Source: Parvularcula lutaonensis
Lineage (GTDB): Bacteria; Pseudomonadota; Alphaproteobacteria; Caulobacterales; Parvularculaceae
Length of the DNA stretch: 64,000 nt
Direction: 5' to 3'
Assembly (NCBI RefSeq): GCF_014651915.1
Contig: NZ_BMXU01000002.1
Span: 935,507 to 999,506 of the forward strand
The position numbers were made by a program, and so were the translations under genes. The notes beneath the pieces are model-generated. The model was not told where the DNA came from. It saw only the letters and a list, made by a program, of their open reading frames with translations, and did no database searches. Below, one piece after another: positions 1-64,000 of the stretch (positions are counted from its first letter, which is position 1; every line of letters begins with the position of its first letter).

Positions 1-363
1 CTGGCCCTCGCGATCCAGGTTTTCCGGCAAGCGCGTGACCATCAGGTCGTCGAGAATGCCGCCTTCGTCATTGAGCAGGAGCGTGTAGCGGATCCTGCCC
101 TTGCCAAGCTTCTGGATCTCGCCCGGCACGAGCTTTTCGAGGAGGCCCGCGACCTCGCCATGGTTGCCGCTTTCCACCGAGAGGAACGCCTGGCCCATGT
201 GGCTGACGTCGAAGAGGCCCGCGTTCTCACGCACCCAGAGATGCTCTTCCTTGACGCCGGTCGGGAACTGGACGGGCATGGAGTAGCCCGCAAAGGGCAC
301 CATCTTTCCGCCGAGCTCTTCATGGAGATCGTTCAGCGGCAGTTTTTTCGTATCATCACTCAC
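1..363 (-). CDS. gcvT: Aminomethyltransferase GcvT (glycine cleavage T protein), N-terminal part
   Basis: The first 121 residues are present and the gene runs off the left edge. The protein takes the aminomethyl group from the lipoyl H protein, releases ammonia and passes the one-carbon unit to tetrahydrofolate. The family's N-terminal block is clear: PLNDLHEELGGKMVPFAGYS, then LFDVSHMGQ and GRIRYTLLLNDEGGILDDLM. The start is a GTG (363-361), because it is the only initiator that keeps this frame; the nearby ATG at 384 runs into a stop after six codons. A GGAGG lies upstream. A tandem glycine riboswitch sits in the leader, which fits control of a glycine-catabolic operon continuing to the left. 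Identity is very secure. Confidence 0.95.
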   Translation of the reverse strand, partial: MSDDTKKLPLNDLHEELGGKMVPFAGYSMPVQFPTGVKEEHLWVRENAGLFDVSHMGQAFLSVESGNHGEVAGLLEKLVPGEIQKLGKGRIRYTLLLNDEGGILDDLMVTRLPENLDREGQ

Positions 364-437
364 AGGGCGTAGGCCTCCATCGCGAGAGGGGTATCCTCCG
401 CTTCGGCCCCGGCTGTCCTCGCCCTCTTTTCAAGAGC

Positions 438-605
438 GCCTGAGAGATTCGGCAGGACGGGACGTCCCACTTGCTCCTTCGGCAGGGCCTGCCAGCCCTT
501 TTCCAGCCTTTACGGCCCCTCCGCGGTCCTGTTGCCTGAGCGTTTCCGGGGTGGTTGCGCCTTCGGCCTCGCTGGTGTTGTGCGATGTCTCCCGCGGGGG
601 AGCGC
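438..605 (-). promoter_or_regulatory. Tandem glycine riboswitch (two aptamers) in the gcvT leader
   Basis: Read on the minus strand there are two copies of the aptamer core: GCCGAAGGCGCAA followed by CGCTCAGGC (about 571-535), and GCCGAAGGAGCAA followed by TCTCTCAGGC (about 483-438). A short linker joins them, which is the classic cooperative double-aptamer arrangement. The 5' end carries GGGAGA near 600. The element lies directly upstream of gcvT and should raise glycine cleavage expression when glycine is plentiful. A possible promoter for it is TTGACG at 656-651, 17 nt before a weak CACTTC, inside the divergent gap with pmbA. The identification rests on conserved aptamer sequence; the promoter is only a guess. 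Confidence 0.93.
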
Positions 606-693
606 GACGCCCATGCGTCACCGACATGAAGTGCCCGCGATTGGGCGGAACGTCAACTTGTCAGAGGGTGAGAGCACCTTTAGGCCGCAGCTT

Positions 694-2034
694 ATGAGCG
701 CAGATCCCGAGAAGCTTCTCACCGCCCTCCTCGACAAAGCCAAAGCCCAAGGCGCCGATGCCGCCGATGCTTTGCTCTACAAAAGCCTGTCGTCCAACGT
801 GTCCGTGCGCTTGGGCGAAACAGAGGAGGTTGAACGGTCGGAGAACCAGGACCTCGGCCTGCGGGTCTTCATCGGCGACAAGCAGGCGTCGGTGAGCTCG
901 ACGAACTTCCGGGAGGATGCCCTCGACACGCTGGTCGAGCGGGTCGTGCAGATGGCACGGCTCGCACCGTCCGACCCCTATGCCGGCCTCGCCCCCGAGG
1001 ACCGGCTGGCCAAGCCGCCCTTCCCCGACCTCGATCTCTCCGATGGCTACGAGCCGACGACGGAAGAGCTGACCGAGCGGGCCAAGGCCTGCGAGGATGC
1101 GGCGCGTGCAGTGGAAGGCGTCACCAACTCCTCCGGAGCCGGAGCATCGGTTTCGGCAGGCGAAAGCTTCTTCGCCACGTCGCACGGTTTTTTTGGCCGC
1201 AAGCACGGCGGTTCGCATTCGGTCGGCGTCTCCGTCCTCGCTGGTGAAGGCACGGCGATGGAGCGGGACTATGAGAGCGATGCGGCGGTGCACTTATCCG
1301 ATCTGCGTGATCCTCGCGATGTCGGGCGAGAGGCGGGCGAGCGCACTGTGAGGCGCCTCAACCCGCGGAAAATGAAGTCCCAGCAGGCTCCGGTCATTTT
1401 CGAGCAGCGGCTGGCCGCCTCCCTGCTGGGTCCGCTGGCGAGCGCGGCCAATGGCGCGGCAATCGCGCGGAGGACCTCGTTCCTGCTGGACAAACTCGGC
1501 GAGCGCCTCTTCCCCGAGACCATCATCGTCCGGGATGACCCGCTGCGGAAACGGGGCTTCGGCTCGAAGCCCTTCGATGGCGAAGGCGTGACCTGCGAGC
1601 CCTTCGACCTGATCGACAAGGGTGTCCTGACCCAGTGGTACCTCAACTCTGCCCAGGCGCGGCAGCTCGGTCTCGAGACCAATGGCCGGGCCCGGCGCGG
1701 AACAGGCGGTGCGCCCTCCTCCGGGCCGTCGAACCTCGACCTCCTGCCAGGAACCAAGTCTCCGGAAGAGCTGATAAGGGATGCGGGCAATGGTCTCCTT
1801 GTCACCGATATGTTCGGGCCCCAAATTAATGGAAATACGGGCGATTATTCTGTCGGTTGCTCAGGCTTTGCCATTGAGAATGGAGAGATCGCCTATCCCG
1901 TCAGCGAGATCACCATCGCCGGAAACCTCCTCGACATGTGGGGTTCGATCACTGCCGGGAACGACCTCAAGCGCAAGGGTTCGGTCAACGCGCCGACCCT
2001 GCTGATCGAACGGATGACCATTGCTGGCAATTAA
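694..2034 (+). CDS. pmbA: Metalloprotease-like protein PmbA/TldE
   Basis: 446 residues, the usual length for PmbA (TldE), the partner of TldD in a heterodimeric protease that matures peptides and degrades some antitoxins. Visible family features are the N-terminal block with FIGDKQASVSSTNF, the central YESDAAVHL region, and the C-terminal run LLVTDMFGPQINGNTGDYS with GFAIENGEI. In this heterodimer the metal-binding HExxxH motif is carried by TldD, and none is seen here, as expected. The frame stays open upstream into the gcvT riboswitch leader, so the start is placed at ATG 694, which gives the family N-terminus. It overlaps the next gene by 14 nt, so the two are probably co-transcribed. Confidence 0.93.
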   Translation: MSADPEKLLTALLDKAKAQGADAADALLYKSLSSNVSVRLGETEEVERSENQDLGLRVFIGDKQASVSSTNFREDALDTLVERVVQMARLAPSDPYAGLAPEDRLAKPPFPDLDLSDGYEPTTEELTERAKACEDAARAVEGVTNSSGAGASVSAGESFFATSHGFFGRKHGGSHSVGVSVLAGEGTAMERDYESDAAVHLSDLRDPRDVGREAGERTVRRLNPRKMKSQQAPVIFEQRLAASLLGPLASAANGAAIARRTSFLLDKLGERLFPETIIVRDDPLRKRGFGSKPFDGEGVTCEPFDLIDKGVLTQWYLNSAQARQLGLETNGRARRGTGGAPSSGPSNLDLLPGTKSPEELIRDAGNGLLVTDMFGPQINGNTGDYSVGCSGFAIENGEIAYPVSEITIAGNLLDMWGSITAGNDLKRKGSVNAPTLLIERMTIAGN

Positions 2035-2860
2035 GCGCAATGCGCTGCCCACATTCGAGAACGAGCGCGACGCCCTGATCGGCGCGGCGGTGGAGGCTGG
2101 ACACGCCATCATGCCGATGTGGCGCGATGTCAGCCTCGATGTCTGGGCGAAGGACGACCACAGCCCCGTTTCGGAAGCTGACCTCCGCGCAAACCAGATC
2201 CTCAAGGAAGTGCTGCTGCACGGTGCCCGTGCCGACTATGGGTGGCTCTCCGAGGAATGCGCGGACGACCGGTCACGCCTGGAGCGGGAGCGGACCATCA
2301 TCGTTGATCCCATCGACGGAACGCGGGCCTTCGTGAAGGGCGAGGACGGCTTCACCGTCTGCCTCGCCATCACCGAAGGCAAGGACGTCATTGCGTCGGT
2401 GATCTACGCCCCTGCCCGCGACGAGATCTTCGCCGCGGCACGGGGGGCGGGCGCCTCCCTCAACGGCAAGCCGATCGCGGCGTCCGATTGCGAAGGGCTC
2501 GAAGCGTGCCGAATGCTCGCCCAGAAGAGAATGTTCGACCACCCGGCCTGGCCCGAGCGCTGGCCCTCCATGGATATCCACTACCGCAACTCGACAAGCG
2601 ACCGGATGGCAGGCGTCGCAGCGGGCCGCTTCGACGGAACGCTGGCCCTGGTCCCCAAGGCGGACTGGGATGCCGCACCAGGCGCCCTGATTGCCGAAGA
2701 GGCAGGCGCGAAGGTCAGCGACCACTTGGGGCGCCCTTTGCGGTTCGACAGACCGAAACCCGAACAGCCGGGGCTTGTGTGCGCCGCACCCGGCCTCTAT
2801 CCGCACGTCATCCAGCGCCTGTCGCACCTCCCTGCTGACCTGCGCTCCATCCAGAAATAA
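2021..2860 (+). CDS. Inositol monophosphatase family phosphatase (CysQ/3'-nucleotidase-like)
   Basis: 279 residues of the Mg-dependent, Li-sensitive phosphatase superfamily. The metal-binding motifs are visible: the acidic EE in LSEECADD, then IIVDPIDGTRAFVKG, and the late WDAAPGALIAEEAG. It probably dephosphorylates 3'-phosphoadenosine nucleotides or a related small phosphate ester; histidinol phosphate is an alternative that sequence alone cannot exclude. The start is likely TTG at 2021, inside the end of pmbA, because no in-frame ATG keeps the first helix; a GTG at 2090 is the fallback. It sits between pmbA and a DUF4170 gene in one apparent operon. A second relative, closer to CysQ, lies at 20.7 kb. 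Confidence 0.85.
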   Translation: MLAIKRNALPTFENERDALIGAAVEAGHAIMPMWRDVSLDVWAKDDHSPVSEADLRANQILKEVLLHGARADYGWLSEECADDRSRLERERTIIVDPIDGTRAFVKGEDGFTVCLAITEGKDVIASVIYAPARDEIFAAARGAGASLNGKPIAASDCEGLEACRMLAQKRMFDHPAWPERWPSMDIHYRNSTSDRMAGVAAGRFDGTLALVPKADWDAAPGALIAEEAGAKVSDHLGRPLRFDRPKPEQPGLVCAAPGLYPHVIQRLSHLPADLRSIQK

Positions 2861-2869
2861 GAGACTTCG

Positions 2870-3112
2870 ATGAGCGAGACCGAATCCCCGCAACTCCTCC
2901 ACCTCGTTTTCGGCGGTGAGCTGACCAGCCCCCGCGAAGCCCGCTTCCGCGACCTCGACAAGCTCGACATCGTGGGCATCTTCCCGAACAAGGCCGAGGC
3001 GGAAAAAGCCTGGCGCGCCAAGGCGCAGGCCACAGTCGACAGCGCTCATACGCGGTATTTCATCGTCCACCTGCACGAGTTCCTGGACCCGGACGGCGAC
3101 GGGCTTCTTTAA
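2870..3112 (+). CDS. DUF4170 domain-containing small protein
   Basis: 80 residues matching the short DUF4170 family found mostly in alphaproteobacteria. Recognisable features are the opening LLHLVFGGEL, the DIVGIFPN segment, and AEKAWRAKAQATVDSAHTRY ahead of a conserved HLHEFLDP ending. There is no signal peptide or membrane segment, so it is presumably cytoplasmic. The function of the family is unknown. It follows the phosphatase gene by 9 nt and is probably the last gene of the pmbA operon, ahead of a hairpin terminator at about 3.25 kb. Confidence 0.85.
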   Translation: MSETESPQLLHLVFGGELTSPREARFRDLDKLDIVGIFPNKAEAEKAWRAKAQATVDSAHTRYFIVHLHEFLDPDGDGLL

Positions 3113-3244
3113 GTTCGCTGGGCGCTACCGCCCCGCTGGCCGCGCGGCTATTTGAGCGCCGGCTGTGTCAGCGCTTGGCACTTGCGTCGCGTGTTCCGTG
3201 CGTGGTGAGGCAGTCATGCCGGACTTCATCTGGAAACCGCCAAT

Positions 3245-3277
3245 AAAAAAGCGCGCCTCAGGGCGCGCTTCGCCGTT
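3245..3277. terminator. Rho-independent terminator, probably bidirectional
   Basis: A perfect 9-bp stem (AAGCGCGCC at 3249-3257 with GGCGCGCTT at 3262-3270) encloses a 4-nt loop. An A-run precedes it and CGCCGTTTT follows. It separates the rightward pmbA-DUF4170 operon from the leftward small membrane protein gene, so it can end transcription from both sides. Confidence 0.8.
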
Positions 3278-3291
3278 TTGGGTCCGGAAAC

Positions 3292-3519
3292 CTAGGCCTC
3301 AACCGGTTCCAGCTCCTGCCAGCCACGGCGCTTCCGGCTCGACGGCTGGTAGGTGGCGCTCGCAGCGATCATGAGCGGCAGACTGACGACGACAGCCGTA
3401 ACGAAAGCCAAGGCTGCGAGGAATGCGCCGAGCGAAACCACCAGCGAGCTGAAGAAAGCCTGCAGCCGCTGCCTGTGGGCGAGGGCCGAACCCTCGCGGC
3501 GTGTGATGTCCGCGATCAT
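3292..3519 (-). CDS. Small single-pass membrane protein, unknown function
   Basis: 75 residues. About 25 mostly polar residues precede one strong hydrophobic stretch (roughly 26-53, FSSLVVSLGAFLAALAFVTA onward), followed by a basic SSRKRRG patch. This suggests one long or two short membrane spans with a small cytoplasmic tail. No known domain is recognised. It lies between the bidirectional terminator and the peroxiredoxin gene, on the same strand as the latter. A CTATAA box sits only five bases before the ATG; if it is a -10 element the transcript would be nearly leaderless. The open frame and codon use look genuine. Confidence 0.6.
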   Translation of the reverse strand: MIADITRREGSALAHRQRLQAFFSSLVVSLGAFLAALAFVTAVVVSLPLMIAASATYQPSSRKRRGWQELEPVEA

Positions 3520-3584
3520 CTGTTATAGATGAGCAGAGACCGCGGAAAAAGCAAAGGCCCTGAGGTCGCAGGGTGAACGATTTG

Positions 3585-4061
3585 CTACAGGTTCGCGAGG
3601 ACGTGTTCGGCCGAGCTCACCTCGAAGGCGCCCGGCTCCTCGACGAAGATCTTCTCGACCTTGGTTCCGTCAAGGATCATCGCAAAGCGCTGGCAACGCT
3701 TGCCCATTCCAAAGGCCGTACCGTCCATCTCGAGGCCGAGCGCTTCGGTAAGGGCGGCGTTGCCATCGGCCAGCATGACGATGCCGTCGGCGTTCGCGCT
3801 GTCAGCCCAAGCCTTCATGACGAAGGCGTCATTGACGGACATGCAGGCGATCTGGTCGATGCCCTTGGCTTTGAATTCGTCCATCTTTTCGACGAAACCA
3901 GGCAGATGCCGTGCCGAGCAGGTCGGCGTGAAGGCACCGGGAACGGCGAAAAGGACGGTTTTCTTGCCGCCGAAGACTTCGTCAGTGGTGACCGGCTTGG
4001 GCCCCTCATCGGTGGCTTCGAAGATCTGGACGGTAGGGATAGCCTGTCCTGGTTCGATCAT
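3585..4061 (-). CDS. Peroxiredoxin, Prx5/AhpE-like (glutaredoxin- or thiol-dependent)
   Basis: 158 residues, the length of the peroxiredoxin-5 group. The active-site segment FAVPGAFTPTCSARHLPGF places the peroxidatic cysteine at residue 48, with the conserved Pro and Thr of PxxxTxxC. Further family blocks are IACMSVNDAFVMKAW and the LLADGN-like VMLADGNAALTEALGL. It reduces hydrogen peroxide and alkyl hydroperoxides in the cytoplasm. A good GAGGAGA ribosome site precedes the ATG at 4061. No dedicated reductase is adjacent. Identification is secure; the electron donor is not visible from sequence. Confidence 0.93.
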   Translation of the reverse strand: MIEPGQAIPTVQIFEATDEGPKPVTTDEVFGGKKTVLFAVPGAFTPTCSARHLPGFVEKMDEFKAKGIDQIACMSVNDAFVMKAWADSANADGIVMLADGNAALTEALGLEMDGTAFGMGKRCQRFAMILDGTKVEKIFVEEPGAFEVSSAEHVLANL

Positions 4062-4218
4062 CGTGACATTCTCCTCGTGGATCTGGCGAGTTGTTGCGTT
4101 GGCGTTCGAATGCGCCCAGCCGCTCTCGGGAACAAGCCCCCGGCCTGCAATCCGCCAAGACGCTGAAGCGTGAAAGTTGTCGCATGGAACCCGCCCGCCA
4201 GCGGGCTAATTCGATATC

Positions 4219-4821
4219 ATGGCCCATTCAACGATCCCCTCCATCGACCTGAGCAAGGGTTTTGTCGGCAAATTGATCGTTGCGATGCCGCATCTGGCCG
4301 ATACGCCTTTCGAGCAAGCCGTTTGCCTGATCTGCAGCCATGACGACGAGCATGCCTTCGGCGTCGTCGTCAACAAACCGATGAGCGGGATCACCGTGGC
4401 GGAAGTCGTCTCGCAAATGGATATTGACGCTGACGAGAGTGCCGAGCGGGCGCCGGTGTTCTTCGGTGGTCCCGTGGACCTGCAGCGCGGCGCGGTGCTC
4501 CATACCCTCGATTTCAAGCAGGACGAAACCGTGGTCATCGGTCCGAATATCGGACTGACCGCAACCAAGGACGCGCTCGAGGCGATATGCACCTCCGACC
4601 GCGCGCCGGAGAAATGGCGCCTGGTGATGGGCCATGCCGGTTGGGACGGTGGCCAGCTCGAGAACGAAATCAAGCGCAACGACTGGCTGAGCATCGATGC
4701 GACTGAAGACCGAGTCTTCGGCGGGCCAGCCGATGCATGGGACGAGGCGCTGAAACACCTCGGTATCAGCGATCCGGCCCTGTTCGCAGGGCAGGACAGC
4801 CCGGTCATCAGGCCGAACTGA
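4219..4821 (+). CDS. YqgE/AlgH family protein (UPF0301)
   Basis: 200 residues of the YqgE/AlgH family. Diagnostic segments are GKLIVAMPHLADTPFEQAVC at the N-terminus, the conserved AFGVVVNKP, the FFGGPVDLQRGAVLHT block and the GHAGWDGGQLENEI motif. The fold is soluble and cytoplasmic. The biochemical function is unknown; in pseudomonads AlgH has been tied to gene regulation. It is divergent from the peroxiredoxin gene and ends 8 nt before the convergent EAL-like gene. Confidence 0.92.
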   Translation: MAHSTIPSIDLSKGFVGKLIVAMPHLADTPFEQAVCLICSHDDEHAFGVVVNKPMSGITVAEVVSQMDIDADESAERAPVFFGGPVDLQRGAVLHTLDFKQDETVVIGPNIGLTATKDALEAICTSDRAPEKWRLVMGHAGWDGGQLENEIKRNDWLSIDATEDRVFGGPADAWDEALKHLGISDPALFAGQDSPVIRPN

Positions 4822-4829
4822 CCCCTTCG

Positions 4830-6869
4830 CTATCGCAGGCCGTTGGCCCGGAGAGAGGACACCCCGCCGCGCGGTGCGGCGAGGCTGCCATGGCCGCGCT
4901 GTTCCGGAAGCGGGATATGCAGCGCACGGAAGGCATTGCCGACACCGAAGAGCGCGCCGTCCTCACGGGCGTCCGATGCATCCTCCGGATCGCGAAGCTC
5001 ACGGACGAGGACGGGGGCTTCGAACTTCCGCGCGATGGCGTCGATCGCTGATTTCCGGCCACGCTTCCGGGTCATCACGTCGCTCGCATCGACCCAGACC
5101 ATCTGCGGCTGGATGCCTTTCACCGGACGGGCGCGGGGATCATCAACGATGAAAGCAATGCCGCCCCCTGCCTTGCGGATATCATCAGCCATGAGCGCGA
5201 AGGACTTCATGTCCTTGTTCGCAGGCAGACGGACACCCACCAGCAGCGCGCCGCGCGGCAGCTCATGCACCCGCACGGCCTTGCCGACAGCAGCGGCAAT
5301 CTGGCCAGGGCGCAGGTCGAGGGCGGATGCATCGAGAATGGCGAACGGGCCCTTCACCTCGCCAGCCTGCATGAGGTCTTTCAGGATCGAGGCCGCTTCA
5401 TCGATGGTCTCCTTGACCACGTCCTCGGAAAGCGGTCCCGGCGGCATGCCGATTTCGAAACCCGAGATCGTCTGGTCACGGAGGAGTGCAACCGGCCGGA
5501 AATGGGACGGCACATCGGCGTAGGACGGAGCCTCCAGCTGCGCGGGCTGGTCGGCGGAAAGCGGCTGGATGCCCGTCACGGCCGCATCGAGGCGCATGAG
5601 GACGCCGTCGTGGTCGACCTGGCGGCGACCGCGGAATTGGAACCGGGCATCGCCGGTCTGGAGCGTCACGTCGAAAGGCCCGGAAACGGGATCGGAACCG
5701 CCGAGCACTTCCTCGTCAAACAGGCGCAGGGCCTCGGGCGCAAGACGGCTGCGCAGGCCTTCCGGGGTGAGATCATCCGCACGCTGCACATGCAGCGCGC
5801 GGAGGACGTCGTCCCCTGCCCGCACCTCGGGCTGGGCCAGCGCGTCCCAGATGTATTCGTCATGTTCAGCCTCGAGGACGGCGCCTGCCGGGTCCTGATG
5901 CCAGTAGTTCGAAACCGGGTCACCGCTTTCGGCGTAACCCGCTGCGGTCGCAGCGGCTGCCGCTTCGAAGGCAGCAGGTTCGTAAGGCTCCTGCGGGAAG
6001 GTCGGTGGCGCGTCGAAGGCTTGCGCAGGCTGGCTCTCATGCCGACTGAAGCGCGGCTCGGGGCGCTCCCGAGGCTCACGCGCGCGGGGGCTGCGCTGCA
6101 CATCGTCGAACACAGACCCGTCGTCATTGAAGAGCGAGACCGGCCGGTACTGACCGGCCTCCGCCGCGCGCCGTTCGCTGCGCGACGGCACTCGGATGTC
6201 GTCAGCGACAAACGGCGCGGAAAGCGTCGCGAGGAGAATGCCCGCAGCCACGGCCACGATCGGCGTGACCACCGGCATCATGCTTTGAAGGCTGCCGGCT
6301 ACCGGATCGATCATCAGCAGCGAAGCAAGGATCGCAAGGAGCACGCTGAGACCAAGGAATGCCTTGCCGCGCGGGTCGCGAACCATGGCGAAGACCAGGA
6401 GCCCTGCAGACAGAGCGGTTGCCGCGAGCATGGCGAGCTGCGCCTCTGCAGCGTAGCCGAAGCCGGCAACCGTCGCGCCGCCAAGGCTGAGGAGGATCCC
6501 GATCACGACCGCCGAAATCCCCGCGACCAGCAGGTTTTCCCGTCCGGTATGAAGGACGGCATTAACGAAGAGCAGGAGCGCGGACGCCGTCAGCGAGCCG
6601 ATCAGCGTCTTGGTGCCCGGCGTGACGAAGTCGAGCCCGCCGAACAGCACGGCCTCGGAAAGAGCGGTCAGGACAACAAGCGCAAAGCCGGCGGCAGCGG
6701 TCCCCGACCGGCGCGCGAAGATCAGGACGAACAGCCCGAGAGCCCCCACTGCCAGCGCGCCCAGAGTCGCTGTCTCCACCGTCGAGAAACCCGAAGGGTC
6801 CATCGCCGCCCGACGCGCCAGAAGGTCCGCGTAGCGGTCAAATGAGAAGGCGTTGCCCAGATCGCCCAT
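4830..6869 (-). CDS. Multi-pass membrane protein with PAS-like and degenerate EAL-like domains
   Basis: 679 residues. The first about 220 form roughly seven membrane helices. A Pro/Glu/Arg-rich linker (about 230-330) follows, then a PAS-like segment (about 345-435), and a C-terminal domain (about 450-650) that follows the EAL phosphodiesterase fold block by block. FEIGMPPGP stands where EAL should be, LLVGVRLPAN where the second metal Glu lies, and GIAFIVDDPRARPV where DDFGTGYSS is expected. The catalytic Glu, Asp-Asp-Phe-Gly and Lys residues are missing, so it is very unlikely to hydrolyse c-di-GMP. It may instead bind a ligand or a partner. The EAL relationship is inferred from alignment by eye. 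Confidence 0.6.
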   Translation of the reverse strand: MGDLGNAFSFDRYADLLARRAAMDPSGFSTVETATLGALAVGALGLFVLIFARRSGTAAAGFALVVLTALSEAVLFGGLDFVTPGTKTLIGSLTASALLLFVNAVLHTGRENLLVAGISAVVIGILLSLGGATVAGFGYAAEAQLAMLAATALSAGLLVFAMVRDPRGKAFLGLSVLLAILASLLMIDPVAGSLQSMMPVVTPIVAVAAGILLATLSAPFVADDIRVPSRSERRAAEAGQYRPVSLFNDDGSVFDDVQRSPRAREPRERPEPRFSRHESQPAQAFDAPPTFPQEPYEPAAFEAAAAATAAGYAESGDPVSNYWHQDPAGAVLEAEHDEYIWDALAQPEVRAGDDVLRALHVQRADDLTPEGLRSRLAPEALRLFDEEVLGGSDPVSGPFDVTLQTGDARFQFRGRRQVDHDGVLMRLDAAVTGIQPLSADQPAQLEAPSYADVPSHFRPVALLRDQTISGFEIGMPPGPLSEDVVKETIDEAASILKDLMQAGEVKGPFAILDASALDLRPGQIAAAVGKAVRVHELPRGALLVGVRLPANKDMKSFALMADDIRKAGGGIAFIVDDPRARPVKGIQPQMVWVDASDVMTRKRGRKSAIDAIARKFEAPVLVRELRDPEDASDAREDGALFGVGNAFRALHIPLPEQRGHGSLAAPRGGVSSLRANGLR

Positions 6870-6965
6870 ACCGCATCCATCTTTCGTTATATTGCCCCAG
6901 AGGGACAGAATTGAGCCAGAAACTCTCGAAACGCAAGATTGACGCCAAGGATCTGTTAACGAAAC

Positions 6966-8342
6966 CTATTTCAGGCCGCGCAGCGCTTCCTTCACCGCGG
7001 CTGTGTCGGAGGGCACGACGCTGAAGACCTCGTCTTGCGAGAACAGCTGCTCCGATGACACCGGGAGATCAGGCGTCTTTCCGGTCGCGGCGGCGACGGC
7101 TTCCGGGAATTTCGCCGGGTGCGCCGTGGCGAGCGTCACGATCGGCCCTTCGAGTGCATCCTCCCTCGCCCGGCGCGCGCCGTGGATGCCGATCGCCGTG
7201 TGCGGGTCGAGCAGCGTGCCGTAATGGGCGGCGAAGACCGCCATCACGGCCCGGACTTCGGGCTCCCCCGCCTTGTAGGACACGAAATCCTTCGCAAGTT
7301 CCGCCCGGAGCTCTTTACTCAGGCGGAAGCGGTCCGTCTCGCGCAGGCACGCCATGAGGTCCGCGGTCATCTCGGCGTTCCGTCCGGAAGCTTCGAAGAT
7401 CGCACGCTCGAAATTGCTGGCGATCTCGATATCCATGGAAGGCGACGAGGTCGGCAGGACCCCCCGCTTCTCGTAGATCCCGACCCGGAGCGCGCGGTCG
7501 AGAATGTCGTTCTCGTTGACGGCGATGATGAGCTTGCCCACCGGCGCGCCGAGCTTCTTGGCGACCCAGCCTGCAAAGACATCGCCGAAATTCCCGGTGG
7601 GGACGGAGAAATGGATATCGTCTCCTTCGACCGCCAGACACGCCCAGATGTAGTAGCTGACCTGCGCCGTGATGCGGGCCCAGTTGATCGAGTTGACCCC
7701 TCCAAGGGAGACCTCCGCGGCAAAGTCCCGGTCGGCGAAAAGCTCTTTCACGATCGCCTGGCAATCGTCGAACGTACCTTCGACAGCGAGATTCAGGACA
7801 TTCGGCGCGCCGCTCGTGGTCATGAAGCGGCGCTGGACACCCGAGATCCGCTCATGCGGGTGAAGGGCGCAGATCGACAGGTGCTCCCGGTTGGCAAGCG
7901 CGGAGACGGCGGCTCCGCCAGTATCCCCGGAGGTGGCCACGACGACGGTCATCGCCCCGCCGCTCTTCTCGAGGCTCCGCTCGAACAGGCGGGCGATGAG
8001 CTGCATCGCCACATCCTTGAAGGCGAGCGTCGGGCCGTGGAACAGCTCCATCACCTTCTCGCCGCCAAGATCGACGACAGGGGTGACGTCGGGATGCCGG
8101 AACGTTGCAAAGGCTTCTTCGGTGAGCCTGCCTGCTTCCTCGCGGCTCATCTCGTCGCCAGCGAACAGGTGCAGGACCTCCGCTGCGATCTCGGGGAAGC
8201 TTGCGCCCTTCATCGCGCGCCAGTCGCGAGGCCCCGGCCAGCTCTTCGGGAGATAGAGACCGCCGTCCGGGGCAAGGGCCTTCCTGAGGACCGTGTCGAA
8301 GTTCGCTTCAGGTGAAGCGCCGCGGGTGGAGATATATTTCAT
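6966..8342 (-). CDS. thrC: Threonine synthase
   Basis: 458 residues, typical of proteobacterial ThrC. The enzyme converts O-phosphohomoserine to threonine with pyridoxal phosphate. The N-terminal MKYISTRG signature is present, as is the PLP-lysine segment FHGPTLAFKDVAMQ and the glycine-rich phosphate-binding loop TSGDTGGAAVSAL. The C-terminal part has FVSYKAGEPEVRAVM and the HPAKFPEAV block. Homoserine dehydrogenase is encoded separately at 54-55 kb, so the threonine pathway is dispersed. The ATG at 8342 gives the canonical N-terminus. Confidence 0.96.
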   Translation of the reverse strand: MKYISTRGASPEANFDTVLRKALAPDGGLYLPKSWPGPRDWRAMKGASFPEIAAEVLHLFAGDEMSREEAGRLTEEAFATFRHPDVTPVVDLGGEKVMELFHGPTLAFKDVAMQLIARLFERSLEKSGGAMTVVVATSGDTGGAAVSALANREHLSICALHPHERISGVQRRFMTTSGAPNVLNLAVEGTFDDCQAIVKELFADRDFAAEVSLGGVNSINWARITAQVSYYIWACLAVEGDDIHFSVPTGNFGDVFAGWVAKKLGAPVGKLIIAVNENDILDRALRVGIYEKRGVLPTSSPSMDIEIASNFERAIFEASGRNAEMTADLMACLRETDRFRLSKELRAELAKDFVSYKAGEPEVRAVMAVFAAHYGTLLDPHTAIGIHGARRAREDALEGPIVTLATAHPAKFPEAVAAATGKTPDLPVSSEQLFSQDEVFSVVPSDTAAVKEALRGLK

Positions 8343-8409
8343 CGAGAGCCCTGAATCCTGCGTCAGGAGGCCAGACTACGCTGCACTGCAGAAAGGGCAA
8401 AGCCCCAGA

Positions 8410-9468
8410 TCAGCCCGCCGCCGGTGCCCGGCACATCAGGAACTTCTCGTCAGCCGCCGATCCGATCACGGTCCGGTTGCCGACAATGCTCGCAGCTGTC
8501 GCGGCGGAAATTTCGCGGCCCGTGTCCTGGAAGAGCACCTCTGTCTCGCCGCCTTCGACCCGCAGGACCTGGCTCGGCGCATTGTCGCGAAGGCTTTCGG
8601 TGAAGGCCTTGAACGCGAAGGGCTGGGGAACCGAGCCAATGAGGAGCCGGTCCTGTTCGTCCACGGAGAGATTGTTCGGGAATGAACCCAGCGCGATGCG
8701 TCCTGACTGCTCGAGACGGTCCGTCGCCGGGTCACGGTCGAAGCTGCGCACCGACTCGGCCCGCATTTCGGCGACGTAGAGGCGATCGCCATCACGCGAG
8801 AGCGCCAGCCCGTTCGGCCACTGGAGACCGTCCGCCATCACGGCCCAGCTGTTGCCGTCATAATGGAAGATCTGACCCGTCGGCAGGCCTGCAAGGAAAT
8901 CCGCACGGCCGCGCCACGTGTCTCGTCCTGCCGAGGTGTCATTGGTGACGTAGAAGCTCTGCGGGCCCGTCGCGACGACGTCGTTCGGGCTGGTCAGGCG
9001 CGGGTCGGAGAACCGCTCCGCCAGCGTCAGGTCACCCTGCGCATCAACGTCGAAGATGAGGACCTCCGGCCCTTCATGGTTCACCACGAAAAGCCGATGG
9101 CGGAGCTGTCCGCTCGGCAGGCGCTCCTCCCAAAGGTCGATGCCGCCGGGCACGAAGGCGCGCGGACGACCGCCCGTGCGGTCACGCCAGGAACTGTCAT
9201 CAAGGGGGTCATCGAGATCGAAGCGGACAATGCCGCCGCGCTCGGCCTTGCCGCGCTGGTCGTGGACCGAGAGAAACGCGACGTTCCGATTCGGGATCGG
9301 CGCAATGTCGGAAGCCCCAGTGATCCCGACCACCGGTGTACAGGTCAGGTCCCCCTCGGCGGGGAACTCCTCGAATTGATGGAAGACATAGCCGAGCCAG
9401 ATGGTTGCCACAGCGGTCGCGAGGGTGCCCGCCGCCACCACAAAAACCATTGGCATGAAAAGCCGCAT
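8410..9468 (-). CDS. Paraoxonase/SMP-30-type beta-propeller esterase, membrane-anchored
   Basis: About 352 residues from ATG 9468. One N-terminal hydrophobic anchor (MRLFMPMVFVVAAGTLATAV) is followed by a six-bladed propeller of the PON/arylesterase type. Calcium-binding Asn positions are visible in SPNDVVATG, WPNGLAL and FPNNLSVDEQ, and there is a VNHEG segment near the expected catalytic His. Such enzymes hydrolyse lactones or aryl esters; the substrate is unknown. A longer start (GTG 9525) is possible, but ATG 9468 has a better ribosome site (GGGTGGG) and puts the anchor at the N-terminus. It lies between thrC and the YihY-type gene on the same strand. Confidence 0.8.
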   Translation of the reverse strand: MRLFMPMVFVVAAGTLATAVATIWLGYVFHQFEEFPAEGDLTCTPVVGITGASDIAPIPNRNVAFLSVHDQRGKAERGGIVRFDLDDPLDDSSWRDRTGGRPRAFVPGGIDLWEERLPSGQLRHRLFVVNHEGPEVLIFDVDAQGDLTLAERFSDPRLTSPNDVVATGPQSFYVTNDTSAGRDTWRGRADFLAGLPTGQIFHYDGNSWAVMADGLQWPNGLALSRDGDRLYVAEMRAESVRSFDRDPATDRLEQSGRIALGSFPNNLSVDEQDRLLIGSVPQPFAFKAFTESLRDNAPSQVLRVEGGETEVLFQDTGREISAATAASIVGNRTVIGSAADEKFLMCRAPAAG

Positions 9469-9563
9469 CGATCCCACCCAGAGAGCTGCCCTCAGCCTCC
9501 TTTCAAGAGCCACGCCACGTTTCACGCAAGTCTTGACAGAGGTGTTATCTTGTTAAGTCTCGC

Positions 9564-10613
9564 TCAGGTTGTGGGAGGAGCCCCGTCATCCAGCAACCGC
9601 GCGCTTTCCGGCGCCTTGTCGGATGCAGCCGGACCGAATCGCCTGCCGAGCTCGTCAGCAACCCACGCGCCACGCTCACCAATCGGGCGGTCGGGGCCTA
9701 TCGTGCTGTCGCAGGCGGTCTGGTGTTCGATCTCGGCATTGATCTTGGCGCCGATGAGAATCACCAGCGCCGTCGCCCAGAGCCAGGTCTGCAGCAGGAT
9801 GATCGCTCCGAATGCGCCGTAAGTGCCACTGAAATCGGTGATGTTCGAGGCGTAGAAGCTGATCCCCCAGCTGACCAGCAGCCACAGGATCGATGACGCC
9901 ACGGCACCGACAGAGACCCAGCGGAACTGCGGATCCCGGCGGGACGGGCCGATTCGGTAAAGGAGCGACGTCGCTGCAACCATGCCAAAGAACAGCACGG
10001 GCCAACGGGCAAACGAAATCAGCGTCTCCGTCTTCAAGGGGAGGTGGAGCGCCTTGAGCGCTGCTGGCAAGGCCACCACAAGGGCGAGGACGATGGCGCC
10101 AGCGACGATGAACCCCAAGGTGAAAACAAAGCCAAGCGCGTTGATTTTGAGAAGATTGCGGTCCTCGCTTTCGCCATAGGCGACATTCAGGGCCTGGAAC
10201 ATCGACTTGATGGCCCGCCCCGCGCCGAAAAGCGCAACGAGCAGGCTGACGAGGGAGACCAGTGAGAGCCCTCCCGTCCCTGCCGACGCGACCCGGCGCA
10301 TCTCCTCGTAAACGAACTCCGCGGCGAGCGGCGGCAGAACGCTGGAGATCGCCCTGGCGTCTTCGGCCGCGTTGATCGGGTCAGTGACGAGCCCGTAGAT
10401 CGACACGAAGAGAACGATGCCGGGAAAGAGCGCAAGAAGCGTGTAATAGGCCACCCCAGCGGCCACGAGGGTCAGGTTGTCGGAGTTGAAGCCCCGCCAG
10501 AACCTGAGCGCAATGTCTATCCACCCCTTTGGAGGGATAGCCCAAGGGACAGCCGCCTTGCGGCCGCGCCCCTTGCCGAGTTCGATGCCCTCCGGATCAC
10601 AGTGCTCGCTCAT
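9564..10613 (-). CDS. YihY/BrkB family inner-membrane protein
   Basis: 349 residues with the YihY (UPF0761)/virulence factor BrkB pattern. A short N-terminal cytoplasmic part leads into DNLTLVAAGVAYYTLLALFP, the family hallmark, followed by about five further helices. The conserved FLYRIGP-like LLYRIGPSRRDPQFRWVSVG and TYGAFGAIILLQTWLWATAL segments are present. Earlier annotation of this family as RNase BN is wrong, and its function remains unclear. The start is ATG 10613, since codons further upstream lie in the divergent gap shared with the amidohydrolase gene. Confidence 0.9.
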   Translation of the reverse strand: MSEHCDPEGIELGKGRGRKAAVPWAIPPKGWIDIALRFWRGFNSDNLTLVAAGVAYYTLLALFPGIVLFVSIYGLVTDPINAAEDARAISSVLPPLAAEFVYEEMRRVASAGTGGLSLVSLVSLLVALFGAGRAIKSMFQALNVAYGESEDRNLLKINALGFVFTLGFIVAGAIVLALVVALPAALKALHLPLKTETLISFARWPVLFFGMVAATSLLYRIGPSRRDPQFRWVSVGAVASSILWLLVSWGISFYASNITDFSGTYGAFGAIILLQTWLWATALVILIGAKINAEIEHQTACDSTIGPDRPIGERGAWVADELGRRFGPAASDKAPESARLLDDGAPPTT

Positions 10614-10728
10614 GTTGCGGCAACGGCAGCGCAGCGTGAGAGGTTCCGCGGGAGTCCCTCGGAACTGCGCGAGAGCGTTCGAGATGGCGGCAAGTTCCCG
10701 TATGCCCGCCATGAGGGAGAGACTCGTC

Positions 10729-11730
10729 ATGGCGAAAACATGGCTATCGGCGGCGCTGGGGATGCTGCTCGCGGCTTGCGCGGCCGTGCCGGACGCTGCG
10801 GTCCCCGCAGCACGGTATGACGGCCCGATCATCGACATGCACCTCCATGCGTTCAGGGCGAATGGGAACGGGCCGCCGGGCCAGAAGGTTTGCGCAGGGC
10901 TTGCTGCCGATGCCCGCTACGATCCGAGGGATCCCTGGCCGCGGGCATTCGTTGCGCGCGGCTTCAGTGATTTCTGCGGCGGCGATGCAATCGTCGGCGC
11001 GATGACGGATGCCGAAGTCCGCGACAGCACGATCGAAGCGCTCCGGCGGAACAAGGCAATCGGTGTCCTGTCGGGCCCGGAAGCCCTGAGGAAGGAATGG
11101 ATGGCCGCCGCGCCCGACCTCTTCATTCCCGGCCCGGCTTTCGGTGGATCAGCCGATGATCCCAGCCTGCAGCAGCTTCGCACCGGCTTTGCCAATGGCG
11201 ACCTCGAGGTCTTCGCCGAGATCACGACCCAGTACCGGGGGATCAAGGCCGACGATCCGGTTCTCGAACCCTACTGGCAGATGGCCGCCGAGCTGGACGT
11301 GCCGGTCGGCATCCATATCGGCGTCGGGCTGCCGGGCTCGCCGCACCTCTATCCCGACTTCGTCCTGCAGAGCCCTCGGAGCCTGGAACCGGTCCTCAAG
11401 CGGCACCCGACCTTGCGCGTCTATGCCATTCACGCAGGATGGCCGTTCACCGACGATCTTCTGGCGATGCTTTATGCCTTCCCGCAACTCTATGTCGACA
11501 CCGGGGTCCTGCAGATCGCGACAACGAGGGCGGAGTACCATGCATTCCTCAAGCGTCTCGTTGATGCCGGGTTCGTCGACAGGATCATGTACGGAACCGA
11601 CCAGATGAACTGGCCCGGCCTCATCGACGAGGGCATCAATGCCATCAACGACGCGCCCTTCCTGACCTATGAGCAGAAAAAGATGATCCTCCACGACAAC
11701 GCCGCGCGTTTCCTCCGCATGGAGCCCTAG
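10729..11730 (+). CDS. Amidohydrolase-family lipoprotein (TIM-barrel metal hydrolase)
   Basis: 333 residues from ATG 10729, which has AGGGAGAG nine bases upstream. The signal sequence MAKTWLSAALGMLLAAC ends in a lipobox, so the protein is probably lipid-anchored outside the inner membrane. The barrel starts with IIDMHLHAF (metal-binding HxH), followed by GIHIGVG, AIHAGWPFTDD and the terminal GTDQMNWP, as in amidohydrolase-2/TatD-like enzymes. The substrate is unknown. The gene is divergent from the YihY-type gene and overlaps nothing; the DUF3667-like gene begins one base after its stop, which points to an operon. Confidence 0.85.
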   Translation: MAKTWLSAALGMLLAACAAVPDAAVPAARYDGPIIDMHLHAFRANGNGPPGQKVCAGLAADARYDPRDPWPRAFVARGFSDFCGGDAIVGAMTDAEVRDSTIEALRRNKAIGVLSGPEALRKEWMAAAPDLFIPGPAFGGSADDPSLQQLRTGFANGDLEVFAEITTQYRGIKADDPVLEPYWQMAAELDVPVGIHIGVGLPGSPHLYPDFVLQSPRSLEPVLKRHPTLRVYAIHAGWPFTDDLLAMLYAFPQLYVDTGVLQIATTRAEYHAFLKRLVDAGFVDRIMYGTDQMNWPGLIDEGINAINDAPFLTYEQKKMILHDNAARFLRMEP

Positions 11731-11731
11731 C

Positions 11732-12499
11732 GTGGCCAACGCTCTCGCGCCGGTTGGGGAGATCGCCAAGAAGAGAGAGGCGTCGCTCTCGCTCGATACC
11801 GTCTTGGAGGACCTTTTTGGACTCAATGTCCGGGGGCTGAAGACCGTGGCGGTGCTGTGGCGTCATCCCGCCCGGTACTTCGAGGCTGCCCGTTCCCCGG
11901 ACCTTGAAGACCGGTACACCCCGTCGATCAGGCTCTGGCTGTCATTCTTCGCCCTCTATTCGGCCCTCAAATTTTGGTGGCTCGGCGGCAATGACGGGAT
12001 GATCGAAGCCTATGCCGCCGGGTTCGAGGCAGCGCACCTCGTCCTCCCCGAGGGCATGACCTATCGCGATGTCGGGCAAGAAGCCGTGCTCGGCATCTTC
12101 GGGGCCATTCCGATCCTTCAGATCATCACCATGGTGCTGCTGACAGTGCTGTTCCCCTTCTGGGGAGAGCGGACGCCGATCGCACTGAGGCAACGGAAGC
12201 TCTTCGCCGTCATCGTGCCGAGCACAAGCCTCATGCCGGTCTTCATGACGTTGATGATGGTAACGCCCAGTGGGCTGCTGACCCTTTACGGAGTGGGTCT
12301 TGCGATCGTCACGATGTTGATCGATTTCCAGACCGCCTATCGCGGCGCGATCTGCCGGATTGGACGCTGGGCGAAGCTATGGCGCGCGGCGCTCCTGGCG
12401 TTCGTCATCGTCAGCCTGAACGTGCTCACGAGCGTCGGTGCACAGATCGCCGGGATCGTCCTGATAGGTAACGCCTACGGCACGGCTCCTCCGGGCTGA
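11732..12499 (+). CDS. DUF3667-like multi-pass membrane protein
   Basis: 255 residues from a GTG start one base after the amidohydrolase stop. An N-terminal soluble stretch carries LFGLNVRGLKTVAVLWRHPA, resembling the DUF3667 pattern of a conserved helix before the first membrane span. Then come about five membrane helices (IRLWLSFFALYSAL, IPILQIITMVLLTVLF and later ones). No catalytic motif is visible and the function is unknown. Its tight coupling to the lipoprotein hydrolase suggests a shared envelope role. The family call is tentative. Confidence 0.75.
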   Translation: MANALAPVGEIAKKREASLSLDTVLEDLFGLNVRGLKTVAVLWRHPARYFEAARSPDLEDRYTPSIRLWLSFFALYSALKFWWLGGNDGMIEAYAAGFEAAHLVLPEGMTYRDVGQEAVLGIFGAIPILQIITMVLLTVLFPFWGERTPIALRQRKLFAVIVPSTSLMPVFMTLMMVTPSGLLTLYGVGLAIVTMLIDFQTAYRGAICRIGRWAKLWRAALLAFVIVSLNVLTSVGAQIAGIVLIGNAYGTAPPG

Positions 12500-12607
12500 A
12501 CGAGCCGGCTTTCGCGGGCGTTTCCGGGCAATTCGGGTCTTGTCAGAGAAGCGAACCTAAGCTAGCCGCCGCCGTTCTTGGATTACCCGCTTGAAGGCGA
12601 CCGACCG

Positions 12608-12826
12608 ATGAAAAAAGACATTCACCCGGACTACCACTTCATCACCGTCACCATGACTGACGGCACGACGTTCCAGACCCGTTCGACCTACGGTTCGGAA
12701 GGCGCGAAACTCAATCTCGACATCGATCCGACCAGCCATCCGGCATGGACCGGTGGCCCTGCCAAGATCTCCGACAAGGGCCGCGTTTCGAAGTTCAAGT
12801 CGAAGTTCGGCAACTTCGGTCTCTAA
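12608..12826 (+). CDS. rpmE: 50S ribosomal protein L31
   Basis: 72 residues beginning [20 protein letters not shown], with the family segments SHPAWTG and SKFKSKFG. The zinc-binding cysteines of the C+ form are absent, as is common for the L31 of alphaproteobacteria. The start is ATG 12608; the open frame upstream lacks L31 sequence. A possible promoter lies upstream (CTTGTC near 12539 with CTAGCC 17 nt later), but the match is weak. Confidence 0.96.
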
Positions 12827-12835
12827 GACCCCGCC

Positions 12836-14206
12836 GTGGAGGGAGCCGCGCCGAAGCCGGCGACCCTCCGTTCGGCCTTCGCGATCGCCTGGCCAGCCAG
12901 TCTGGCTGCGATCGTCACCCCCCTTCTCGGCCTGATCGATATCGCCGTGCTCGCGCGCGGTGCTGAAACCTATGCGCTGGCTGGAGCTTCGCTCGCCGGC
13001 GCCGTTATTTCAGTCCTCTACTGGACCTTCGGCTTCCTGCGGATGAGCCTTTCGGGCCTCGCGGCCCAAGCCATCGGCGCGAATGACGAGCCGAGGCTGC
13101 GGGCCCACCTCGTCCAAGGCGCGGGGCTAGGCTTCGCCATCGGACTGATCCTGCTTCTCCTCTCGCCCCTGGTTATTGCGGGCGCCCATTGGTTGCTGGT
13201 CGAAAGCTCCGAAGCCTCAGCAAGGGCAGGCGAGGCGATGCGGACCTATCTCGGCATTCGCCTGCTCGCCGCCCCGCTTGCCCTGACCACCACGGCGATG
13301 CTCGGCTGGTTCACCGGACAGGGCCGCACCGGGCTCCTCATGCTCGTCACCATATCCACCGCTGCGATCAACGCGGTGCTCAGCATCATCTTCGTCCTCG
13401 GCCTCGATCAGGGGATTGCCGGGCTGGCCGCGGCCACAGCCCTTTCCGAGCTTTCCGGTTTCCTGATCGCATGCGCCTCGGCATCCTTCGTCCTGACGAA
13501 GCGCGGCGGGCTGAAGACAGGGTGGAGCCTCTCCAAGGTCCGTGAGGGCGCGAGCGCTGTGATCTCGCTCAATCTCGACATCTTCATCCGGACAGCGATC
13601 CTCACCCTCGTCATCGCCAGCTTCACGCGCCTCGGCGCGGGGTTCGGAGACCTCACTGTTGCAGCGAATCATGTGCTGCTGAACATCGTGCTGACGGCGA
13701 CCCTCCTCCTCGACGGAGCGGCCATCGCGGCGGAAACCCTGGTCGGCCAGGCCCTCGGCGCAGGCAAGAGCAAACGAGAGTTGTTCCGCGCGGCGTGGCA
13801 GAAGACCGCTGAACTGACGGCGATGCTGACCCTCGCGCTGCTCCTTGTCCTGAGCCTGTTCGGAGACCAGATCCTCGGCATCGCCATCGGCAAGGGCGAA
13901 GGCAATGCGGCGCTGGCCGAAGAAGCAATGCACTACTACCCTTGGGTCATCGCCTCTCCGCTCGCCGTCGCCATCGCGTTCCACCTTGATGGCGTCTATA
14001 TCGGCGCGACGCGGGGCGCTGCGCTCAGGAATACGATGGCCGCCTCCGGAGCCGTCTATGTCACCGCGGCCTTCGTGCTGATCCCGGTCTTCGCAAATCA
14101 TGGCCTCTGGGCAGCCTTCCTGCTTTTCATGATTGCGCGGGGCGTTGGGCTGGTCCTGCTTTGGCCGGGTTTCACGTCCCTGACCGCGACACCGCAACAT
14201 GCGTGA
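12836..14206 (+). CDS. MATE family efflux transporter (DinF-like)
   Basis: 456 residues with about twelve membrane helices in two similar halves. The N-terminal helix carries AIAWPASLAAIVTPLLGLID, a MATE hallmark, and the second half has AANHVLLNIVLTATLLLDGA. It should export organic cations or drugs in exchange for sodium ions or protons. The closest general pattern is the DinF subgroup. It starts with GTG 12836, nine bases after the rpmE stop, so it may be co-transcribed with L31. The substrate cannot be told from the sequence. Confidence 0.9.
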   Translation: MEGAAPKPATLRSAFAIAWPASLAAIVTPLLGLIDIAVLARGAETYALAGASLAGAVISVLYWTFGFLRMSLSGLAAQAIGANDEPRLRAHLVQGAGLGFAIGLILLLLSPLVIAGAHWLLVESSEASARAGEAMRTYLGIRLLAAPLALTTTAMLGWFTGQGRTGLLMLVTISTAAINAVLSIIFVLGLDQGIAGLAAATALSELSGFLIACASASFVLTKRGGLKTGWSLSKVREGASAVISLNLDIFIRTAILTLVIASFTRLGAGFGDLTVAANHVLLNIVLTATLLLDGAAIAAETLVGQALGAGKSKRELFRAAWQKTAELTAMLTLALLLVLSLFGDQILGIAIGKGEGNAALAEEAMHYYPWVIASPLAVAIAFHLDGVYIGATRGAALRNTMAASGAVYVTAAFVLIPVFANHGLWAAFLLFMIARGVGLVLLWPGFTSLTATPQHA

Positions 14207-14257
14207 AACCACGCATGGACTTGCTTAAATGGATGGCACACTCATAACCGGACGACC

Positions 14258-15007
14258 ATGCCGAACGCCCTTGAAAAGCTCGCCAACCCGGAAGTGTTCA
14301 CGCGCCGCACGCGGCCGCTGATCCTGCCGTTCGGCGCTGCGGCAGCGGTCCTGCTGCTCCTGGGCTCGGTGATCGCCCTCTTCTTCTCGCCCCCGGATTT
14401 CCGCCAGGGCGAGAGCGTCCGGATCATGTATGTCCACGTGCCAGCCGCGTGGATGGCGCTGCAAACCTACGCCATGATCGCTGTCGCGAGCCTCGTCGGC
14501 TTCGTCTGGAAACACAGGCTTGCCGACATCGCAGCGCGGGAAGCCGCCACCATGGGCCTCGCCTTCGCCGTTCTCGCCATCATCACCGGCGGGCTCTGGG
14601 GCAAGGTGACATGGGGTGTCTTCTGGGACTGGGACCCGCGGATGACCTCGGTCCTGGTCCTTGTTTTCCTCTATCTCGGTTACATCGCCATCTGGCAGGT
14701 GATCGAGAACGAGTTCACTGCGGCACGCGCCGCGGCAATCCTAGCCATGCTGGGCGCTGTGAACCTGCCGATCATCAAGTTCTCCGTCGATTGGTGGGAC
14801 AGCCTCCACCAGAAGGCGACCGTCATCCGGGAGGGTGGGCCATCCATGCCCGCCTCGATGCTGACCCCGCTTCTCATCATGGCGCTCGGCTACACCTGTC
14901 TGTTCGTTTTCTTCCTGCTGATGCGGATCCACACGGTCCTTGCGAAGAAGAAAGCGCCGCAACGCAAGGCTTCCTCCGCACGGCTCGAGGAGGCGCCTGC
15001 CTCATGA
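14258..15007 (+). CDS. ccmC: Heme exporter protein CcmC
   Basis: 249 residues with six membrane helices. The tryptophan-rich heme-handling motif appears as WGVFWDWDPRMTS (about 120-131). The two conserved periplasmic histidines are seen in MYVHVPAAWM (residue 60) and in SLHQKAT (about residue 184). CcmC attaches heme to CcmE in cytochrome c maturation system I. The stop codon overlaps the ccmD start by ATGA. ccmA and ccmB are not found beside it, so the ccm genes must be split between loci. Confidence 0.96.
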   Translation: MPNALEKLANPEVFTRRTRPLILPFGAAAAVLLLLGSVIALFFSPPDFRQGESVRIMYVHVPAAWMALQTYAMIAVASLVGFVWKHRLADIAAREAATMGLAFAVLAIITGGLWGKVTWGVFWDWDPRMTSVLVLVFLYLGYIAIWQVIENEFTAARAAAILAMLGAVNLPIIKFSVDWWDSLHQKATVIREGGPSMPASMLTPLLIMALGYTCLFVFFLLMRIHTVLAKKKAPQRKASSARLEEAPAS

Positions 15008-15114
15008 CCCCGAACATGGCTCCCTACATCGCGCTGGCTTGGCTCATTTCGGCGACAACCCTTGCCGCCCTCACGATCTGGGCCCTGCGCGCCTACCAGA
15101 ACCGAGGCCGCTGA
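15004..15114 (+). CDS. ccmD: Heme exporter protein CcmD
   Basis: A 36-residue protein with a single membrane helix (YIALAWLISATTLAALTIW) and a short basic tail ending YQNRGR. Size, topology and position between ccmC and ccmE identify CcmD, which helps release holo-CcmE from the CcmABC complex. It overlaps ccmC by ATGA, and its stop is followed by the ccmE ATG two bases later, so the three genes are translationally linked. Confidence 0.9.
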   Translation: MTPNMAPYIALAWLISATTLAALTIWALRAYQNRGR

Positions 15115-15115
15115 G

Positions 15116-15565
15116 ATGGCGACTCCCTACGAAAAGCGCAGGCAGCGCAAGCTCTTCCTCACCCTGGTTCTCCCGGCGTTTGCCGGGGCGGTGGCCCTTT
15201 CTCTTGTGGCCATTTCGCAGACTCAGGTCTACGCCTATGCCCCATCGACCATGCCGACGCGGCAGGAGCTCGGCACTAGGGAAGTACGGCTGGCTGGCCT
15301 CGTCGCGGAGGGCAGCCTGAGGACAGGGGCAGACAACCAAGTGGCCTTCATCGTGACCGACGGCGTGGCAGATGTGCCGGTGACCTTCACCGGCATCCTT
15401 CCTTCGCTCGTCGCCGAAAACGAAGGCGTCATCGCCCAAGGCAAGCTTGGCTCCGACGGAGTCTTCACCGCCGATACGGTCCTCGCCAGACATGACGAGA
15501 ACTACGAAGCGCCAGAGGTCATGAAGGCGCTCGAGGAAGCGGCGGAGAAACAAGCTGAGTACTGA
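15116..15565 (+). CDS. ccmE: Cytochrome c maturation heme chaperone CcmE
   Basis: 149 residues. A basic N-terminus (YEKRRQRKL) and one signal-anchor helix (about 12-33) lead into a periplasmic OB-fold. The covalent heme histidine is residue 126 in VLARHDENY, with the nearby conserved tyrosine at 130. The preceding FTGILPSLVAENEGVIAQG is the family block. It carries heme from CcmC to CcmF, whose gene is not in this window. The start is ATG 15116, directly after the ccmD stop. Confidence 0.96.
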   Translation: MATPYEKRRQRKLFLTLVLPAFAGAVALSLVAISQTQVYAYAPSTMPTRQELGTREVRLAGLVAEGSLRTGADNQVAFIVTDGVADVPVTFTGILPSLVAENEGVIAQGKLGSDGVFTADTVLARHDENYEAPEVMKALEEAAEKQAEY

Positions 15566-15584
15566 ACAGCCGCCCCTTGTAGCG

Positions 15585-16868
15585 ATGCCGCGGTTCTGGA
15601 TGCTCTTCGGAGCACAGGTCTTCGGCGCCTTTGCTGACAACTGCCTGCGCAACGCGACGATCGTCGCGATCATCGCGGCAGCGAGCGTGTCGCGTGGCGA
15701 GGACTTCTATTTCTTCGGCGAACTTGCCAACGAGGCTGGCACGATTGTCTCCATCGGCTTCACTTTGCCAATCTTCATGTTCGCCATGCTGTCGGGCCAA
15801 ATGGCCGACAGGTATCCGCGCCACGTGATGGCACGGCGGCTCAAGTTCCTCGAGCTGATCCTGATGTCGCTGGCTGCGCTCTGGTTCTTCCTGGGCCAGG
15901 CGCTGCCGCTGGTCCTGACCCTCGCCCTGATGGGGGCGCAGACCGCGTTCTTCCAGCCGGTGCGTTTTGCCCTCATGCCGCAATATTTCCCGCCGGAGCG
16001 GCTAAACCGCGCCAACGGGATCATGCAGGCTGGCACCTTCATCGCCATTGTCACGGGCCTCGGCGTCGGCGGCTATTTCTTCGAGGTCGAGAATGGCCGC
16101 ACCATTGTCAGTGCCATGCTGATCGGTGCGGCGGTTCTCGGCGCGGCTCTCGCTGCGAAGCTGCCGCCTGCCCCGCCTCCAGGGAATGAAAAGGTCCACT
16201 GGAACATCCCGCTGATCGCCTATCGGTACACGAAGGAAGCTGCAAAGACGCCGGGCGTGTTCTTCCCGATCCTCGCCAACGGCTATTTCTGGCTCGTCGG
16301 CGCGCTCCTGCTGGCACACATGCCGATCTTCATGCGCGACCAGCTCGGCGGCTCGAACCAAGACTATGCGCTGCTCAACGCCTTCTTCGCCCTGGGCGCA
16401 GGCCTCGGCTCGATCATCGCAGGCGTGGTTGCTCCGCGCATCCGCGAGCCCAAGCAGATGAGCGCCGTGGCGCTGGTCGTCGGCATGGCCGCCCTGCTCG
16501 GCGTCTACTGGTACACGCGCGTCCCGTTCACCGGGGATTTCGACCTCTTCGGCCCTGAGGGCTATCCCCTCCTCGCCCTGTTCGTGATTTCGTCTGCCGC
16601 GAATGGCGTCTTCGCAGTGCCGATGCTGTCGAGCTTCCAGGCCAATGCCCCGAAAGCAATCAGTGCCCGGATCATGGGCGTGGCTAACATGACCAATGGC
16701 CTCTTCGCGACGATGGGCGCGATCCTCGCCTCGGTGTTCAGGAATGCAGGCGTCGACCCGGCTGAGATGTTCCTTGTCCTCGCAGCGATGGGCGGTGTGG
16801 TCCTCGCGATCATGATCTTCCGCTTCCGGATGTTCCACGGAAGGCATGTGGGGGCTGAAGGAGTATAA
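15585..16868 (+). CDS. MFS transporter, LplT-like
   Basis: 427 residues with about twelve membrane helices. The N-terminal FGAQVFGAFADNCLRNA, the MADRYPRHVM loop between helices 2 and 3 and the FQPVRFALMPQYFP segment resemble the lysophospholipid transporter LplT and the transporter half of acyltransferase fusions. No acyltransferase domain is attached or adjacent. It probably moves a lipid or small solute across the inner membrane; lysophospholipid is a guess from family resemblance. It begins 20 nt after ccmE and may read through from the ccm operon. Confidence 0.8.
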   Translation: MPRFWMLFGAQVFGAFADNCLRNATIVAIIAAASVSRGEDFYFFGELANEAGTIVSIGFTLPIFMFAMLSGQMADRYPRHVMARRLKFLELILMSLAALWFFLGQALPLVLTLALMGAQTAFFQPVRFALMPQYFPPERLNRANGIMQAGTFIAIVTGLGVGGYFFEVENGRTIVSAMLIGAAVLGAALAAKLPPAPPPGNEKVHWNIPLIAYRYTKEAAKTPGVFFPILANGYFWLVGALLLAHMPIFMRDQLGGSNQDYALLNAFFALGAGLGSIIAGVVAPRIREPKQMSAVALVVGMAALLGVYWYTRVPFTGDFDLFGPEGYPLLALFVISSAANGVFAVPMLSSFQANAPKAISARIMGVANMTNGLFATMGAILASVFRNAGVDPAEMFLVLAAMGGVVLAIMIFRFRMFHGRHVGAEGV

Positions 16869-16914
16869 TCTACACTTTGTTTACGTTCATCTAAACCGAT
16901 GCTAGACGATTGAA

Positions 16915-17592
16915 ATGTCCGATTCTCATATGCCGAAGGCCACTAGGTCGTTCCCTGAATTTTTCTTTCATCTAAAGCGCTCCGGATTCGATCCGACTGT
17001 TTGTATCGATGTCGGCGCTGCCAATGGCACCCCAAGTATTTATCAAGCGTTCAAAAACGCCAAGCACATCGTTTTCGAACCTCTTCCCGAGTTTCAGCAA
17101 CCCCTTGCAGAAGCGCTGACTGGTTATGATCACGAGATCCATCGGTGTGCGCTGATGGCCCAGTCTGGAGAGGCCCTGCTTCTCAAGCATTCAGACCTGT
17201 ACGGCTCATCAATGATGCACAAAAGGAGCCAAGAGGATGACAACGTCATCAAGGTTCCTGTTTCAACGCTTGACGAGCGACTGAAAGATGAGGACCTCAG
17301 CGGGCATGTGCTGTTGAAAACAGACTGTCAGGGCGCTGATCTTGACGTGATCAAGGGCGGCTTGAGCACGCTCTCGCAGTGTGATGTGGTGATCCTCGAA
17401 GCATCAATGTTTCGCTTTTGGGGCGAACATCATCCCGATTTTTTCGACATCGTAAGCTTCATGAACGATCAGGGATTCGCTGTCTACGATCTTCTCGACG
17501 GCATGTTCCGGCCGCTCGACAAAGCCCTGGGTCAAATCGACATCGCATTTGCCCGGAAAGACGGGTTTCTCCGCGAAAACACCAGCTGGTAG
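16915..17592 (+). CDS. FkbM-family methyltransferase
   Basis: 225 residues with the FkbM pattern: a cIDVGAANGTPSIYQ S-adenosylmethionine loop (about 31-45), HIVFEPLPEF (strand 2 acid), the SSMMHKRS region, VSTLDERL, and KTDCQGADLDVIKGG. It should methylate a hydroxyl group on a sugar or polyketide-type product. The region is visibly less GC-rich than its neighbours, which suggests recent acquisition. It stands alone between the MFS gene and a terminator, close to surface-polysaccharide genes, so a glycan substrate is plausible but unproven. Confidence 0.88.
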   Translation: MSDSHMPKATRSFPEFFFHLKRSGFDPTVCIDVGAANGTPSIYQAFKNAKHIVFEPLPEFQQPLAEALTGYDHEIHRCALMAQSGEALLLKHSDLYGSSMMHKRSQEDDNVIKVPVSTLDERLKDEDLSGHVLLKTDCQGADLDVIKGGLSTLSQCDVVILEASMFRFWGEHHPDFFDIVSFMNDQGFAVYDLLDGMFRPLDKALGQIDIAFARKDGFLRENTSW

Positions 17593-17745
17593 GAATCTTC
17601 CGTTCGACGGACTCCCGGCCATGTTGCGCGAAAACGCAGCGAGGCCGTGAGAGGCGGGTCATAGTGCCGATGCTTTCTAGGCGACCAACGTCTTCATAAC
17701 TTTTGTAGCCAACATGCCGTTCCTGCGGCGATGAACACCACTTAA

Positions 17746-17777
17746 CAAAAAAAGCGGCCCGAGGGCCGCTTTTCTTT
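17746..17777. terminator. Bidirectional rho-independent terminator
   Basis: An 8-bp stem (AGCGGCCC with GGGCCGCT, 17753-17770) with a two-base loop is flanked by a run of A on the left and TTTTCTTTT on the right. It lies between the rightward FkbM gene and the leftward sqdB gene and can stop transcription from both. Confidence 0.88.
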
Positions 17778-17794
17778 TCATCTGCCTACCGAAC

Positions 17795-18979
17795 TTAGCC
17801 GTTCGGGTTGCCGTCGACACTGTTCCAGAGCGACGCACACGGAATGCGGCGGGTGTCACAGCGGTCGGCGTATTTCCTGGCAATCTCGGTAACTTCTTCG
17901 AACAGGCCCTTGTCGAGGGTGATCGGCTCGAGACCGAGGTCGATGAAGTTCTTGTTCTCGACGTGGAGGTCGTTCTCGTCAGCTTCGTTGCGCGGGTTCT
18001 TGACCATGTCGATCTCCGCACCCGTCATATCTGCGATCATTTTCGCGAGGTCGCGGACACGGTGGGTTTCGACCATCTGGTTCATGATGTGAACGCGGTC
18101 ACCACGCTTCGGCGGGTTCTCAAGCGCAAGCTCGACGCAGCGGCAGGTGTCCTGGATGTGGATGAAGGCACGGGTCTGGCCACCTGTTCCGTGCACCGTG
18201 AGCGGGTAGCCGATTGCCGCCTGCATCAGGAAGCGGTTGAGCACGGTACCGTAATCGCCGTCATAGTCGAAGCGGTTGATGAGCGCCGGGTCCTTGCGAG
18301 TCTCTTCGGTCTGGGTGCCCCAGACGATGCCCTGGTGCAGGTCGGTGATCCGCAGCTGGTCGTTCTTCGCGTAGTACTGGAAGAACAGCGCATCCTGCGT
18401 CTTCGTCATGTGGTAGATCGAGCCCGGATTGGCCGGGTACAGGATCTCCTGCTCGACCTCGCCATTCTCGCCGGCATCGACCTTCACCTTGAGGTAGCCC
18501 TCGGGGATCTTCATGCCGGCGGTGCCGTAGCCGTAGACGCCCATGGTGCCGAGGTGGACAACGTGGATGTCGAGGCCCGACTCCACGATGGCGGCAAGCA
18601 CGTTGTGGGTGGCGTTGAGATTGTTGTCGACGGTGTACCGCTTGTGCTTCGCGGTCTTCATCGAATACGGCGCAGCGCGCTGTTCGGCAAAGTGAACGAT
18701 GGCGTCCGGCTTGTATTCGAGCAGCAGCTCGCGGAAGGCGTCATAGTCCTTCGCGACGTCGAGGACGCGGGCTTCGATCTTGTTGTTCGACACCCGCTCC
18801 CACGCTGCGAGGCGGTCCGAAAGGCTTGCGATCGGCGTCAGGGACTCGACTTCGAGTTCGATGTCGATCTTCCGGCGAGAGAGATTGTCGACGATCATCA
18901 CGTCATGGCCACGCGCAGACAGGTGCAGCGCAGTCGGCCAACCGCAAAAACCATCACCGCCGAGGATCATCAGCTTCAT
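17795..18979 (-). CDS. sqdB: UDP-sulfoquinovose synthase
   Basis: 394 residues, full length for SqdB/SQD1, an extended short-chain dehydrogenase. It makes UDP-sulfoquinovose from UDP-glucose and sulfite, the head-group donor for sulfolipid. The N-terminus carries the distinctive GGDGFCGWPTALHLSARGH NAD-binding motif and VDNLSRRK. Further hallmarks are HFAEQRAAPYSM, the catalytic YHMTK motif (SIYHMTKTQD) and QGIVWGTQT. No sqdD, sqdC or sqdX is adjacent. The leader contains a strong hairpin overlapping the ribosome-binding site. Identification is secure because this family is very distinctive. Confidence 0.95.
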   Translation of the reverse strand: MKLMILGGDGFCGWPTALHLSARGHDVMIVDNLSRRKIDIELEVESLTPIASLSDRLAAWERVSNNKIEARVLDVAKDYDAFRELLLEYKPDAIVHFAEQRAAPYSMKTAKHKRYTVDNNLNATHNVLAAIVESGLDIHVVHLGTMGVYGYGTAGMKIPEGYLKVKVDAGENGEVEQEILYPANPGSIYHMTKTQDALFFQYYAKNDQLRITDLHQGIVWGTQTEETRKDPALINRFDYDGDYGTVLNRFLMQAAIGYPLTVHGTGGQTRAFIHIQDTCRCVELALENPPKRGDRVHIMNQMVETHRVRDLAKMIADMTGAEIDMVKNPRNEADENDLHVENKNFIDLGLEPITLDKGLFEEVTEIARKYADRCDTRRIPCASLWNSVDGNPNG

Positions 18980-18982
18980 AGG

Positions 18983-19017
18983 AGAGCGCCCTTTAGCAAA
19001 AGAAATCCGGGCGCTCT
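18983..19017 (-). promoter_or_regulatory. Hairpin overlapping the sqdB ribosome-binding site
   Basis: A perfect 9-bp inverted repeat (AGAGCGCCC and GGGCGCTCT as read on the minus strand) encloses a 17-nt loop and ends only three bases before the sqdB ATG. The most likely Shine-Dalgarno (AAAGG) straddles the loop and the downstream arm, so folding would hide it. No U-run follows, so it is not a terminator. A role in translational control is inference. Confidence 0.5.
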
Positions 19018-19088
19018 TAGTGTCTGTTTAGAGCCGCCGCAACAGCAGAACGGGCGGCCTGACAAGATCGCAATCGCGTGAAGCCGGA

Positions 19089-20528
19089 TCAGTATGCGTT
19101 CTGGGGTTTCAGGACGGCTTTCACCGTGAGGACGAGGATCCTGAGGTCGAACCAAAGGCTCCAGTTCTCGATATATTGGAGGTCGTAGCGCAGCCGCGCC
19201 TCCATCTTCTCGGGCTCGGACGTCTCGCCGCGGAAGCCATTGACCTGCGCCCAGCCGGTCATGCCGGGCTTCACCCGGTGGCGGGCGGCATAGTCCTTGA
19301 TCAGCGCGGAATAATACTCGTCATGCTTGAGGGCGTGCGGCCGCGGGCCGACGAGGCTCATTTCGCCCTTGAGGACGTTGAAGAGCTGCGGCAGCTCATC
19401 CAGCGAGGTGCGGCGAAGGAACCTGCCGACACGGGTAATGCGGTCATCGTCCTCGGTTGCCTGCTGGACGTCGTCGCCATCCTCCATCACGCGCATCGAG
19501 CGGAACTTGATGATTGGGAAGATGTCGCCCGCCATGCCCTGCCTGCGCTGGACGAAGAAGACCGGTCCCTTGCTGTCGAGCTTCACGGCAATGGCGCAGG
19601 CCAGCATGACCGGAGAGAGCGCCAGCAACAGCAGGAAGCCAAGCACCTTGTCCTCCAGCATCTTGGTGAACTGGCCCCAGCCGGAGATCGGTCGGCGCTG
19701 CACGACATAGGTCGGGACCTCGCCAACTGTCTCGAGCCGCCCGCCCCGCGACACCCAGATCGGGTGCGGGCCGAGGCTCACATGGACAGGGAGGCGCCGG
19801 AGCTGGTCCAGAATCTTGGTCATCGAATTGTCGTCGTCATCGCCCTTTGGACAGACGATGATGTCATCGACCATACCGTCCTCGACCATGTGCTGGAGCG
19901 TGATGAATTCGTCGCTCTCTGGGTCCTCCAGCGCCGCCTGGTCGAAGCTGTGGACGATCTCGACGCTGGCCTCGGTGGCTGCCGCGCGCTGGGCGATATA
20001 CTGGGTCCGGTTCGGTGCGCCGACAAAGACAAGCCGACGGCAAAGCAGCCCGCCGCTGGCCGACAGCTTGCGAAGGATCCGGGCGACGAGGAAGCGCGAG
20101 GCGACGACACCGGCTATGCCGATGACAGCCCACGCGACGAGCCAGCCCCGCGATAGAAGCTGCGGCAGGTTGAGTGCATAACAGGCAGCGATCAGGCTGA
20201 GCAGGATCAGGGCGAATCGCCACGCGACGCCTCGCGCGGTGCCCCAGGGATCGAGCATCTGGTCGAAGCGGAAATAGCCGCCCTGTCGCAACGCCTCGAC
20301 ATAGACGAGGCTGGTCAGGAAACCCGCGGAAATGAGAACGATCGGTCGTGCTTCGATGAGGAAGCCATCGGGAAGCTCCGTCAGCGTGGCGAACGGCGTC
20401 GCGAGGGCCGCGGCGCCCGTGACGATCAGGACCTGAAGCGTCGCGACGATATCCGAGCACATCTCACGAGAGATGCCGCGGCGCTTGCGACGAACGCTTT
20501 GAACTTCATCCGCTGTGGTCGTCGACAT
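19089..20528 (-). CDS. Polyprenyl-phosphate sugar phosphotransferase (exopolysaccharide initiation)
   Basis: 479 residues of the WcaJ/PssY-like polyisoprenyl-phosphate hexose-1-phosphate transferase group. The N-terminal half has about four membrane helices and a CoA-binding-like central part. The C-terminal bacterial sugar transferase domain begins near residue 290 with one membrane helix and shows the catalytic KFRSM and RRTSLDELPQLFNVLKGEMS segments, plus GPRPHALKHDEYY and RVKPGMTGWAQVNGFRG. It starts an exopolysaccharide repeat unit on undecaprenyl phosphate at the inner membrane. No wzx, wzy or chain-length genes lie beside it. Confidence 0.93.
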   Translation of the reverse strand: MSTTTADEVQSVRRKRRGISREMCSDIVATLQVLIVTGAAALATPFATLTELPDGFLIEARPIVLISAGFLTSLVYVEALRQGGYFRFDQMLDPWGTARGVAWRFALILLSLIAACYALNLPQLLSRGWLVAWAVIGIAGVVASRFLVARILRKLSASGGLLCRRLVFVGAPNRTQYIAQRAAATEASVEIVHSFDQAALEDPESDEFITLQHMVEDGMVDDIIVCPKGDDDDNSMTKILDQLRRLPVHVSLGPHPIWVSRGGRLETVGEVPTYVVQRRPISGWGQFTKMLEDKVLGFLLLLALSPVMLACAIAVKLDSKGPVFFVQRRQGMAGDIFPIIKFRSMRVMEDGDDVQQATEDDDRITRVGRFLRRTSLDELPQLFNVLKGEMSLVGPRPHALKHDEYYSALIKDYAARHRVKPGMTGWAQVNGFRGETSEPEKMEARLRYDLQYIENWSLWFDLRILVLTVKAVLKPQNAY

Positions 20529-20681
20529 CAGGCGGAATGCCCCCTAGATACACGTTTTGCAGGCGCGAAATGCCCGTCAGATTTATCCCGAAGCAAGCTT
20601 CGTACCCCACACTATTGCTGCTACGCGACAAAAGCTGCACCGGCCAGCCGATATAGATGTTTTCGTAAGGGGGGTCTCCGG

Positions 20682-21476
20682 GTGAACCAGATCAACGACG
20701 CGATGGTGGAAGCCGCCATCGCTGGAAGCCGCATTGTCCTCGAGGTCTACCGCCGTGGCGCGGAGAGCCGGGAAAAGGCTGATGGCTCCCTTGTGACCGA
20801 AGCGGACGAGCGTGCCGAGGCTGCCATTCTCGAGATCTTGAACTCGAGAATTCCCGACATCCCTGTCATCGCGGAGGAATCCGTCGCCGGTGGCCAGGTG
20901 CCCAAGGCAACCGAGCGCTTCCTTCTGGTTGATCCTCTCGACGGCACGAAGGATTTCGTGGGCGGCACCGATGAGTTCACCGTCAATATCGCCCTGATCG
21001 AAAACGGCGAACCCGTCGCCGGGGTCGTCACGACTCCGGCCCGCGGTCAGCTCTTTTTCGGCGAAGTGGGCCAAGGCGCATCTGTCCGTCAGTACGATTT
21101 CATGTCGGGAGAGCCCCATGGCGATGCGCAGGCCATCTCGGCCCGCAAACGGCCGGAAAGCGGCGCCATCGCCATGACGTCACGCAGCCACGGCTCCGAG
21201 GAAACCCGTAAAATGCTCGAGCGCCTTGGGGTCACCGACGTCATGCCCGCCGGCTCCTCGCTGAAGTTCTGCGCCATCGCCGAAGGCCGCGCCGATCTCT
21301 ATCCGCGCCTTGGCCGGACGATGGAGTGGGATACGGCTGCGGCACATGCCGTTCTTCGCGCCGCAGGCGGCGAAGTCTATGTCTTCGACAATCAGGAGCG
21401 CGGCGACCCGCTGCGCTATGGCAAGGAAGAACGCGGTTTCGACAATCCGCACTTCCTCGCAGTCGGGAAAGAGTGA
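20682..21476 (+). CDS. cysQ: 3'(2'),5'-bisphosphate nucleotidase CysQ
   Basis: 264 residues from a GTG with AAGGGGG seven bases upstream. It is an inositol-monophosphatase-superfamily enzyme with the CysQ pattern: [40 protein letters not shown] and the late [17 protein letters not shown]. It hydrolyses 3'-phosphoadenosine 5'-phosphate to AMP, removing the by-product of sulfotransferase reactions. The stop overlaps the queG start by GTGA. Divergent from the sugar transferase gene; sulfotransferase-like genes lie 1-4 kb downstream and at 59.7 kb. Confidence 0.9.
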
Positions 21477-22507
21477 CGAGCAAGGAAGACAGCATCAGGA
21501 AAACGGCCCGGGACCTCGGCTTTGACGCTGTCGGTTTCACGCGGGCCGAGCTCCCTGCCAGCGTCCATGAGCACCTGTTCGAAGCTCTCGCTGAGGGCCG
21601 TCAAGGCACGATGGCATGGCTCGAGGACCGAGCCGAGAAACGCGCCCAGCCGAAGAAGCTCTGGAAGGACGCACGGTCTGTCATCATGCTCGGCATGTCC
21701 TACGGTCCCGACCAGGACCCTTTGGCGAAGCTCCTTGAGCGGACGAAGGCCAATATATCGGTCTACGCCCAAGGCGACGACTATCACGATGTCATCAAGA
21801 AGCGCCTGAAGCAGCTCGGCCGCTGGATCGCGGAAACCTGGGACTGCGAGCTCAAAGTCTTTGTCGATACGGCACCGGTGGCGGAGAAACCGCTGGGCCA
21901 GCAAGCCGGGATCGGCTGGCAGGGCAAGCACACCAACCTCGTCAGCCGCGAGCATGGAAGCTGGCTCTTCCTCGGCGCAATCTACGTCGCCATGGACCTC
22001 GAACCGGACCCTGCAGAGGTCGACCATTGCGGCTCCTGCCGCCGCTGCCTCGACGTCTGCCCCACCCACGCCTTCCCTGCTGCGTACAAGCTCGATGCCC
22101 GCAGGTGCATCAGCTACCTCACCATCGAGCACAAAGGCCCGATCCCGGAGGAGTTCCGCAAGGCGATGGGCAACCGGATCTATGGCTGCGATGACTGCCT
22201 TGCCGTGTGCCCCTGGAACAAGTTCGCGGGGCTCGGCCGCGAAGCCAGGTTGCACGCCCGCGAGGAGCTGCGGGATCCTCCCCTGGCCGATCTCTCACGG
22301 CTCGACGATGCGGGCTTTCGCGCCCTGTTCCGCAAATCACCGATCAAGCGTATCGGACGCGACCGCTTCGTCCGAAACGTCCTTATCGCAATGGGGAACA
22401 GCGGTAATCCGGCCCTCCTGACCGAGGCTGAGCGCCTTGAGCAGGATGCCTCCGAAGAGGTCCGCGACGCGGCTTCTTGGGCCGTCCAGCAGCTCAGCAC
22501 TTTGTAG
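21473..22507 (+). CDS. queG: Epoxyqueuosine reductase QueG
   Basis: 344 residues from a GTG overlapping the cysQ stop. QueG reduces epoxyqueuosine to queuosine in tRNA using cobalamin and two 4Fe-4S clusters. The cysteine motifs are clear: [12 protein letters not shown], then [13 protein letters not shown], and [13 protein letters not shown]. The upstream [20 protein letters not shown] is the family signature. The C-terminus has a short HEAT-like repeat. The rest of the queuosine pathway is not in the window. Confidence 0.95.
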
Positions 22508-22587
22508 TTTGCAGTCGCCGCCTCTTCTCTATTGATCTATGCAAGACCATACTGGACCATACTGACAGAGCATTTCGGCAGGGGGAT

Positions 22588-23963
22588 ATGCTGGAAAAGT
22601 TCCTGATGACGAGGCGGGAGGTTTCCTTCCGGTACTGGCAATTGCTGCTGGTGCTCGCAGCATTCGCGCTGCTGGTCGTCGGCTTCGGTGCCGGCGTCCA
22701 CAGGGCCATAACGAAGCCCGACCGAGCAGGCCCCTTCGCCAAGAGCGCCCTCGCCGTTGCGCGCATTCCAGTCGACGCCAAGACGGTGCTCAAAGCCCTA
22801 TCCGGCCGGAGCCACCCCGCAAGGTCGGGCCAGCAGCGCTTCTCCGGGCAATCAGGCTTCCAACGCTTTGCCCCCGCCACCGGGGAGGAAGGCCTCCTGC
22901 TCCTGTCTCGCTTCGATGGTGACCGGCAGCGCGGGATCGTGGAGGTCCTCGACCTTCGGGACGGTTCGGTCCTCCACACCTACTCGGTGGACGAGGCGAA
23001 AATCCACGCCACGACAAAGGCCCGAATCCCCTGGGTCGATCCGCAGACTGACAAGGACCGCTCGCGCTTTTTCCTATCCCATCCCGTGGCGACCCCGGAG
23101 GGCGGTCTCGTCTTCCACGGCATGTACACGCCCCTCGTGAAGATCGATGCGTGCTCCCGAATCGAGTGGATCGCCGACGACATTTTCCATCACGCCATCG
23201 AGCCCGCAGAGGATGGCGGTTTCTACACCGCGAGCGTTCTCTATCCCGCCACCATCCGTGGGCAAAGTGACACCTTCGCCGACGATGCCATCGTCAAGGT
23301 CTCGGCGGATGGCGAAGTTCTCTGGAAACGCTCAGTCGCCCAGATCGCGATCGCCAGTGGCCTGAAGCACCAAGCCCTTGTCCCGGCCGGGAGAAAGGAT
23401 GATCCTTTCCACCTGAATGATGTCCAACCCGTGACCGACGACGGGCCGCATTGGCAAAAAGGCGACCTGCTTCTCAGCCTCCGCCATCCCTCGTCGGTGT
23501 GGCTCTACCGACCTTCGACGGATCAGCTTGTCTGGCACCAGGAAGGTCACTGGATGATGCAGCACGATGTCGACGTCATCGACGACCACCGGATTTCGGT
23601 CTTCGACAACAACACCGCGCAGCTGCGGAGCGGTGAAAAGTCCTCGGCACAAATCATGCCGTCTTCTTCGACCTGAGCACCAAAACCGCGAAAACGCCGT
23701 TCGAAGCAGGCTTCGAGCGCCACGACATCCGGACCGTCACCGAAGGGCGCGCCGAGCTTCTCCCGGACGGCAACCTGTTCGTGGAGGAACAGAACTACGG
23801 ACGGGCGCTCGCTCTCGATACCGAAGGCAACATCGTCTGGCAGTATGTGAACAGGGCGAGCGATGGGAAGGTCTATCTCCTGCGCTGGAGCCGTTTCGTT
23901 CCTCCCGAGCAGGCCGCGGAACTGCGAAAAGCGCTCGCGGAGATACGCTGTTCGGCTGAATAA
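22588..23963 (+). pseudogene. Arylsulfotransferase-like membrane protein, interrupted by a frameshift
   Basis: The reading frame from ATG 22588 gives 362 residues closely related to the next gene: a signal anchor (about 18-37), FFLSHPVATPEGGLVFHGMY, FHLNDVQPV and QHDVDVIDDHRISVFDNN. It stops at 23676. The missing C-terminus continues in another frame to 23963 (HAVFFDLSTKTAKTPFE, then ELLPDGNLFVEEQNYGR and WQYVNRASDG). The break falls near GAAAAG at 23635-23640, where one extra base would restore the frame. It is a young pseudogene, a sequencing error in the A-run, or a -1 frameshift; the first two are likeliest. Confidence 0.8.
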
Positions 23964-24002
23964 TCGCCGAAGGGAGATATCGGCTCACGCCAGGGGGACA
24001 TT

Positions 24003-25373
24003 GTGGAAGAATTTCTGATGCGGTGGCGCAGCCTCCGCTTCCAGGCGTGGCATGCGGTCCTCGGCGGGGTCGCGATCGTCCTTGGCCTCGTCGCCTACGG
24101 CGCGGCCGTGGAGCATGGCGCGACAGGCGGCGACAACCTCATCGCCAGGGCGGCCGTCAGCTTCGCGCGCATCCCGTCGGAGACCATGAAGGTCATCCGT
24201 TCGATCAGGAACGACCACCACCCGATGCACGCGAAACGCCATGACCGGTTCGGCGGCGCTTCAGGGTTCGAGCGGTTCGTGCCGGCATCGGGCGATCCCG
24301 GCCTCCTCGCGCTCAGCCGGTTCGATCCGGTCAAGCAGCGCAACATCGTCGAGATCGTGGATCTCACCGACGGTTCGGTGCTCAACATCTACTCCGTCGA
24401 CGAACAATACGTCCACTCCCAGACCAGACGGCGTATCCCGACCATCGATCTCGAGCCTGATCGCGACAGGCTTCGCTTCGGCATGGTCCACCCGCTTGTC
24501 GAACCTGATGGCTCTATCATCTTCACGGGCATGTCGACGGCGATGGTCAAGCTCGATGCCTGCTCGCAAATCGAGTGGCTCGTGGACGGTGCCTTCCACC
24601 ATGCAATCGAGAAAGATCCGCAAGGGAATTACTGGGTGCCCGGCGTTCTCTACCCACATAGGCTCAACGGAGTGAGCGACGAGTTCCGGGATGACTCGCT
24701 TACCAAGATAAGCCCCGAAGGAGAGATCCTGCTAGAACGCTCTCTGGCGGAAATCGTCTCCAGGTCGGGTCGTGAATACGCCATCCTTGCACCCGCTGTG
24801 GAACCCGAAGATCCCCTTCATCTCAACGATATTCAGCCGGTTGCCAGCGACGGGCCCTACTGGAAGGCGGGCGACGTCTTTCTCAGCATCCGCAATCTCT
24901 CCGCGGTCGCGCTCTACCGTCCGTCAACAGACGAGATTGTCTGGTGGCGGCAGGGGCCGTGGCTGATGCAGCATGATGTCGATGTCCTGAACGAGCGGGA
25001 AATCGCGGTCTTCGACAACCGCGCGAACACGCACGGGCCGCGCTATGTCGTTGCCGGTCATAACAATTTCCCGGTCTATAACTTTGAAACGGACGAGGTG
25101 ACCCGTCCCTTCGATGAAGCCTTCAGGGTCCAGAATATTCGTTCCGCAACGCAGGGGCGCTCGGAACTCCTACCCGATGGCGAACTCTTCGTCGAGGAAC
25201 AGAACCACGGCCGCGTCCTGCAGATGGACCGCGACGGAAAGCTGAGCTGGCAGTACGTGAACCGCGGCGAGGATGGAAAGATCTACCAGGTCCATTGGAG
25301 CCGCTGGATCCCCCCTGCACTGGCGGCGCAGGTCAGGACCTCTCTTGCCGAGAAGCAGTGCTCCGCGGGCTGA
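24003..25373 (+). CDS. Arylsulfotransferase-like (ASST-type beta-propeller) membrane protein
   Basis: 456 residues from GTG 24003, with GGGGGA five bases upstream. A signal anchor (about 15-38) is followed by a large repeat-rich domain of the arylsulfotransferase family. Recognisable segments are MVHPLVEPDGSIIFTG, LHLNDIQPV, the His-Asp motif QHDVDVLNEREIAVFDNR, and ELLPDGELFVEEQNHGR near the end. True ASST enzymes transfer sulfate between phenols through a histidine; activity here is not proven. It is a tandem duplicate of the frameshifted gene before it, about 40 nt apart. It abuts the convergent channel gene with no space (TGATCA). Confidence 0.8.
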   Translation: MEEFLMRWRSLRFQAWHAVLGGVAIVLGLVAYGAAVEHGATGGDNLIARAAVSFARIPSETMKVIRSIRNDHHPMHAKRHDRFGGASGFERFVPASGDPGLLALSRFDPVKQRNIVEIVDLTDGSVLNIYSVDEQYVHSQTRRRIPTIDLEPDRDRLRFGMVHPLVEPDGSIIFTGMSTAMVKLDACSQIEWLVDGAFHHAIEKDPQGNYWVPGVLYPHRLNGVSDEFRDDSLTKISPEGEILLERSLAEIVSRSGREYAILAPAVEPEDPLHLNDIQPVASDGPYWKAGDVFLSIRNLSAVALYRPSTDEIVWWRQGPWLMQHDVDVLNEREIAVFDNRANTHGPRYVVAGHNNFPVYNFETDEVTRPFDEAFRVQNIRSATQGRSELLPDGELFVEEQNHGRVLQMDRDGKLSWQYVNRGEDGKIYQVHWSRWIPPALAAQVRTSLAEKQCSAG

Positions 25374-25805
25374 TCAGCGACGCGGCGTCCGGAGCCTCGC
25401 CGCGGCATCGACAAGAACGGCCGCCGTCAAGCCGAACATGAGAAGGCCATTGAGCGAGGCGAATCCTGTCAGCAGCTCCCACTCCCGCGGGGCCAGCACA
25501 TCACCGAAGCCTAGCGTCGTATAGGTCGAGAGCGCAAAATAGAGGGCCGCTTCGAAGTCCTCACTGGTGCCTGTGCGGAGATAGACCAAGGCCCAGACAC
25601 CCGCCGACATGACATGCGCGGCGATCAGCCAGAGCGAGATGAAAGTCAGCTTGATGACGCTTACGATCTCATCAATCACGCCCGGTCTCGGCTCTGACAA
25701 GCGCAGCCAATCACGGACCATCACGATGAAGACAGCATGGATCACCGCCGTCACGGCGATCACGCCGCCTGCAAGCGTAAGCTGCGGAAGGATGGTTGCA
25801 GCCAT
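25374..25805 (-). CDS. Small two-helix potassium-channel-like protein
   Basis: 143 residues from ATG 25805, preceded by GGGGAGAG. There are three or four hydrophobic segments, and the last two flank a pore helix with the filter sequence STYTTLGFGDVL (about 100-111). This is a variant of the TVGYGD potassium filter that is common in short proteobacterial Ion_trans_2 proteins. A longer N-terminus is open but lacks hydrophobic character and overlaps the next gene. It probably forms a tetrameric cation pore in the inner membrane. Ion preference is inferred from the filter. Confidence 0.82.
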   Translation of the reverse strand: MAATILPQLTLAGGVIAVTAVIHAVFIVMVRDWLRLSEPRPGVIDEIVSVIKLTFISLWLIAAHVMSAGVWALVYLRTGTSEDFEAALYFALSTYTTLGFGDVLAPREWELLTGFASLNGLLMFGLTAAVLVDAAARLRTPRR

Positions 25806-25869
25806 GCGGCTCTCCCCTGACACCCAGCTGGCATCGTAGCCGAAGTCAGCCGGAAGCGCCAAAGCCCGG

Positions 25870-26769
25870 CTATTCGTTCGCCTTTTCTTTCGCAAGCCGA
25901 CGCTCGAGCGCGTCGCCAACTTTCGCGGCATAGGCGCGGCAGCCATCGGGAATGGCAAGCTCGCCGCGCTGCAGGATCCGTTCGCGCATGCCGCTGGCCG
26001 AGGGGTGCGGCGTCAGGGGAACATCGCAATCAAGGCCACTGACCCGCTCGATACTGTCCTGAAAACTTGCGACCACTTCAGGGTGTTCCGAAAAACGGTA
26101 ACCCTCGGCACTGACGGCTGACAGGCTGTCCATTACCACGATCGTCTTGCAGTCTCCGTCTGCACAGGACGCCCACTGCCAACTGAGCGCCCCCGGCGTG
26201 TGGCCCGGCGTTGCGATCGCCGTCAGGGACAGCGCGCCGAGCGTGACCGTCTCGCCATCACGGACAGTGGAAGAAACAGCCACAGGAGCAAAAGCTTCGT
26301 GCACAGCAGACTGCGGGTCATCAACGCCCACCTGCCCCCGCTCGAGCACTGGTGCGGCCGCCTTCGACGCTATCACCCGCGCGCCCGAGGCCACCTTGAG
26401 CTCGGCAAGGCCGCCAACATGGTCGTGGTGTTCGTGCGTATGAAGAATGATTTTGACATCGTCGACGCTGAAGCCCAGCTCTTCGATGTTCGCGGCAATC
26501 AGGGGGCCGCCATTCTTCGGCCCGCCGTCGATCAGGATGTGGCCTTGGTCACCGGCGACGAGAAACGCCCCGATTCCGCAGGTGCCGACGTAGTGCGTGT
26601 TACCGTGGATGGTGAAGGCAGGGCCCGGCTTGTCCCAGTCGTCCCAGTCCTCGCAGGTCGCCGCCCAGTCATTGAGCGGCGAACGCGCTTCGGTGTCGAA
26701 GGTCTTGGTGCCGCAGGTCCCGAGGACCGGCAGCGCCAGTCCGCCAAGCGCGATGAAGATCTTCCGCAT
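25870..26769 (-). CDS. Subclass B3-type metallo-beta-lactamase
   Basis: 299 residues. A signal peptide (MRKIFIALGGLALPVLGTC) suggests export, possibly as a lipoprotein. The zinc site reads HTHEHHDHVGG, giving HxHxDH at residues 112-117, followed by the His in IATPGHTPGALSW and the late His in PLTPHPSASG. These, and the C-terminal DGCRAYAAKV segment, fit the B3 beta-lactamase group. Members hydrolyse penicillins and carbapenems, but many environmental homologues are untested. The gene stands alone after the infC terminator. A non-lactamase hydrolase role cannot be excluded. Confidence 0.85.
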   Translation of the reverse strand: MRKIFIALGGLALPVLGTCGTKTFDTEARSPLNDWAATCEDWDDWDKPGPAFTIHGNTHYVGTCGIGAFLVAGDQGHILIDGGPKNGGPLIAANIEELGFSVDDVKIILHTHEHHDHVGGLAELKVASGARVIASKAAAPVLERGQVGVDDPQSAVHEAFAPVAVSSTVRDGETVTLGALSLTAIATPGHTPGALSWQWASCADGDCKTIVVMDSLSAVSAEGYRFSEHPEVVASFQDSIERVSGLDCDVPLTPHPSASGMRERILQRGELAIPDGCRAYAAKVGDALERRLAKEKANE

Positions 26770-26825
26770 GCCTCGCAGCCCTGTATGCCCGCCGGCCTCT
26801 TCGCAAAACGGCGCCGGGCCGCCAA

Positions 26826-26850
26826 CAAAAAAGGCACCCCTCGGGGTGCC
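26826..26850 (-). terminator. Terminator of infC
   Basis: An 8-bp perfect stem (GGCACCCC at 26833-26840 with GGGGTGCC at 26843-26850) has a two-base loop. Read on the minus strand it is followed by TTTTTT, which marks the 3' end of infC and separates it from the lactamase gene. Confidence 0.85.
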
Positions 26851-26877
26851 TCTTTATCCTGAAAATGCTGGTCGCGC

Positions 26878-27414
26878 CTAGCGCGGCGCCAGCACCATCA
26901 TCATTTGGCGGCCTTCGAGTTTTGGCATCGCCTCGACCTTGGTCACGTCCTCGAACTCTTCACGAACCCTGTTCAGAAGGTCCATACCGCGTTCCTGGTG
27001 CGCCATCTCACGGCCACGGAAGCGAAGGGTCACTTTGACCTTGTCGCCCTCCTCGAAGAACTTGCGCATGGCCCGTGTCTTCACCTCGTAGTCGTGCTTG
27101 TCGATGTTCGGGCGCATCTTGATCTCTTTGATCTCGACGACCTTTTGCTTCTTCTTGGCCTCGGCTTTCTTCTTCTGCTGCTGGTACTTGTGCTTGCCCC
27201 AGTCCATCAGCTTGCAAACCGGGACCTCGCCCTGATTCACTTCGACGAGGTCGAGACCTGCCGCAGCCGCCAGTTCCATGCCATCCTGCGGGGACATCGG
27301 ACCCCGTTTCTCACCGTCTTCGTCGATGACGAGGATCTTGGGTGCGCGGATGTTTTCGTTCATTCTCGGCCCCGTCTGCTTCGGCGGGGTCATGTTCATG
27401 GGTCGGCGTGCGAT
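26878..27414 (-). CDS. infC: Translation initiation factor IF-3
   Basis: 178 residues if translation begins at ATC 27414. IF-3 binds the 30S subunit and checks initiator tRNA and start-codon pairing. Both domains are evident: [19 protein letters not shown] at the N-terminus, [20 protein letters not shown], a Lys-rich linker, and the C-terminal [18 protein letters not shown] with [13 protein letters not shown] strong AAGGAG lies eight bases before ATC 27414, but 23 bases before the first ATG (27399). An unusual start codon is the known basis of infC autoregulation, so the ATC is preferred. Confidence 0.93.
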
Positions 27415-27422
27415 GAGCTGGT

Positions 27423-27428
27423 CTCCTT
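27423..27428 (-). promoter_or_regulatory. Shine-Dalgarno that decides the infC start
   Basis: AAGGAG on the minus strand lies eight bases before ATC (27414-27412), the ideal spacing, whereas the nearest ATG is 15 bases further downstream. The site therefore argues for initiation at a rare ATC codon. Confidence 0.7.
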
Positions 27429-27522
27429 CTATAGCTTATTCACGGGCAGCATTCTGCCGCGCAAATAGATAAGGAAACCTGAGCCAGCGTTCAATCGAAA
27501 CCGCAAGCGCAATCACACAATG

Positions 27523-28542
27523 TCAGGCGAAAGCTCTTCCGCCTGTCGCTGACTGGCCACGGATCAGGCCCATATTGCGCAGGGTCATGATCGCGAGGTC
27601 CGAGGTGAGGTTTTTCATGTTGGAAGCCGTCAGCTTGACGACCTCGCGGCCGTAAAGGGCGTCGCTCTGCATGTCCTCGGACGCGGGCACGAGGACCACG
27701 CCCGGGGTGCCCGAAGCCGCGATCAGGTGCAGCTCTTCCGACGGCCCTGCGAGGAAGAACCGAGCATGCCTGGCGAGGACGGCGAGCTGCGCTGCGTCCG
27801 CCTTGCCCGTCAGGTCGATGGCGGCGCGGCCGGTGGCCCTGCTGAGTTCGGCGGCGTGCTGCATCACGTCATAGGCAAACGGGCCAAGATCCTGTCCGCC
27901 GACGATGACGGGCGTGATCCCCTCCCCGCCCATGGCGGCGGCGACTTCGCCATAATGCTCGGCCGGCCAGCGGTGCGCAGGGTTCGAAGCGGGAACGAAC
28001 AGCCCGAAGGGGCCCGAGATCCCGAACCAGCTCGGATCGAGATTGGCCGAAGCATTGGTGTCCTCACCCATCCAGCTCAGCCTCGGCAGCCGTTCTTCCA
28101 GCGGCAGGCCGCTGTCACGCAGCATCTTCCGCATTCCCGGACCCATCAGGGCCGAGTTGGCCAAGAGGCGCTTGTTCCTGTCGACGGGCTTTTTCGGGCC
28201 GACCCATGTCGGCGCTCGGAACCCGCGCATGGCGGCCCGCAGCTCCATCGATTCCTTTGTCCCATCGAGGTCATAGGCCATGCCGTAACCGACACGCTTG
28301 AGCTGCCGGGAAAATTCCTTGCGCTCCTGCGGGGCGAGATTCGGGCGGGTGGCAACGACGCGGTCGAAATAGGGCGCGGTCTTGGCCAGCCGTTGCAGCG
28401 CGGGTCCGGTGACAAGGTCGATCGTGGCATCCGGATGGGCTTCGCGGATCGCCTGGAAGATGGGCTCGGCCTCCACGAAGGAGCGCATGCCTTCACGTTT
28501 CACGACAAGAACGCGGGACGCGCCTCTAAGACCCCTTGCCAT
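27523..28542 (-). CDS. Glycosyltransferase family 9 (heptosyltransferase-like)
   Basis: 339 residues from ATG 28542, which has GGGAG about nine bases upstream; TTG 28566 and ATG 28551 are alternatives. The GT9 pattern is present: VLVVKREGMRSFVEAEPIFQ at the N-terminus, the Asp-rich AYDLDGTKES, PFGLFVPASNPAHRWPAEHY, and the C-terminal FFLAGPSEELHLIAASGTP. GT9 enzymes add heptose or other sugars to the lipopolysaccharide core from an ADP- or nucleotide-sugar. The gene overlaps the upstream GT4 gene by 17 nt, so the two probably act on the same glycan. Confidence 0.88.
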   Translation of the reverse strand: MARGLRGASRVLVVKREGMRSFVEAEPIFQAIREAHPDATIDLVTGPALQRLAKTAPYFDRVVATRPNLAPQERKEFSRQLKRVGYGMAYDLDGTKESMELRAAMRGFRAPTWVGPKKPVDRNKRLLANSALMGPGMRKMLRDSGLPLEERLPRLSWMGEDTNASANLDPSWFGISGPFGLFVPASNPAHRWPAEHYGEVAAAMGGEGITPVIVGGQDLGPFAYDVMQHAAELSRATGRAAIDLTGKADAAQLAVLARHARFFLAGPSEELHLIAASGTPGVVLVPASEDMQSDALYGREVVKLTASNMKNLTSDLAIMTLRNMGLIRGQSATGGRAFA

Positions 28543-29710
28543 TCGTTCCATCTCCCAGCCCACCAATAAGCTTCTGATAAACCGACAAAGTCGATGCGGT
28601 CATCGCCTCCGTCGTGAAGTTTTGGTGTGCATGCATCATGCCGCGCCTGCCCATCTCGGCGCGTTCCTCAGGGTTAAGATCGTGAAGACGTATCAGCGCC
28701 TTTGCAAGGGCTTCCGAGTCGCCGGGCGGCACCAAGATCCCTGTCTCGCCATCGCGCACGGTTTCGAGAGAACCGCCATGGGCTGTCGCTATGACCGGGC
28801 GACCAGCCGCCTGGGCTTCGACAGCGACCCGGCCGAAGGCTTCGGGCCTGGTGCTCGCTGAGAGCACAACGTCCGAGGCGAGCAGGAGAGCCGGAACGTC
28901 TTTGGTGGGACCGATGAGCTGGACGGACCCCGTCACCCCGCGCTGGTCGACCAGCTCGCGCAGCTCCTCCACATAGTCAGGCTTCTCGTCCATCCGGCCG
29001 ACCATCAGGAATGTGGCCCGGATATCAGGTCTTTGCTTCTTGAGGATCGCCGCAGCTTCGACCACCTCACGCTGGCCTTTCCAATCGGTGAAACGCCCCG
29101 GCAGGACGATGCGGAAACCGGGCCCGAAGAGGGTCTTGAACGTCTCGATCCTCTCTTCGGAGACGGCCTCCGGATCGAACCGGGACAGGTCCGCCCCGCG
29201 CGGGATGGTCACCATTTTCGCCCGGTCGAAATAAGGCTTGCCCTCATATTGCGCGGCGACAGCCTCCGCGGTGAACTGAGAGTTCGCGATGATGGCGTCG
29301 CTCCTGACCATCACGGAATTGTAGAGCTTCTTCAGCGCCGATTTCGCGCTGTATGCCCCATGGTAGGTCGTCACGAAGGGAATGCCGGTTCTTCGCGCAG
29401 CCTGCAGGCAGCTCCACGCCGGGGCGCGGCTGCGGGCATGGATCAGGCTGACCTTTTCCTTCGCGATCAACGCCGCGAGGTCCCGCGCGTTCTGGGCGAT
29501 CAGGAACGGGTTCTTACTTTCGACTGGCATCTCGACATGGGCCGAGCCGCCAGCCTCCAGCTCATCGACCATGCCTCCACCGCTCGACACCACGAGCGAG
29601 CGCCCACCGGCTTCGACGAAGGCACGGCCGACTTCGAGCGTCGTGCGCTCGGCGCCCCCGCCCTCGAGCTTCGGGATGACCTGAAGAAGCGTATGCTGAG
29701 AGAAATCCAA
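28526..29710 (-). CDS. Glycosyltransferase family 4
   Basis: 394 residues with the GT-B fold of family 4. The N-terminal half has QVIPKLEGGGAERTTLEVG, a common GT4 opening, and VSLIHARSRAPAW. The C-terminal nucleotide-sugar domain shows the LPGRFTDWKGQREVVEAAA segment and the EX7E-type motif in RPEAFGRVAVEAQAAG, then ILVPPGDSEALA. It transfers a sugar in lipopolysaccharide or capsule assembly on the cytoplasmic side of the membrane. The acceptor is unknown. It overlaps the downstream GT9 gene and is divergent from the hydrolase gene. Confidence 0.92.
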   Translation of the reverse strand: MDFSQHTLLQVIPKLEGGGAERTTLEVGRAFVEAGGRSLVVSSGGGMVDELEAGGSAHVEMPVESKNPFLIAQNARDLAALIAKEKVSLIHARSRAPAWSCLQAARRTGIPFVTTYHGAYSAKSALKKLYNSVMVRSDAIIANSQFTAEAVAAQYEGKPYFDRAKMVTIPRGADLSRFDPEAVSEERIETFKTLFGPGFRIVLPGRFTDWKGQREVVEAAAILKKQRPDIRATFLMVGRMDEKPDYVEELRELVDQRGVTGSVQLIGPTKDVPALLLASDVVLSASTRPEAFGRVAVEAQAAGRPVIATAHGGSLETVRDGETGILVPPGDSEALAKALIRLHDLNPEERAEMGRRGMMHAHQNFTTEAMTASTLSVYQKLIGGLGDGTNGKGS

Positions 29711-29758
29711 GCTGGCCCCGTTTACGTATGAGACAGACCGCGGCTACGGCACTGCGCT

Positions 29759-30505
29759 ATGGAAAACAACGACCCGCAATTCATCGAGGGCCCCAATGGC
29801 CGGATCGCCTACCGTTTGCAGGAAGGCAAAGGACCGACCGGGGTCTGGCTCGGCGGCTATGCCTCGGACATGCTTGGCACCAAGGCGCAGGCGCTGGCCG
29901 ATGCTGCCGCGAAGGACGGTCGCGCCTTCCTCCGCTTCGACTACACCGGCCATGGCGAGAGCGATGGGGCCTTTGAAGAAGGCACGATCTCCCGCTGGTT
30001 CGCCGATGCCGAAACTGCGATCACGCAGGCCGCACCGGGTCCCAAGGTGCTGGTCGGCTCTTCCATGGGCGCGTGGATCACGCTTCTCTATGCACTGCGG
30101 CATCCCGAGGAGCTGGCTGGCCTAGTCCTCATCGCGCCAGCGCCGGACTTCACCGAAAAACTCGTCTATCCGCGCTTTTCAAGCGAGCAGCGCACCACCC
30201 TTGAAGCCGATGGCGTCCTGCGCACCGGGACCAGCGGGCATCCCGCCGAGACCTATACCCGAGACCTCTTCGTCGATGGCAGGCAGAACCTCATCATGGG
30301 AGAGAGCATCAATCTGCCCTGCCCGGTCAGGATCCTTCACGGCCTCGCGGACGACGTCGTGCCAACCAGCCACGTCCTCGAACTGACGGACAGGATCGAG
30401 GCACCGTCCCTGACCACGACGCTCGTAAAAGGTGGCGATCACCGCCTCTCGACACCCGAGGACATCGACCGCCTTGTCGCCACGGTGCGGGAGCTCTCCC
30501 GGTGA
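29759..30505 (+). CDS. Alpha/beta hydrolase, ABHD10-like
   Basis: 248 residues. The nucleophile elbow is VLVGSSMGAWI (Ser about 103), the acid lies in LADDVVPTSHV and the His in KGGDHRLSTPED, giving a complete triad. The N-terminal DGRAFLRFDYTGHGES block is typical of the ABHD10/palmitoyl-thioesterase-like group in alphaproteobacteria. There is no signal peptide, so it is cytoplasmic. It probably cleaves an ester or thioester; the substrate is unknown. It stands 48 nt from the divergent glycosyltransferase gene. Confidence 0.85.
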   Translation: MENNDPQFIEGPNGRIAYRLQEGKGPTGVWLGGYASDMLGTKAQALADAAAKDGRAFLRFDYTGHGESDGAFEEGTISRWFADAETAITQAAPGPKVLVGSSMGAWITLLYALRHPEELAGLVLIAPAPDFTEKLVYPRFSSEQRTTLEADGVLRTGTSGHPAETYTRDLFVDGRQNLIMGESINLPCPVRILHGLADDVVPTSHVLELTDRIEAPSLTTTLVKGGDHRLSTPEDIDRLVATVRELSR

Positions 30506-30552
30506 AGGAACGCTCATTCGCTGTGAACCTCGCTGTGCTCTAGTTTCAGTCC

Positions 30553-32946
30553 ATGAGGTTGCCGGTTTCAGTTCCCCTCCAGCGCGCCTTCGCCGTTCTC
30601 GCATGGGAACGCGCGGTTCCCGCGTTCATGCCGCTGGTCATCGCGGCAGCCTTCATCTTCGCGCTCATCTGGACCGGTGCCTTCGCGCAGCTCCCGCTGG
30701 CCTGGCATCTGGCAGGCCTTGTGCTGTCGGGAGCCGTGCTCCTGTTCCTTGCGAGCTGGGGCAGCAGGCGCTTCCGCTTTCCCCGGCGGGCGGAGGCGCT
30801 GCGGCGCATCGAGGAGCGCAATGGCCTCAAGACAGGTATTCTCGATTCAGCATGGGCGACCAACTTCGCCTCTGCGCAGGATGACCCGCTCTGGATCGCC
30901 TCACGCGAGCGCCTGATCCAGGAGATCGGCGAACCGAAGGCGCCCCTCCCGAGGGTCAGCGCGGCACAGGTGGACCGCTTCGGCATCCGCTACTTCGCCC
31001 TCCTCGCCGTCTTCGCCGCACTTCTCCTGACGCGTGGCGAAACTGATGGACTGAAAGCCAGCCTTACGCCGCCTTTCCCGGTGCAGGCACCAGTGGTTGT
31101 CGATGCCTGGATCGAGCCTCCAGCGTATACGGAGCTGCCGTCGCGCATCCTGAAATTGACTGCAGAGCGAAGCGCGCTCGGTGCCGCTGCGGGCAGCCAG
31201 CTCCATATCCGTCTCCGCCGGGAAGACGGTCGCCCGGTTCGCGGCGTCATCACCTACACCACTGAAAGCGAAGGCCGTCGCCGGATCAGGCCATCGGGCG
31301 ATGACGGCAGCGCGGTGGTGGTGCCGCTCGATGCGCCGGGGGTTCTGGCGGTCGCAGCAGGCGGCGAGCAACGGCAACTCGATGTCTACGTCAGTGCGGA
31401 CACGGAGCCTTCGGTCCGGCTGGTGGGTGAGCCCGACACCTCCACGGGCGTGATCCGCATGGATGTCATCACCGAGGACGACTACCCCCTGGCCAGCGGT
31501 GAACTGGTCCTCTCGCTCCTGCCGGGCCAGAGCATCTCCCGTGACGCACCGATGCCTGAAGAGAAGGTCATCCAGAGCCCGGACCGGGTCAATCTCCCCT
31601 CCCTCGCTGGCCAGCCCGGCGAGCGGCAGGTCGAGGCGGGCACGGAGGAACATCCCTGGGCGGGTCTTCTGGTGAAGGCCGTCCTTCGCGTGACCGATGG
31701 CCTCGGCCAGACGGCAGAGAGCGAGCCCTTCGCCTTCACCATGCCCGAGCGCATGTTCTACAATCCGATGAGCAAGGCCGTCATCGAAGAGCGGCGCAAG
31801 CTGGCCATGGCACCGGGCAGCCTCAACAGGTCGGCCGAACTCTTCGGCGCGATGGTCATCGCCCCGGACCTCTTCGACGTCGATCCGTCCGAACACCTCA
31901 TGTTGAAGGCAACGGCCGAAGCCGTCAGCACTGCCAAGGTTCGCGATGTGCCCGACATCATCGAGTCCCTCTGGCCCCTCGCCCTCGAACTCGAGGATGA
32001 CGGCCTCGCCTATGCCCGTGCTCGCCTTGATGCGGCGGAAGAAGCGCTCCGCCAGGCCCTGCGCAACGGCGCGGACCAGAGCGAAATCGCCCAGCGAATC
32101 GCAGAGCTGCGCCAGGCGATGAATGATTACATCCGTGCACTGGCGGAAAGCGGTTTCGCCGAAGCCGAGCCCCAGGAGGGCGATACCGAGCTTGGCGAAG
32201 CCGATCTCGACGAAATCCTCCGCCGGATGGAGGAGCTCGCCGAGCAAGGCGCCAACGAGGAAGCCGAGAGCCTCCTCGCCCAGCTCGAAGCCCTCCTCCA
32301 GCAGCTCCAGCTCAGCCAGGGGAGCGGTGGCCAGGGCCAGCAGCAGGCCGAGGGGCAACAGGGCCAAGGCCAGGGCCAACCCTCGGGCGAAGGCGGCGAA
32401 AGCGGTCAGAGTCCGGGCGAAGGCGCCCTTTCGGGCACAGGTGACCTGATCCAGCAGCAGCGCGAGCTGGCCGACGAGACATTCTCGGCCCGCCGTGGCG
32501 ACCGCGGCGTCGGTGATCTTCCCGGGCAGCAGCGCAGCCTTGGAGATTCCCTCCGTGACCTGATGGAAGACCTGCCCGAAGGCACCGAGGGTGCGCGCGA
32601 AGGCTATGAGCGGGCCGAGGAAACGATGGAAAGGGCGGCGCGGGCGCTCGAGAACGGCAATCTCGGCATGGCGCAGTCGCTGCAGGAACGGGCCCTGCAA
32701 CAGCTCCGTGATGCGGGCACCGAACTGGCCGAGGCGATCGGCGAAGCGACCGATGAGCCGGGTGAAGGTTCCGATCCGCTGGGCCGTGCTTTCAGTGGCT
32801 CTGAAGGTCCTGACCCTGAAGATTTCGGCCTTTACGACCCCGAGCGCATCCGCGAACTCCTTGCCCAGATCAGGCGACGGCTCCGCGATCCCGACCTCGG
32901 AGAGGCCGAAAGGGAATATCTCGAAAGCCTTCTTGAGCGGTTCTAG
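30553..32946 (+). CDS. TIGR02302/DUF4175 family membrane protein
   Basis: 797 residues, characteristic of a family found almost only in alphaproteobacteria. Two N-terminal membrane helices (about 23-45 and 52-72) and a third near 140 precede a long exposed region with beta-rich domains. The C-terminal half is acidic and helical (about 450-600), then a Gln/Gly-rich low-complexity tract (about 590-625) with QGSGGQGQQQAEGQQGQGQG, then more charged helices. The function is unknown. Its 3' end shares the 4-bp CTAG with the convergent gene. Location next to ftsEX suggests an envelope role. Confidence 0.9.
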   Translation: MRLPVSVPLQRAFAVLAWERAVPAFMPLVIAAAFIFALIWTGAFAQLPLAWHLAGLVLSGAVLLFLASWGSRRFRFPRRAEALRRIEERNGLKTGILDSAWATNFASAQDDPLWIASRERLIQEIGEPKAPLPRVSAAQVDRFGIRYFALLAVFAALLLTRGETDGLKASLTPPFPVQAPVVVDAWIEPPAYTELPSRILKLTAERSALGAAAGSQLHIRLRREDGRPVRGVITYTTESEGRRRIRPSGDDGSAVVVPLDAPGVLAVAAGGEQRQLDVYVSADTEPSVRLVGEPDTSTGVIRMDVITEDDYPLASGELVLSLLPGQSISRDAPMPEEKVIQSPDRVNLPSLAGQPGERQVEAGTEEHPWAGLLVKAVLRVTDGLGQTAESEPFAFTMPERMFYNPMSKAVIEERRKLAMAPGSLNRSAELFGAMVIAPDLFDVDPSEHLMLKATAEAVSTAKVRDVPDIIESLWPLALELEDDGLAYARARLDAAEEALRQALRNGADQSEIAQRIAELRQAMNDYIRALAESGFAEAEPQEGDTELGEADLDEILRRMEELAEQGANEEAESLLAQLEALLQQLQLSQGSGGQGQQQAEGQQGQGQGQPSGEGGESGQSPGEGALSGTGDLIQQQRELADETFSARRGDRGVGDLPGQQRSLGDSLRDLMEDLPEGTEGAREGYERAEETMERAARALENGNLGMAQSLQERALQQLRDAGTELAEAIGEATDEPGEGSDPLGRAFSGSEGPDPEDFGLYDPERIRELLAQIRRRLRDPDLGEAEREYLESLLERF

Positions 32947-33653
32947 AGGCTGGGTTCCGCCGTCCAGGCCGGCGACACCAACGGCATCGGGCGCGGACGA
33001 GCCGCCTCCGTATCCGGCGGGAGCAGGCGAACGGTCTTCACCCCCTCCGGGATCACCACCCGCAGCGTGAACGGACGTTCGGCCTTCGGAGGAAGTGCCG
33101 CACCGCCAAGGCGGACGGGCTCCTCGATCGCGACGCGGGACCCTGCGAGCTGCAGCACCACTTCAGGCTCGACAAGCCTGTCGCCCTCATTGCGGACCAC
33201 GCCCGACAGCTCGATCGCAGGCCCCTCGCTCGACTGGACATAGCGTGTCTGCACGTCGGAGAAATCGAGCGCGGGCCTGTCCGGCGTCTCGACCGAGCCC
33301 GTGTTGAGGGTCTCGAAGGTGAGATAGGACAGGCTGAGCGCCATCGCCGCGACCGACCAACCAAGGAGCCAGCTGGCCAGCTTCTTCGGCAGCGCCAGCG
33401 AAGGCGCAGGGATCGACGGCAGCTTCGGCATCGACGGCACGGGCGGAAGCTTGAGTTTTTGAAGATCGGGCTTGCGGAGCCGTTTCTTCGCGCGCTGACC
33501 GGCACCGGGAAGGCTCGCCTCCTCCAGCATCGCCAGCAACTGATTCGCAGGGGAAGTGCCTGCGCCCGGACGTGCTTCGGGCTTTTTCCTCAGCCGGGGC
33601 TCCGGCAATTCGTGCCATTCCGGCTGTTCATCTCGCCATGCGGGAAGAGTCAT
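32943..33653 (-). CDS. DUF3426-like membrane protein beside ftsE
   Basis: 236 residues. A Pro/Lys-rich cytoplasmic N-terminus (about 1-90, with repeated LPPVP/LPSIPAP elements) leads into one membrane helix (about 93-112), followed by a C-terminal domain with the DUF3426 feel: IELSGVVRNEGDRLVEPEV and LPPKAERPFTLRVVIPEG. In many alphaproteobacteria the equivalent gene opposite ftsE starts with an MJ0042-type zinc finger; no Cys pairs are seen here, so that domain is missing or lost. It is divergent from ftsE by 35 nt. The function is unknown. Confidence 0.7.
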   Translation of the reverse strand: MTLPAWRDEQPEWHELPEPRLRKKPEARPGAGTSPANQLLAMLEEASLPGAGQRAKKRLRKPDLQKLKLPPVPSMPKLPSIPAPSLALPKKLASWLLGWSVAAMALSLSYLTFETLNTGSVETPDRPALDFSDVQTRYVQSSEGPAIELSGVVRNEGDRLVEPEVVLQLAGSRVAIEEPVRLGGAALPPKAERPFTLRVVIPEGVKTVRLLPPDTEAARPRPMPLVSPAWTAEPSL

Positions 33654-33688
33654 TGCACTTCACCTCCGAAAACGGGCAAACCCCGTCT

Positions 33689-34420
33689 ATGGTGACCGAT
33701 CAGAATTCCCAGGCCATTGTGACGTTCGAGGATGTCCACCTGACCTATGATGGGGTGCGCGAAGTTCTGCGCGGTACGGACTTTACGCTGCGCCCTGGTG
33801 ACTTCCGGTTCCTTACCGGGCCCTCGGGGGCCGGCAAGACGAGCCTGCTGAAGCTCATTTACGCGGCGCATCGTCCCACGACGGGCCGAGTCGAGGTTTT
33901 CGGCAACGATCTCCTGGACATGCCGTCCGAAGAAATGCCGAAACTCCGGCGCCGGATCGGCGTGGTGTTCCAGGAATTCCGCCTTCTCGATCATCTGACC
34001 GCCTTCGAGAACGTGGCCCTGCCAATGCGCGTGCTGGGCGTTAACCCTAATAGTTATCGGGATGACGTAATCGAACTGTTAAGCTGGGTCGGCCTTGCGC
34101 ACAGGATCGACGCGCCGCCCACGGTGCTGTCCGGCGGAGAGAAACAGCGGGTGGCTCTCGCCCGTGCGCTGGTCTCCAAGCCCGACCTCATCCTTGCCGA
34201 CGAACCCACGGGCAATGTCGACCCGGTGATGGGCGAGAAGATCATGCGCCTGCTGCTCGAGCTCAACCGTCTCGGCACGGCTATCATCGTCGCGACCCAC
34301 GACCTCGGCCTCGTCCGGGGCCTCAAGCAGAATATCCTCAGGCTGAAGGACGGGAAGGTCACCCTCCACGGTCCGATCCCCGACGAGACGCCAGCGAGAG
34401 AACCGGAGGGGGCGCAGTGA
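33689..34420 (+). CDS. ftsE: Cell division ATP-binding protein FtsE
   Basis: 243 residues from ATG 33689. It is the ABC ATPase of the FtsEX complex, which couples septal-ring signals to peptidoglycan hydrolases. Walker A is GPSGAGKTSL, the Q-loop VFQEFRLL, the signature LSGGEKQRVALARAL, Walker B LILADEPTGN and the switch His ATHDLGLV. The start codon is placed before the family N-terminus TFEDVHLTYDG. The stop overlaps the ftsX start by GTGA, so the two are translationally coupled. Confidence 0.96.
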   Translation: MVTDQNSQAIVTFEDVHLTYDGVREVLRGTDFTLRPGDFRFLTGPSGAGKTSLLKLIYAAHRPTTGRVEVFGNDLLDMPSEEMPKLRRRIGVVFQEFRLLDHLTAFENVALPMRVLGVNPNSYRDDVIELLSWVGLAHRIDAPPTVLSGGEKQRVALARALVSKPDLILADEPTGNVDPVMGEKIMRLLLELNRLGTAIIVATHDLGLVRGLKQNILRLKDGKVTLHGPIPDETPAREPEGAQ

Positions 34421-35334
34421 GCGACTACGAAGACAGCCTCGCCGACGTGAAAAGTGGCAACACGCCAATCATCCCCGAAAGCGGTGTCAGTGGCTTCTCC
34501 CTTGCCATCGTCATCGGGGTCCTCGCCTTTCTCGCAGGCATCGCCCTCACGGGCTTCTTCGCCGTCGATGCTGCGGTCAGCGGCTGGTCCGGGGAGCTGA
34601 CTGGAACGATCACGGTCCAGGTGCGCGGCATGACCCCCGAAGAGATCCGCATCGGCGCCGACGCTGCCGAGGAGATTCTCCGCTCGACCGAGGGTCTCAG
34701 CAATGTCACCCGCCTCCCCCAGGAAGAAGCCGAAGCCCTGCTCGAACCATGGCTAGGCATGGACAACCTGCCAGACGACCTTCCCCTGCCGGTCCTCATC
34801 ACCGCCGATGTGACGCCCGAGCTGCGCGCCGATCTCGGCTCTCTGCGCCAGACCCTCGTCGAGGCGGTGCCGAGTGCCAGTCTCAACGACCATGGTGCGT
34901 GGACGGACCAACTGGTCGCCGCCGCCAGCCGTATCCGCGGCCTCGCCTTCATGGCCTTCGTGCTGGTGATCCTTGCATCGTCCGCCGTCATCGTCTTCGC
35001 CGCGCGCGCTGGCCTCGCCGCGCACCGGAACATCGTCGAGGTCCTGCACCTCGTCGGCGCGACCGACAGCTTCATCGCCCAGCAGATTGGCAACCGCTAC
35101 CTGATGCTCGGCCTCGTCGGCGGAAGCGTGGGCGCGCTGGCAGCATGGCTCGCGACGAAGTTCCTCGCAGTGGTCACCGGTGACGCGGGCGGCTTCCTGC
35201 CCGCCTTTTCGATCGACGCCGGAACGGCGGTCTGGCTCCTCTCGATCCCCATCCTCCTCGGCGGCCTCTCGACCATCGCCGCAAGGGTCGCGGTCCTCCG
35301 TGCCCTGAGGGGTGAGGATCGGTACGTGGCGTAG
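34417..35334 (+). CDS. ftsX: Cell division protein FtsX
   Basis: 305 residues from a GTG overlapping the ftsE stop. It has the FtsX topology: a short cytoplasmic N-terminus, one helix (about 26-50), a periplasmic domain with TVQVRGMTPEEI, then three helices. The last part carries the permease motif AHRNIVEVLHLVGATDSFIAQQIG. It works with FtsE at the septum. No murein hydrolase gene is adjacent. Confidence 0.95.
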   Translation: MSDYEDSLADVKSGNTPIIPESGVSGFSLAIVIGVLAFLAGIALTGFFAVDAAVSGWSGELTGTITVQVRGMTPEEIRIGADAAEEILRSTEGLSNVTRLPQEEAEALLEPWLGMDNLPDDLPLPVLITADVTPELRADLGSLRQTLVEAVPSASLNDHGAWTDQLVAAASRIRGLAFMAFVLVILASSAVIVFAARAGLAAHRNIVEVLHLVGATDSFIAQQIGNRYLMLGLVGGSVGALAAWLATKFLAVVTGDAGGFLPAFSIDAGTAVWLLSIPILLGGLSTIAARVAVLRALRGEDRYVA

Positions 35335-35395
35335 GTAGCCTGAGGCGAATCAGTTTATCTTTCCACTCAGCCGAGTTCAGGAAGCATTCCATTCA

Positions 35396-35644
35396 ATGAC
35401 CGACGAAAGACTGCGAATGCTCCTTACCGGGTGCGCCATAGTTACGACATCGTTGATCGTTTGGCGTTTTTTCAAACCCGTCCAAGCTGTCAATTTCTAC
35501 CTCGGACCGGTCTCGAATAATTCAATTACCGTTGTTCCACGCCGAGCTGCAGACCCGACACGTGCAGACCGAGTCGCAAACTGGGCGAAGGCAATAAGCG
35601 AGATTGCAGCCGCCATGACTAGATTAGGTGCGCTAACCGGTTAG
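35396..35644 (+). CDS. Small hypothetical protein with N-terminal membrane segment
   Basis: 82 residues. One hydrophobic segment (about 8-24, [16 protein letters not shown]) could be an anchor or a lipoprotein signal, though the Cys lies too early for a standard lipobox. The rest is polar with no known domain. AGGAAG lies eleven bases before the ATG. Base composition is less GC-rich than the flanking genes. Its stop shares TTAG with the convergent msrA stop, a pattern repeated at other real convergent pairs here, which slightly favours it being a gene. No function can be given. Confidence 0.45.
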
Positions 35645-36159
35645 GCTGCAGCCCCATCCAGCGTCCAGTCCGGGCGGACGTAGTGGCAGGTGTACCCGTT
35701 CGGATATTTCTGCAGGTAGTCTTGGTGGAATTCTTCCGCCTCCCAAAACGTCTGCGCCGGCGCGACCTCCGTCACCACCCTGCCCGGCCATTTGCCCGAC
35801 GCCTCGACAGCGGCGATCACCTTCTCCGCTGTCTCTTTCTGCTCTTGATCCTGATACCAGATCGCCGAGCGGTACTGCGTGCCGATGTCATTGCCCTGGC
35901 GGTCCTTGGTCGTCGGGTCGTGGATCTGGAAGAACCACTGGAGCAGCTTCTCATAGCTCATCACCGACGGGTCGTAGACGATCTCGATCGCCTCGGCATG
36001 GCCGGTCTTGCCGGTCTTCACGTCGTTATAGGTCGGTTTGTCGAGCGTGCCGCCGGTGTAGCCGACACGCGTGCTGACGACGCCTGGCTGGTGGCGGATC
36101 AGCTCCTCCATGCCCCAGAAGCAGCCTCCGGCAAGGACAGCGGTCTTGGTCTCGGTCAT
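35641..36159 (-). CDS. msrA: Peptide-methionine (S)-S-oxide reductase MsrA
   Basis: 172 residues from ATG 36159, preceded by GGAGG. The catalytic GCFWGMEE motif is near the N-terminus (Cys 13). Other family blocks are [29 protein letters not shown], the [20 protein letters not shown] segment and [13 protein letters not shown]. It repairs S-methionine sulfoxide in oxidised proteins. No msrB is adjacent. Confidence 0.96.
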
Positions 36160-36270
36160 CTCTGAAGCCTCCAAAGCGGGTTGACGATGTAATCTTCCCA
36201 GCGGCAACCGCAATGCGACAAGCGAACGAATGCCATGGGAGATCGTTAACGTATCGGAAGTGGACCACCG

Positions 36271-36813
36271 ATGGCCGATCGTTCGGACTTTCAAGGCGCC
36301 ATGCTGTTCTTCTCCGCCGCGACCCTCGCCGCGGCGGTGTTGATCGGCAATGAAGGCATGAGCCTGCCCGAATACTGGGATATCCTGCGGTCAGGTTTCT
36401 CGGACTATTTCCCCGATGACCTGCGCAAAGCGGAGAGCGTCGAAGCCGTTGCCTCAGCCTCCCTCGACGGGCTGGGCCTTCCGGCTTCGCTGGACGGTTG
36501 GCTCGAGCGCGGCATGGCGATCATGATGACGGTGGGCTGGAGCCTCGGGGCGATGTGGGCAGCGATCTGGAGCCGTATCCAGGCCATTGCTCTCGTCCTG
36601 ATCGCGGGCGCGAGCGGAGAAGCGGTCCGCGAGTCCCTCGCCATGACGGCTTCACAGCTCGGCTCTATGGAACTCGCCGCCATGCTCCTCCAGGGCGTAG
36701 CCTTCCTGGCTGCTAGCCTCGGCATCCTCGGGATCAGCAAGAACCTGGTGCTGGGCAAAGGCCGCGCACCCGCAATCAGACCGAAGCAAACCCAGCCGCG
36801 CTGGTCGGTCTAG
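36271..36813 (+). CDS. Hypothetical membrane protein
   Basis: 180 residues. Hydrophobic segments lie at about 9-26, 83-100, 107-122 and 139-155, so it probably crosses the membrane four times. A loop of about 50 residues after the first helix carries [13 protein letters not shown]. No domain is recognised. It is divergent from msrA and precedes the tRNA-Val gene on the other strand. The 243 bases between it and the tRNA show no convincing gene. Confidence 0.65.
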
Positions 36814-37056
36814 CCAACCCGACACGAAGCTGGGTCCCGCTGCCCAAGCGCCCGAAGCAAATCAGGTTCCGCAGAGAGCTCGCGAGCGCAGCCGAGACGC
36901 CACTCAAACAGCGAGCGGTAGCGGCCACAAACCAAAAAACCAGGCGCGGCCGGACCGACATCAATGCTGAGAGCCGAGTTGGCGGCTGCAGCCGCATTCT
37001 CCGCCTTCAAAACCTCCCGCGAAGGTTTTGATAAGCTTGCGCGGACCGGCTGCGAA

Positions 37057-37132
<76 letters not shown>

Positions 37133-37184
37133 GAAGACCGGCGCTATAGCGAAGCCGCCACGCGCCGTCATCATCATTTTCCGC

Positions 37185-38651
37185 CTACTTACGCAGAGCG
37201 TCTTCCATCACGTAGTAGATGTAGTTCTGCTCGTTGACGCCGGTCAGGTAATGCGCGCCCGGGCCACGGGCATAGATCGCCACGTCCTGGCCACCGTGGG
37301 TCTCCGAGAACATCGGGACCAGCGCCTGCTGCTTGTAGTCAGGATCGAGGGCCTCATCCTCTTCCACGAAGGGACGGCCAGCGGGACGCCCTTCGATGGC
37401 CGGTGTCACCTTCGCGCCTTGGCCATTGGCATAGCTGAGCGTGGTGTAGGGCCGCTGGTCGCCAGCCTGTTCAGGCAGCTCGGACGGCTCGCCTTCGCTG
37501 GTCAGCCCTTTGACGACGCCCATGATCGGGTTGCCCCGGTGCGGGTAGCCGTTGAAGGAAATCGTGTGCCCGTGGTCGGCGGTGACGATGATCAGCGTAT
37601 CCTCAGGGTCGGTCATCTCGGTGGCGACCTTGACCGCCTCGTCGAAAGCGATGGCGTCGGTCAGCGCCCGGTAGGCATTGCCGCTGTGATGGGCATGGTC
37701 GACGCGGCCACCCTCGACAAGGAGAAAATACCCATCCTTGTCCCGGCTTAAGCGTTCGATGGCGAAGCGAGTCATTTCGGCGATCGAGGGCTCGTCGGCT
37801 TCTCGCTCGGTCCGGTCGTGTTCATACATCATGTGGCTTGGCTCGAAGAGGCCAAGGACCTTGTCGCGCTTGCTCGCTTCGAGCAGCTCGCTTCGGGTGG
37901 TGACCGTCTTGTGGCGGCGGCTGATCCCGCGCCAGCCCGCCATCAGGTCGCGTGCGTCTTCACGGGCGCCCGTCCTGTTGGGATATTCAGGGTCTGGTGT
38001 TGCCTTGGGCAGGAAATTCGACCTTCCGCCGCCCAGCGCCACCACCAGCTCGTAGTTCTGCGCCGCATCGATCAGCTGACTGGCGATGTCCTCGCAGTCC
38101 ACGCCCTCGGGAAGGTTTCGGTCCGCTTCCCAGCCACGGTCCGCCGCGCTGGCGTAGAGCGATGCGGGGGTCGCATGGGTGAGGCGCGCCGTGGAGACGA
38201 CGCCGATCGACCGCTCGGTGTCCTGTGCGACTTCGAGAATCGTCGGCAAACGTCCCGACTTCGATGCCTCGCAATCGCCTCGCGGAACCGTCTGGTTGAC
38301 ATTGATGACGCCGGCCTTGGTTTTGTGCCCGGAAAGGATCGCGGTGGCTGTGCCTGCTGAGTCTGGCACCTGCATGTTGGTGTTGTAGGTCTTGGCAAAG
38401 CCCGTGAACGGCAGGCTTTCGAAGGTCAGGAGGTTCTCTTCCCCCGATCCGCCAGCCTGCTGGCCGGCCAGGATCCGCGCTGCGGTCGACGTGGTGACGT
38501 CCATGCCGTCCGCGATGAACAGGATGACGTTCTTCGCCGGTCCCTCGATGACCTGCTTTTCCTTCGCAGCCATGAGCGCTGCGCGCCCTTCTGCTTCCCA
38601 ATCCGTAAGTCCAGGCGAAGCTTGGAACGCAAGCGCTACGAGAAAGTCCAT
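37185..38651 (-). CDS. Alkaline phosphatase (PhoA family)
   Basis: 488 residues from ATG 38651, with GGAGGG upstream. The nucleophile motif is VPDSAGTATAILSG, the first metal site KNVILFIADGMD, and later metal ligands lie in LLVEGGRVDHAHHSGN, IIVTADHGHT and SETHGGQDVAIYARG. It is a zinc/magnesium monoesterase that frees phosphate from organic esters. The predicted signal (MDFLVALAFQASPG) is short and lacks a basic start, so the true N-terminus is uncertain. It is divergent from the alpha-2-macroglobulin gene. Confidence 0.93.
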   Translation of the reverse strand: MDFLVALAFQASPGLTDWEAEGRAALMAAKEKQVIEGPAKNVILFIADGMDVTTSTAARILAGQQAGGSGEENLLTFESLPFTGFAKTYNTNMQVPDSAGTATAILSGHKTKAGVINVNQTVPRGDCEASKSGRLPTILEVAQDTERSIGVVSTARLTHATPASLYASAADRGWEADRNLPEGVDCEDIASQLIDAAQNYELVVALGGGRSNFLPKATPDPEYPNRTGAREDARDLMAGWRGISRRHKTVTTRSELLEASKRDKVLGLFEPSHMMYEHDRTEREADEPSIAEMTRFAIERLSRDKDGYFLLVEGGRVDHAHHSGNAYRALTDAIAFDEAVKVATEMTDPEDTLIIVTADHGHTISFNGYPHRGNPIMGVVKGLTSEGEPSELPEQAGDQRPYTTLSYANGQGAKVTPAIEGRPAGRPFVEEDEALDPDYKQQALVPMFSETHGGQDVAIYARGPGAHYLTGVNEQNYIYYVMEDALRK

Positions 38652-38734
38652 GGAGCCCTCCAACAGTCGCGGTCGCTTCCATCAAACTCGGCGGCGTGGC
38701 AACGTCGAACTGGCAAGGACAGGGCGGGACAAGC

Positions 38735-41700
38735 ATGAAATTTTTGCAGCAGACGGCGATCCTATGCGCGGTTTTGAACCTCGCGGCGTGCGACAGACCC
38801 TCGTCGGGAGGCATGGAAGCTCCCGGACAAACCGGAAATGGCACCTCTCCGTCGGAACTGACCCAATCCGGAACCAACCAGCCTGCGGAGATCGAGCCGG
38901 CTTTCGCGTTCCAGCGGACCAGCGTCGATACCGACGCGCCGCAGCCGACTCTCTGTCTTCACTTCACCAAAGCGCTCGATCCGAACGTCGACTACGCTCC
39001 CTATCTTGTTACCGATCGTTCGGTTGCTTTGGCCGTGCAGGGTCAGAGGCTGTGCATTGAGGGTCTGGACTACGGCGAGACTGCGACGGTCACCCTCCTC
39101 GCCGGACTGCCCGACGCGGATGGTGGCGAGCTCCAAACCGACGAGACCGTCTCGCTGACATTCGAAGACCGTCCACCGGTCGTCAGCTTCGCGGGCAACG
39201 GCATCATCCTCCCTCGCTCAGAAGCAAGGGGCCTTGGCGTCCAGACCGTTAATGTCGATGAGGTCTCGATCCGGATCACCCATGTCACCGACCGTGCCCT
39301 CGTCTTCAAAACCATCACAGAGGGCTTCACGGGTGAGGCGGGTCGCTATTCCTGGACGCCCTATGACGAAGAACCGGGCGAGCTCGCGTCGCCCGTCTAC
39401 GAAGGAGTCCTGGAAACGCCCGGGCCCACCAATGCCCTGACCACCACGCTCCTTCCAATCGAACGAGCGGTCGGAAACCTGGAGGCAGGTGCCTATTACG
39501 TCGAGGCCCGAGACGCTGAGGCCGAGCTTCGCGGAGAGTATAACCCCGCTCGGGCCGGCCGGTGGATCATTGTGACGGACCTCGCCGCCGTGGCGTATCG
39601 CGGAGCCACCGGGCTGGACATCACGGTCCGGTCCCTGGAAACGGCGCAGCCGGTTTCTCTGTCTACCGTTCGTTTGGTTTCGCAGGGCAATAAAATTTTG
39701 GCTTCGGAAGACACCGATCGCGAGGGTGGTGTTCATTTCTCCGCCCCGCTTCTGGCAGGTGAACAAGGGGATCGACCGAAGCTCGTGACCATTGAGGGGC
39801 CGACAGGAGACTTTGCATTTCTCGATCTCGACCGCGCGCCGCTCGATCTTTCGGCACAGCCCGTCAATGGTCGTCAGGTCCGAGACGGGGACAGGGCATT
39901 TCTCTATCTCGATCGCGGCATCTATCGTCCCGGCGAAACCGTCCACGCCACCGCTTTGTTGAGGGACGCCGCGGGCTACGCCTCGAGCGGACAGCCGGGT
40001 GCGCTCAATCTCTATCGACCGAATGGCACGCTCTACTTGACCGAACGGTTTGATCGACTGGGTCAAGCAGGAAGCTTCAGCGCGCCGTTCACGCTGCCCT
40101 CCTCCGCCAGCAGAGGGGTGTGGCGCCTTTCAATGGAACTCGACGGTTCGGGCGTTGTCGGCGAGGTGGACTTCAACGTTGAGGATTTTGTTCCCCAGCG
40201 TCTCGCCCTTGAACTCGAAGCGGACACAGAGGCCCCCCTCACCGCGGGCGAGCAACGCCTGATCGAGGCGCGGCTGCGCTTTCTTTACGGAGCTCCCGGA
40301 TCGGGCCTGCGCGTGACCGGCTATGCCCGAGTGGAAGCCGATCCTTCGCCCTTCGAGGGCTTCGAGCAATTCCGCTTCGGCCTTGCAAAGAGCGGCTTCA
40401 GGCAAACGATCATCGACCTGCCACCGGCCACTTCGGATGGCGAAGGCGTCGCGACGCTCCCGCTGGACCCCGGAAAGGCAGGTCAAGACGCCGTGCTTCC
40501 GCTTCGCCTGCGCACCGTCATCACCGCGGAGGAGCCCGGTGGCCGCGCCGTCTCCGATGACCTGCGGATCCCGTACCGGCCAAGAGAGCATTATGTCGGT
40601 ATCCGTTCGCTTTTCGAAGGCGGTGCCTCGACTGAGGATCCGGTGCGCTTCGAAGTGGTTGCCTTCGACAGGCTCGGCACCGCAACGGCGCTGCCGATCC
40701 GGTGGCGCCTGATTCGCCGCGACTACGACTACGACTGGTTCCAGGACGAAGGCGGGCAGTGGCGCTGGCGCCGGTCGGAGCGGATCGTAAAGATTGCCGA
40801 GGGCGCTCTTGATACCTCTGTGAGCGGGCCGGTCCCGATTTTAGGCCCGGAGCTTGATTGGGGCGATTACGAGATCATCCTCTCCGAAGGCGGCACGGAT
40901 GTCGCCTCAATGGACTTCTGGGTCGGTTACGGCGGTCGCTCTGCTGACGGCACGCCAGCACCGGACAGCGTCCGGGTCCTGACCCCCGATCGGCCCATCG
41001 CCACGGGCGGCGAAGTGACCATCGCCATTCAGGCCCCCTATGCCGGAACCGCAGAGGTCGTCGTGGCGGGCGGCTCGGTCCTCTCGCTCCAGCACATCGA
41101 CGTTCCGGAAGGCGGGACGGAACTGACGCTGCCCGTTTCGGAGGAATGGGGAGCCGGCGCCTATGTCCTCGCCAGCGTTTACACACCGCGCGAGCCCGGC
41201 GTGCAGCCGATCCCCCGTCGAGCGATCGGCGCGGCCTACATCCCTGTCGATACCGCTGACCGAACGTTCGATGTGAGCCTCGATATCCCAGACCGTGTCA
41301 GGCCCGGACAGCCTTTGGCCATCGGCATCGATGCGGGGCCGCAGGCTGACGGCGAGACCGTCTTCGCCACAATGGCCGCTGTCGACGAAGGCATCCTTCT
41401 CCTTACGAAGCATCAGACCCCCGACCCCGTCGCCTTCTTTTTTGGCAAGCCCCGCCTCGGGATCGAGATTTACGATGACTATGGAAGGCTGCTCGACCCC
41501 GACACCGGAGAGATGGGCGTGCTCCGCTCAGGCGGCGACAGCATCGGCGGCGCCGGCCTCTCCGTCGTCCCCACCAAGACGGTCGCTCTTTTCAGGGGCC
41601 CGGTTCGGCTAGGTCGCGATGGTCGCGGCGAGATCGAGGTCGACATCCCAGACTTCAACGGTGAGTTGCGTGTCATGGCGGTTCTCTGGTCGCGCAGCGC

Positions 41701-43573
41701 GATCGGATCGGGCGCCAGGCCTCTCACGGTCCGTGACCCGGTTCCCGCGGAGCTCGTCCTGCCGCGTTTCCTCGCCCCGGGCGACACCGCTCTCGCCACG
41801 CTGACAGTGGACAATGTGGAGGGCCAGGTCGGCTCCTACGCTCCCCGAGTCCTCACACCGCAAGGAAGCCCGCTCACTGCGGGAGGGTCTCTCAGCCCGA
41901 TCAGTCTCGACCAGGGCGAGCGCAGCGAACGCAGCGTCGAGATCGCCGCTTCCCAGACGGGTTTGACAGAAATAGAGCTTCGCCTCGATGGCCCCGGAGA
42001 CTTCGGGGTTTCGCGGAGCTACCCGATCGAGATCCGGTCTGCATTCCTGCCGGAGACCCGGACGAGGCGCGTCGCTCTGGCACCCGGGGAAAGCTACGCC
42101 CCCGGCACGGGCGTCTTCGATGGCTTGCTCGCAGGCTCGGCGGAACTGCTCGTCTCCGCAGCGCCGTCACCGATCGACCTGCAGCCGCTGACCGCATCGC
42201 TGGTTCGCTATCCCTATGGCTGCACCGAGCAGATCGTCAGCTCCGCGACCCCCATCCTGCTGAAGCCGCAGCGCACGCCGGAAGAGACCGCGACCCTGCG
42301 CCGGGCTGTAGAGACGCTTCTCGAACGTCAGGGGCCTGATGGTTCCTTCGGTATGTGGCGTGTCGGCGATCGGCGGGCGACGCCCTGGTTGGGCGCCTAC
42401 GCAGTGGACTTCCTGAGCCGCGCGAAGGCGCAGGGCCTGCCGGTGCCTGACGACGCGATGGACCGGGCCTACGCGCCGCTCCAGCCGATCAGCAAGGGCG
42501 AGCCGGGCCGCGCCTACGGATATGACAGCTCGCTTCCGCGGGGCTGGCGCTCGTCCGATACACGAGAGCGCCTGATCGACCGCAGTGCCGCCTATGCGCT
42601 CTACGTTCTTGCGAGGGCTGGCAGGGTGGACCGCTCCCGCCTGCGCTACATGCATGACGCCAGGATCGACGAGATCGAGAGCCCCCTCGCCAGGGCCCAG
42701 ATCGGTGCGGGCCTTGCGGCCATTGGCGACCAAGGACGTGCACGGAACGCTTTTGACAGGACGCTTGACGCCCTCGGCTACCGCAATGGCGGCGATTGGT
42801 ACCAGTCGCCGATCCGGGACGGCGCCGCAGTCATGGCCCTTTTCGCGGAAGCCAGAGAGGACGAGCGCGCGGTCTCGCTTCTCGACCAGATTGACGACGG
42901 CTTCCCGGATGTCGAACGCCTGACCACGCAGGAGAAGGCTTTCCTCGTCCGCGCGGCTCACGCCCTCTCCAGCGGTCGGACCGAGGCGCAGATCCGGTAT
43001 GGCAGGAGCCTCGTGAATGCCGCCGTGCTGACGCCGGCCGACGACCTCGACGCTCCGTTCACCAATGAAGGGGACGAGACGATCTACGTCACCGCGCTCA
43101 CGAGAGGCGTTCCCACCGCCCCGCCTGGTCCCGTGGCGAGGGGGCTCGGCGTCCGCAAGCGCCTGCTCGAGCTCGATGGAAGCACGGCAGACCCATCGAG
43201 CGTGGCGCGCGGCGAAAGGTTCATCATCGCGCTGACTGTCGAACCGGAGGCGTCGAGGCAGGCCCAGTTGGTCATTGCCGACCTTCTCCCGGCCGGGTTC
43301 GAGATCGAAGCCATTCTCGACCGCCGCGACACCGGGCCGAATGCGGTCTATGATTTCCTCGATCCGCTCTCTCGGACGGACATCACCGAAGCCGGCGACG
43401 ACAGGTTCGTCGCGTCCGTCATCACACGGAGCGCTGACCCTCTCCACTTCGCCTATATTGTTCGCGCCGTGACGCCCGGAGAATTCGCCTTCCCGGGTGC
43501 CGTCGTGGAGGATATGTACCGCCCGGACCGTTTTGCGCGTTCGGCATCGGCAAGGCTCCAGGTCAGCCCGTGA
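38735..43573 (+). CDS. Bacterial alpha-2-macroglobulin lipoprotein (YfhM-like)
   Basis: 1612 residues from ATG 38735. The lipoprotein signal is MKFLQQTAILCAVLNLAAC. A series of macroglobulin-like beta domains includes DRGIYRPGETVHATALLRDA (about 390-410), the A2M family hallmark. The thioester site YPYGCTEQIVSSATP places the reactive Cys at about residue 1163, so the trap should be able to bind proteases covalently. It ends with a receptor-binding-like domain. It probably protects the periplasm from invading proteases. Its stop overlaps the PBP1C start (GTGA), the classic pairing of the two genes. Confidence 0.95.
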   Translation: MKFLQQTAILCAVLNLAACDRPSSGGMEAPGQTGNGTSPSELTQSGTNQPAEIEPAFAFQRTSVDTDAPQPTLCLHFTKALDPNVDYAPYLVTDRSVALAVQGQRLCIEGLDYGETATVTLLAGLPDADGGELQTDETVSLTFEDRPPVVSFAGNGIILPRSEARGLGVQTVNVDEVSIRITHVTDRALVFKTITEGFTGEAGRYSWTPYDEEPGELASPVYEGVLETPGPTNALTTTLLPIERAVGNLEAGAYYVEARDAEAELRGEYNPARAGRWIIVTDLAAVAYRGATGLDITVRSLETAQPVSLSTVRLVSQGNKILASEDTDREGGVHFSAPLLAGEQGDRPKLVTIEGPTGDFAFLDLDRAPLDLSAQPVNGRQVRDGDRAFLYLDRGIYRPGETVHATALLRDAAGYASSGQPGALNLYRPNGTLYLTERFDRLGQAGSFSAPFTLPSSASRGVWRLSMELDGSGVVGEVDFNVEDFVPQRLALELEADTEAPLTAGEQRLIEARLRFLYGAPGSGLRVTGYARVEADPSPFEGFEQFRFGLAKSGFRQTIIDLPPATSDGEGVATLPLDPGKAGQDAVLPLRLRTVITAEEPGGRAVSDDLRIPYRPREHYVGIRSLFEGGASTEDPVRFEVVAFDRLGTATALPIRWRLIRRDYDYDWFQDEGGQWRWRRSERIVKIAEGALDTSVSGPVPILGPELDWGDYEIILSEGGTDVASMDFWVGYGGRSADGTPAPDSVRVLTPDRPIATGGEVTIAIQAPYAGTAEVVVAGGSVLSLQHIDVPEGGTELTLPVSEEWGAGAYVLASVYTPREPGVQPIPRRAIGAAYIPVDTADRTFDVSLDIPDRVRPGQPLAIGIDAGPQADGETVFATMAAVDEGILLLTKHQTPDPVAFFFGKPRLGIEIYDDYGRLLDPDTGEMGVLRSGGDSIGGAGLSVVPTKTVALFRGPVRLGRDGRGEIEVDIPDFNGELRVMAVLWSRSAIGSGARPLTVRDPVPAELVLPRFLAPGDTALATLTVDNVEGQVGSYAPRVLTPQGSPLTAGGSLSPISLDQGERSERSVEIAASQTGLTEIELRLDGPGDFGVSRSYPIEIRSAFLPETRTRRVALAPGESYAPGTGVFDGLLAGSAELLVSAAPSPIDLQPLTASLVRYPYGCTEQIVSSATPILLKPQRTPEETATLRRAVETLLERQGPDGSFGMWRVGDRRATPWLGAYAVDFLSRAKAQGLPVPDDAMDRAYAPLQPISKGEPGRAYGYDSSLPRGWRSSDTRERLIDRSAAYALYVLARAGRVDRSRLRYMHDARIDEIESPLARAQIGAGLAAIGDQGRARNAFDRTLDALGYRNGGDWYQSPIRDGAAVMALFAEAREDERAVSLLDQIDDGFPDVERLTTQEKAFLVRAAHALSSGRTEAQIRYGRSLVNAAVLTPADDLDAPFTNEGDETIYVTALTRGVPTAPPGPVARGLGVRKRLLELDGSTADPSSVARGERFIIALTVEPEASRQAQLVIADLLPAGFEIEAILDRRDTGPNAVYDFLDPLSRTDITEAGDDRFVASVITRSADPLHFAYIVRAVTPGEFAFPGAVVEDMYRPDRFARSASARLQVSP

Positions 43574-45585
43574 GGCTGATGGCGGTCATCTGGACGAGCC
43601 TGACGGCGGCTTTCGCGCTGCTCGCCAGTCTCGATCGCGCCTTCCCGCCGCCAATCGAAGGGATCGCGGTTTCCCGCGTCGTGAACGACAGCGACGGTCT
43701 GCCACTCCGCACGTTTCCTGTCGAGGACGGCAGGTGGCGGCTCGCTGCCGACAGTGAGGAGATCGACCCGCGCTTCATCGACGCCCTGCTCCTGATCGAG
43801 GACAAGCGTTTCAAGACCCACCCGGGCGTTGATCCCGTCGCCGTCCTCCGGGCCGCGAAGACGAATGCCAGCAGGGGGAGGGTCGTCTCCGGTGCCTCGA
43901 CTCTCACCATGCAGACCGCGCGCCTCCTGGAGCCACGCCCAAGGACGATGGGTTCGAAGCTTGTCGAGATGGTCCGGGCCCGTCAGATCGAAAGGCGCCT
44001 GACCAAGGCGGAGATCCTCGAACTCTACCTCACCCTCGCCCCCTATGGCGGTAATCTCGAGGGCCTGCGCACCGCCACGCGCGCCTATTTCGGCAAGGAC
44101 CCGAAGCAGCTCACCGATAGCGAGATCGCGCTCCTGATCGCCCTCCCCCAAAGTCCCGAAGCCCGGCGGCCCGACCTTCGCCCCCAAGCGGCTGCCGAAG
44201 CCCGCCTCGCTATCCTGCGCCAGCTGGCAGAGCGAGGTTTCCTCAGTGAACAGCGCATGGCCGAGGCGCATACCGACCCGTTGCCGCAAGGACGCTTCCC
44301 TTTCCCCGGCGATGCCTGGCACTTCGCAGAACGCGTATCAGCGCGCACGGACGGTAGAGGTCATGTCGGAACATTGATCGAGCGCCCGACGCAGATTGCG
44401 CTCGAGCGTATTCTTCGCGAAGCAGCCGTGAGGGAAGGCCCGGCCGTCCAGGCTGCGGGCCTCGTCGTCAGGATCGAGGACCGCGCGATCCTCGCGTCGG
44501 TCGGATCGGCATCGCGTCGCCGTCCGGGCGGCTGGCTCGACCTCACAAACCGGGACCGGTCGCCGGGCTCGACGCTCAAGCCGCTGATCTATGCCCTCGC
44601 CATGCAGGAAGGACTCGTCGAGGGCGGGACACGGATCACGGACCTGCCGTCGCGGTTCGGCACCTATGAGCCGCAGAACTTCGGTCGCTCTTTCCATGGC
44701 GAGTTGACCGTAGCCGAAGCGCTGCAGCACTCCTTGAACGTCCCTGCGGTCCTCTTGCTCGACCTTCTTGGCACGGAGCGATTGACCGGGGCACTGCGCG
44801 CGGGCGGCATTGATGCCTCGGTCCCGCGCGGGGTGCATACCGGGGAAGGGCTGGCTGTCGCCCTCGGAGGGCTTGGGCTGACAGCGGAGGACCTCGCCCT
44901 GCTCTATGCAGCCCTCGGGGATGGCGGGATCGTCAAGCCTCTCCGTCGTGATGAGAGCCAGCCCGTCGCGAACGGAACTCGGCTCATCAGCCAAGAAGCA
45001 GCAGCCGAGGTGCTTGAGATCCTAAGGGACGCTCCCTCCCTCGAAGGCCGCATGCCCGCCGACCTTGCGCGCTCGGCGCCGCGCATCGCGTTCAAGACAG
45101 GTACGTCCTATGGCTTCCGCGACGCCTGGGCCGTCGGGGTCAGCGAGGAACATGTCGTGGTCGTCTGGATCGGCCGTGCCGATGGTGCCGCCCGGCCAGG
45201 AGCGACAGGGCGCAAGACAGCCCTCCCCGTTCTCTTCGAAGCCTTCGATGCCATCGAGCGTCCGGTGACCTTGGCCGCGGAAGTCAGTGTGCAGTCACGA
45301 ACGCCCGAGACACTGCGAAGCCTGGCCCGGAGCGAGATGCCCATCATCATCTTTCCGCCCGATGGAAGCACCCTCTGGCCTCGCGCCGATGGCGGGCCCT
45401 TCGTCCTTGCCGGACGTGGGCAGGGCGAACTCCTATGGTATACGGATGGAAAACCGGTGGCAGCCGACGAGGCCGGAAACGTCCTGTGGCAGCCGCCAGG
45501 GCCGGGTTTTTACCGGCTCGCCGCAGTGGACAAGAAAGGTCGCAAGGCCTCCGTCAAGGTCCGGGTGACGACAGACGGGAGTTAG
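43570..45585 (+). CDS. pbpC: Penicillin-binding protein 1C
   Basis: 671 residues. One N-terminal anchor precedes a transglycosylase domain with LLIEDKRFKTHPGVDPVAV and GASTLTMQTARLLEP. The transpeptidase-like domain has SPGSTLKPLIYAL (Ser-x-x-Lys), QHSLNVPAV and KTGTSYGFRDAW, so all three active-site motifs are intact. A C-terminal PBP1C-type domain follows (about 585-670, from PIIIFPPDGSTLWP). It polymerises glycan strands and probably partners the upstream alpha-2-macroglobulin in repair. The start is a GTG at 43570. It shares TTAG with the convergent pirin gene. Confidence 0.95.
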   Translation: MRLMAVIWTSLTAAFALLASLDRAFPPPIEGIAVSRVVNDSDGLPLRTFPVEDGRWRLAADSEEIDPRFIDALLLIEDKRFKTHPGVDPVAVLRAAKTNASRGRVVSGASTLTMQTARLLEPRPRTMGSKLVEMVRARQIERRLTKAEILELYLTLAPYGGNLEGLRTATRAYFGKDPKQLTDSEIALLIALPQSPEARRPDLRPQAAAEARLAILRQLAERGFLSEQRMAEAHTDPLPQGRFPFPGDAWHFAERVSARTDGRGHVGTLIERPTQIALERILREAAVREGPAVQAAGLVVRIEDRAILASVGSASRRRPGGWLDLTNRDRSPGSTLKPLIYALAMQEGLVEGGTRITDLPSRFGTYEPQNFGRSFHGELTVAEALQHSLNVPAVLLLDLLGTERLTGALRAGGIDASVPRGVHTGEGLAVALGGLGLTAEDLALLYAALGDGGIVKPLRRDESQPVANGTRLISQEAAAEVLEILRDAPSLEGRMPADLARSAPRIAFKTGTSYGFRDAWAVGVSEEHVVVVWIGRADGAARPGATGRKTALPVLFEAFDAIERPVTLAAEVSVQSRTPETLRSLARSEMPIIIFPPDGSTLWPRADGGPFVLAGRGQGELLWYTDGKPVAADEAGNVLWQPPGPGFYRLAAVDKKGRKASVKVRVTTDGS

Positions 45586-46496
45586 TCGTTGATCGGAATG
45601 AACTCCTGGCCGTCATCCGGCGGCAGGTGGAACCGTCCGTGCCCTTCCTGTTTCCACTCCCGCTTGGCTTGCTCGATCATCTCTTTGTCGCTGGCGACGA
45701 AGTTCCACCAGATATGCCGGGGGCCATCCATCACCGCCCCGCCAAAGAGCATGACCCGCGCGCCGGCCGGCCCGGCCTTGATCGCATGGGCACCGTCGCT
45801 GAAAACCAGCATCTGCGCTGCGCCGAATTCCTTGTCGGCAAGCTGCACCGTGCCTTCGGCCACGTAGATGCCACGGTCCTCGTGGTTGTCCGGCAGGGGC
45901 AGGAGTATCCCAGGCGCAAGCTGGATATCGGCATAGAGCGTTTCCGACGCCGTTCTCACAGGGGAGGACATTCCGTGGGCGTCGCCAAGGATGAGCCTGC
46001 CGTCGATGCCTTCCCCGGAGAGAAGCGGAAGGTCCGTCTCCGGATGGTGCACGAAATCCGGGTCCGCCTCTTCCTTGTTTTTCGGCAGGGCGATCCAGGT
46101 CTGGATGCCAAACATCTTGTGGACCTTGCCTCGAAGGTCATCGGGCGTCCGCTCGGAGTGGGTGATCCCCTTCCCCGCCGTCATCCAGTTGACCGCGCCC
46201 GGCTCGATGTCTTGGGTCGTTCCGAGGCTGTCGCGGTGCCTGATCCGGCCGTCAAAGAGGTAGGTCACGGTGGCCAGCCCGATATGCGGGTGCGGGCGCA
46301 CGTCGAGCTCCGTTCCCTTGCCGAATTCAGCCGGGCCCATCTGGTCGAAAAAGATGAAGGGCCCGACCATCTGCCGCTGGGGCGAAGGCAGGGCGCGGCG
46401 GACGGAAAACCCGCCAAGGTCGCGCGCGCGCGGGACGATCGTCGTGCTGAGCGCATCGATGCCTGACAGCTCATGCGCGGGGAACGGGCTATTCAT
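45582..46496 (-). CDS. Pirin family protein (cupin, quercetinase-like)
   Basis: 304 residues of the pirin family with two cupin domains. The metal site in the first cupin is RPHPHIGLATVTYLFDG, with a further His and Glu in GKGITHSERTP; the block FIFFDQMGPAEF precedes it. The C-terminal GARVMLFGGAVMDGPRHIWWNFVAS is typical. Pirins bind iron and may act as redox-sensing cofactors or dioxygenases such as quercetinase. GGAGG precedes the ATG. The role in this organism is unknown. Confidence 0.93.
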   Translation of the reverse strand: MNSPFPAHELSGIDALSTTIVPRARDLGGFSVRRALPSPQRQMVGPFIFFDQMGPAEFGKGTELDVRPHPHIGLATVTYLFDGRIRHRDSLGTTQDIEPGAVNWMTAGKGITHSERTPDDLRGKVHKMFGIQTWIALPKNKEEADPDFVHHPETDLPLLSGEGIDGRLILGDAHGMSSPVRTASETLYADIQLAPGILLPLPDNHEDRGIYVAEGTVQLADKEFGAAQMLVFSDGAHAIKAGPAGARVMLFGGAVMDGPRHIWWNFVASDKEMIEQAKREWKQEGHGRFHLPPDDGQEFIPIND

Positions 46497-46526
46497 GGGC
46501 GCCTCCTCTCGGAACCGCCCTATCAG

Positions 46527-47879
46527 TTAAGCCCTCTCGCCGCGAAAGCGCCGGGCGGCTTTCTCTTTTCCGATCAGCGCAAAGACGTCGGGCATCTCGG
46601 GCCCGCTGGTCTGGCCGGTGAGTGCCTTGCGGAGCGGCATGAACAAGCCCTTGCCCTTGCGGCCGGTGGCGGATTTCAGCTCGGAGACGAGTTCGGACCA
46701 GCCTGCCGCGTCGGCGGTCACTCCCCCGACCTTGTCTGCTGCGACGGCGCAGAATTCCCGGTCTTCCTCAGCGATCACCGGGTTAATCTCCCCTTCGAGG
46801 ATCTCGCGCCAGACGGCGGCATCTTTGAGCGTGTCGATGTTCCCGCGCACGGCATTCCAGACCTTCTGGCTGACGCCCATTCGCTTAAGTCGGTCCGCGA
46901 CGCGCTCGTAAGGCATCTCGTGCAGGACCTTTGAATTGAGAAGCTTCAGCTCTTCAGGATCGAAGCGCGCAGGCGCGCGGCCAAGGATGTCGAAGCTGAA
47001 GCCTTTCGCCAGTTCCTCCATGTCGAGCACCGGCTCGACAGGCTGGCTCGTGCCGAGACGGGCGAGGAGGCTGGTGATGGCCTCGGGTTCGATGCCTTCC
47101 TCCCGCATCCCCTCGACCGAGAGCGAGCCGAGGCGTTTCGACAGACCCTCGCCATCCTTGCCGACCAGCAGCGAGTGGTGGGCGAAGGTCGGGATCTGGC
47201 CTTCGCCGCGATAGGCGATGATCGCGTTGAAGATTTCGATCTGCGCAGCCGTGTTCGTGACGTGGTCCTCGCCGCGCACGACATGGGTGATGCCGAAATC
47301 GACATCGTCGATGCAGCTCGGCAGCGTGTAGAGGAATGCGCCATCCTCGCGGATCAGGACCGGATCGGACATCGTCCCGGTGTCGAATTTCTGCTCGCCG
47401 CGGACGAGGTCATTCCAGCCCACTTCCTGCTGTGCGAGCTTGAAACGCCAGTGCGGCCGACGACCTTCGGCTTCGAGAGCCGCTTTGTCCTTTTCGCTCA
47501 GCTCGAGCGCAGCGCGATCGTAGACCGGAGGCAGGCCACGGGCGCGCTGGAGCTTCCGCTTGCGGTCGAGTTCTTCGGCGGTCTCATAGCAGGGATAAAG
47601 AAGCCCCTCGGATTTCAGGTGCTCGGCAACATCTTCGTAGACGGAGAACCGCTCCGACTGCCGCGCGAACTCGTCCCAGACAATACCGAGCCAGCGCAGG
47701 TCTTTCTGGATGCCGTCCTCGAACTCCTTCGTCGATCGCGCCTGGTCAGTGTCGTCCGAGCGCAGCAGGAACACGCCGTCATTCGCCTTGGCGAGGAGGT
47801 AGTTGAACAGCGCGGCGCGGACATTGCCGACATGGAGCTTGCCAGTCGGGGACGGTGCGAAACGGACGTGGACAGTCAT
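46527..47879 (-). CDS. gltX: Glutamyl-tRNA synthetase (GltX family)
   Basis: 450 residues, a class I aminoacyl-tRNA synthetase. The HIGH-type motif is RFAPSPTGKLHVGNVRAALF and the KMSKS-type loop is EGLSKRLGS. Other family segments are LRSDDTDQARS and VVRGEDHVTNTAAQIEIF. It charges tRNA-Glu, and possibly tRNA-Gln for later amidation, as alphaproteobacteria often have two GltX copies. There is no sign of truncation. Confidence 0.94.
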   Translation of the reverse strand: MTVHVRFAPSPTGKLHVGNVRAALFNYLLAKANDGVFLLRSDDTDQARSTKEFEDGIQKDLRWLGIVWDEFARQSERFSVYEDVAEHLKSEGLLYPCYETAEELDRKRKLQRARGLPPVYDRAALELSEKDKAALEAEGRRPHWRFKLAQQEVGWNDLVRGEQKFDTGTMSDPVLIREDGAFLYTLPSCIDDVDFGITHVVRGEDHVTNTAAQIEIFNAIIAYRGEGQIPTFAHHSLLVGKDGEGLSKRLGSLSVEGMREEGIEPEAITSLLARLGTSQPVEPVLDMEELAKGFSFDILGRAPARFDPEELKLLNSKVLHEMPYERVADRLKRMGVSQKVWNAVRGNIDTLKDAAVWREILEGEINPVIAEEDREFCAVAADKVGGVTADAAGWSELVSELKSATGRKGKGLFMPLRKALTGQTSGPEMPDVFALIGKEKAARRFRGERA

Positions 47880-47968
47880 CGATCTTCGGATCCTTCAGCG
47901 AAGGGGCGGTCTAGAGGAGTGCGGGGGCGAAGGGAAGCGGCGGAGATTCTGGCGAGGTTCCTCGTCCT

Positions 47969-48874
47969 TCATCCTGAGGGAACGCTTTCGCGCTCTCCGG
48001 GATGATGAACAGCCAGCCGTTTCTCCTGAAGCGCCGCGGGATGGTTGCGGAGGCTCAGGAGCCGAGAGCCTTTGACGATCGTCTTCAGGACAGCCTCCTC
48101 ACCCGGTCGCAGGCCGCCCTCCAGCAGATCAATCCGTTCCCGGATTGCCTGGGGAAGCAGGGAGACCGCCCCACGGACGAAGAGCGGCTGCAGCGCCTTT
48201 CCCGGCTGCGGCAATGCGGGCGCGGTGCGCATGATGGCAAAAAAATCGTGCAGGGTTTGCGATGGCTCGAGCCGCGGCAGCATGTCCGCCAGCAGCGCAT
48301 CGAGCTTTTGCCTCGACATAGGCGGATCGCTCACCCCATAGGCCTCAGCCACGGGCCGGGCCTCCGCCAGGGCTCTGTCCCAGTCGGCATCGCGCAGGTT
48401 TTCTGCATACCGATCATAGGCTCCGATGAAACCGTAGGCTGCCGTCGCCTGGACCCATTTGAGAAGCTGGGGATCATTGGCGCGATAGGCCTCGCCGCTG
48501 TCCGTGACGCCAGTGACCGCAGCGTGCTTCTTTCTTACCGCCGCAATCATATCCTCCGCGACACTGCGGGCACCATAAAAGGTCACCATCGCAGCCAGTC
48601 CTGTCCTCCGCAAGCGGAGCACCGGATCGCTGGGAAAGATGGAATGGTCCCACACCCCGTGCCTGACCCTCGGCTCGGCGAGCTCGAGGATCACGGCTGC
48701 AATTCCGCCGATGAAGACGGTCAGCGGCACGGCGTAGATACGGGCTGTCAGGCTGTCTGCAGGGACGAAACCCGCTTCGCCAGACGGGCGCAGGAACAGC
48801 TCCTCGCTCCCCACGCCCTCATAGAGCATCGCGGCAAGCCGACGCTCGGCATACTCCGAGACCGGTCGCCACAT
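47969..48874 (-). CDS. DUF2236/MpaB-type oxygenase-like protein
   Basis: 301 residues of the DUF2236 family, which includes latex-clearing protein and fungal MpaB. Visible features are HSIFPSDPVLRLRRTGLAAM, FYGARSVAEDMIAAVRKKHA and the conserved YRANDPQLLKWVQATAAYGF, whose His/Tyr/Asp residues belong to the likely heme or metal pocket in the family. The substrate is unknown. The N-terminal part has one hydrophobic segment (LTVFIGGIAAVILEL). It starts six bases after the pdhA stop, so it is probably co-transcribed with pdhA, an unusual partner. Confidence 0.8.
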   Translation of the reverse strand: MWRPVSEYAERRLAAMLYEGVGSEELFLRPSGEAGFVPADSLTARIYAVPLTVFIGGIAAVILELAEPRVRHGVWDHSIFPSDPVLRLRRTGLAAMVTFYGARSVAEDMIAAVRKKHAAVTGVTDSGEAYRANDPQLLKWVQATAAYGFIGAYDRYAENLRDADWDRALAEARPVAEAYGVSDPPMSRQKLDALLADMLPRLEPSQTLHDFFAIMRTAPALPQPGKALQPLFVRGAVSLLPQAIRERIDLLEGGLRPGEEAVLKTIVKGSRLLSLRNHPAALQEKRLAVHHPGERESVPSG

Positions 48875-48880
48875 GGCAGT

Positions 48881-49876
48881 CTAGAATTCGGCCAGAACGT
48901 CCGTGTAAAGCTCTTTCGGATCAGGTTCTGGGCTTTCGAGGGCAAAGTCTGCGGCTGCCTTCACCTCGGCCTTGATCTCCTTGTCGATCTCCTTGAGTTC
49001 CTCTTCGGAGACCCCGGCATCGGTCAGGCGCACCTTGCACCGCTCGATCGGGTCGGACTTGGAGCGCACATCTTCGACCTCGTCTCGCGTGCGGTACTTC
49101 GCCGGGTCGGACATCGAGTGGCCACGATAGCGATAGGTCTTCATCTCGAGGACGAAGGGCCCATCACCATTGCGTGCGTGATCGACCGCCTCGCGGCTTT
49201 CCTCGCGCACGGCGACAACGTCCATGCCGTCGACTTCCTTGCCGGGAATGCCGAAGCTGGCACCGCGGCGGTAGAGATGGGTCTCGGCCGAGGCGCGCTT
49301 GACGCTCGTCCCCATCGCATACTGATTGTTCTCGATCACGAAGACCACGGGCAGGTCCCAGAGCTCCGCCATGTTCATGGCTTCGAAGACCTGGCCCTGA
49401 TTCGCGGCACCATCGCCGAAATAGGCGAAGCTCACATTGTCATTGCCGCGATACTTGTTGTTGAAGGCCAGGCCGGTGCCGATAGGCACCTGCGCGCCGA
49501 CAATGCCGTGACCGCCGTAGAATTTCTTCTCCGCGGAAAACATGTGCATCGAGCCGCCCTTGCCCTTGGAGTAGCCGCCTTCGCGGCCGGTCAGCTCGGC
49601 CATGACACCCTTCGGGTCCATGCCGCAGGCCAGCATGTGGCCGTGGTCGCGGTAGCCGGTGATGACCTGGTCGCCTTCTTGGCGGAGCGCCTCGAGGCCG
49701 GTCACGACCGCTTCCTGGCCGATGTAGAGGTGGCAGAACCCCCCGATGTGACCCATGCCGTAGAGCTGTCCCGCCTTCTCCTCGAAGCGGCGAATGAGCA
49801 GCATCATGCGGTAGTATTCGAGCAGCTCCTCCTTCGTCGCGGAGTAGTTGCTGGCGGGGTTCGATGCGTCAGCCAT
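48881..49876 (-). CDS. pdhA: Pyruvate dehydrogenase E1 component alpha subunit
   Basis: 331 residues from ATG 49876 with GAGGAAC upstream. The thiamine diphosphate motif is GDGAANQGQVFEAMNMAEL, ending at Asn in VIENNQYAMGTSVKR. FCHLYIGQEAVVTGLEAL is the family N-terminal block, and the phosphorylation-loop region YRYRGHSMSDPAKYRTRDEV is present. The E1 alpha chain works with E1 beta to decarboxylate pyruvate. Neither pdhB nor E2 follows; the next gene is a DUF2236 oxygenase. Identity is secure, so the missing neighbour must lie elsewhere. Confidence 0.95.
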   Translation of the reverse strand: MADASNPASNYSATKEELLEYYRMMLLIRRFEEKAGQLYGMGHIGGFCHLYIGQEAVVTGLEALRQEGDQVITGYRDHGHMLACGMDPKGVMAELTGREGGYSKGKGGSMHMFSAEKKFYGGHGIVGAQVPIGTGLAFNNKYRGNDNVSFAYFGDGAANQGQVFEAMNMAELWDLPVVFVIENNQYAMGTSVKRASAETHLYRRGASFGIPGKEVDGMDVVAVREESREAVDHARNGDGPFVLEMKTYRYRGHSMSDPAKYRTRDEVEDVRSKSDPIERCKVRLTDAGVSEEELKEIDKEIKAEVKAAADFALESPEPDPKELYTDVLAEF

Positions 49877-49956
49877 GCTTGTTCCTCGGCAAATCCATCG
49901 GGCGCGTAACAAATTCTGCCCTGCCAAGGCAAACCCCTTCGAAGGCCGGATGCACA

Positions 49957-49989
49957 TGAAAAGAGCCGCCCCCCACGGGAAGCGGCTCC
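49957..49989 (-). terminator. Rho-independent terminator
   Basis: On the minus strand GGAGCCGC pairs with GCGGCTC across a loop of about 11-12 bases and is followed by TTTTC. It marks the end of the small protein gene at 50.0-50.3 kb before pdhA. Confidence 0.7.
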
Positions 49990-50021
49990 ACCTTGGCGCA
50001 GTTTGTGATCTGCGAGGATGC

Positions 50022-50318
50022 TTACTGTGCGGTCGCCGTGAAGGTCGACGAGCCGAAAGCGCCAAGCTTGACGTTGCCCGTGATGTTGTCGCCGTCCTTG
50101 GTGCCTTCGAAGGACAGGGTCAGCGGCATCGGCTTGGAGACATCGACGTCCCACATGGCTTTGTCGCCATTGACCGAGCCGTTCTTGATTTCGGCGGTGT
50201 CGCCTTGCGCAGCCATGGTGCCAGTGAGCGCGCCACCGTCCTCGACGAGGGTCAGGGTGCCTTCCTGCTTGCCCATCGGGGTGTTGATTTCGATGTTGTA
50301 GGTGCCGGAGAACGACAT
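50022..50318 (-). CDS. Small conserved-looking beta-rich protein, unknown function
   Basis: 98 residues from ATG 50318, with GGAGGG five bases upstream. Alternating polar and hydrophobic residues (YNIEINTPMGKQEGTLTLVE, then SKPMPLTLSFEGTKDGD) suggest an all-beta barrel or sandwich. There is no signal peptide, Cys or His cluster. The clear ribosome site, separate terminator and codon use make it a good gene, but the fold and function cannot be named. It stands between pdhA and DUF924. Confidence 0.75.
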   Translation of the reverse strand: MSFSGTYNIEINTPMGKQEGTLTLVEDGGALTGTMAAQGDTAEIKNGSVNGDKAMWDVDVSKPMPLTLSFEGTKDGDNITGNVKLGAFGSSTFTATAQ

Positions 50319-50422
50319 GGGGTTCCCTCCATTGTTGGCGTTACTGTTGGGCGCAGAGTTACGGTGCGTGACCGATTTGGCCAACCCCTTCGCTGTGATG
50401 AGCGCTATAGGTCGCGCTGATG

Positions 50423-50977
50423 TCAGAAGCCGCCGCCTGCTGCGAGATAGGCTTCCTCGGCAGGCGTGTTCGCCCGCCCAAGCGCTCCATTGCGGCCCGG
50501 ATAGCGTCCAAAGCGCTCGATCACGTAGAGATGCAGCCGGCCATAGCGGGCGTTCTCATGCTGGCCGATGCGCTGGAGGAGCGTGATCGAGCGGCGCACA
50601 TCGGTAACGTTTTCCGCATGCATCAGCGGCATCACGATATAGGCGCCGCGCGGACCGGGGACGTGGTCGAGGTCGCCGGACGCGATCGCCTGGTTGGCAA
50701 GATCAAGCGCAACAGCGTCCTGGGCGAAGGCCCTTCTGTCGCCGCGGTAGAGATTGCGGCTGAACTGGTCGAGCAGGATGATCGCCGCCAGCCTGCGGTG
50801 GCGGGTGGCGCGCCAGTCGGCAGGAATCTCCCGCGAAAGATCCGTATGCAGATCGCCAAAGCGGCGGCGGATCTCGTCATCGACCTTCTCGTCCTTGGTG
50901 AAGTGCTTTTCAGGCGGAAGCTCCTCGAACCAGTATTTGAGAATGTCGGTGGCGAGGTTGTCGGTGGTCTGGGGCAT
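50423..50977 (-). CDS. DUF924 family protein
   Basis: 184 residues. The DUF924 core motif LLDQFSRNLYRGDRRAFAQD is near the centre, preceded by ILKYWFEELPPEKHF and followed by MPLMHAENVTDVRRS. The family adopts a TPR-like helical fold, and its function is unknown. The C-terminus (ANTPAEEAYLAAGGGF) matches the usual ending. Gene-free sequence of over 500 bases begins just upstream of its start. Confidence 0.9.
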   Translation of the reverse strand: MPQTTDNLATDILKYWFEELPPEKHFTKDEKVDDEIRRRFGDLHTDLSREIPADWRATRHRRLAAIILLDQFSRNLYRGDRRAFAQDAVALDLANQAIASGDLDHVPGPRGAYIVMPLMHAENVTDVRRSITLLQRIGQHENARYGRLHLYVIERFGRYPGRNGALGRANTPAEEAYLAAGGGF

Positions 50978-51060
50978 CCCGCCAAGCTAGCGCGGATGGC
51001 GGGCCCTGTCAGGAATGGACGCAGCACGAAAAGCCGACCTTGGGCGGTGGTCCCCCCGCC

Positions 51061-51190
51061 CTCAACTGGCGGAGTGGCAGGGCATTCAGTCTGCCCTCAA
51101 GCGGCGAAGCGGCAGGGCATTCAGTCTGCCCTCAAGCGGCGAAGCGGCAGGGCATTCAGTCTGCCCTCAAACAGCGAAGCGGTAGGGCTT
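51061..51190. repeat. 35-bp tandem repeat, about 3.7 copies
   Basis: A unit of 35 bases (starting CTCAAGCGGCGAAGCGGCAG, then GGCATTCAGTCTGCC) occurs at 51061, 51096 and 51131, with a degenerate partial copy from 51166. Units two and three are identical. Across each junction AGGGCA pairs with TGCCCT around the loop TTCAGTC, so the array forms a series of small hairpins. There are no spacers, so it is not CRISPR. An open frame across the array is an accident of the repeat length. No function is visible; it may be a structured RNA or a slippage-prone array. Confidence 0.85.
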
Positions 51191-51225
51191 CAAAGATGAG
51201 GACCCCGGCGCGGGTGACCGCGGCT

Positions 51226-51455
51226 GGAGGTTAGATTTTGACGCTGCGGTCCGAGGGTTCCTACCCCGCCCCGCGCCGGAACCGGCGGCCTCGCGACCGG
51301 TGGACGGCCGAACATCAACTCACGCCCAACCGATGCCGTCAGGACCCCCGGAGCGTTCCCGCTCCATGGGTCTCAGGAGACGACCGGTGCACCAGACGGA
51401 CCGATGACGGATCCGGCCATCCCCATGCCTGGTGCGATGGGGTGAGGTTAGCAGA
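51226..51455. other. Gene-free, hairpin-rich stretch, possible structured RNA
   Basis: No convincing protein gene lies between the tandem repeats and the REP palindrome. Several strong pairings are visible: GGTTCC with GGAACC (51256/51278), an extended hairpin GGACCC-CC-GGAGCG-TTCC-CGCTCC-AT-GGGTCT (51342-51372), and GCACCAG with CTGGTGC (51389/51429). A nine-base near-direct repeat ending AGGTTAG flanks the stretch (51226 and 51443). It does not match the RNase P, tmRNA, SRP RNA or common riboswitch cores known to me. The strand of any transcript is unknown. Confidence 0.4.
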
Positions 51456-51492
51456 GGGTCAGGTGGCGGGGATAAGGTTTGGGTGCGGAGCC

Positions 51493-51577
51493 GTAGGGCG
51501 GAACGCGCAGCGATCCGCCATGCGATCCATCAGCCAGCATCACCACCGACGGCGGATCGCTGCGCGTTCCGCCCTAC
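51493..51577. repeat. REP-type palindrome, left of the RAYT gene
   Basis: A perfect 27-bp inverted repeat, beginning GTAGGGCGGAACGCGCAGCG on the left arm (51493-51519) and ending CGCGTTCCGCCCTAC on the right arm (51551-51577), flanks a 31-bp spacer. The transposase stop codon (51576-51574) lies inside the right arm. The same arm sequence recurs beyond the other end of the gene. Confidence 0.9.
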
Positions 51578-52044
51578 AGGTGCATGTCCTCTGGCGGCAT
51601 TTCCCAGGTGAGGCCGTTCTCGCGCTTCCAGCGGTGCCATGTCGAATGGGGCCACTCATCCATGTCGCGGACCAGCCCGTGCTTCACCGGGTTGTAGTGG
51701 ACGTAATTGACGTGGTTCGCGAAATCCTCGTCTGAGCGGATGGTGTGTTCCCAGTAGCGCGGTTGCCAGATGCGCTCGCCGAGGGCGTTCGTCACGCGCA
51801 GTTTGAACCCGCGCCACCGCCCCGGATAATCCGTATCCCCCTCCGGCAGGGTCCACACCGCATGAAGATGATCCGGCAGCACACAGAACGCCTCGGTCCG
51901 GAACGGCCGCGCGGCGCATGTGGCGCGATAGGCCTCGCGGATGATGTCGATCCGGTCCGTCAGTGTACGCCGCCGCCGGTCGGCGAGGCAGAGGGTGAAG
52001 GCGAAGGTGCCCCCTTCTCCATACATGCGGCGGTAATTCGGCAT
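51574..52044 (-). CDS. REP-associated tyrosine transposase (RAYT)
   Basis: 156 residues from ATG 52044 (MPNYRRMYGEGGTFAFTLCL), the typical RAYT opening; a start 21 bases upstream is less likely. The metal-binding HUH motif is LPDHLHAVWTLP (HLH), and the probable catalytic Tyr lies in NYVHYNPVKHGLV. Both active-site elements look intact, and the length is normal. Members nick single-stranded REP hairpins. The last codons and stop run into the left REP arm, so gene and repeat are physically joined. Confidence 0.92.
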   Translation of the reverse strand: MPNYRRMYGEGGTFAFTLCLADRRRRTLTDRIDIIREAYRATCAARPFRTEAFCVLPDHLHAVWTLPEGDTDYPGRWRGFKLRVTNALGERIWQPRYWEHTIRSDEDFANHVNYVHYNPVKHGLVRDMDEWPHSTWHRWKRENGLTWEMPPEDMHL

Positions 52045-52092
52045 CCCGCCCCGTAAAGCCGCCACAAGAACATTTCAAGAACGAAGCACAGC

Positions 52093-52183
52093 GTAGGGCG
52101 GAACGCGCCACCGATCCGCCGTCCGATCCATCCACCAGAGCCAGCGGAAAGGCCCAGGCGGATCGCTCCGCGTTCCGCCCTAC
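52093..52183. repeat. REP-type palindrome, right of the RAYT gene
   Basis: Inverted arms GTAGGGCGGAACGCG... (52093-52120) and ...CGCGTTCCGCCCTAC (52157-52183) flank a 36-bp spacer. Pairing is imperfect in the middle (GCCACCG against the expected CGGAGCG). The outer 15 bases are identical to those of the left palindrome, so both belong to one REP family. Confidence 0.9.
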
Positions 52184-52215
52184 TCCGTGTAAGCGCCTTT
52201 GCTGAGGTGCGTTCG

Positions 52216-53178
52216 TCAGTCGTCTCCGATTGAGCGTCGAATGGTTGCAATGAGCTCGGCAACGAAATTGTCTTCGCTTCCACTTTCCCATAAAACTGTC
52301 GTTGAATGATTGGTGTCGAAGTGAGTTTGCGCCTGAGCGAACTTCCCGGCCTCACAAATATAAATCACGGGTTTACCCAACCCCTCGGCGTAGCCCGCTT
52401 CCCAATAGGCACCAGCGTTATCATGAGTGAGATCAACGATGACAAATGCAGAGTCTCGAATTAGCTGACGCATTAGATTGTCGATGATGCCGGCTCGCGC
52501 GTCATCTCGGGTATCAACGAGGTCTCGTGAGAGTTCGTTCTTGATCGCAGGCTTTATGTGGGCGGCAACAAGCTGTTCGAGCGTATCGTCATTAAACTTC
52601 ATAGCGATGAAGCCGCGACTAGCAGTCACCCGCCCAGACACGATTTCGTCGAAGACGTCCCAGCCCGAAACCGTGAGCGCCATCTCTGAAAATGAAAACT
52701 CTACGCCAAGCGATTGAGACCGAAAACCGGTCACAACGCCACGAGATTTTAGATCGTGGAAAAGCTCATCGAACGGACCCAAGTCCACCAGTCCGAGAAT
52801 AGCAAAGTCCGCAGCCTCAAACTTTGGTAGTGGCTTACGGAAACGTTTGAAATACTCGCCGACAATCTCGATCGCAATTTTCGCCTGCTCGGGGGGAAGC
52901 GGCAAATCAGGCTCGTTGCGATGTCTCTCTACCTGTTGTGCGCTGAGAAACGGACCATTCTCAACGTGCTGGCGAAGTCGAACCCACCTGCTGAGCGACG
53001 CACGAGTGACCTCGTTCAAACGATCTCCAGATACCATCTGAAAATCATCAAGCGTCTCATCGTCAATCTTGAAGTCCCCACAGCGATCGCATCCATAGCG
53101 ATGGGTTAGTCCATGGACGCCAAGTCGCGTGCACTTCGTTCCGAGACTGTTCCGACATATGGGACAGATTACGCTCAC
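52216..53178 (-). CDS. Zinc-ribbon protein with NDT/TIR-like C-terminal domain
   Basis: 320 residues from a GTG that overlaps the glpX stop (GTGA). The N-terminus has a zinc ribbon (Cys 5, 8, 30, 33; CPIC and CDRC). A middle helical part (about 40-180) is not recognised. The C-terminal domain (about 186-318) resembles nucleoside 2-deoxyribosyltransferases and TIR-like folds: GFIAMKFNDD, FVIVDLTHDN and YWEAGYAEGLGKPVIYIC, where Glu 260 sits where the catalytic Glu is expected. Base composition is lower in GC than glpX. A nucleotide- or NAD-cleaving defence role is a reasonable guess, not a demonstrated function. Confidence 0.7.
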   Translation of the reverse strand: MSVICPICRNSLGTKCTRLGVHGLTHRYGCDRCGDFKIDDETLDDFQMVSGDRLNEVTRASLSRWVRLRQHVENGPFLSAQQVERHRNEPDLPLPPEQAKIAIEIVGEYFKRFRKPLPKFEAADFAILGLVDLGPFDELFHDLKSRGVVTGFRSQSLGVEFSFSEMALTVSGWDVFDEIVSGRVTASRGFIAMKFNDDTLEQLVAAHIKPAIKNELSRDLVDTRDDARAGIIDNLMRQLIRDSAFVIVDLTHDNAGAYWEAGYAEGLGKPVIYICEAGKFAQAQTHFDTNHSTTVLWESGSEDNFVAELIATIRRSIGDD

Positions 53179-54161
53179 CCCCGATACCCCAGATTAAAGC
53201 TATCCGCCTTGCTCACAGCATCAATAACACGCACTGTCCCGGACTTACTCCGCATGACCATCGTCTGTGTGGTGACTTTGTCGCCGCGCCATTTGACGCC
53301 TTTGAGCATGGTGCCGTCGGTGACGCCCGTGGCGGCGAACATGACATCGCCTCCGGCGAGGTCCATGAGGTCGTATTTCTTGTTGAGGTCGGTGATGCCT
53401 GCCTTCTCGGCGCGGGCGAGCTCTGCGTCGTCGGCGAATTTGAGGCGGCCCTGCATCTGACCGCCGACGCAGCGGAGGGCGGCAGCGGCGAGGACGCCTT
53501 CGGGGGCGCCGCCTGAGCCCATATACATGTCAACGCCGGTGTTTTCCGGGTTCGTCACGTGAAAGACGCCGGCGACATCGCCGTCGGGGATGAGGAAGAC
53601 ACGGGCGTTGAGCTTGCGCGCGGCATTGATGATGTCGTTGTGCCGCTCGCGGTCGAGGCAGCAGATGGTGAGCTGGCTCGGATCGACGCCCTTGGCCTTG
53701 GCAAGGCTCTGGATGTTGTCTTCCGGCGTGGCGTCGAGATCGACCGTGCCTTCGGGATAGCCGGGGCCAATGGCGATCTTGTCCATGTAGACGTCCGGCG
53801 CGTGGAGGAGGCCGCCCTTGGTGGACATGGCGACGACGGCGAGGGCGTCGGACATGGCCTTGGCGGTGAGGGTCGTGCCCTCCAGCGGGTCGAGGGCGAT
53901 GTCGATCTCCGGCCCGCCCTGGCCGACTTTCTCACCGATATAGAGCATCGGCGCCTCGTCCATCTCGCCCTCGCCGATGACGACGGTGCCGGAAATGTCG
54001 AGCTTGTTGAGCGCGGTGCGCAGGGCATCGACGGCGGCCTGGTCGGCGGCCATCTTGTCGCCGCGACCGATCATGGTGGAGGCAGCGACGGCGGCGGCCT
54101 CGGTGCAGCGGCCGAGCTCAATCGTCAGGATGCGGTCTAGATAGGCGTTCTGGTCTGCCAT
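53175..54161 (-). CDS. glpX: Class II fructose-1,6-bisphosphatase GlpX
   Basis: 328 residues. GlpX hydrolyses fructose-1,6-bisphosphate to fructose-6-phosphate in gluconeogenesis. The metal and substrate motifs are VVIGEGEMDEAPMLYIGE, IDIALDPLEGTTLTAKAM, and GSGGAPEGVLAAAALRCVGG. It follows hom by three bases, so the two are one operon. The accessory zinc-ribbon gene is attached at its 3' end by start-stop overlap. Confidence 0.96.
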   Translation of the reverse strand: MADQNAYLDRILTIELGRCTEAAAVAASTMIGRGDKMAADQAAVDALRTALNKLDISGTVVIGEGEMDEAPMLYIGEKVGQGGPEIDIALDPLEGTTLTAKAMSDALAVVAMSTKGGLLHAPDVYMDKIAIGPGYPEGTVDLDATPEDNIQSLAKAKGVDPSQLTICCLDRERHNDIINAARKLNARVFLIPDGDVAGVFHVTNPENTGVDMYMGSGGAPEGVLAAAALRCVGGQMQGRLKFADDAELARAEKAGITDLNKKYDLMDLAGGDVMFAATGVTDGTMLKGVKWRGDKVTTQTMVMRSKSGTVRVIDAVSKADSFNLGYRG

Positions 54162-54164
54162 TGG

Positions 54165-55442
54165 TCAGGTATCCTCTCGAAGAATGGGGTAGACGGAAGG
54201 CCGAGAGAGCACGTGATCCAGGCTCTCGGCATGCCTGGCAGCTTCGAGGAGCGCCGCGGTGGGCGCCTCGTGGGTGGTGATGACGACTTCGACGCGGGAG
54301 GCGCCGTTATCGGCAGGGCTCTGGCGGATGGTCTCGACGCTGATGTTCTCTTTGGCGAGGATGTCGGCCAGGGAAGCAAGGACGCCGGGGACGTCCTCGA
54401 CCTCGAAGCGGAGGAAGTGAGGCACGGGCTCTGCGTCGGGGCTGACGTCCGGGCTCTGGTCGATGGTGCCCGTGGGGCGGGCGAAGACCGGGCCTGTGGA
54501 GCCGCGGGAGATGGTGACGAGATCGGCGACGCAGGCCGCTGCGGTGGGGCCGCGCCCTGCGCCAGGGCCTGAGAAAGCGACGCGGCCGAGGGGGTCTGAG
54601 TCCGCAACGACGATGTTCTCGCCGCCCCCTCCGATATCGAGCGCGGAGGTCAGCGGCACGAGCGCCGGGGCAACGCGGGCGGCAAGGCCCTGCCCGTCCC
54701 GGCGGAGGACAGCCACGAGCTTCATCCGTAGACCGAGGGTCTTGGCGGCGGCAAGGTCTTCGGGGCTGACCGTGGAGATGCCTTTCGGCGCAATCTGGTC
54801 GAGGCTGGGCATGGCACCGAAGGCGAGCGCGCCGAGGATGGCGAGCTTCTGCGCGGCGTCGATGCCGTCGACATCAAAGCTGGGGTCAGCCTCCGCGAAG
54901 CCGATGCGCTGGGCCTCGGCGAGGGTGTCGTCATAGGTGCGCCCTTCCTCCATCGCCGCGAGGATGAAGTTGCAGGTGCCGTTGAGCACGCCCTGGAGCT
55001 TCGTGACCTTCGAGCCGGAGAGGCCATCGCGCAGGCCACGGATGACGGGCACGCCGCCCGCGACGGCGGCCTCGAAGCGGAGGGCGACGCCTTTCTCCTC
55101 GGCGAGCCTTGCGAGGGCGAGGCCGTGCTTGGCGATCAGGGCCTTGTTGGCGGTGACGACGTGCTTGCCCGCGTGAAGGGCGGCTTCGATGGCGGCCTTG
55201 GCGACGCCGTCCTCGCCGCCCATCAGCTCGATGAAGACATCGGTGCCATCGGCGGAGGCCATGGCGACGGGATCGTCGAACCATTCAAAGCGCGAAATGT
55301 CCACGTCGCGCTCGCGGTCCCTCGACCGAGCTGAAACCGAGATGACCTGAAGCATGTCGGAGAAGCGGTCCTCGTCCGTGATCTGGATCAGGCCGGTGCC
55401 CACGGTTCCAAGGCCGGCAATGGCTAGACGAAGTTGCGACAT
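54165..55442 (-). CDS. hom: Homoserine dehydrogenase
   Basis: 425 residues from ATG 55442, preceded by AGGAGG at the right spacing. The NAD(P)-binding loop is LAIAGLGTVGTGLIQ, the catalytic region EAAVAGGVPVIRGLRDGLSG, with NGTCNFIL and EADPSFDVDG following. A C-terminal ACT domain (from about 345, with VEDVPGVLASLADILAKENI) gives threonine feedback control. It makes homoserine for methionine and threonine; thrC lies at 7-8 kb. Confidence 0.96.
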   Translation of the reverse strand: MSQLRLAIAGLGTVGTGLIQITDEDRFSDMLQVISVSARSRDRERDVDISRFEWFDDPVAMASADGTDVFIELMGGEDGVAKAAIEAALHAGKHVVTANKALIAKHGLALARLAEEKGVALRFEAAVAGGVPVIRGLRDGLSGSKVTKLQGVLNGTCNFILAAMEEGRTYDDTLAEAQRIGFAEADPSFDVDGIDAAQKLAILGALAFGAMPSLDQIAPKGISTVSPEDLAAAKTLGLRMKLVAVLRRDGQGLAARVAPALVPLTSALDIGGGGENIVVADSDPLGRVAFSGPGAGRGPTAAACVADLVTISRGSTGPVFARPTGTIDQSPDVSPDAEPVPHFLRFEVEDVPGVLASLADILAKENISVETIRQSPADNGASRVEVVITTHEAPTAALLEAARHAESLDHVLSRPSVYPILREDT

Positions 55443-55558
55443 GGGGTGGCCTCCTCTCTGACAGACCTGCACTAACAGCCGTTTCGCAGGTGCGGCAAGC
55501 ACATGACGAGGTTGAAAGGTTCCGACGCCTTACCCAACTGCGGGTCCGGGAGGATTGC

Positions 55559-56731
55559 GTGGGATTCCAAATGCTTTCTGCGGGCGCTTGCGTGCTCGCC
55601 ATGACCGCGGCCTGCGCGACGGTATCGGAGCCGCAGCTGGGCGACACCATGACCGAGGTCATGGAAGAGACCGGCGCCCGAGGTCTTGCTGTCTCGACGA
55701 CGGGTGCGGACCGGGAGACGGTGCTGACCGTGGCTCGGGGCGAACGGAACGAGGCTGGCGATCCCCTCACCTCCGAAACGGTGATGTACGGAGCATCGCT
55801 GACCAAGTCGGCTTTCGGTTATTTGGTCCTCATGCTGGTAGATGACGGGCTCCTCGAGCTAGACCGACCCATCGCAGCAATGCTGCCCAAGCCGCTGCCT
55901 GAGTATGAGGGCTTCCGGAACACACACGCGCCGTGGGAGACCCTGGATGACGAGCGCTGGCGGCGGATCACGCCGCGCATGGCCTTGACCCACACGACTG
56001 GGTTCAGGAACTTCAACTTCGTGACGCTCGAAGGCGAGCTCAACTGGGACAACGGGACGGTGGACATCCACTTCGATCCCGGCACGCGGTTCAGCTATTC
56101 AGGCGATGCGTTCATCCTCCTCCAGTTCGCGCTTGAACAGGGTCTTGGTGTTGATGTCGGCGAAGAGTTCCGAGAGCGGATCTTCCGTCCGCTGGGCATG
56201 GAAAAGACCGACCTGATATGGCGGGACGACTTCGCCGAGAACTTGGCCGATGGCTGGGACATCAACGGTGAGCCCGAGCCCCATGATGACCGATCCAAGG
56301 TCCGGGCCTCGGGGTCCATGGACACGACGATCAAGGATGTCTCGCGCCTCTTCAGCGCCATGGCAGCTTGTGAGGGTCTTTCCAAGAGTTCCTGCGAAGA
56401 GCTGACCAAGCCGTCCTTCTTGATCCGGACGAAGTCGCTCTTCCCGCTGATGCAGGAAGACGGGCCCGAGGACGAGCAATACCCGACCCTCGCCGCCGCG
56501 ATCGGCGGTTATGTCATTGAAGGCCCGCAGGGCACGGTCCTCTTCAAGGGCGGGCACAACAACATCACCGGGAACATGGCTGTGTGCCTGATCGAGAGGC
56601 AGCAATGCACGGTAATCCTCGCCAATGACGTGCGTGCCGAGCGGGGCTTCCCGAAGATCATCCGCGAAACCCTGGGCGAGACCGGCGTGCCGTGGGAATG
56701 GGAGTATCCGGCCCTGGACCTGATCGACTGA
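55559..56731 (+). CDS. Serine beta-lactamase-fold hydrolase, probable lipoprotein
   Basis: 390 residues from GTG 55559, with GGGAGG just upstream; ATG 55571 is the alternative. The N-terminus (MLSAGACVLAMTAAC) is a probable lipobox. The class C-like fold is shown by ASLTKSAFGY (Ser-x-x-Lys), the second motif FSYSGDAFILLQFAL where Tyr-x-Asn would usually be, and FKGGHNNITG near the third. The Asn-to-Gly change in the second motif suggests an esterase or peptidase rather than a true lactamase. It is divergent from hom. Confidence 0.8.
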   Translation: MGFQMLSAGACVLAMTAACATVSEPQLGDTMTEVMEETGARGLAVSTTGADRETVLTVARGERNEAGDPLTSETVMYGASLTKSAFGYLVLMLVDDGLLELDRPIAAMLPKPLPEYEGFRNTHAPWETLDDERWRRITPRMALTHTTGFRNFNFVTLEGELNWDNGTVDIHFDPGTRFSYSGDAFILLQFALEQGLGVDVGEEFRERIFRPLGMEKTDLIWRDDFAENLADGWDINGEPEPHDDRSKVRASGSMDTTIKDVSRLFSAMAACEGLSKSSCEELTKPSFLIRTKSLFPLMQEDGPEDEQYPTLAAAIGGYVIEGPQGTVLFKGGHNNITGNMAVCLIERQQCTVILANDVRAERGFPKIIRETLGETGVPWEWEYPALDLID

Positions 56732-56757
56732 CCGCGAACAGGGCTTGCCTCCCCCCG

Positions 56758-57144
56758 TCAATCCAGCGGCGGCGGTGTCGGGAAGTCGAGCGCCCCGACA
56801 TCGATGGCCGGTCCAAGCTCCTGCTGGCTCTTCAGTTGCGCGATGAGAGCCTTCAGTTCGGCCACGGTGGCGTCGGTGGAGAGCGGGTCGTCGCTGATCG
56901 CCGCGCGCTGGCGCAAGGCCTCGAATTCCGATGCTGCGCTGCGAAGCTCGCCTGCCTGTTCGCCGGGAATGCCTCTGCCGACCACGGCCGCTTCGCCGGG
57001 GAGTGGGACAAGCACCGGGTAGCGCTCTTCTTTCTGTCGCACCTCGGCCAGCCTTTCGAACCGGGCTTCAGCCTCCGTGACCGGAGGTTTCGAAGCGCAC
57101 GACGCCAGCATGACGATTCCCAATACGAAAAGTGTGCGCTGCAT
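56758..57144 (-). CDS. Hypothetical lipoprotein
   Basis: 128 residues from ATG 57144. The signal MQRTLFVLGIVMLASC ends in a clear lipobox (LASC). The mature part is short and helical with charged residues (EAEARFERLAEVRQKEER) and a Pro-rich ending. No domain is recognised. It is divergent from phaC by 89 bases, with the two promoters presumably in that gap. A relation to PHA granules is only positional. Confidence 0.75.
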   Translation of the reverse strand: MQRTLFVLGIVMLASCASKPPVTEAEARFERLAEVRQKEERYPVLVPLPGEAAVVGRGIPGEQAGELRSAASEFEALRQRAAISDDPLSTDATVAELKALIAQLKSQQELGPAIDVGALDFPTPPPLD

Positions 57145-57233
57145 CTGAGCCTTCCGGTTGCATTCAGCTCCTGCTTCGCTTTTGAACATGTTCGTCGGAA
57201 ACGACCAGCGGGTAAAAATTAAGAGGTTTTTCG

Positions 57234-59372
57234 ATGTCCAGGACGCAAAAGACCACTGCGCCGACGACGCCTCCGCGTCGTAGGACAACCAAAGCCACAA
57301 GCGAGAAGGCTGCCGACATGGCCGACGACAAGCCGACCACGAAAAAGCCTGCCGCGAAAAAAGCGGTCGCGAAGAAGAGCGCGGCGAAGAAGGCGCCTGC
57401 CCGGAAAGCGCCCGCGAAGAAGGCAGCTCCCCGCAAGGCGCATGCGAAAAAGGCCAGCGTCAGCAAGGCCACTCCCAAGAAGTCCACACCGAAAGAAGCT
57501 GCCCCGAAGAAGGGTCCCATCCCCGCCGAGCAGGTGAAGAATCCGCCCGCGAACAATCCCTTTGCAGGCGCTGTCGCTGCCGATCTTGGTCCTTATACGG
57601 ATATGGCCCAGCTCGCGCGGACGATGGCCGACATCAACATCAAGGCGCAGGAGGTCCTGCGCGATGCGGCCGAGCGCCGGATCGACAGGGGCCTGCGCGG
57701 AACCGTCGAGCCGGCAGACCCCCTGAACGTTGCCGAGGCGACGAGCGAGGTGGTCACCGCCATCACCTCCGACCCGTTGAAGGTGATGAACCTGCAGATG
57801 TCGCTGTGGGACAATTACACCAAGCTCTTCGCGACCATGACCGAGAAGCTCTCTGGCAACAAGGACGCCGAACCGGTCGTCGAACCGAGCCCTTCGGACC
57901 GCCGCTTCCAGAACAAGGCGTGGGAGGAGAACCCGGCCCTCGACTTCGTCAAGCAGAGCTACCTGATCCTGTCGCGCTGGGTCTATGAGGCCATCGACAA
58001 GGCCGAAGGGATCGACGACGCCACCAAGCGGCGGGCGCAGTTCCATGCGGACCAGTTCCTTTCGGCCATGTCGCCCACCAATGTCCCCGCCCTCAATCCC
58101 GACGTGGTCGAGGAGGCGATGGCGACGAAGGGCGCCAATTTCATCAAGGGCCTCGAGAATTTCATGGCCGACCTCGAGCGCGGCCACGGCGAGCTGGCGA
58201 TCAGGCAGGCCGATCTCGATTTTTTCAAGGTTGGCGAAAACCTCGCCACCACGCCGGGCAAGGTCGTCTACCAGAACGACCTCATGCAGCTCATCCAGTA
58301 CGAGCCGACGACAGAAACCGTGGCCGAGCGGCCCATGGTGATCTTCCCGCCGTGGATCAACAAGTTCTACATCCTCGACCTTCAGCCTTCGAACAGTTTC
58401 ATACGCTGGCTCGTCGACCAGGGCCGGACGGTGTTCGTCGTCTCCTGGGTGAATCCGGGGCCGGAGCTGAAAGACAAGTCGTTCCCGGACTATATGCGCG
58501 AAGGCGTCTACGAAGCCCTCGAAGCCGTCACCCGCGCCACCGGCGCGGAGAGCTACGATACGATCGGCTACTGCATTGGCGGCACGCTGCTGGCGACAAC
58601 GCTGGGCTACATGGCGCAGCAGGGTGATGAGCGGATCAATACCGCGACCTTCTTCACCGCACAGACGGATTTCAGCGAGGCCGGCGACCTCCTTCTCTTC
58701 ATCGACGACAAGCAACTGGCCAACATCGAGAAGCAGATCGACGCGTCAGGCGGCGTGCTCGAAGGCTCTGCCATGGCGCGGACCTTCAACATGCTGCGGC
58801 CGAACGACCTCATCTGGTCGGCCTTCGTCGACAACTATTATCTCGGCAAGGAAGCGAAGAAGTTCGACCTTCTTTACTGGAATGCCGACAGCACGCGGAT
58901 GACAAAGGCGTGCCACCTCTATTACCTCAAGAATTTCTACCGCGACAACAAACTGGCCAAGGGCGAGCTGGAGATCGAGGGGGTGCCGATCGACCTGACC
59001 GCCGTGAACACGCCTGTCTTCATGCAGGCCGGCGAGAAGGACCATATCGCGCCGCCCAACTCGGTCTACCGTTCGGCGAAGCTCTTCGGGGGCGACGTGA
59101 CCTATATGCTGGCTGGGTCCGGCCACATCGCAGGGGTCATCAACCACCCGGACAAGAAGAAGTACCACTACCGGACCAATGAGAACCTGCCCGACAGTCT
59201 CGATGCCTGGAAAGCCGATGCCGAGATGCACCAGTACAGCTGGTGGCCCTACTGGATCGAGTGGCTGAACGAGAGGTCCGGCGGCGAGATCCCTGCGCCA
59301 CGGCCCGGCGACGGTGAGCTGACGCCGATCGAGGACGCACCAGGGTCCTACGTCAAGGTGCGTGCGGAGTAA
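57234..59372 (+). CDS. phaC: Class I poly(3-hydroxyalkanoate) synthase with a histone-like N-terminal tail
   Basis: 712 residues, about 120 longer than usual. The catalytic region has the PHA-synthase lipase box GYCIGG with Cys 447, and the later acid and His in QAGEKDHIAPP and GSGHIAGVIN. It polymerises hydroxyacyl-CoA into granules. Residues about 36-93 form a Lys/Ala/Pro-rich tail (KKPAAKKAVAKKSAAKK and similar repeats), like the DNA-binding tails of histone H1-like proteins and the granule protein PhaF. Even a later start at Met 29 would keep the tail. AAGAGG lies about eight bases before ATG 57234. The tail's role is inferred. Confidence 0.94.
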   Translation: MSRTQKTTAPTTPPRRRTTKATSEKAADMADDKPTTKKPAAKKAVAKKSAAKKAPARKAPAKKAAPRKAHAKKASVSKATPKKSTPKEAAPKKGPIPAEQVKNPPANNPFAGAVAADLGPYTDMAQLARTMADINIKAQEVLRDAAERRIDRGLRGTVEPADPLNVAEATSEVVTAITSDPLKVMNLQMSLWDNYTKLFATMTEKLSGNKDAEPVVEPSPSDRRFQNKAWEENPALDFVKQSYLILSRWVYEAIDKAEGIDDATKRRAQFHADQFLSAMSPTNVPALNPDVVEEAMATKGANFIKGLENFMADLERGHGELAIRQADLDFFKVGENLATTPGKVVYQNDLMQLIQYEPTTETVAERPMVIFPPWINKFYILDLQPSNSFIRWLVDQGRTVFVVSWVNPGPELKDKSFPDYMREGVYEALEAVTRATGAESYDTIGYCIGGTLLATTLGYMAQQGDERINTATFFTAQTDFSEAGDLLLFIDDKQLANIEKQIDASGGVLEGSAMARTFNMLRPNDLIWSAFVDNYYLGKEAKKFDLLYWNADSTRMTKACHLYYLKNFYRDNKLAKGELEIEGVPIDLTAVNTPVFMQAGEKDHIAPPNSVYRSAKLFGGDVTYMLAGSGHIAGVINHPDKKKYHYRTNENLPDSLDAWKADAEMHQYSWWPYWIEWLNERSGGEIPAPRPGDGELTPIEDAPGSYVKVRAE

Positions 59373-59548
59373 CTGCGGGCATTCGATTTCGAAACAAAAT
59401 CACGCGTCGTTGTTGGCAAGTCTGCAACGGTTCTTTTCTAACTTACGGGCTCTTGATTGCCGGGACGACGCGGTTCACCTTTCGTTAAGGACAAGGGCGC
59501 ACGTCTCACATTAATGAGCGGTAAAGGAAATCGTTCAGGGTCGCAGGG

Positions 59549-59701
59549 ATGACTGATCAAAGGTCAAAAACCAGAGAGCTTCTCGAGAAACTCGCTTCGA
59601 CCGAGTACCGACGCTCCGTGCGCGCGGACCAGATCTTCCGTACCCTTCGTGACGAACCGCCGCGCAACGACAACGAACCCAAAAAGGTCGCCAAAGCCTA
59701 G
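59549..59701 (+). CDS. Small hypothetical protein downstream of phaC
   Basis: 50 residues, strongly charged: TKTRELLEKLASTEYRRSVR is helical and the tail PPRNDNEPKKVAKA is basic. AGGG is close to the ATG. It shares CTAG with the convergent sulfotransferase stop, as other convergent genes here do. It lies 176 bases after phaC, and the gap shows no clear terminator. No family is recognised. It could be a small DNA- or RNA-binding protein, but this is speculation. Confidence 0.5.
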   Translation: MTDQRSKTRELLEKLASTEYRRSVRADQIFRTLRDEPPRNDNEPKKVAKA

Positions 59702-60510
59702 GGTTTTACCCCTTCCGCCTCCGTCAACAGGTAAGCGTATTCGGTGCCGCTGAGCGCCCGCTCGACCTCAGGCCAGTTCTCGACAGTATCGGACAGCGGT
59801 TTGGTGACCGCTTTCTTCAGTGGCGTTGAGGTCGGCATGGGCTCGATCCCCAGGAAGTTCTGGATACGGAGGAGCGTCTGGTCCTGGACCTCAGGTGACT
59901 TGATGTCCCGTCCGTACTCGAGGGCAAGGTGGGGGATGTCTTCCAGCAGCCTCCGCTCCCACGCCATGGCATCGGCGCGGCCGGCCACGCGCCGCGTGAT
60001 CTTGTCAGGGTCGAGGGAGACGGTCTTCTTGCGGAGCTGCTTGCTCTCCGTGACATGATAGACCCGGTTCTCTCTCGCGACCTGCAAGCTGATGAGATGA
60101 GCGAGGTGATGGGCGCGGCAGAGATGAATGATCTTCCAGCCATCGCCGTGCATCGCCGAGAGAAAGCGGCGGACATCCTGTTCGCGCTGCATACGGACGA
60201 GGTGGTCCATCGGCTTCGTGTGGAAGCCGAATCCAAGGCCCCCGGCACCACGGGCGCGGTTCTCGGCATAGGCCCGCGGGAGGAGCATGGGGCGATCGAG
60301 GATCTCGTCGGCACAAACAAGCTGCGGATGGCTGTTGAGACTGGACGTGAGGAACGTGCTGCCCGTCCGCCCCTGCGCGACAATCAGGAATCGGAGGTCC
60401 GGCAGGGGCTTCGCACGGTGGCGCCAGGCCGCTGCCTCGAAAGCGAAGCCGAAGGGCAGCCGGTAGAGAAAACTCGCCTTGCGATCGAGGCTTTTACGGA
60501 GAGACGGCAC
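59698..60510 (-). CDS. PAPS-type sulfotransferase
   Basis: 270 residues from a GTG at 60510, ten bases after the DUF1499 stop. The phosphosulfate loop is FLIVAQGRTGSTFLTSSLNS (about 40-59), as in Stf0/LPS sulfotransferase-like proteins. Other features are LVCADEILDRP and the C-terminal LLRIQNFLGIEPMP. It probably transfers sulfate from PAPS to a glycan or lipid; the acceptor is unknown. The start is uncertain because only a weak ribosome site is visible. It shares CTAG with the small gene that converges on it. Confidence 0.8.
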   Translation of the reverse strand: MPSLRKSLDRKASFLYRLPFGFAFEAAAWRHRAKPLPDLRFLIVAQGRTGSTFLTSSLNSHPQLVCADEILDRPMLLPRAYAENRARGAGGLGFGFHTKPMDHLVRMQREQDVRRFLSAMHGDGWKIIHLCRAHHLAHLISLQVARENRVYHVTESKQLRKKTVSLDPDKITRRVAGRADAMAWERRLLEDIPHLALEYGRDIKSPEVQDQTLLRIQNFLGIEPMPTSTPLKKAVTKPLSDTVENWPEVERALSGTEYAYLLTEAEGVKP

Positions 60511-60520
60511 GGAACCCGAG

Positions 60521-61300
60521 TTAGTTCGCGTCGTCCTCGGGCACAGTGTCTTCTTCCATGGTGATGCGACCGCCCTGCTTCTCCATCTCGGCGAGCAGGC
60601 TTCGGATCCGTCGCGCGTTGAAGCCGAGGTCGGACCTGCCCACCCGCGACTTGGAACGGATATCGACAACGGTAGCGACATTGTGAGCGTTCCGCAGGCG
60701 GATAACTACGTCATCCTTGAACCCGAAGAGCGGCACCGTCGCATAGGCCTCGATCCGCCCCTCGGCAGGCTCGGCAGCGACAATGCGCAGGCCTTCCTTC
60801 TTCACCGCATCCATGGCGATCTCCCACGCTTCGGGCAGTGGCTTCTGCATCACCAAAGGCTTGATGTCCGGATAGGCTTCGAGCTGCTGTTCGGTCTGGG
60901 TCCCGTCATACTCGGGCGGGTTCGGGGCATCGGCGCGCAGGGGAAGGATCGCCACGAATTCGGGCGGATTTACCCAGTCGGTCGTGATGTCGTGGATCGG
61001 CGGCACGCTTTCCGCCTGCGCCTTCATCCAGATCGGCAGGTAGCCAAGGCCGCCCGCCGTCAGGGCGACCGCGAAAGCAGCGACCCCTGCGAGGAAACTC
61101 CTGCGCGCAAGCAGGACACCGGCGGCGGCGACGCTGCCAAGGGCACCAATGCCGAGCGCCCCCAGCACGATCGGGTTCCGGAACATGCCGAAGACTGCCC
61201 CGAGCCCCCAGAGGCCCCAATTGTAGCCATAGATCACGACCAGAACCGAAAGTGCGATAACGAGCGTCACGAGGACGACAAAACGCGGCCAGGCTTTCAT
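60521..61300 (-). CDS. DUF1499 membrane protein
   Basis: 259 residues from ATG 61300 with GGGAGGGG upstream. Three N-terminal membrane helices (about 5-28, 42-60 and 68-92) precede a C-terminal DUF1499 domain with HDITTDWVNPPEFVAI, RIVAAEPAEGRIEAYATVPLFGF and VDIRSKSRVGRSDLGFNARR. The function is unknown. It is probably in an operon with the sulfotransferase. The 219 bases upstream of it show no gene. Confidence 0.88.
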   Translation of the reverse strand: MKAWPRFVVLVTLVIALSVLVVIYGYNWGLWGLGAVFGMFRNPIVLGALGIGALGSVAAAGVLLARRSFLAGVAAFAVALTAGGLGYLPIWMKAQAESVPPIHDITTDWVNPPEFVAILPLRADAPNPPEYDGTQTEQQLEAYPDIKPLVMQKPLPEAWEIAMDAVKKEGLRIVAAEPAEGRIEAYATVPLFGFKDDVVIRLRNAHNVATVVDIRSKSRVGRSDLGFNARRIRSLLAEMEKQGGRITMEEDTVPEDDAN

Positions 61301-61519
61301 CAGCCCCTCCCTGGAAAAACCAGAAAGAGAAGTAGCACGCACGGCAGGCAAGGGCGAGCGCCGCGGCACGAAAGGAGACGTCTTACACCTTAGGTGGTCA
61401 TGATCCGAAGAGAAGACTGCGATGATCGCCGATGGCCCCAACCCCGGCAGTCAGTTGCCCCCCGCTTCCGGCCAGCGTCGAGCACCTTCTCCATGACCCG
61501 GAACAGCCCCCTGTAAGCG

Positions 61520-63016
61520 CTAGCGGATAATCAGGGGCGTGAGCACCGAAGCGACCAGCGTGATAATCAGTACGGCAATGAGGTTGAGCTTGATCCCGAT
61601 CCTCGCCATGCGCGCGATGGAAACCTCGTGGGTAGCAAACGCAATGGCGTTCGGCGCAGTCGCCATCGGGAACATGAAGGCGCAGGACGCCGACAGCGCC
61701 ACCGGGATGGCAAGCGCTGCCAAGTCCATCTCTGCCGCGGCAGCAACCGCCACGATCACAGGCATGAGCGCTGCAGCCGTGGCGACGTTGGATGTCACTT
61801 CGGTCCAGAAGATCACGAACATCGCGAAGACGAGGATCAGGAGCACGCCGGGCAGCGAGGTGAGTCCCGCCATCTGGTCCGCGAGGTAAGTGCCGAGGCC
61901 CGTGGAGGTCATCGCCGCGGCGATGCTCAGGCCTCCGCCAAAGAGGAGGACCACATCCCAGGGAATGTCCTTCGCGGTGTCCCAGTCGAGCAGCATCGCG
62001 CCCCGGTCTTGCTTGCAGCCCGCCGGCACGAGGAACATCGCGATGGCACCCGCTATGGCGATGACGTGGTCCGTGAGCCCCGCGAAAGGTGCGACACCAA
62101 AGAGCGTCAGGTCCTGGATGAATGCCCGCCGGAAGATCCAGAAGAATGCGATCACGCTGAAGACGATCAGCGTGCGGATCTCTGGCCTGGTCCAGTCACC
62201 GAGGGCTTCGAGCCGTTCGCGGACGACCTTCTGGGGGTTGCCGGCAGGCGTGCCGATCGGACCTGACAGCTTCGTCAGGACGAACCACGCCGCCGGGATC
62301 ATCAGGAGGACCGTGGGGACACCGAAGCTCATCCAGGTGGCAAAGTCGAGGCGGTCATCACCGACCTGCTCCAGCGCGCCGATGACGATCAGGTTCGTAG
62401 GCGTGCCCACTGGCGTGGCCAGTCCGCCGATCGACGCTCCATAGGCGACAGAGAGGCAGAGAGCCACCGCGAGCGGTGCGCCCTCACCCTTCTTCGCGCC
62501 AAGGCTCTGGGCCACGGAGAGCGCCACGGGCATCAGCATGATCGTCGTGGCGGTGTTGGAAATCCACGCGGACAGCACCGCCGAAGCGATCAGGAAGCCG
62601 AGGCACAGCCCGGCTGGCTTCGCGCCCGCTTGGCTGACCGTAAGCAATGCGAGGCGCTCATGAAGCCCCCAGCGCTCGACGGACTTTGCGATGATGAAGC
62701 CGCCAAGCAGCAGGATGATAATCCTGTCGGCATAAGGCGCAGCGGCCTCTTGAATGTTCCGCACGCCGAACATGGGCAGGACCACGAGCGGTAACAGCGA
62801 GGTGATCGGGATGGGGATCGCCTCGGTGACCCACCAGATCGCCATCAGCGAAAGGAGAGCGACGACCACCCAACCGGAGAAGCCAAGCTCCGCCGGAGCG
62901 CCGATGAGCATGAGGACGACAAAGACTGCAGGCCCGAGGAACAGGCCGATGAGCTGCGCCTTCGACTTCGCAGCCGCCTCGCGCGCGGAGATCCGGGGTT
63001 CTGCCATGACCGGCAT
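61520..63016 (-). CDS. SLC13/DASS family anion:sodium symporter
   Basis: 498 residues with about 11-12 membrane helices. The family motifs are WWVTEAIPIPITSLLPLVV near the N-terminus, the substrate-site SNTATTIMLMPVALSVAQ, GGLATPVGTPTNLIVIG, and the second Ser-Asn-Thr-like TSNVATAAALMPVI. It takes up dicarboxylates, or possibly sulfate, with sodium ions. The substrate cannot be set from sequence. The start is ATG 63016 or 63007. Confidence 0.92.
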   Translation of the reverse strand: MPVMAEPRISAREAAAKSKAQLIGLFLGPAVFVVLMLIGAPAELGFSGWVVVALLSLMAIWWVTEAIPIPITSLLPLVVLPMFGVRNIQEAAAPYADRIIILLLGGFIIAKSVERWGLHERLALLTVSQAGAKPAGLCLGFLIASAVLSAWISNTATTIMLMPVALSVAQSLGAKKGEGAPLAVALCLSVAYGASIGGLATPVGTPTNLIVIGALEQVGDDRLDFATWMSFGVPTVLLMIPAAWFVLTKLSGPIGTPAGNPQKVVRERLEALGDWTRPEIRTLIVFSVIAFFWIFRRAFIQDLTLFGVAPFAGLTDHVIAIAGAIAMFLVPAGCKQDRGAMLLDWDTAKDIPWDVVLLFGGGLSIAAAMTSTGLGTYLADQMAGLTSLPGVLLILVFAMFVIFWTEVTSNVATAAALMPVIVAVAAAAEMDLAALAIPVALSASCAFMFPMATAPNAIAFATHEVSIARMARIGIKLNLIAVLIITLVASVLTPLIIR

Positions 63017-63110
63017 ACCGGACCCTGCATCGCCCGGACTGTCAACCGCGGCTGCCGGTGATGGTTGATCCTCGGCGCTGGATCATGACCTTTCAGGGAG
63101 GAGGTGCGCC

Positions 63111-63557
63111 ATGGCTGAAATCAAACGGCTTGGCCCGGACGATGTTTCTCTCTTCCGGAAGATGATGAGGATGTTTGGGGAGGCGTTCGTGGAGCCTGGG
63201 AACTATTCGGCGGAGGGAGTGAGCGCTGCCTACCAGCGTGAGCGGCTCGGGGATCCGACGTTCTTCGCGCTCGCGGCGCTGGCGAAGGGCAAGGTGGTCG
63301 GCGGCCTCTGCGCCTATGAGCTGCTAAAGTTCGAACAGCAGCGCAGTGAGATCTATATCTACGATCTCGCCGTTGATGCGCGGCACAGGCGCAAGGGCAT
63401 CGCAACTGCGCTGATCGATGAGCTGCGCCTGATTGCGCAGGCTTGTGGTGCCTGGACGATTTTCGTGCAGGCTGACCACGGCGACGATGAGGCGATCGCG
63501 CTCTACACGAAGCTGGGGACGCGCGAGGACGTCCTCCACTTCGATATCAAGCCCTGA
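63111..63557 (+). CDS. AAC(3)-I-like aminoglycoside N-acetyltransferase
   Basis: 148 residues of the GNAT fold, strikingly like gentamicin 3-N-acetyltransferases. KFEQQRSEIYIYDLAVDARH and RRKGIATALIDEL match the AAC(3)-I core, and the end has FVQADHGDDEAIALYTKLGT. It would acetylate gentamicin-type drugs with acetyl-CoA. GGAGGAGG precedes the ATG. No integron or insertion sequence is near, and its composition matches the neighbours, so it looks like an old chromosomal gene. Activity on aminoglycosides is inferred. Confidence 0.85.
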   Translation: MAEIKRLGPDDVSLFRKMMRMFGEAFVEPGNYSAEGVSAAYQRERLGDPTFFALAALAKGKVVGGLCAYELLKFEQQRSEIYIYDLAVDARHRRKGIATALIDELRLIAQACGAWTIFVQADHGDDEAIALYTKLGTREDVLHFDIKP

Positions 63558-63560
63558 GGC

Positions 63561-64000
63561 TCACTCCCACTCGATCGTGCCTGGCGGCTTCGACGTGATG
63601 TCGTAGACCACGCGGCCAATGCCGACGCAGTTGTTGATGATCTTTGTCGAGACCCGGCTCAGGAAATCATGCGTGAACGGATAGGTGTCCGCCGTCATGC
63701 CATCAGTCGAGGTCACGGCGCGCAGGCCGAGGACACGGTCATAGGTCCGCGCATCGCCCATCACGCCGACTGTCCGCACGGGAAGCAGCACGGCGAAGGC
63801 CTGCCAGATCTCGTCGTAAAGTCCCTCCTCGCGGATGGCGTCGAGATAGATCTTGTCGGCCTTGCGCAAGAGGTCAGCACTTTCCTTGTCGACCTCGCCA
63901 GGGATGCGGATCGCAAGGCCGGGCCCAGGGAACGGATGGCGCTTTACGAAGGCGTCAGGAAGGCCAAGCTCCCGGCCGAGCGCCCGCACCTCGTCCTTGA
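63561..64000 (-). CDS. guaA: GMP synthase GuaA, C-terminal part
   Basis: The last about 146 residues of glutamine-hydrolysing GMP synthase; the rest lies beyond the right edge. The dimerisation domain is clear: [36 protein letters not shown] and the ending [19 protein letters not shown] in which IGRVVYD is visible. It amidates XMP to GMP. It converges with the acetyltransferase gene, leaving three bases between the stops. Confidence 0.96.

Follow-up and report, generated by a model that had tools for sequence, protein, structure and literature searches.

A Lys-rich N-terminal tail on an alphaproteobacterial class I PHA synthase, a candidate nucleoid tether in cis

The placement of PHA granules and their sharing at cell division are known mainly from two separate tethers, PhaF and PhaM. 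The phaC gene described here raises the question of whether the polymerase might carry such a tether itself. It lies in the window, by which we mean the whole stretch of 64,000 nucleotides that was analysed, and belongs to a genome of 2.95 Mb that is close to Parvularcula. The original prediction held that a tail of Lys-rich KK repeats, like those of histone H1 and PhaF, precedes a normal class I catalytic domain in this protein and could bind granules to the nucleoid. The gene, its start region and the parts of its product are as follows.

57213-57215 (+): in-frame stop TAA, seven codons 5' of the phaC ATG, read from the sequence
57221-57226 (+): Shine-Dalgarno-like AAGAGG, 7 bases 5' of the phaC start codon, read from the sequence
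57234-59372 (+): phaC, class I PHA synthase of 712 aa with a basic N-terminal extension; ORF with ATG start (TIGR01838, 1.4e-217; PF07167, 5.3e-72)
57234-57548 (+): basic tail, residues 1-105, net charge +25, pI 11.1, predicted to be disordered (composition; AlphaFold2 pLDDT)
57318-57320 (+): second possible in-frame ATG (Met29), with GAGAAGG 8 bases 5' of it; a start here keeps the whole 35-94 repeat (sequence)
57336-57515 (+): tail core, residues 35-94, a KK-spaced Lys/Ala/Pro repeat of net charge +21 (composition, shuffles)
57411-57425 (+): PAKKA motif, residues 60-64 (sequence)
57603-57692 (+): predicted helix, residues 124-153, joining the tail to the synthase body (AlphaFold2, pLDDT about 60)
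57897-58412 (+): PhaC_N domain, residues 222-393 (Pfam)
58572-58574 (+): Cys447 in a GYCIGG box, invariant in 20 aligned synthases (alignment)
59040-59042 (+): Asp603, invariant in the same 20 synthases (alignment)
59124-59126 (+): His631, invariant in the same 20 synthases (alignment)

A short ORF of 50 residues directly 3' of phaC (59549-59701, +) may or may not be a gene. Elsewhere in the window is an ORF (51574-52065, -) that we take to resemble a REP-associated tyrosine transposase.

Judged by its sequence, the synthase body is a standard class I PHA synthase with the predicted catalytic residues present. TIGR01838 matches residues 178-709 at 723.4 bits, above the curated cut-off of 622.65 for class I PHA synthases, and the best named match is the P. 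mediterranea synthase, with 80% identity across residues 96-712 in a comparison from which the window genome's own records were possibly excluded. PhaC structures are the best Foldseek matches of the model (9KNJ, 5XAV and 5HZ2) and also its solved relatives by sequence. Cys447, Asp603 and His631 are presumably the catalytic residues expected for PhaC. AlphaFold2, run with 20 sequences, returned pLDDT below 50 at residues 1-33 and 35-121, an ordered body (mean 76) and a helix at 124-153 of modest confidence. The tail is, in this model, a predicted disordered arm preceding the N-domain.

The composition of this arm agrees with the original prediction of a Lys-rich repeat ahead of a normal catalytic domain. 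Residues 1-105 include 25 Lys, 24 Ala, 15 Pro, 12 Thr and 6 Arg, and the core at residues 35-94 holds 20 Lys, 2 Arg, 18 Ala and 7 Pro; the rest of the protein, residues 106-712, has a net charge of -28 and a pI of 4.8. Compared per 60-residue stretch with the other members of a set of 52 largely non-overlapping, ATG-started window ORFs of at least 100 aa, phaC has both the highest net charge (+21; the runner-up reaches +13) and the most Lys (20; the runner-up, which we take to be translation initiation factor IF-3, has 17). The spacing of the lysines also departs from chance. The window tail has 7 spaced KK pairs where shuffled sequence gives 1.1; the counts are 45 against 7.9 in the genus and 55 against 17.4 in the rest of the family, and none of 500 shuffles reached them in any of the three sets. 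PAKKA occurs 8 times in the genus against 0.4 in shuffles (reached in 0 of 500) and is present in 6 of the 10 proteins, while the single PAKKA of the window protein alone is within chance, 27 of 500 shuffles reaching it.

The likeness of the tail to histone H1 and PhaF stands in part. Pfam HC2 (PF07382, histone H1-like) matches residues 6-94 with an E-value of 1.8e-6 at 28.7 bits, and phaC at 35.4 bits when run on the window genome, both under the cut-off of 40; NF038053 (histone H1-like protein) scores 26.5 bits against the synthase, under its curated cut-off of 80. AAKP is absent from the window tail and is not above shuffles in the genus and family, though it is slightly above them in the order set (4 against 1.1, reached in 11 of 500). 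With AAKP not enriched, calling the tail PhaF-like relies on its composition and on how the KK pairs are spaced. A second HC2 match in the window genome was read as spurious, the likely gene there being a Gly/Pro-rich protein on the opposite strand. Searching the window genome with the tail alone returned only phaC, by a search insensitive enough to have also missed the synthase tails in 8 of 9 genus relatives. In one genome of the window family (G015), a MarR-family regulator (L104:55-1284) carries the same Lys/Ala-rich, HC2-like repeat over about 110 C-terminal residues (HC2 34.4 bits, cut-off 40).

The original prediction had named a translation start 3' of the tail as the case against it, an artefact in which the repeat would be absent from the protein. 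Met124, Met131 and a GTG at residue 101 are in-frame candidates downstream of the repeat, and Met29 has its own Shine-Dalgarno-like site. However, a start at Met29 still keeps the repeat, no in-frame ATG occurs from there until Met124, and Met1 is preceded by AAGAGG. Relatives share features of the start as well: an MTQ(A/V) start precedes the tail in 12 of 22 non-genus family members, and an MS(R/N/K)T stretch is common to the four closest genus members, at the start or, in L041, which has an earlier ATG, near it. Non-synonymous change per site is lower than synonymous change in all eight tail pairs computed; in the pair L051/L052, for example, 90 ungapped tail codons give a pS of 0.50 and a pN of 0.25. 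Tail dN/dS is 0.16-0.38 in the six measurable pairs, values subject to uncertain alignment of the repeats, and the other two pairs are saturated (pN/pS 0.50 and 0.65); body dN/dS is 0.01-0.18, with one saturated pair at pN/pS 0.06. The site before Met1 and the tail dN/dS favour a translated tail, and we consider the artefact highly improbable. The tail is almost certainly translated and, from the pattern of substitution, is under selection.

We compared N-termini across the family and order, as the original prediction had proposed, under a strict rule in which a tail is a 30-residue stretch with a net charge of at least 8 and at least 5 Lys. By this rule a tail is present in 10 of 10 genus genomes, in 17 of 22 further family genomes whose N-terminus could be read and in 5 of the 20 order relatives that have a main synthase. 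Truncated N-termini (L070 in G025 and L072 in G023) were excluded from the counts; two further genomes (G012, G016) gave no match and one (G024) a distant match only. The remaining 5 of the 22 have weaker but Lys-rich stretches (K 6-8, net +4 to +7), and two further order relatives have Arg-rich stretches of net +7 and +9. The second-type paralogues, among them that of the window genome, are all untailed (0 of 10), as are the additional second-type synthases of four genomes that lack a main synthase (G040, G052, G056 and G060; 0 of 4). In the paralogue L102, probably an over-long ORF, a segment rich in Arg reaches net +11 but contains no Lys, and L102 fails on the Lys count.

Further out, a match was found in 123 of 192 genomes of the class. 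Among 40 class N-termini, 5 of the 20 whose match reaches residue 102 or earlier are tailed, against 0 of the 20 whose match begins at 105 or later. The phylum sample gave a match in 83 of 199 genomes; 3 of 16 N-termini pass the strict rule, 9 of the 16 having been picked for reach into the tail, and all three are in the same class, while 0 of 4 from outside it pass. A synthase-body tree of 94 rows requires at least 10 changes of tail state, on a short search in which 31 of 91 forks are weak and weak tails are scored as none; the tree omits 2 of the 40 class loci and 6 of the 10 paralogues. By these changes and the census counts, the tail marks the window family and appears to have been gained or lost repeatedly elsewhere in the class.

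A PF05597 (PhaF/PhaI) phasin was not found in the window genome or in nine genus relatives, and the domain is not reported for the window synthase itself. For PhaM (NF043076), the best score in the window genome is 12.2 bits against a cut-off of 38, in a search that had no positive control, 14 control genomes likewise being without an above-cut-off PhaM; NF043076 is not reported for the window synthase either. Two Phasin_2 matches occur in the window genome, the first a 147-aa phasin and the second within an acidic lipoprotein-like ORF, and both are without a basic tail.

Other genomes carry basic tails on phasins. Strong basic stretches occur on the PF05597 phasins of six order genomes (L136, L137, L195, L196, L201 and L204), which have no tailed synthase among the synthases examined; four of the six have second-type synthases only. 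One order family holds both arrangements: in G044 the synthase is tailed and no PF05597 phasin was found, whereas G048 has an untailed main synthase and a PF05597 phasin (L136:1459-2169) with a strong PhaF-like Lys/Ala tail. Four genomes of the window family (G022, G027, G030 and G036) combine a tailed synthase with a PF05597 phasin whose basic end is short. Because these four carry basic tails on both proteins, simple replacement of one by the other is not the rule.

We also counted across genomes, scoring the four that have second-type synthases without a main synthase as untailed. By raw counts PF05597 is present in 7 of 32 tailed and 16 of 24 untailed genomes (Fisher p 0.001). A strong phasin tail is present in 0 of 32 tailed and 6 of 24 untailed genomes (p 0.004) at a threshold of 10 that was set after seeing the data, and in 4 of 32 and 7 of 24 (p 0.18) at a threshold of 8. 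When kinship is considered, four independent pairs on well-supported branches are left and no direction is significant. Order-wide replacement of PhaF by the synthase tail, hinted at by the raw counts, thus has no support once kinship is considered.

Among order relatives, the PF05597 phasin L193:589-1425 (G037) ends in a helix-hairpin-helix domain (HHH_5 27.3, just above the cut-off of 27), and both it and the phasin L195:597-1622 (G057), in which HHH_5 is not reported, end in an ITGVGP/IKGVGP segment. Phasins with such ends are possibly another granule-DNA tether.

The idea of a synthase tail as an anchor is already published, for Cobetia PhaC2, in the one paper on a synthase with an HC2-like tail that the literature search found. 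The available portion of that paper describes a class I synthase whose extension is HC2-like, of high pI and for the most part disordered, with AAKP motifs in four sequences; its authors speculate that the extension replaces PhaM as the nucleoid anchor, propose carbonosome-DNA binding, and mention NF038053 for H. bluephagenesis PhaC2, data not shown (PMC8686332). Cobetia PhaC2, as described there, and the window protein are alike in being class I synthases with a disordered basic extension in cis. However, the Cobetia extension is C-terminal and of ~380 residues, whereas that of the window synthase is N-terminal, of ~105 residues, and borne by the main synthase of an alphaproteobacterial family. 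The window synthase is without a Cobetia-type C-terminal extension, as the TIGR01838 model runs to residue 709 of 712.

A basic Lys/Ala/Pro tail that is predicted to be disordered is common to PhaF/PhaM-type tethers and the window synthase. Pseudomonas PhaF is a granule-bound protein with a disordered Lys/Ala/Pro tail, but it is a separate phasin that joins PF05597 to a tail of AAKP type; in the window the tail is on the polymerase and is without AAKP, and the genome yielded no PF05597. PhaM of Ralstonia eutropha (Cupriavidus necator) has PAKKA in a basic histone-like tail and ties the synthase to the nucleoid, according to the available part of PMC9049629, but it too is a separate protein, and the window genome has none above cut-off. 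The histone H1-like proteins of HC2 and NF038053 have a similar Lys/Ala/Pro repeat, whereas the window matches are sub-cut-off and the repeat is fused to an enzyme. An N-terminal equivalent was not found by title and abstract start in the open-licence literature, among the matches listed, and tail-related terms are absent from PMC3556143. The N-terminal, lineage-wide and recurrent alphaproteobacterial form looks new in the literature searched.

According to the available portions of the papers concerned, PhaF and PhaM tails bind DNA and serve to distribute granules (PMC5658603; PMC9049629), and PAKKA is named as a motif for the attachment of PhaM to the nucleoid (PMC9049629; PMC11352279). We reason that the window tail most likely binds polyanions and acts chiefly as a nucleoid tether in cis. 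The polycationic tail would bind nucleoid DNA non-specifically; the synthase, staying at the granule surface, would begin the polymer on the chromosome and would carry granules into both daughter cells with no need of a separate PhaF or PhaM. In certain related lineages a tail of this kind sits on a PhaF-type phasin instead. DNA as the partner is pointed to by the contrast between G044 and G048, the tailed phasins, the helix-hairpin-helix phasin and the failure to find PhaF or PhaM. Given the four doubly tailed family genomes and the dependence of the counts on kinship, we hold the chances to be about even that the tail is a nucleoid tether in cis on a class I synthase, without a separate PhaF or PhaM. 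More tentatively, and at somewhat less than an even chance, the polymerase itself may be the granule-chromosome tether in the window family, within an order-wide scheme of a movable tether (basic tail or helix-hairpin-helix) on the synthase or a PhaF-type phasin, with granule inheritance repeatedly rewired by moving the tail.

Polycationic tails also bind RNA and polyphosphate. The tail may bind polyanions in general, with polyphosphate or RNA as its main partner, and would then link the growth of granules to polyphosphate bodies or to the ribosome-rich cytoplasm and not to DNA. Composition cannot separate these polyanions, and in the genus and family the tails contain much Lys but few aromatics (33 F/Y/W/C among 2925 tail residues). 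We nevertheless think such a partner unlikely: the available text of the reports on PhaF and PhaM, the look-alikes whose function has been reported, ties both to nucleoid DNA (PMC9049629; PMC5658603), the same type of tail is found on the MarR regulator of one relative, and the one order phasin with a helix-hairpin-helix points to DNA.

It is also conceivable, though somewhat unlikely, that the tail acts inside the granule, pairing with the acidic body or with neighbouring synthases or phasins and modulating dimerisation, lag phase, solubility or the number of granules. Opposite charges do meet within this one protein, +25 in the tail and -28 in the rest, and the synthase bodies of the family, with a mean net charge of -20 (n=31, range -29 to -7), are more acidic than the bodies of 13 order relatives in which a tail is clearly absent or at most weak (+1 to -17). 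In another synthase, truncating the N-terminus alters granule number, granule size and polymer mass, by the available portion of PMC10867992. Against this, an acidic body is also seen in several order relatives that have no tail, and balancing of the tail by the body is not supported, as their charges show no significant correlation across the genus and family (rho -0.25, p 0.17, n=31, with the truncated row L048 dropped).

If the tail does tether the synthase to the nucleoid, it would offer a one-protein version of granule tethering. In engineered producers, a tail of this kind could be used to control how many granules form and where they lie, and it could explain how granules are inherited where PhaF and PhaM are not found.
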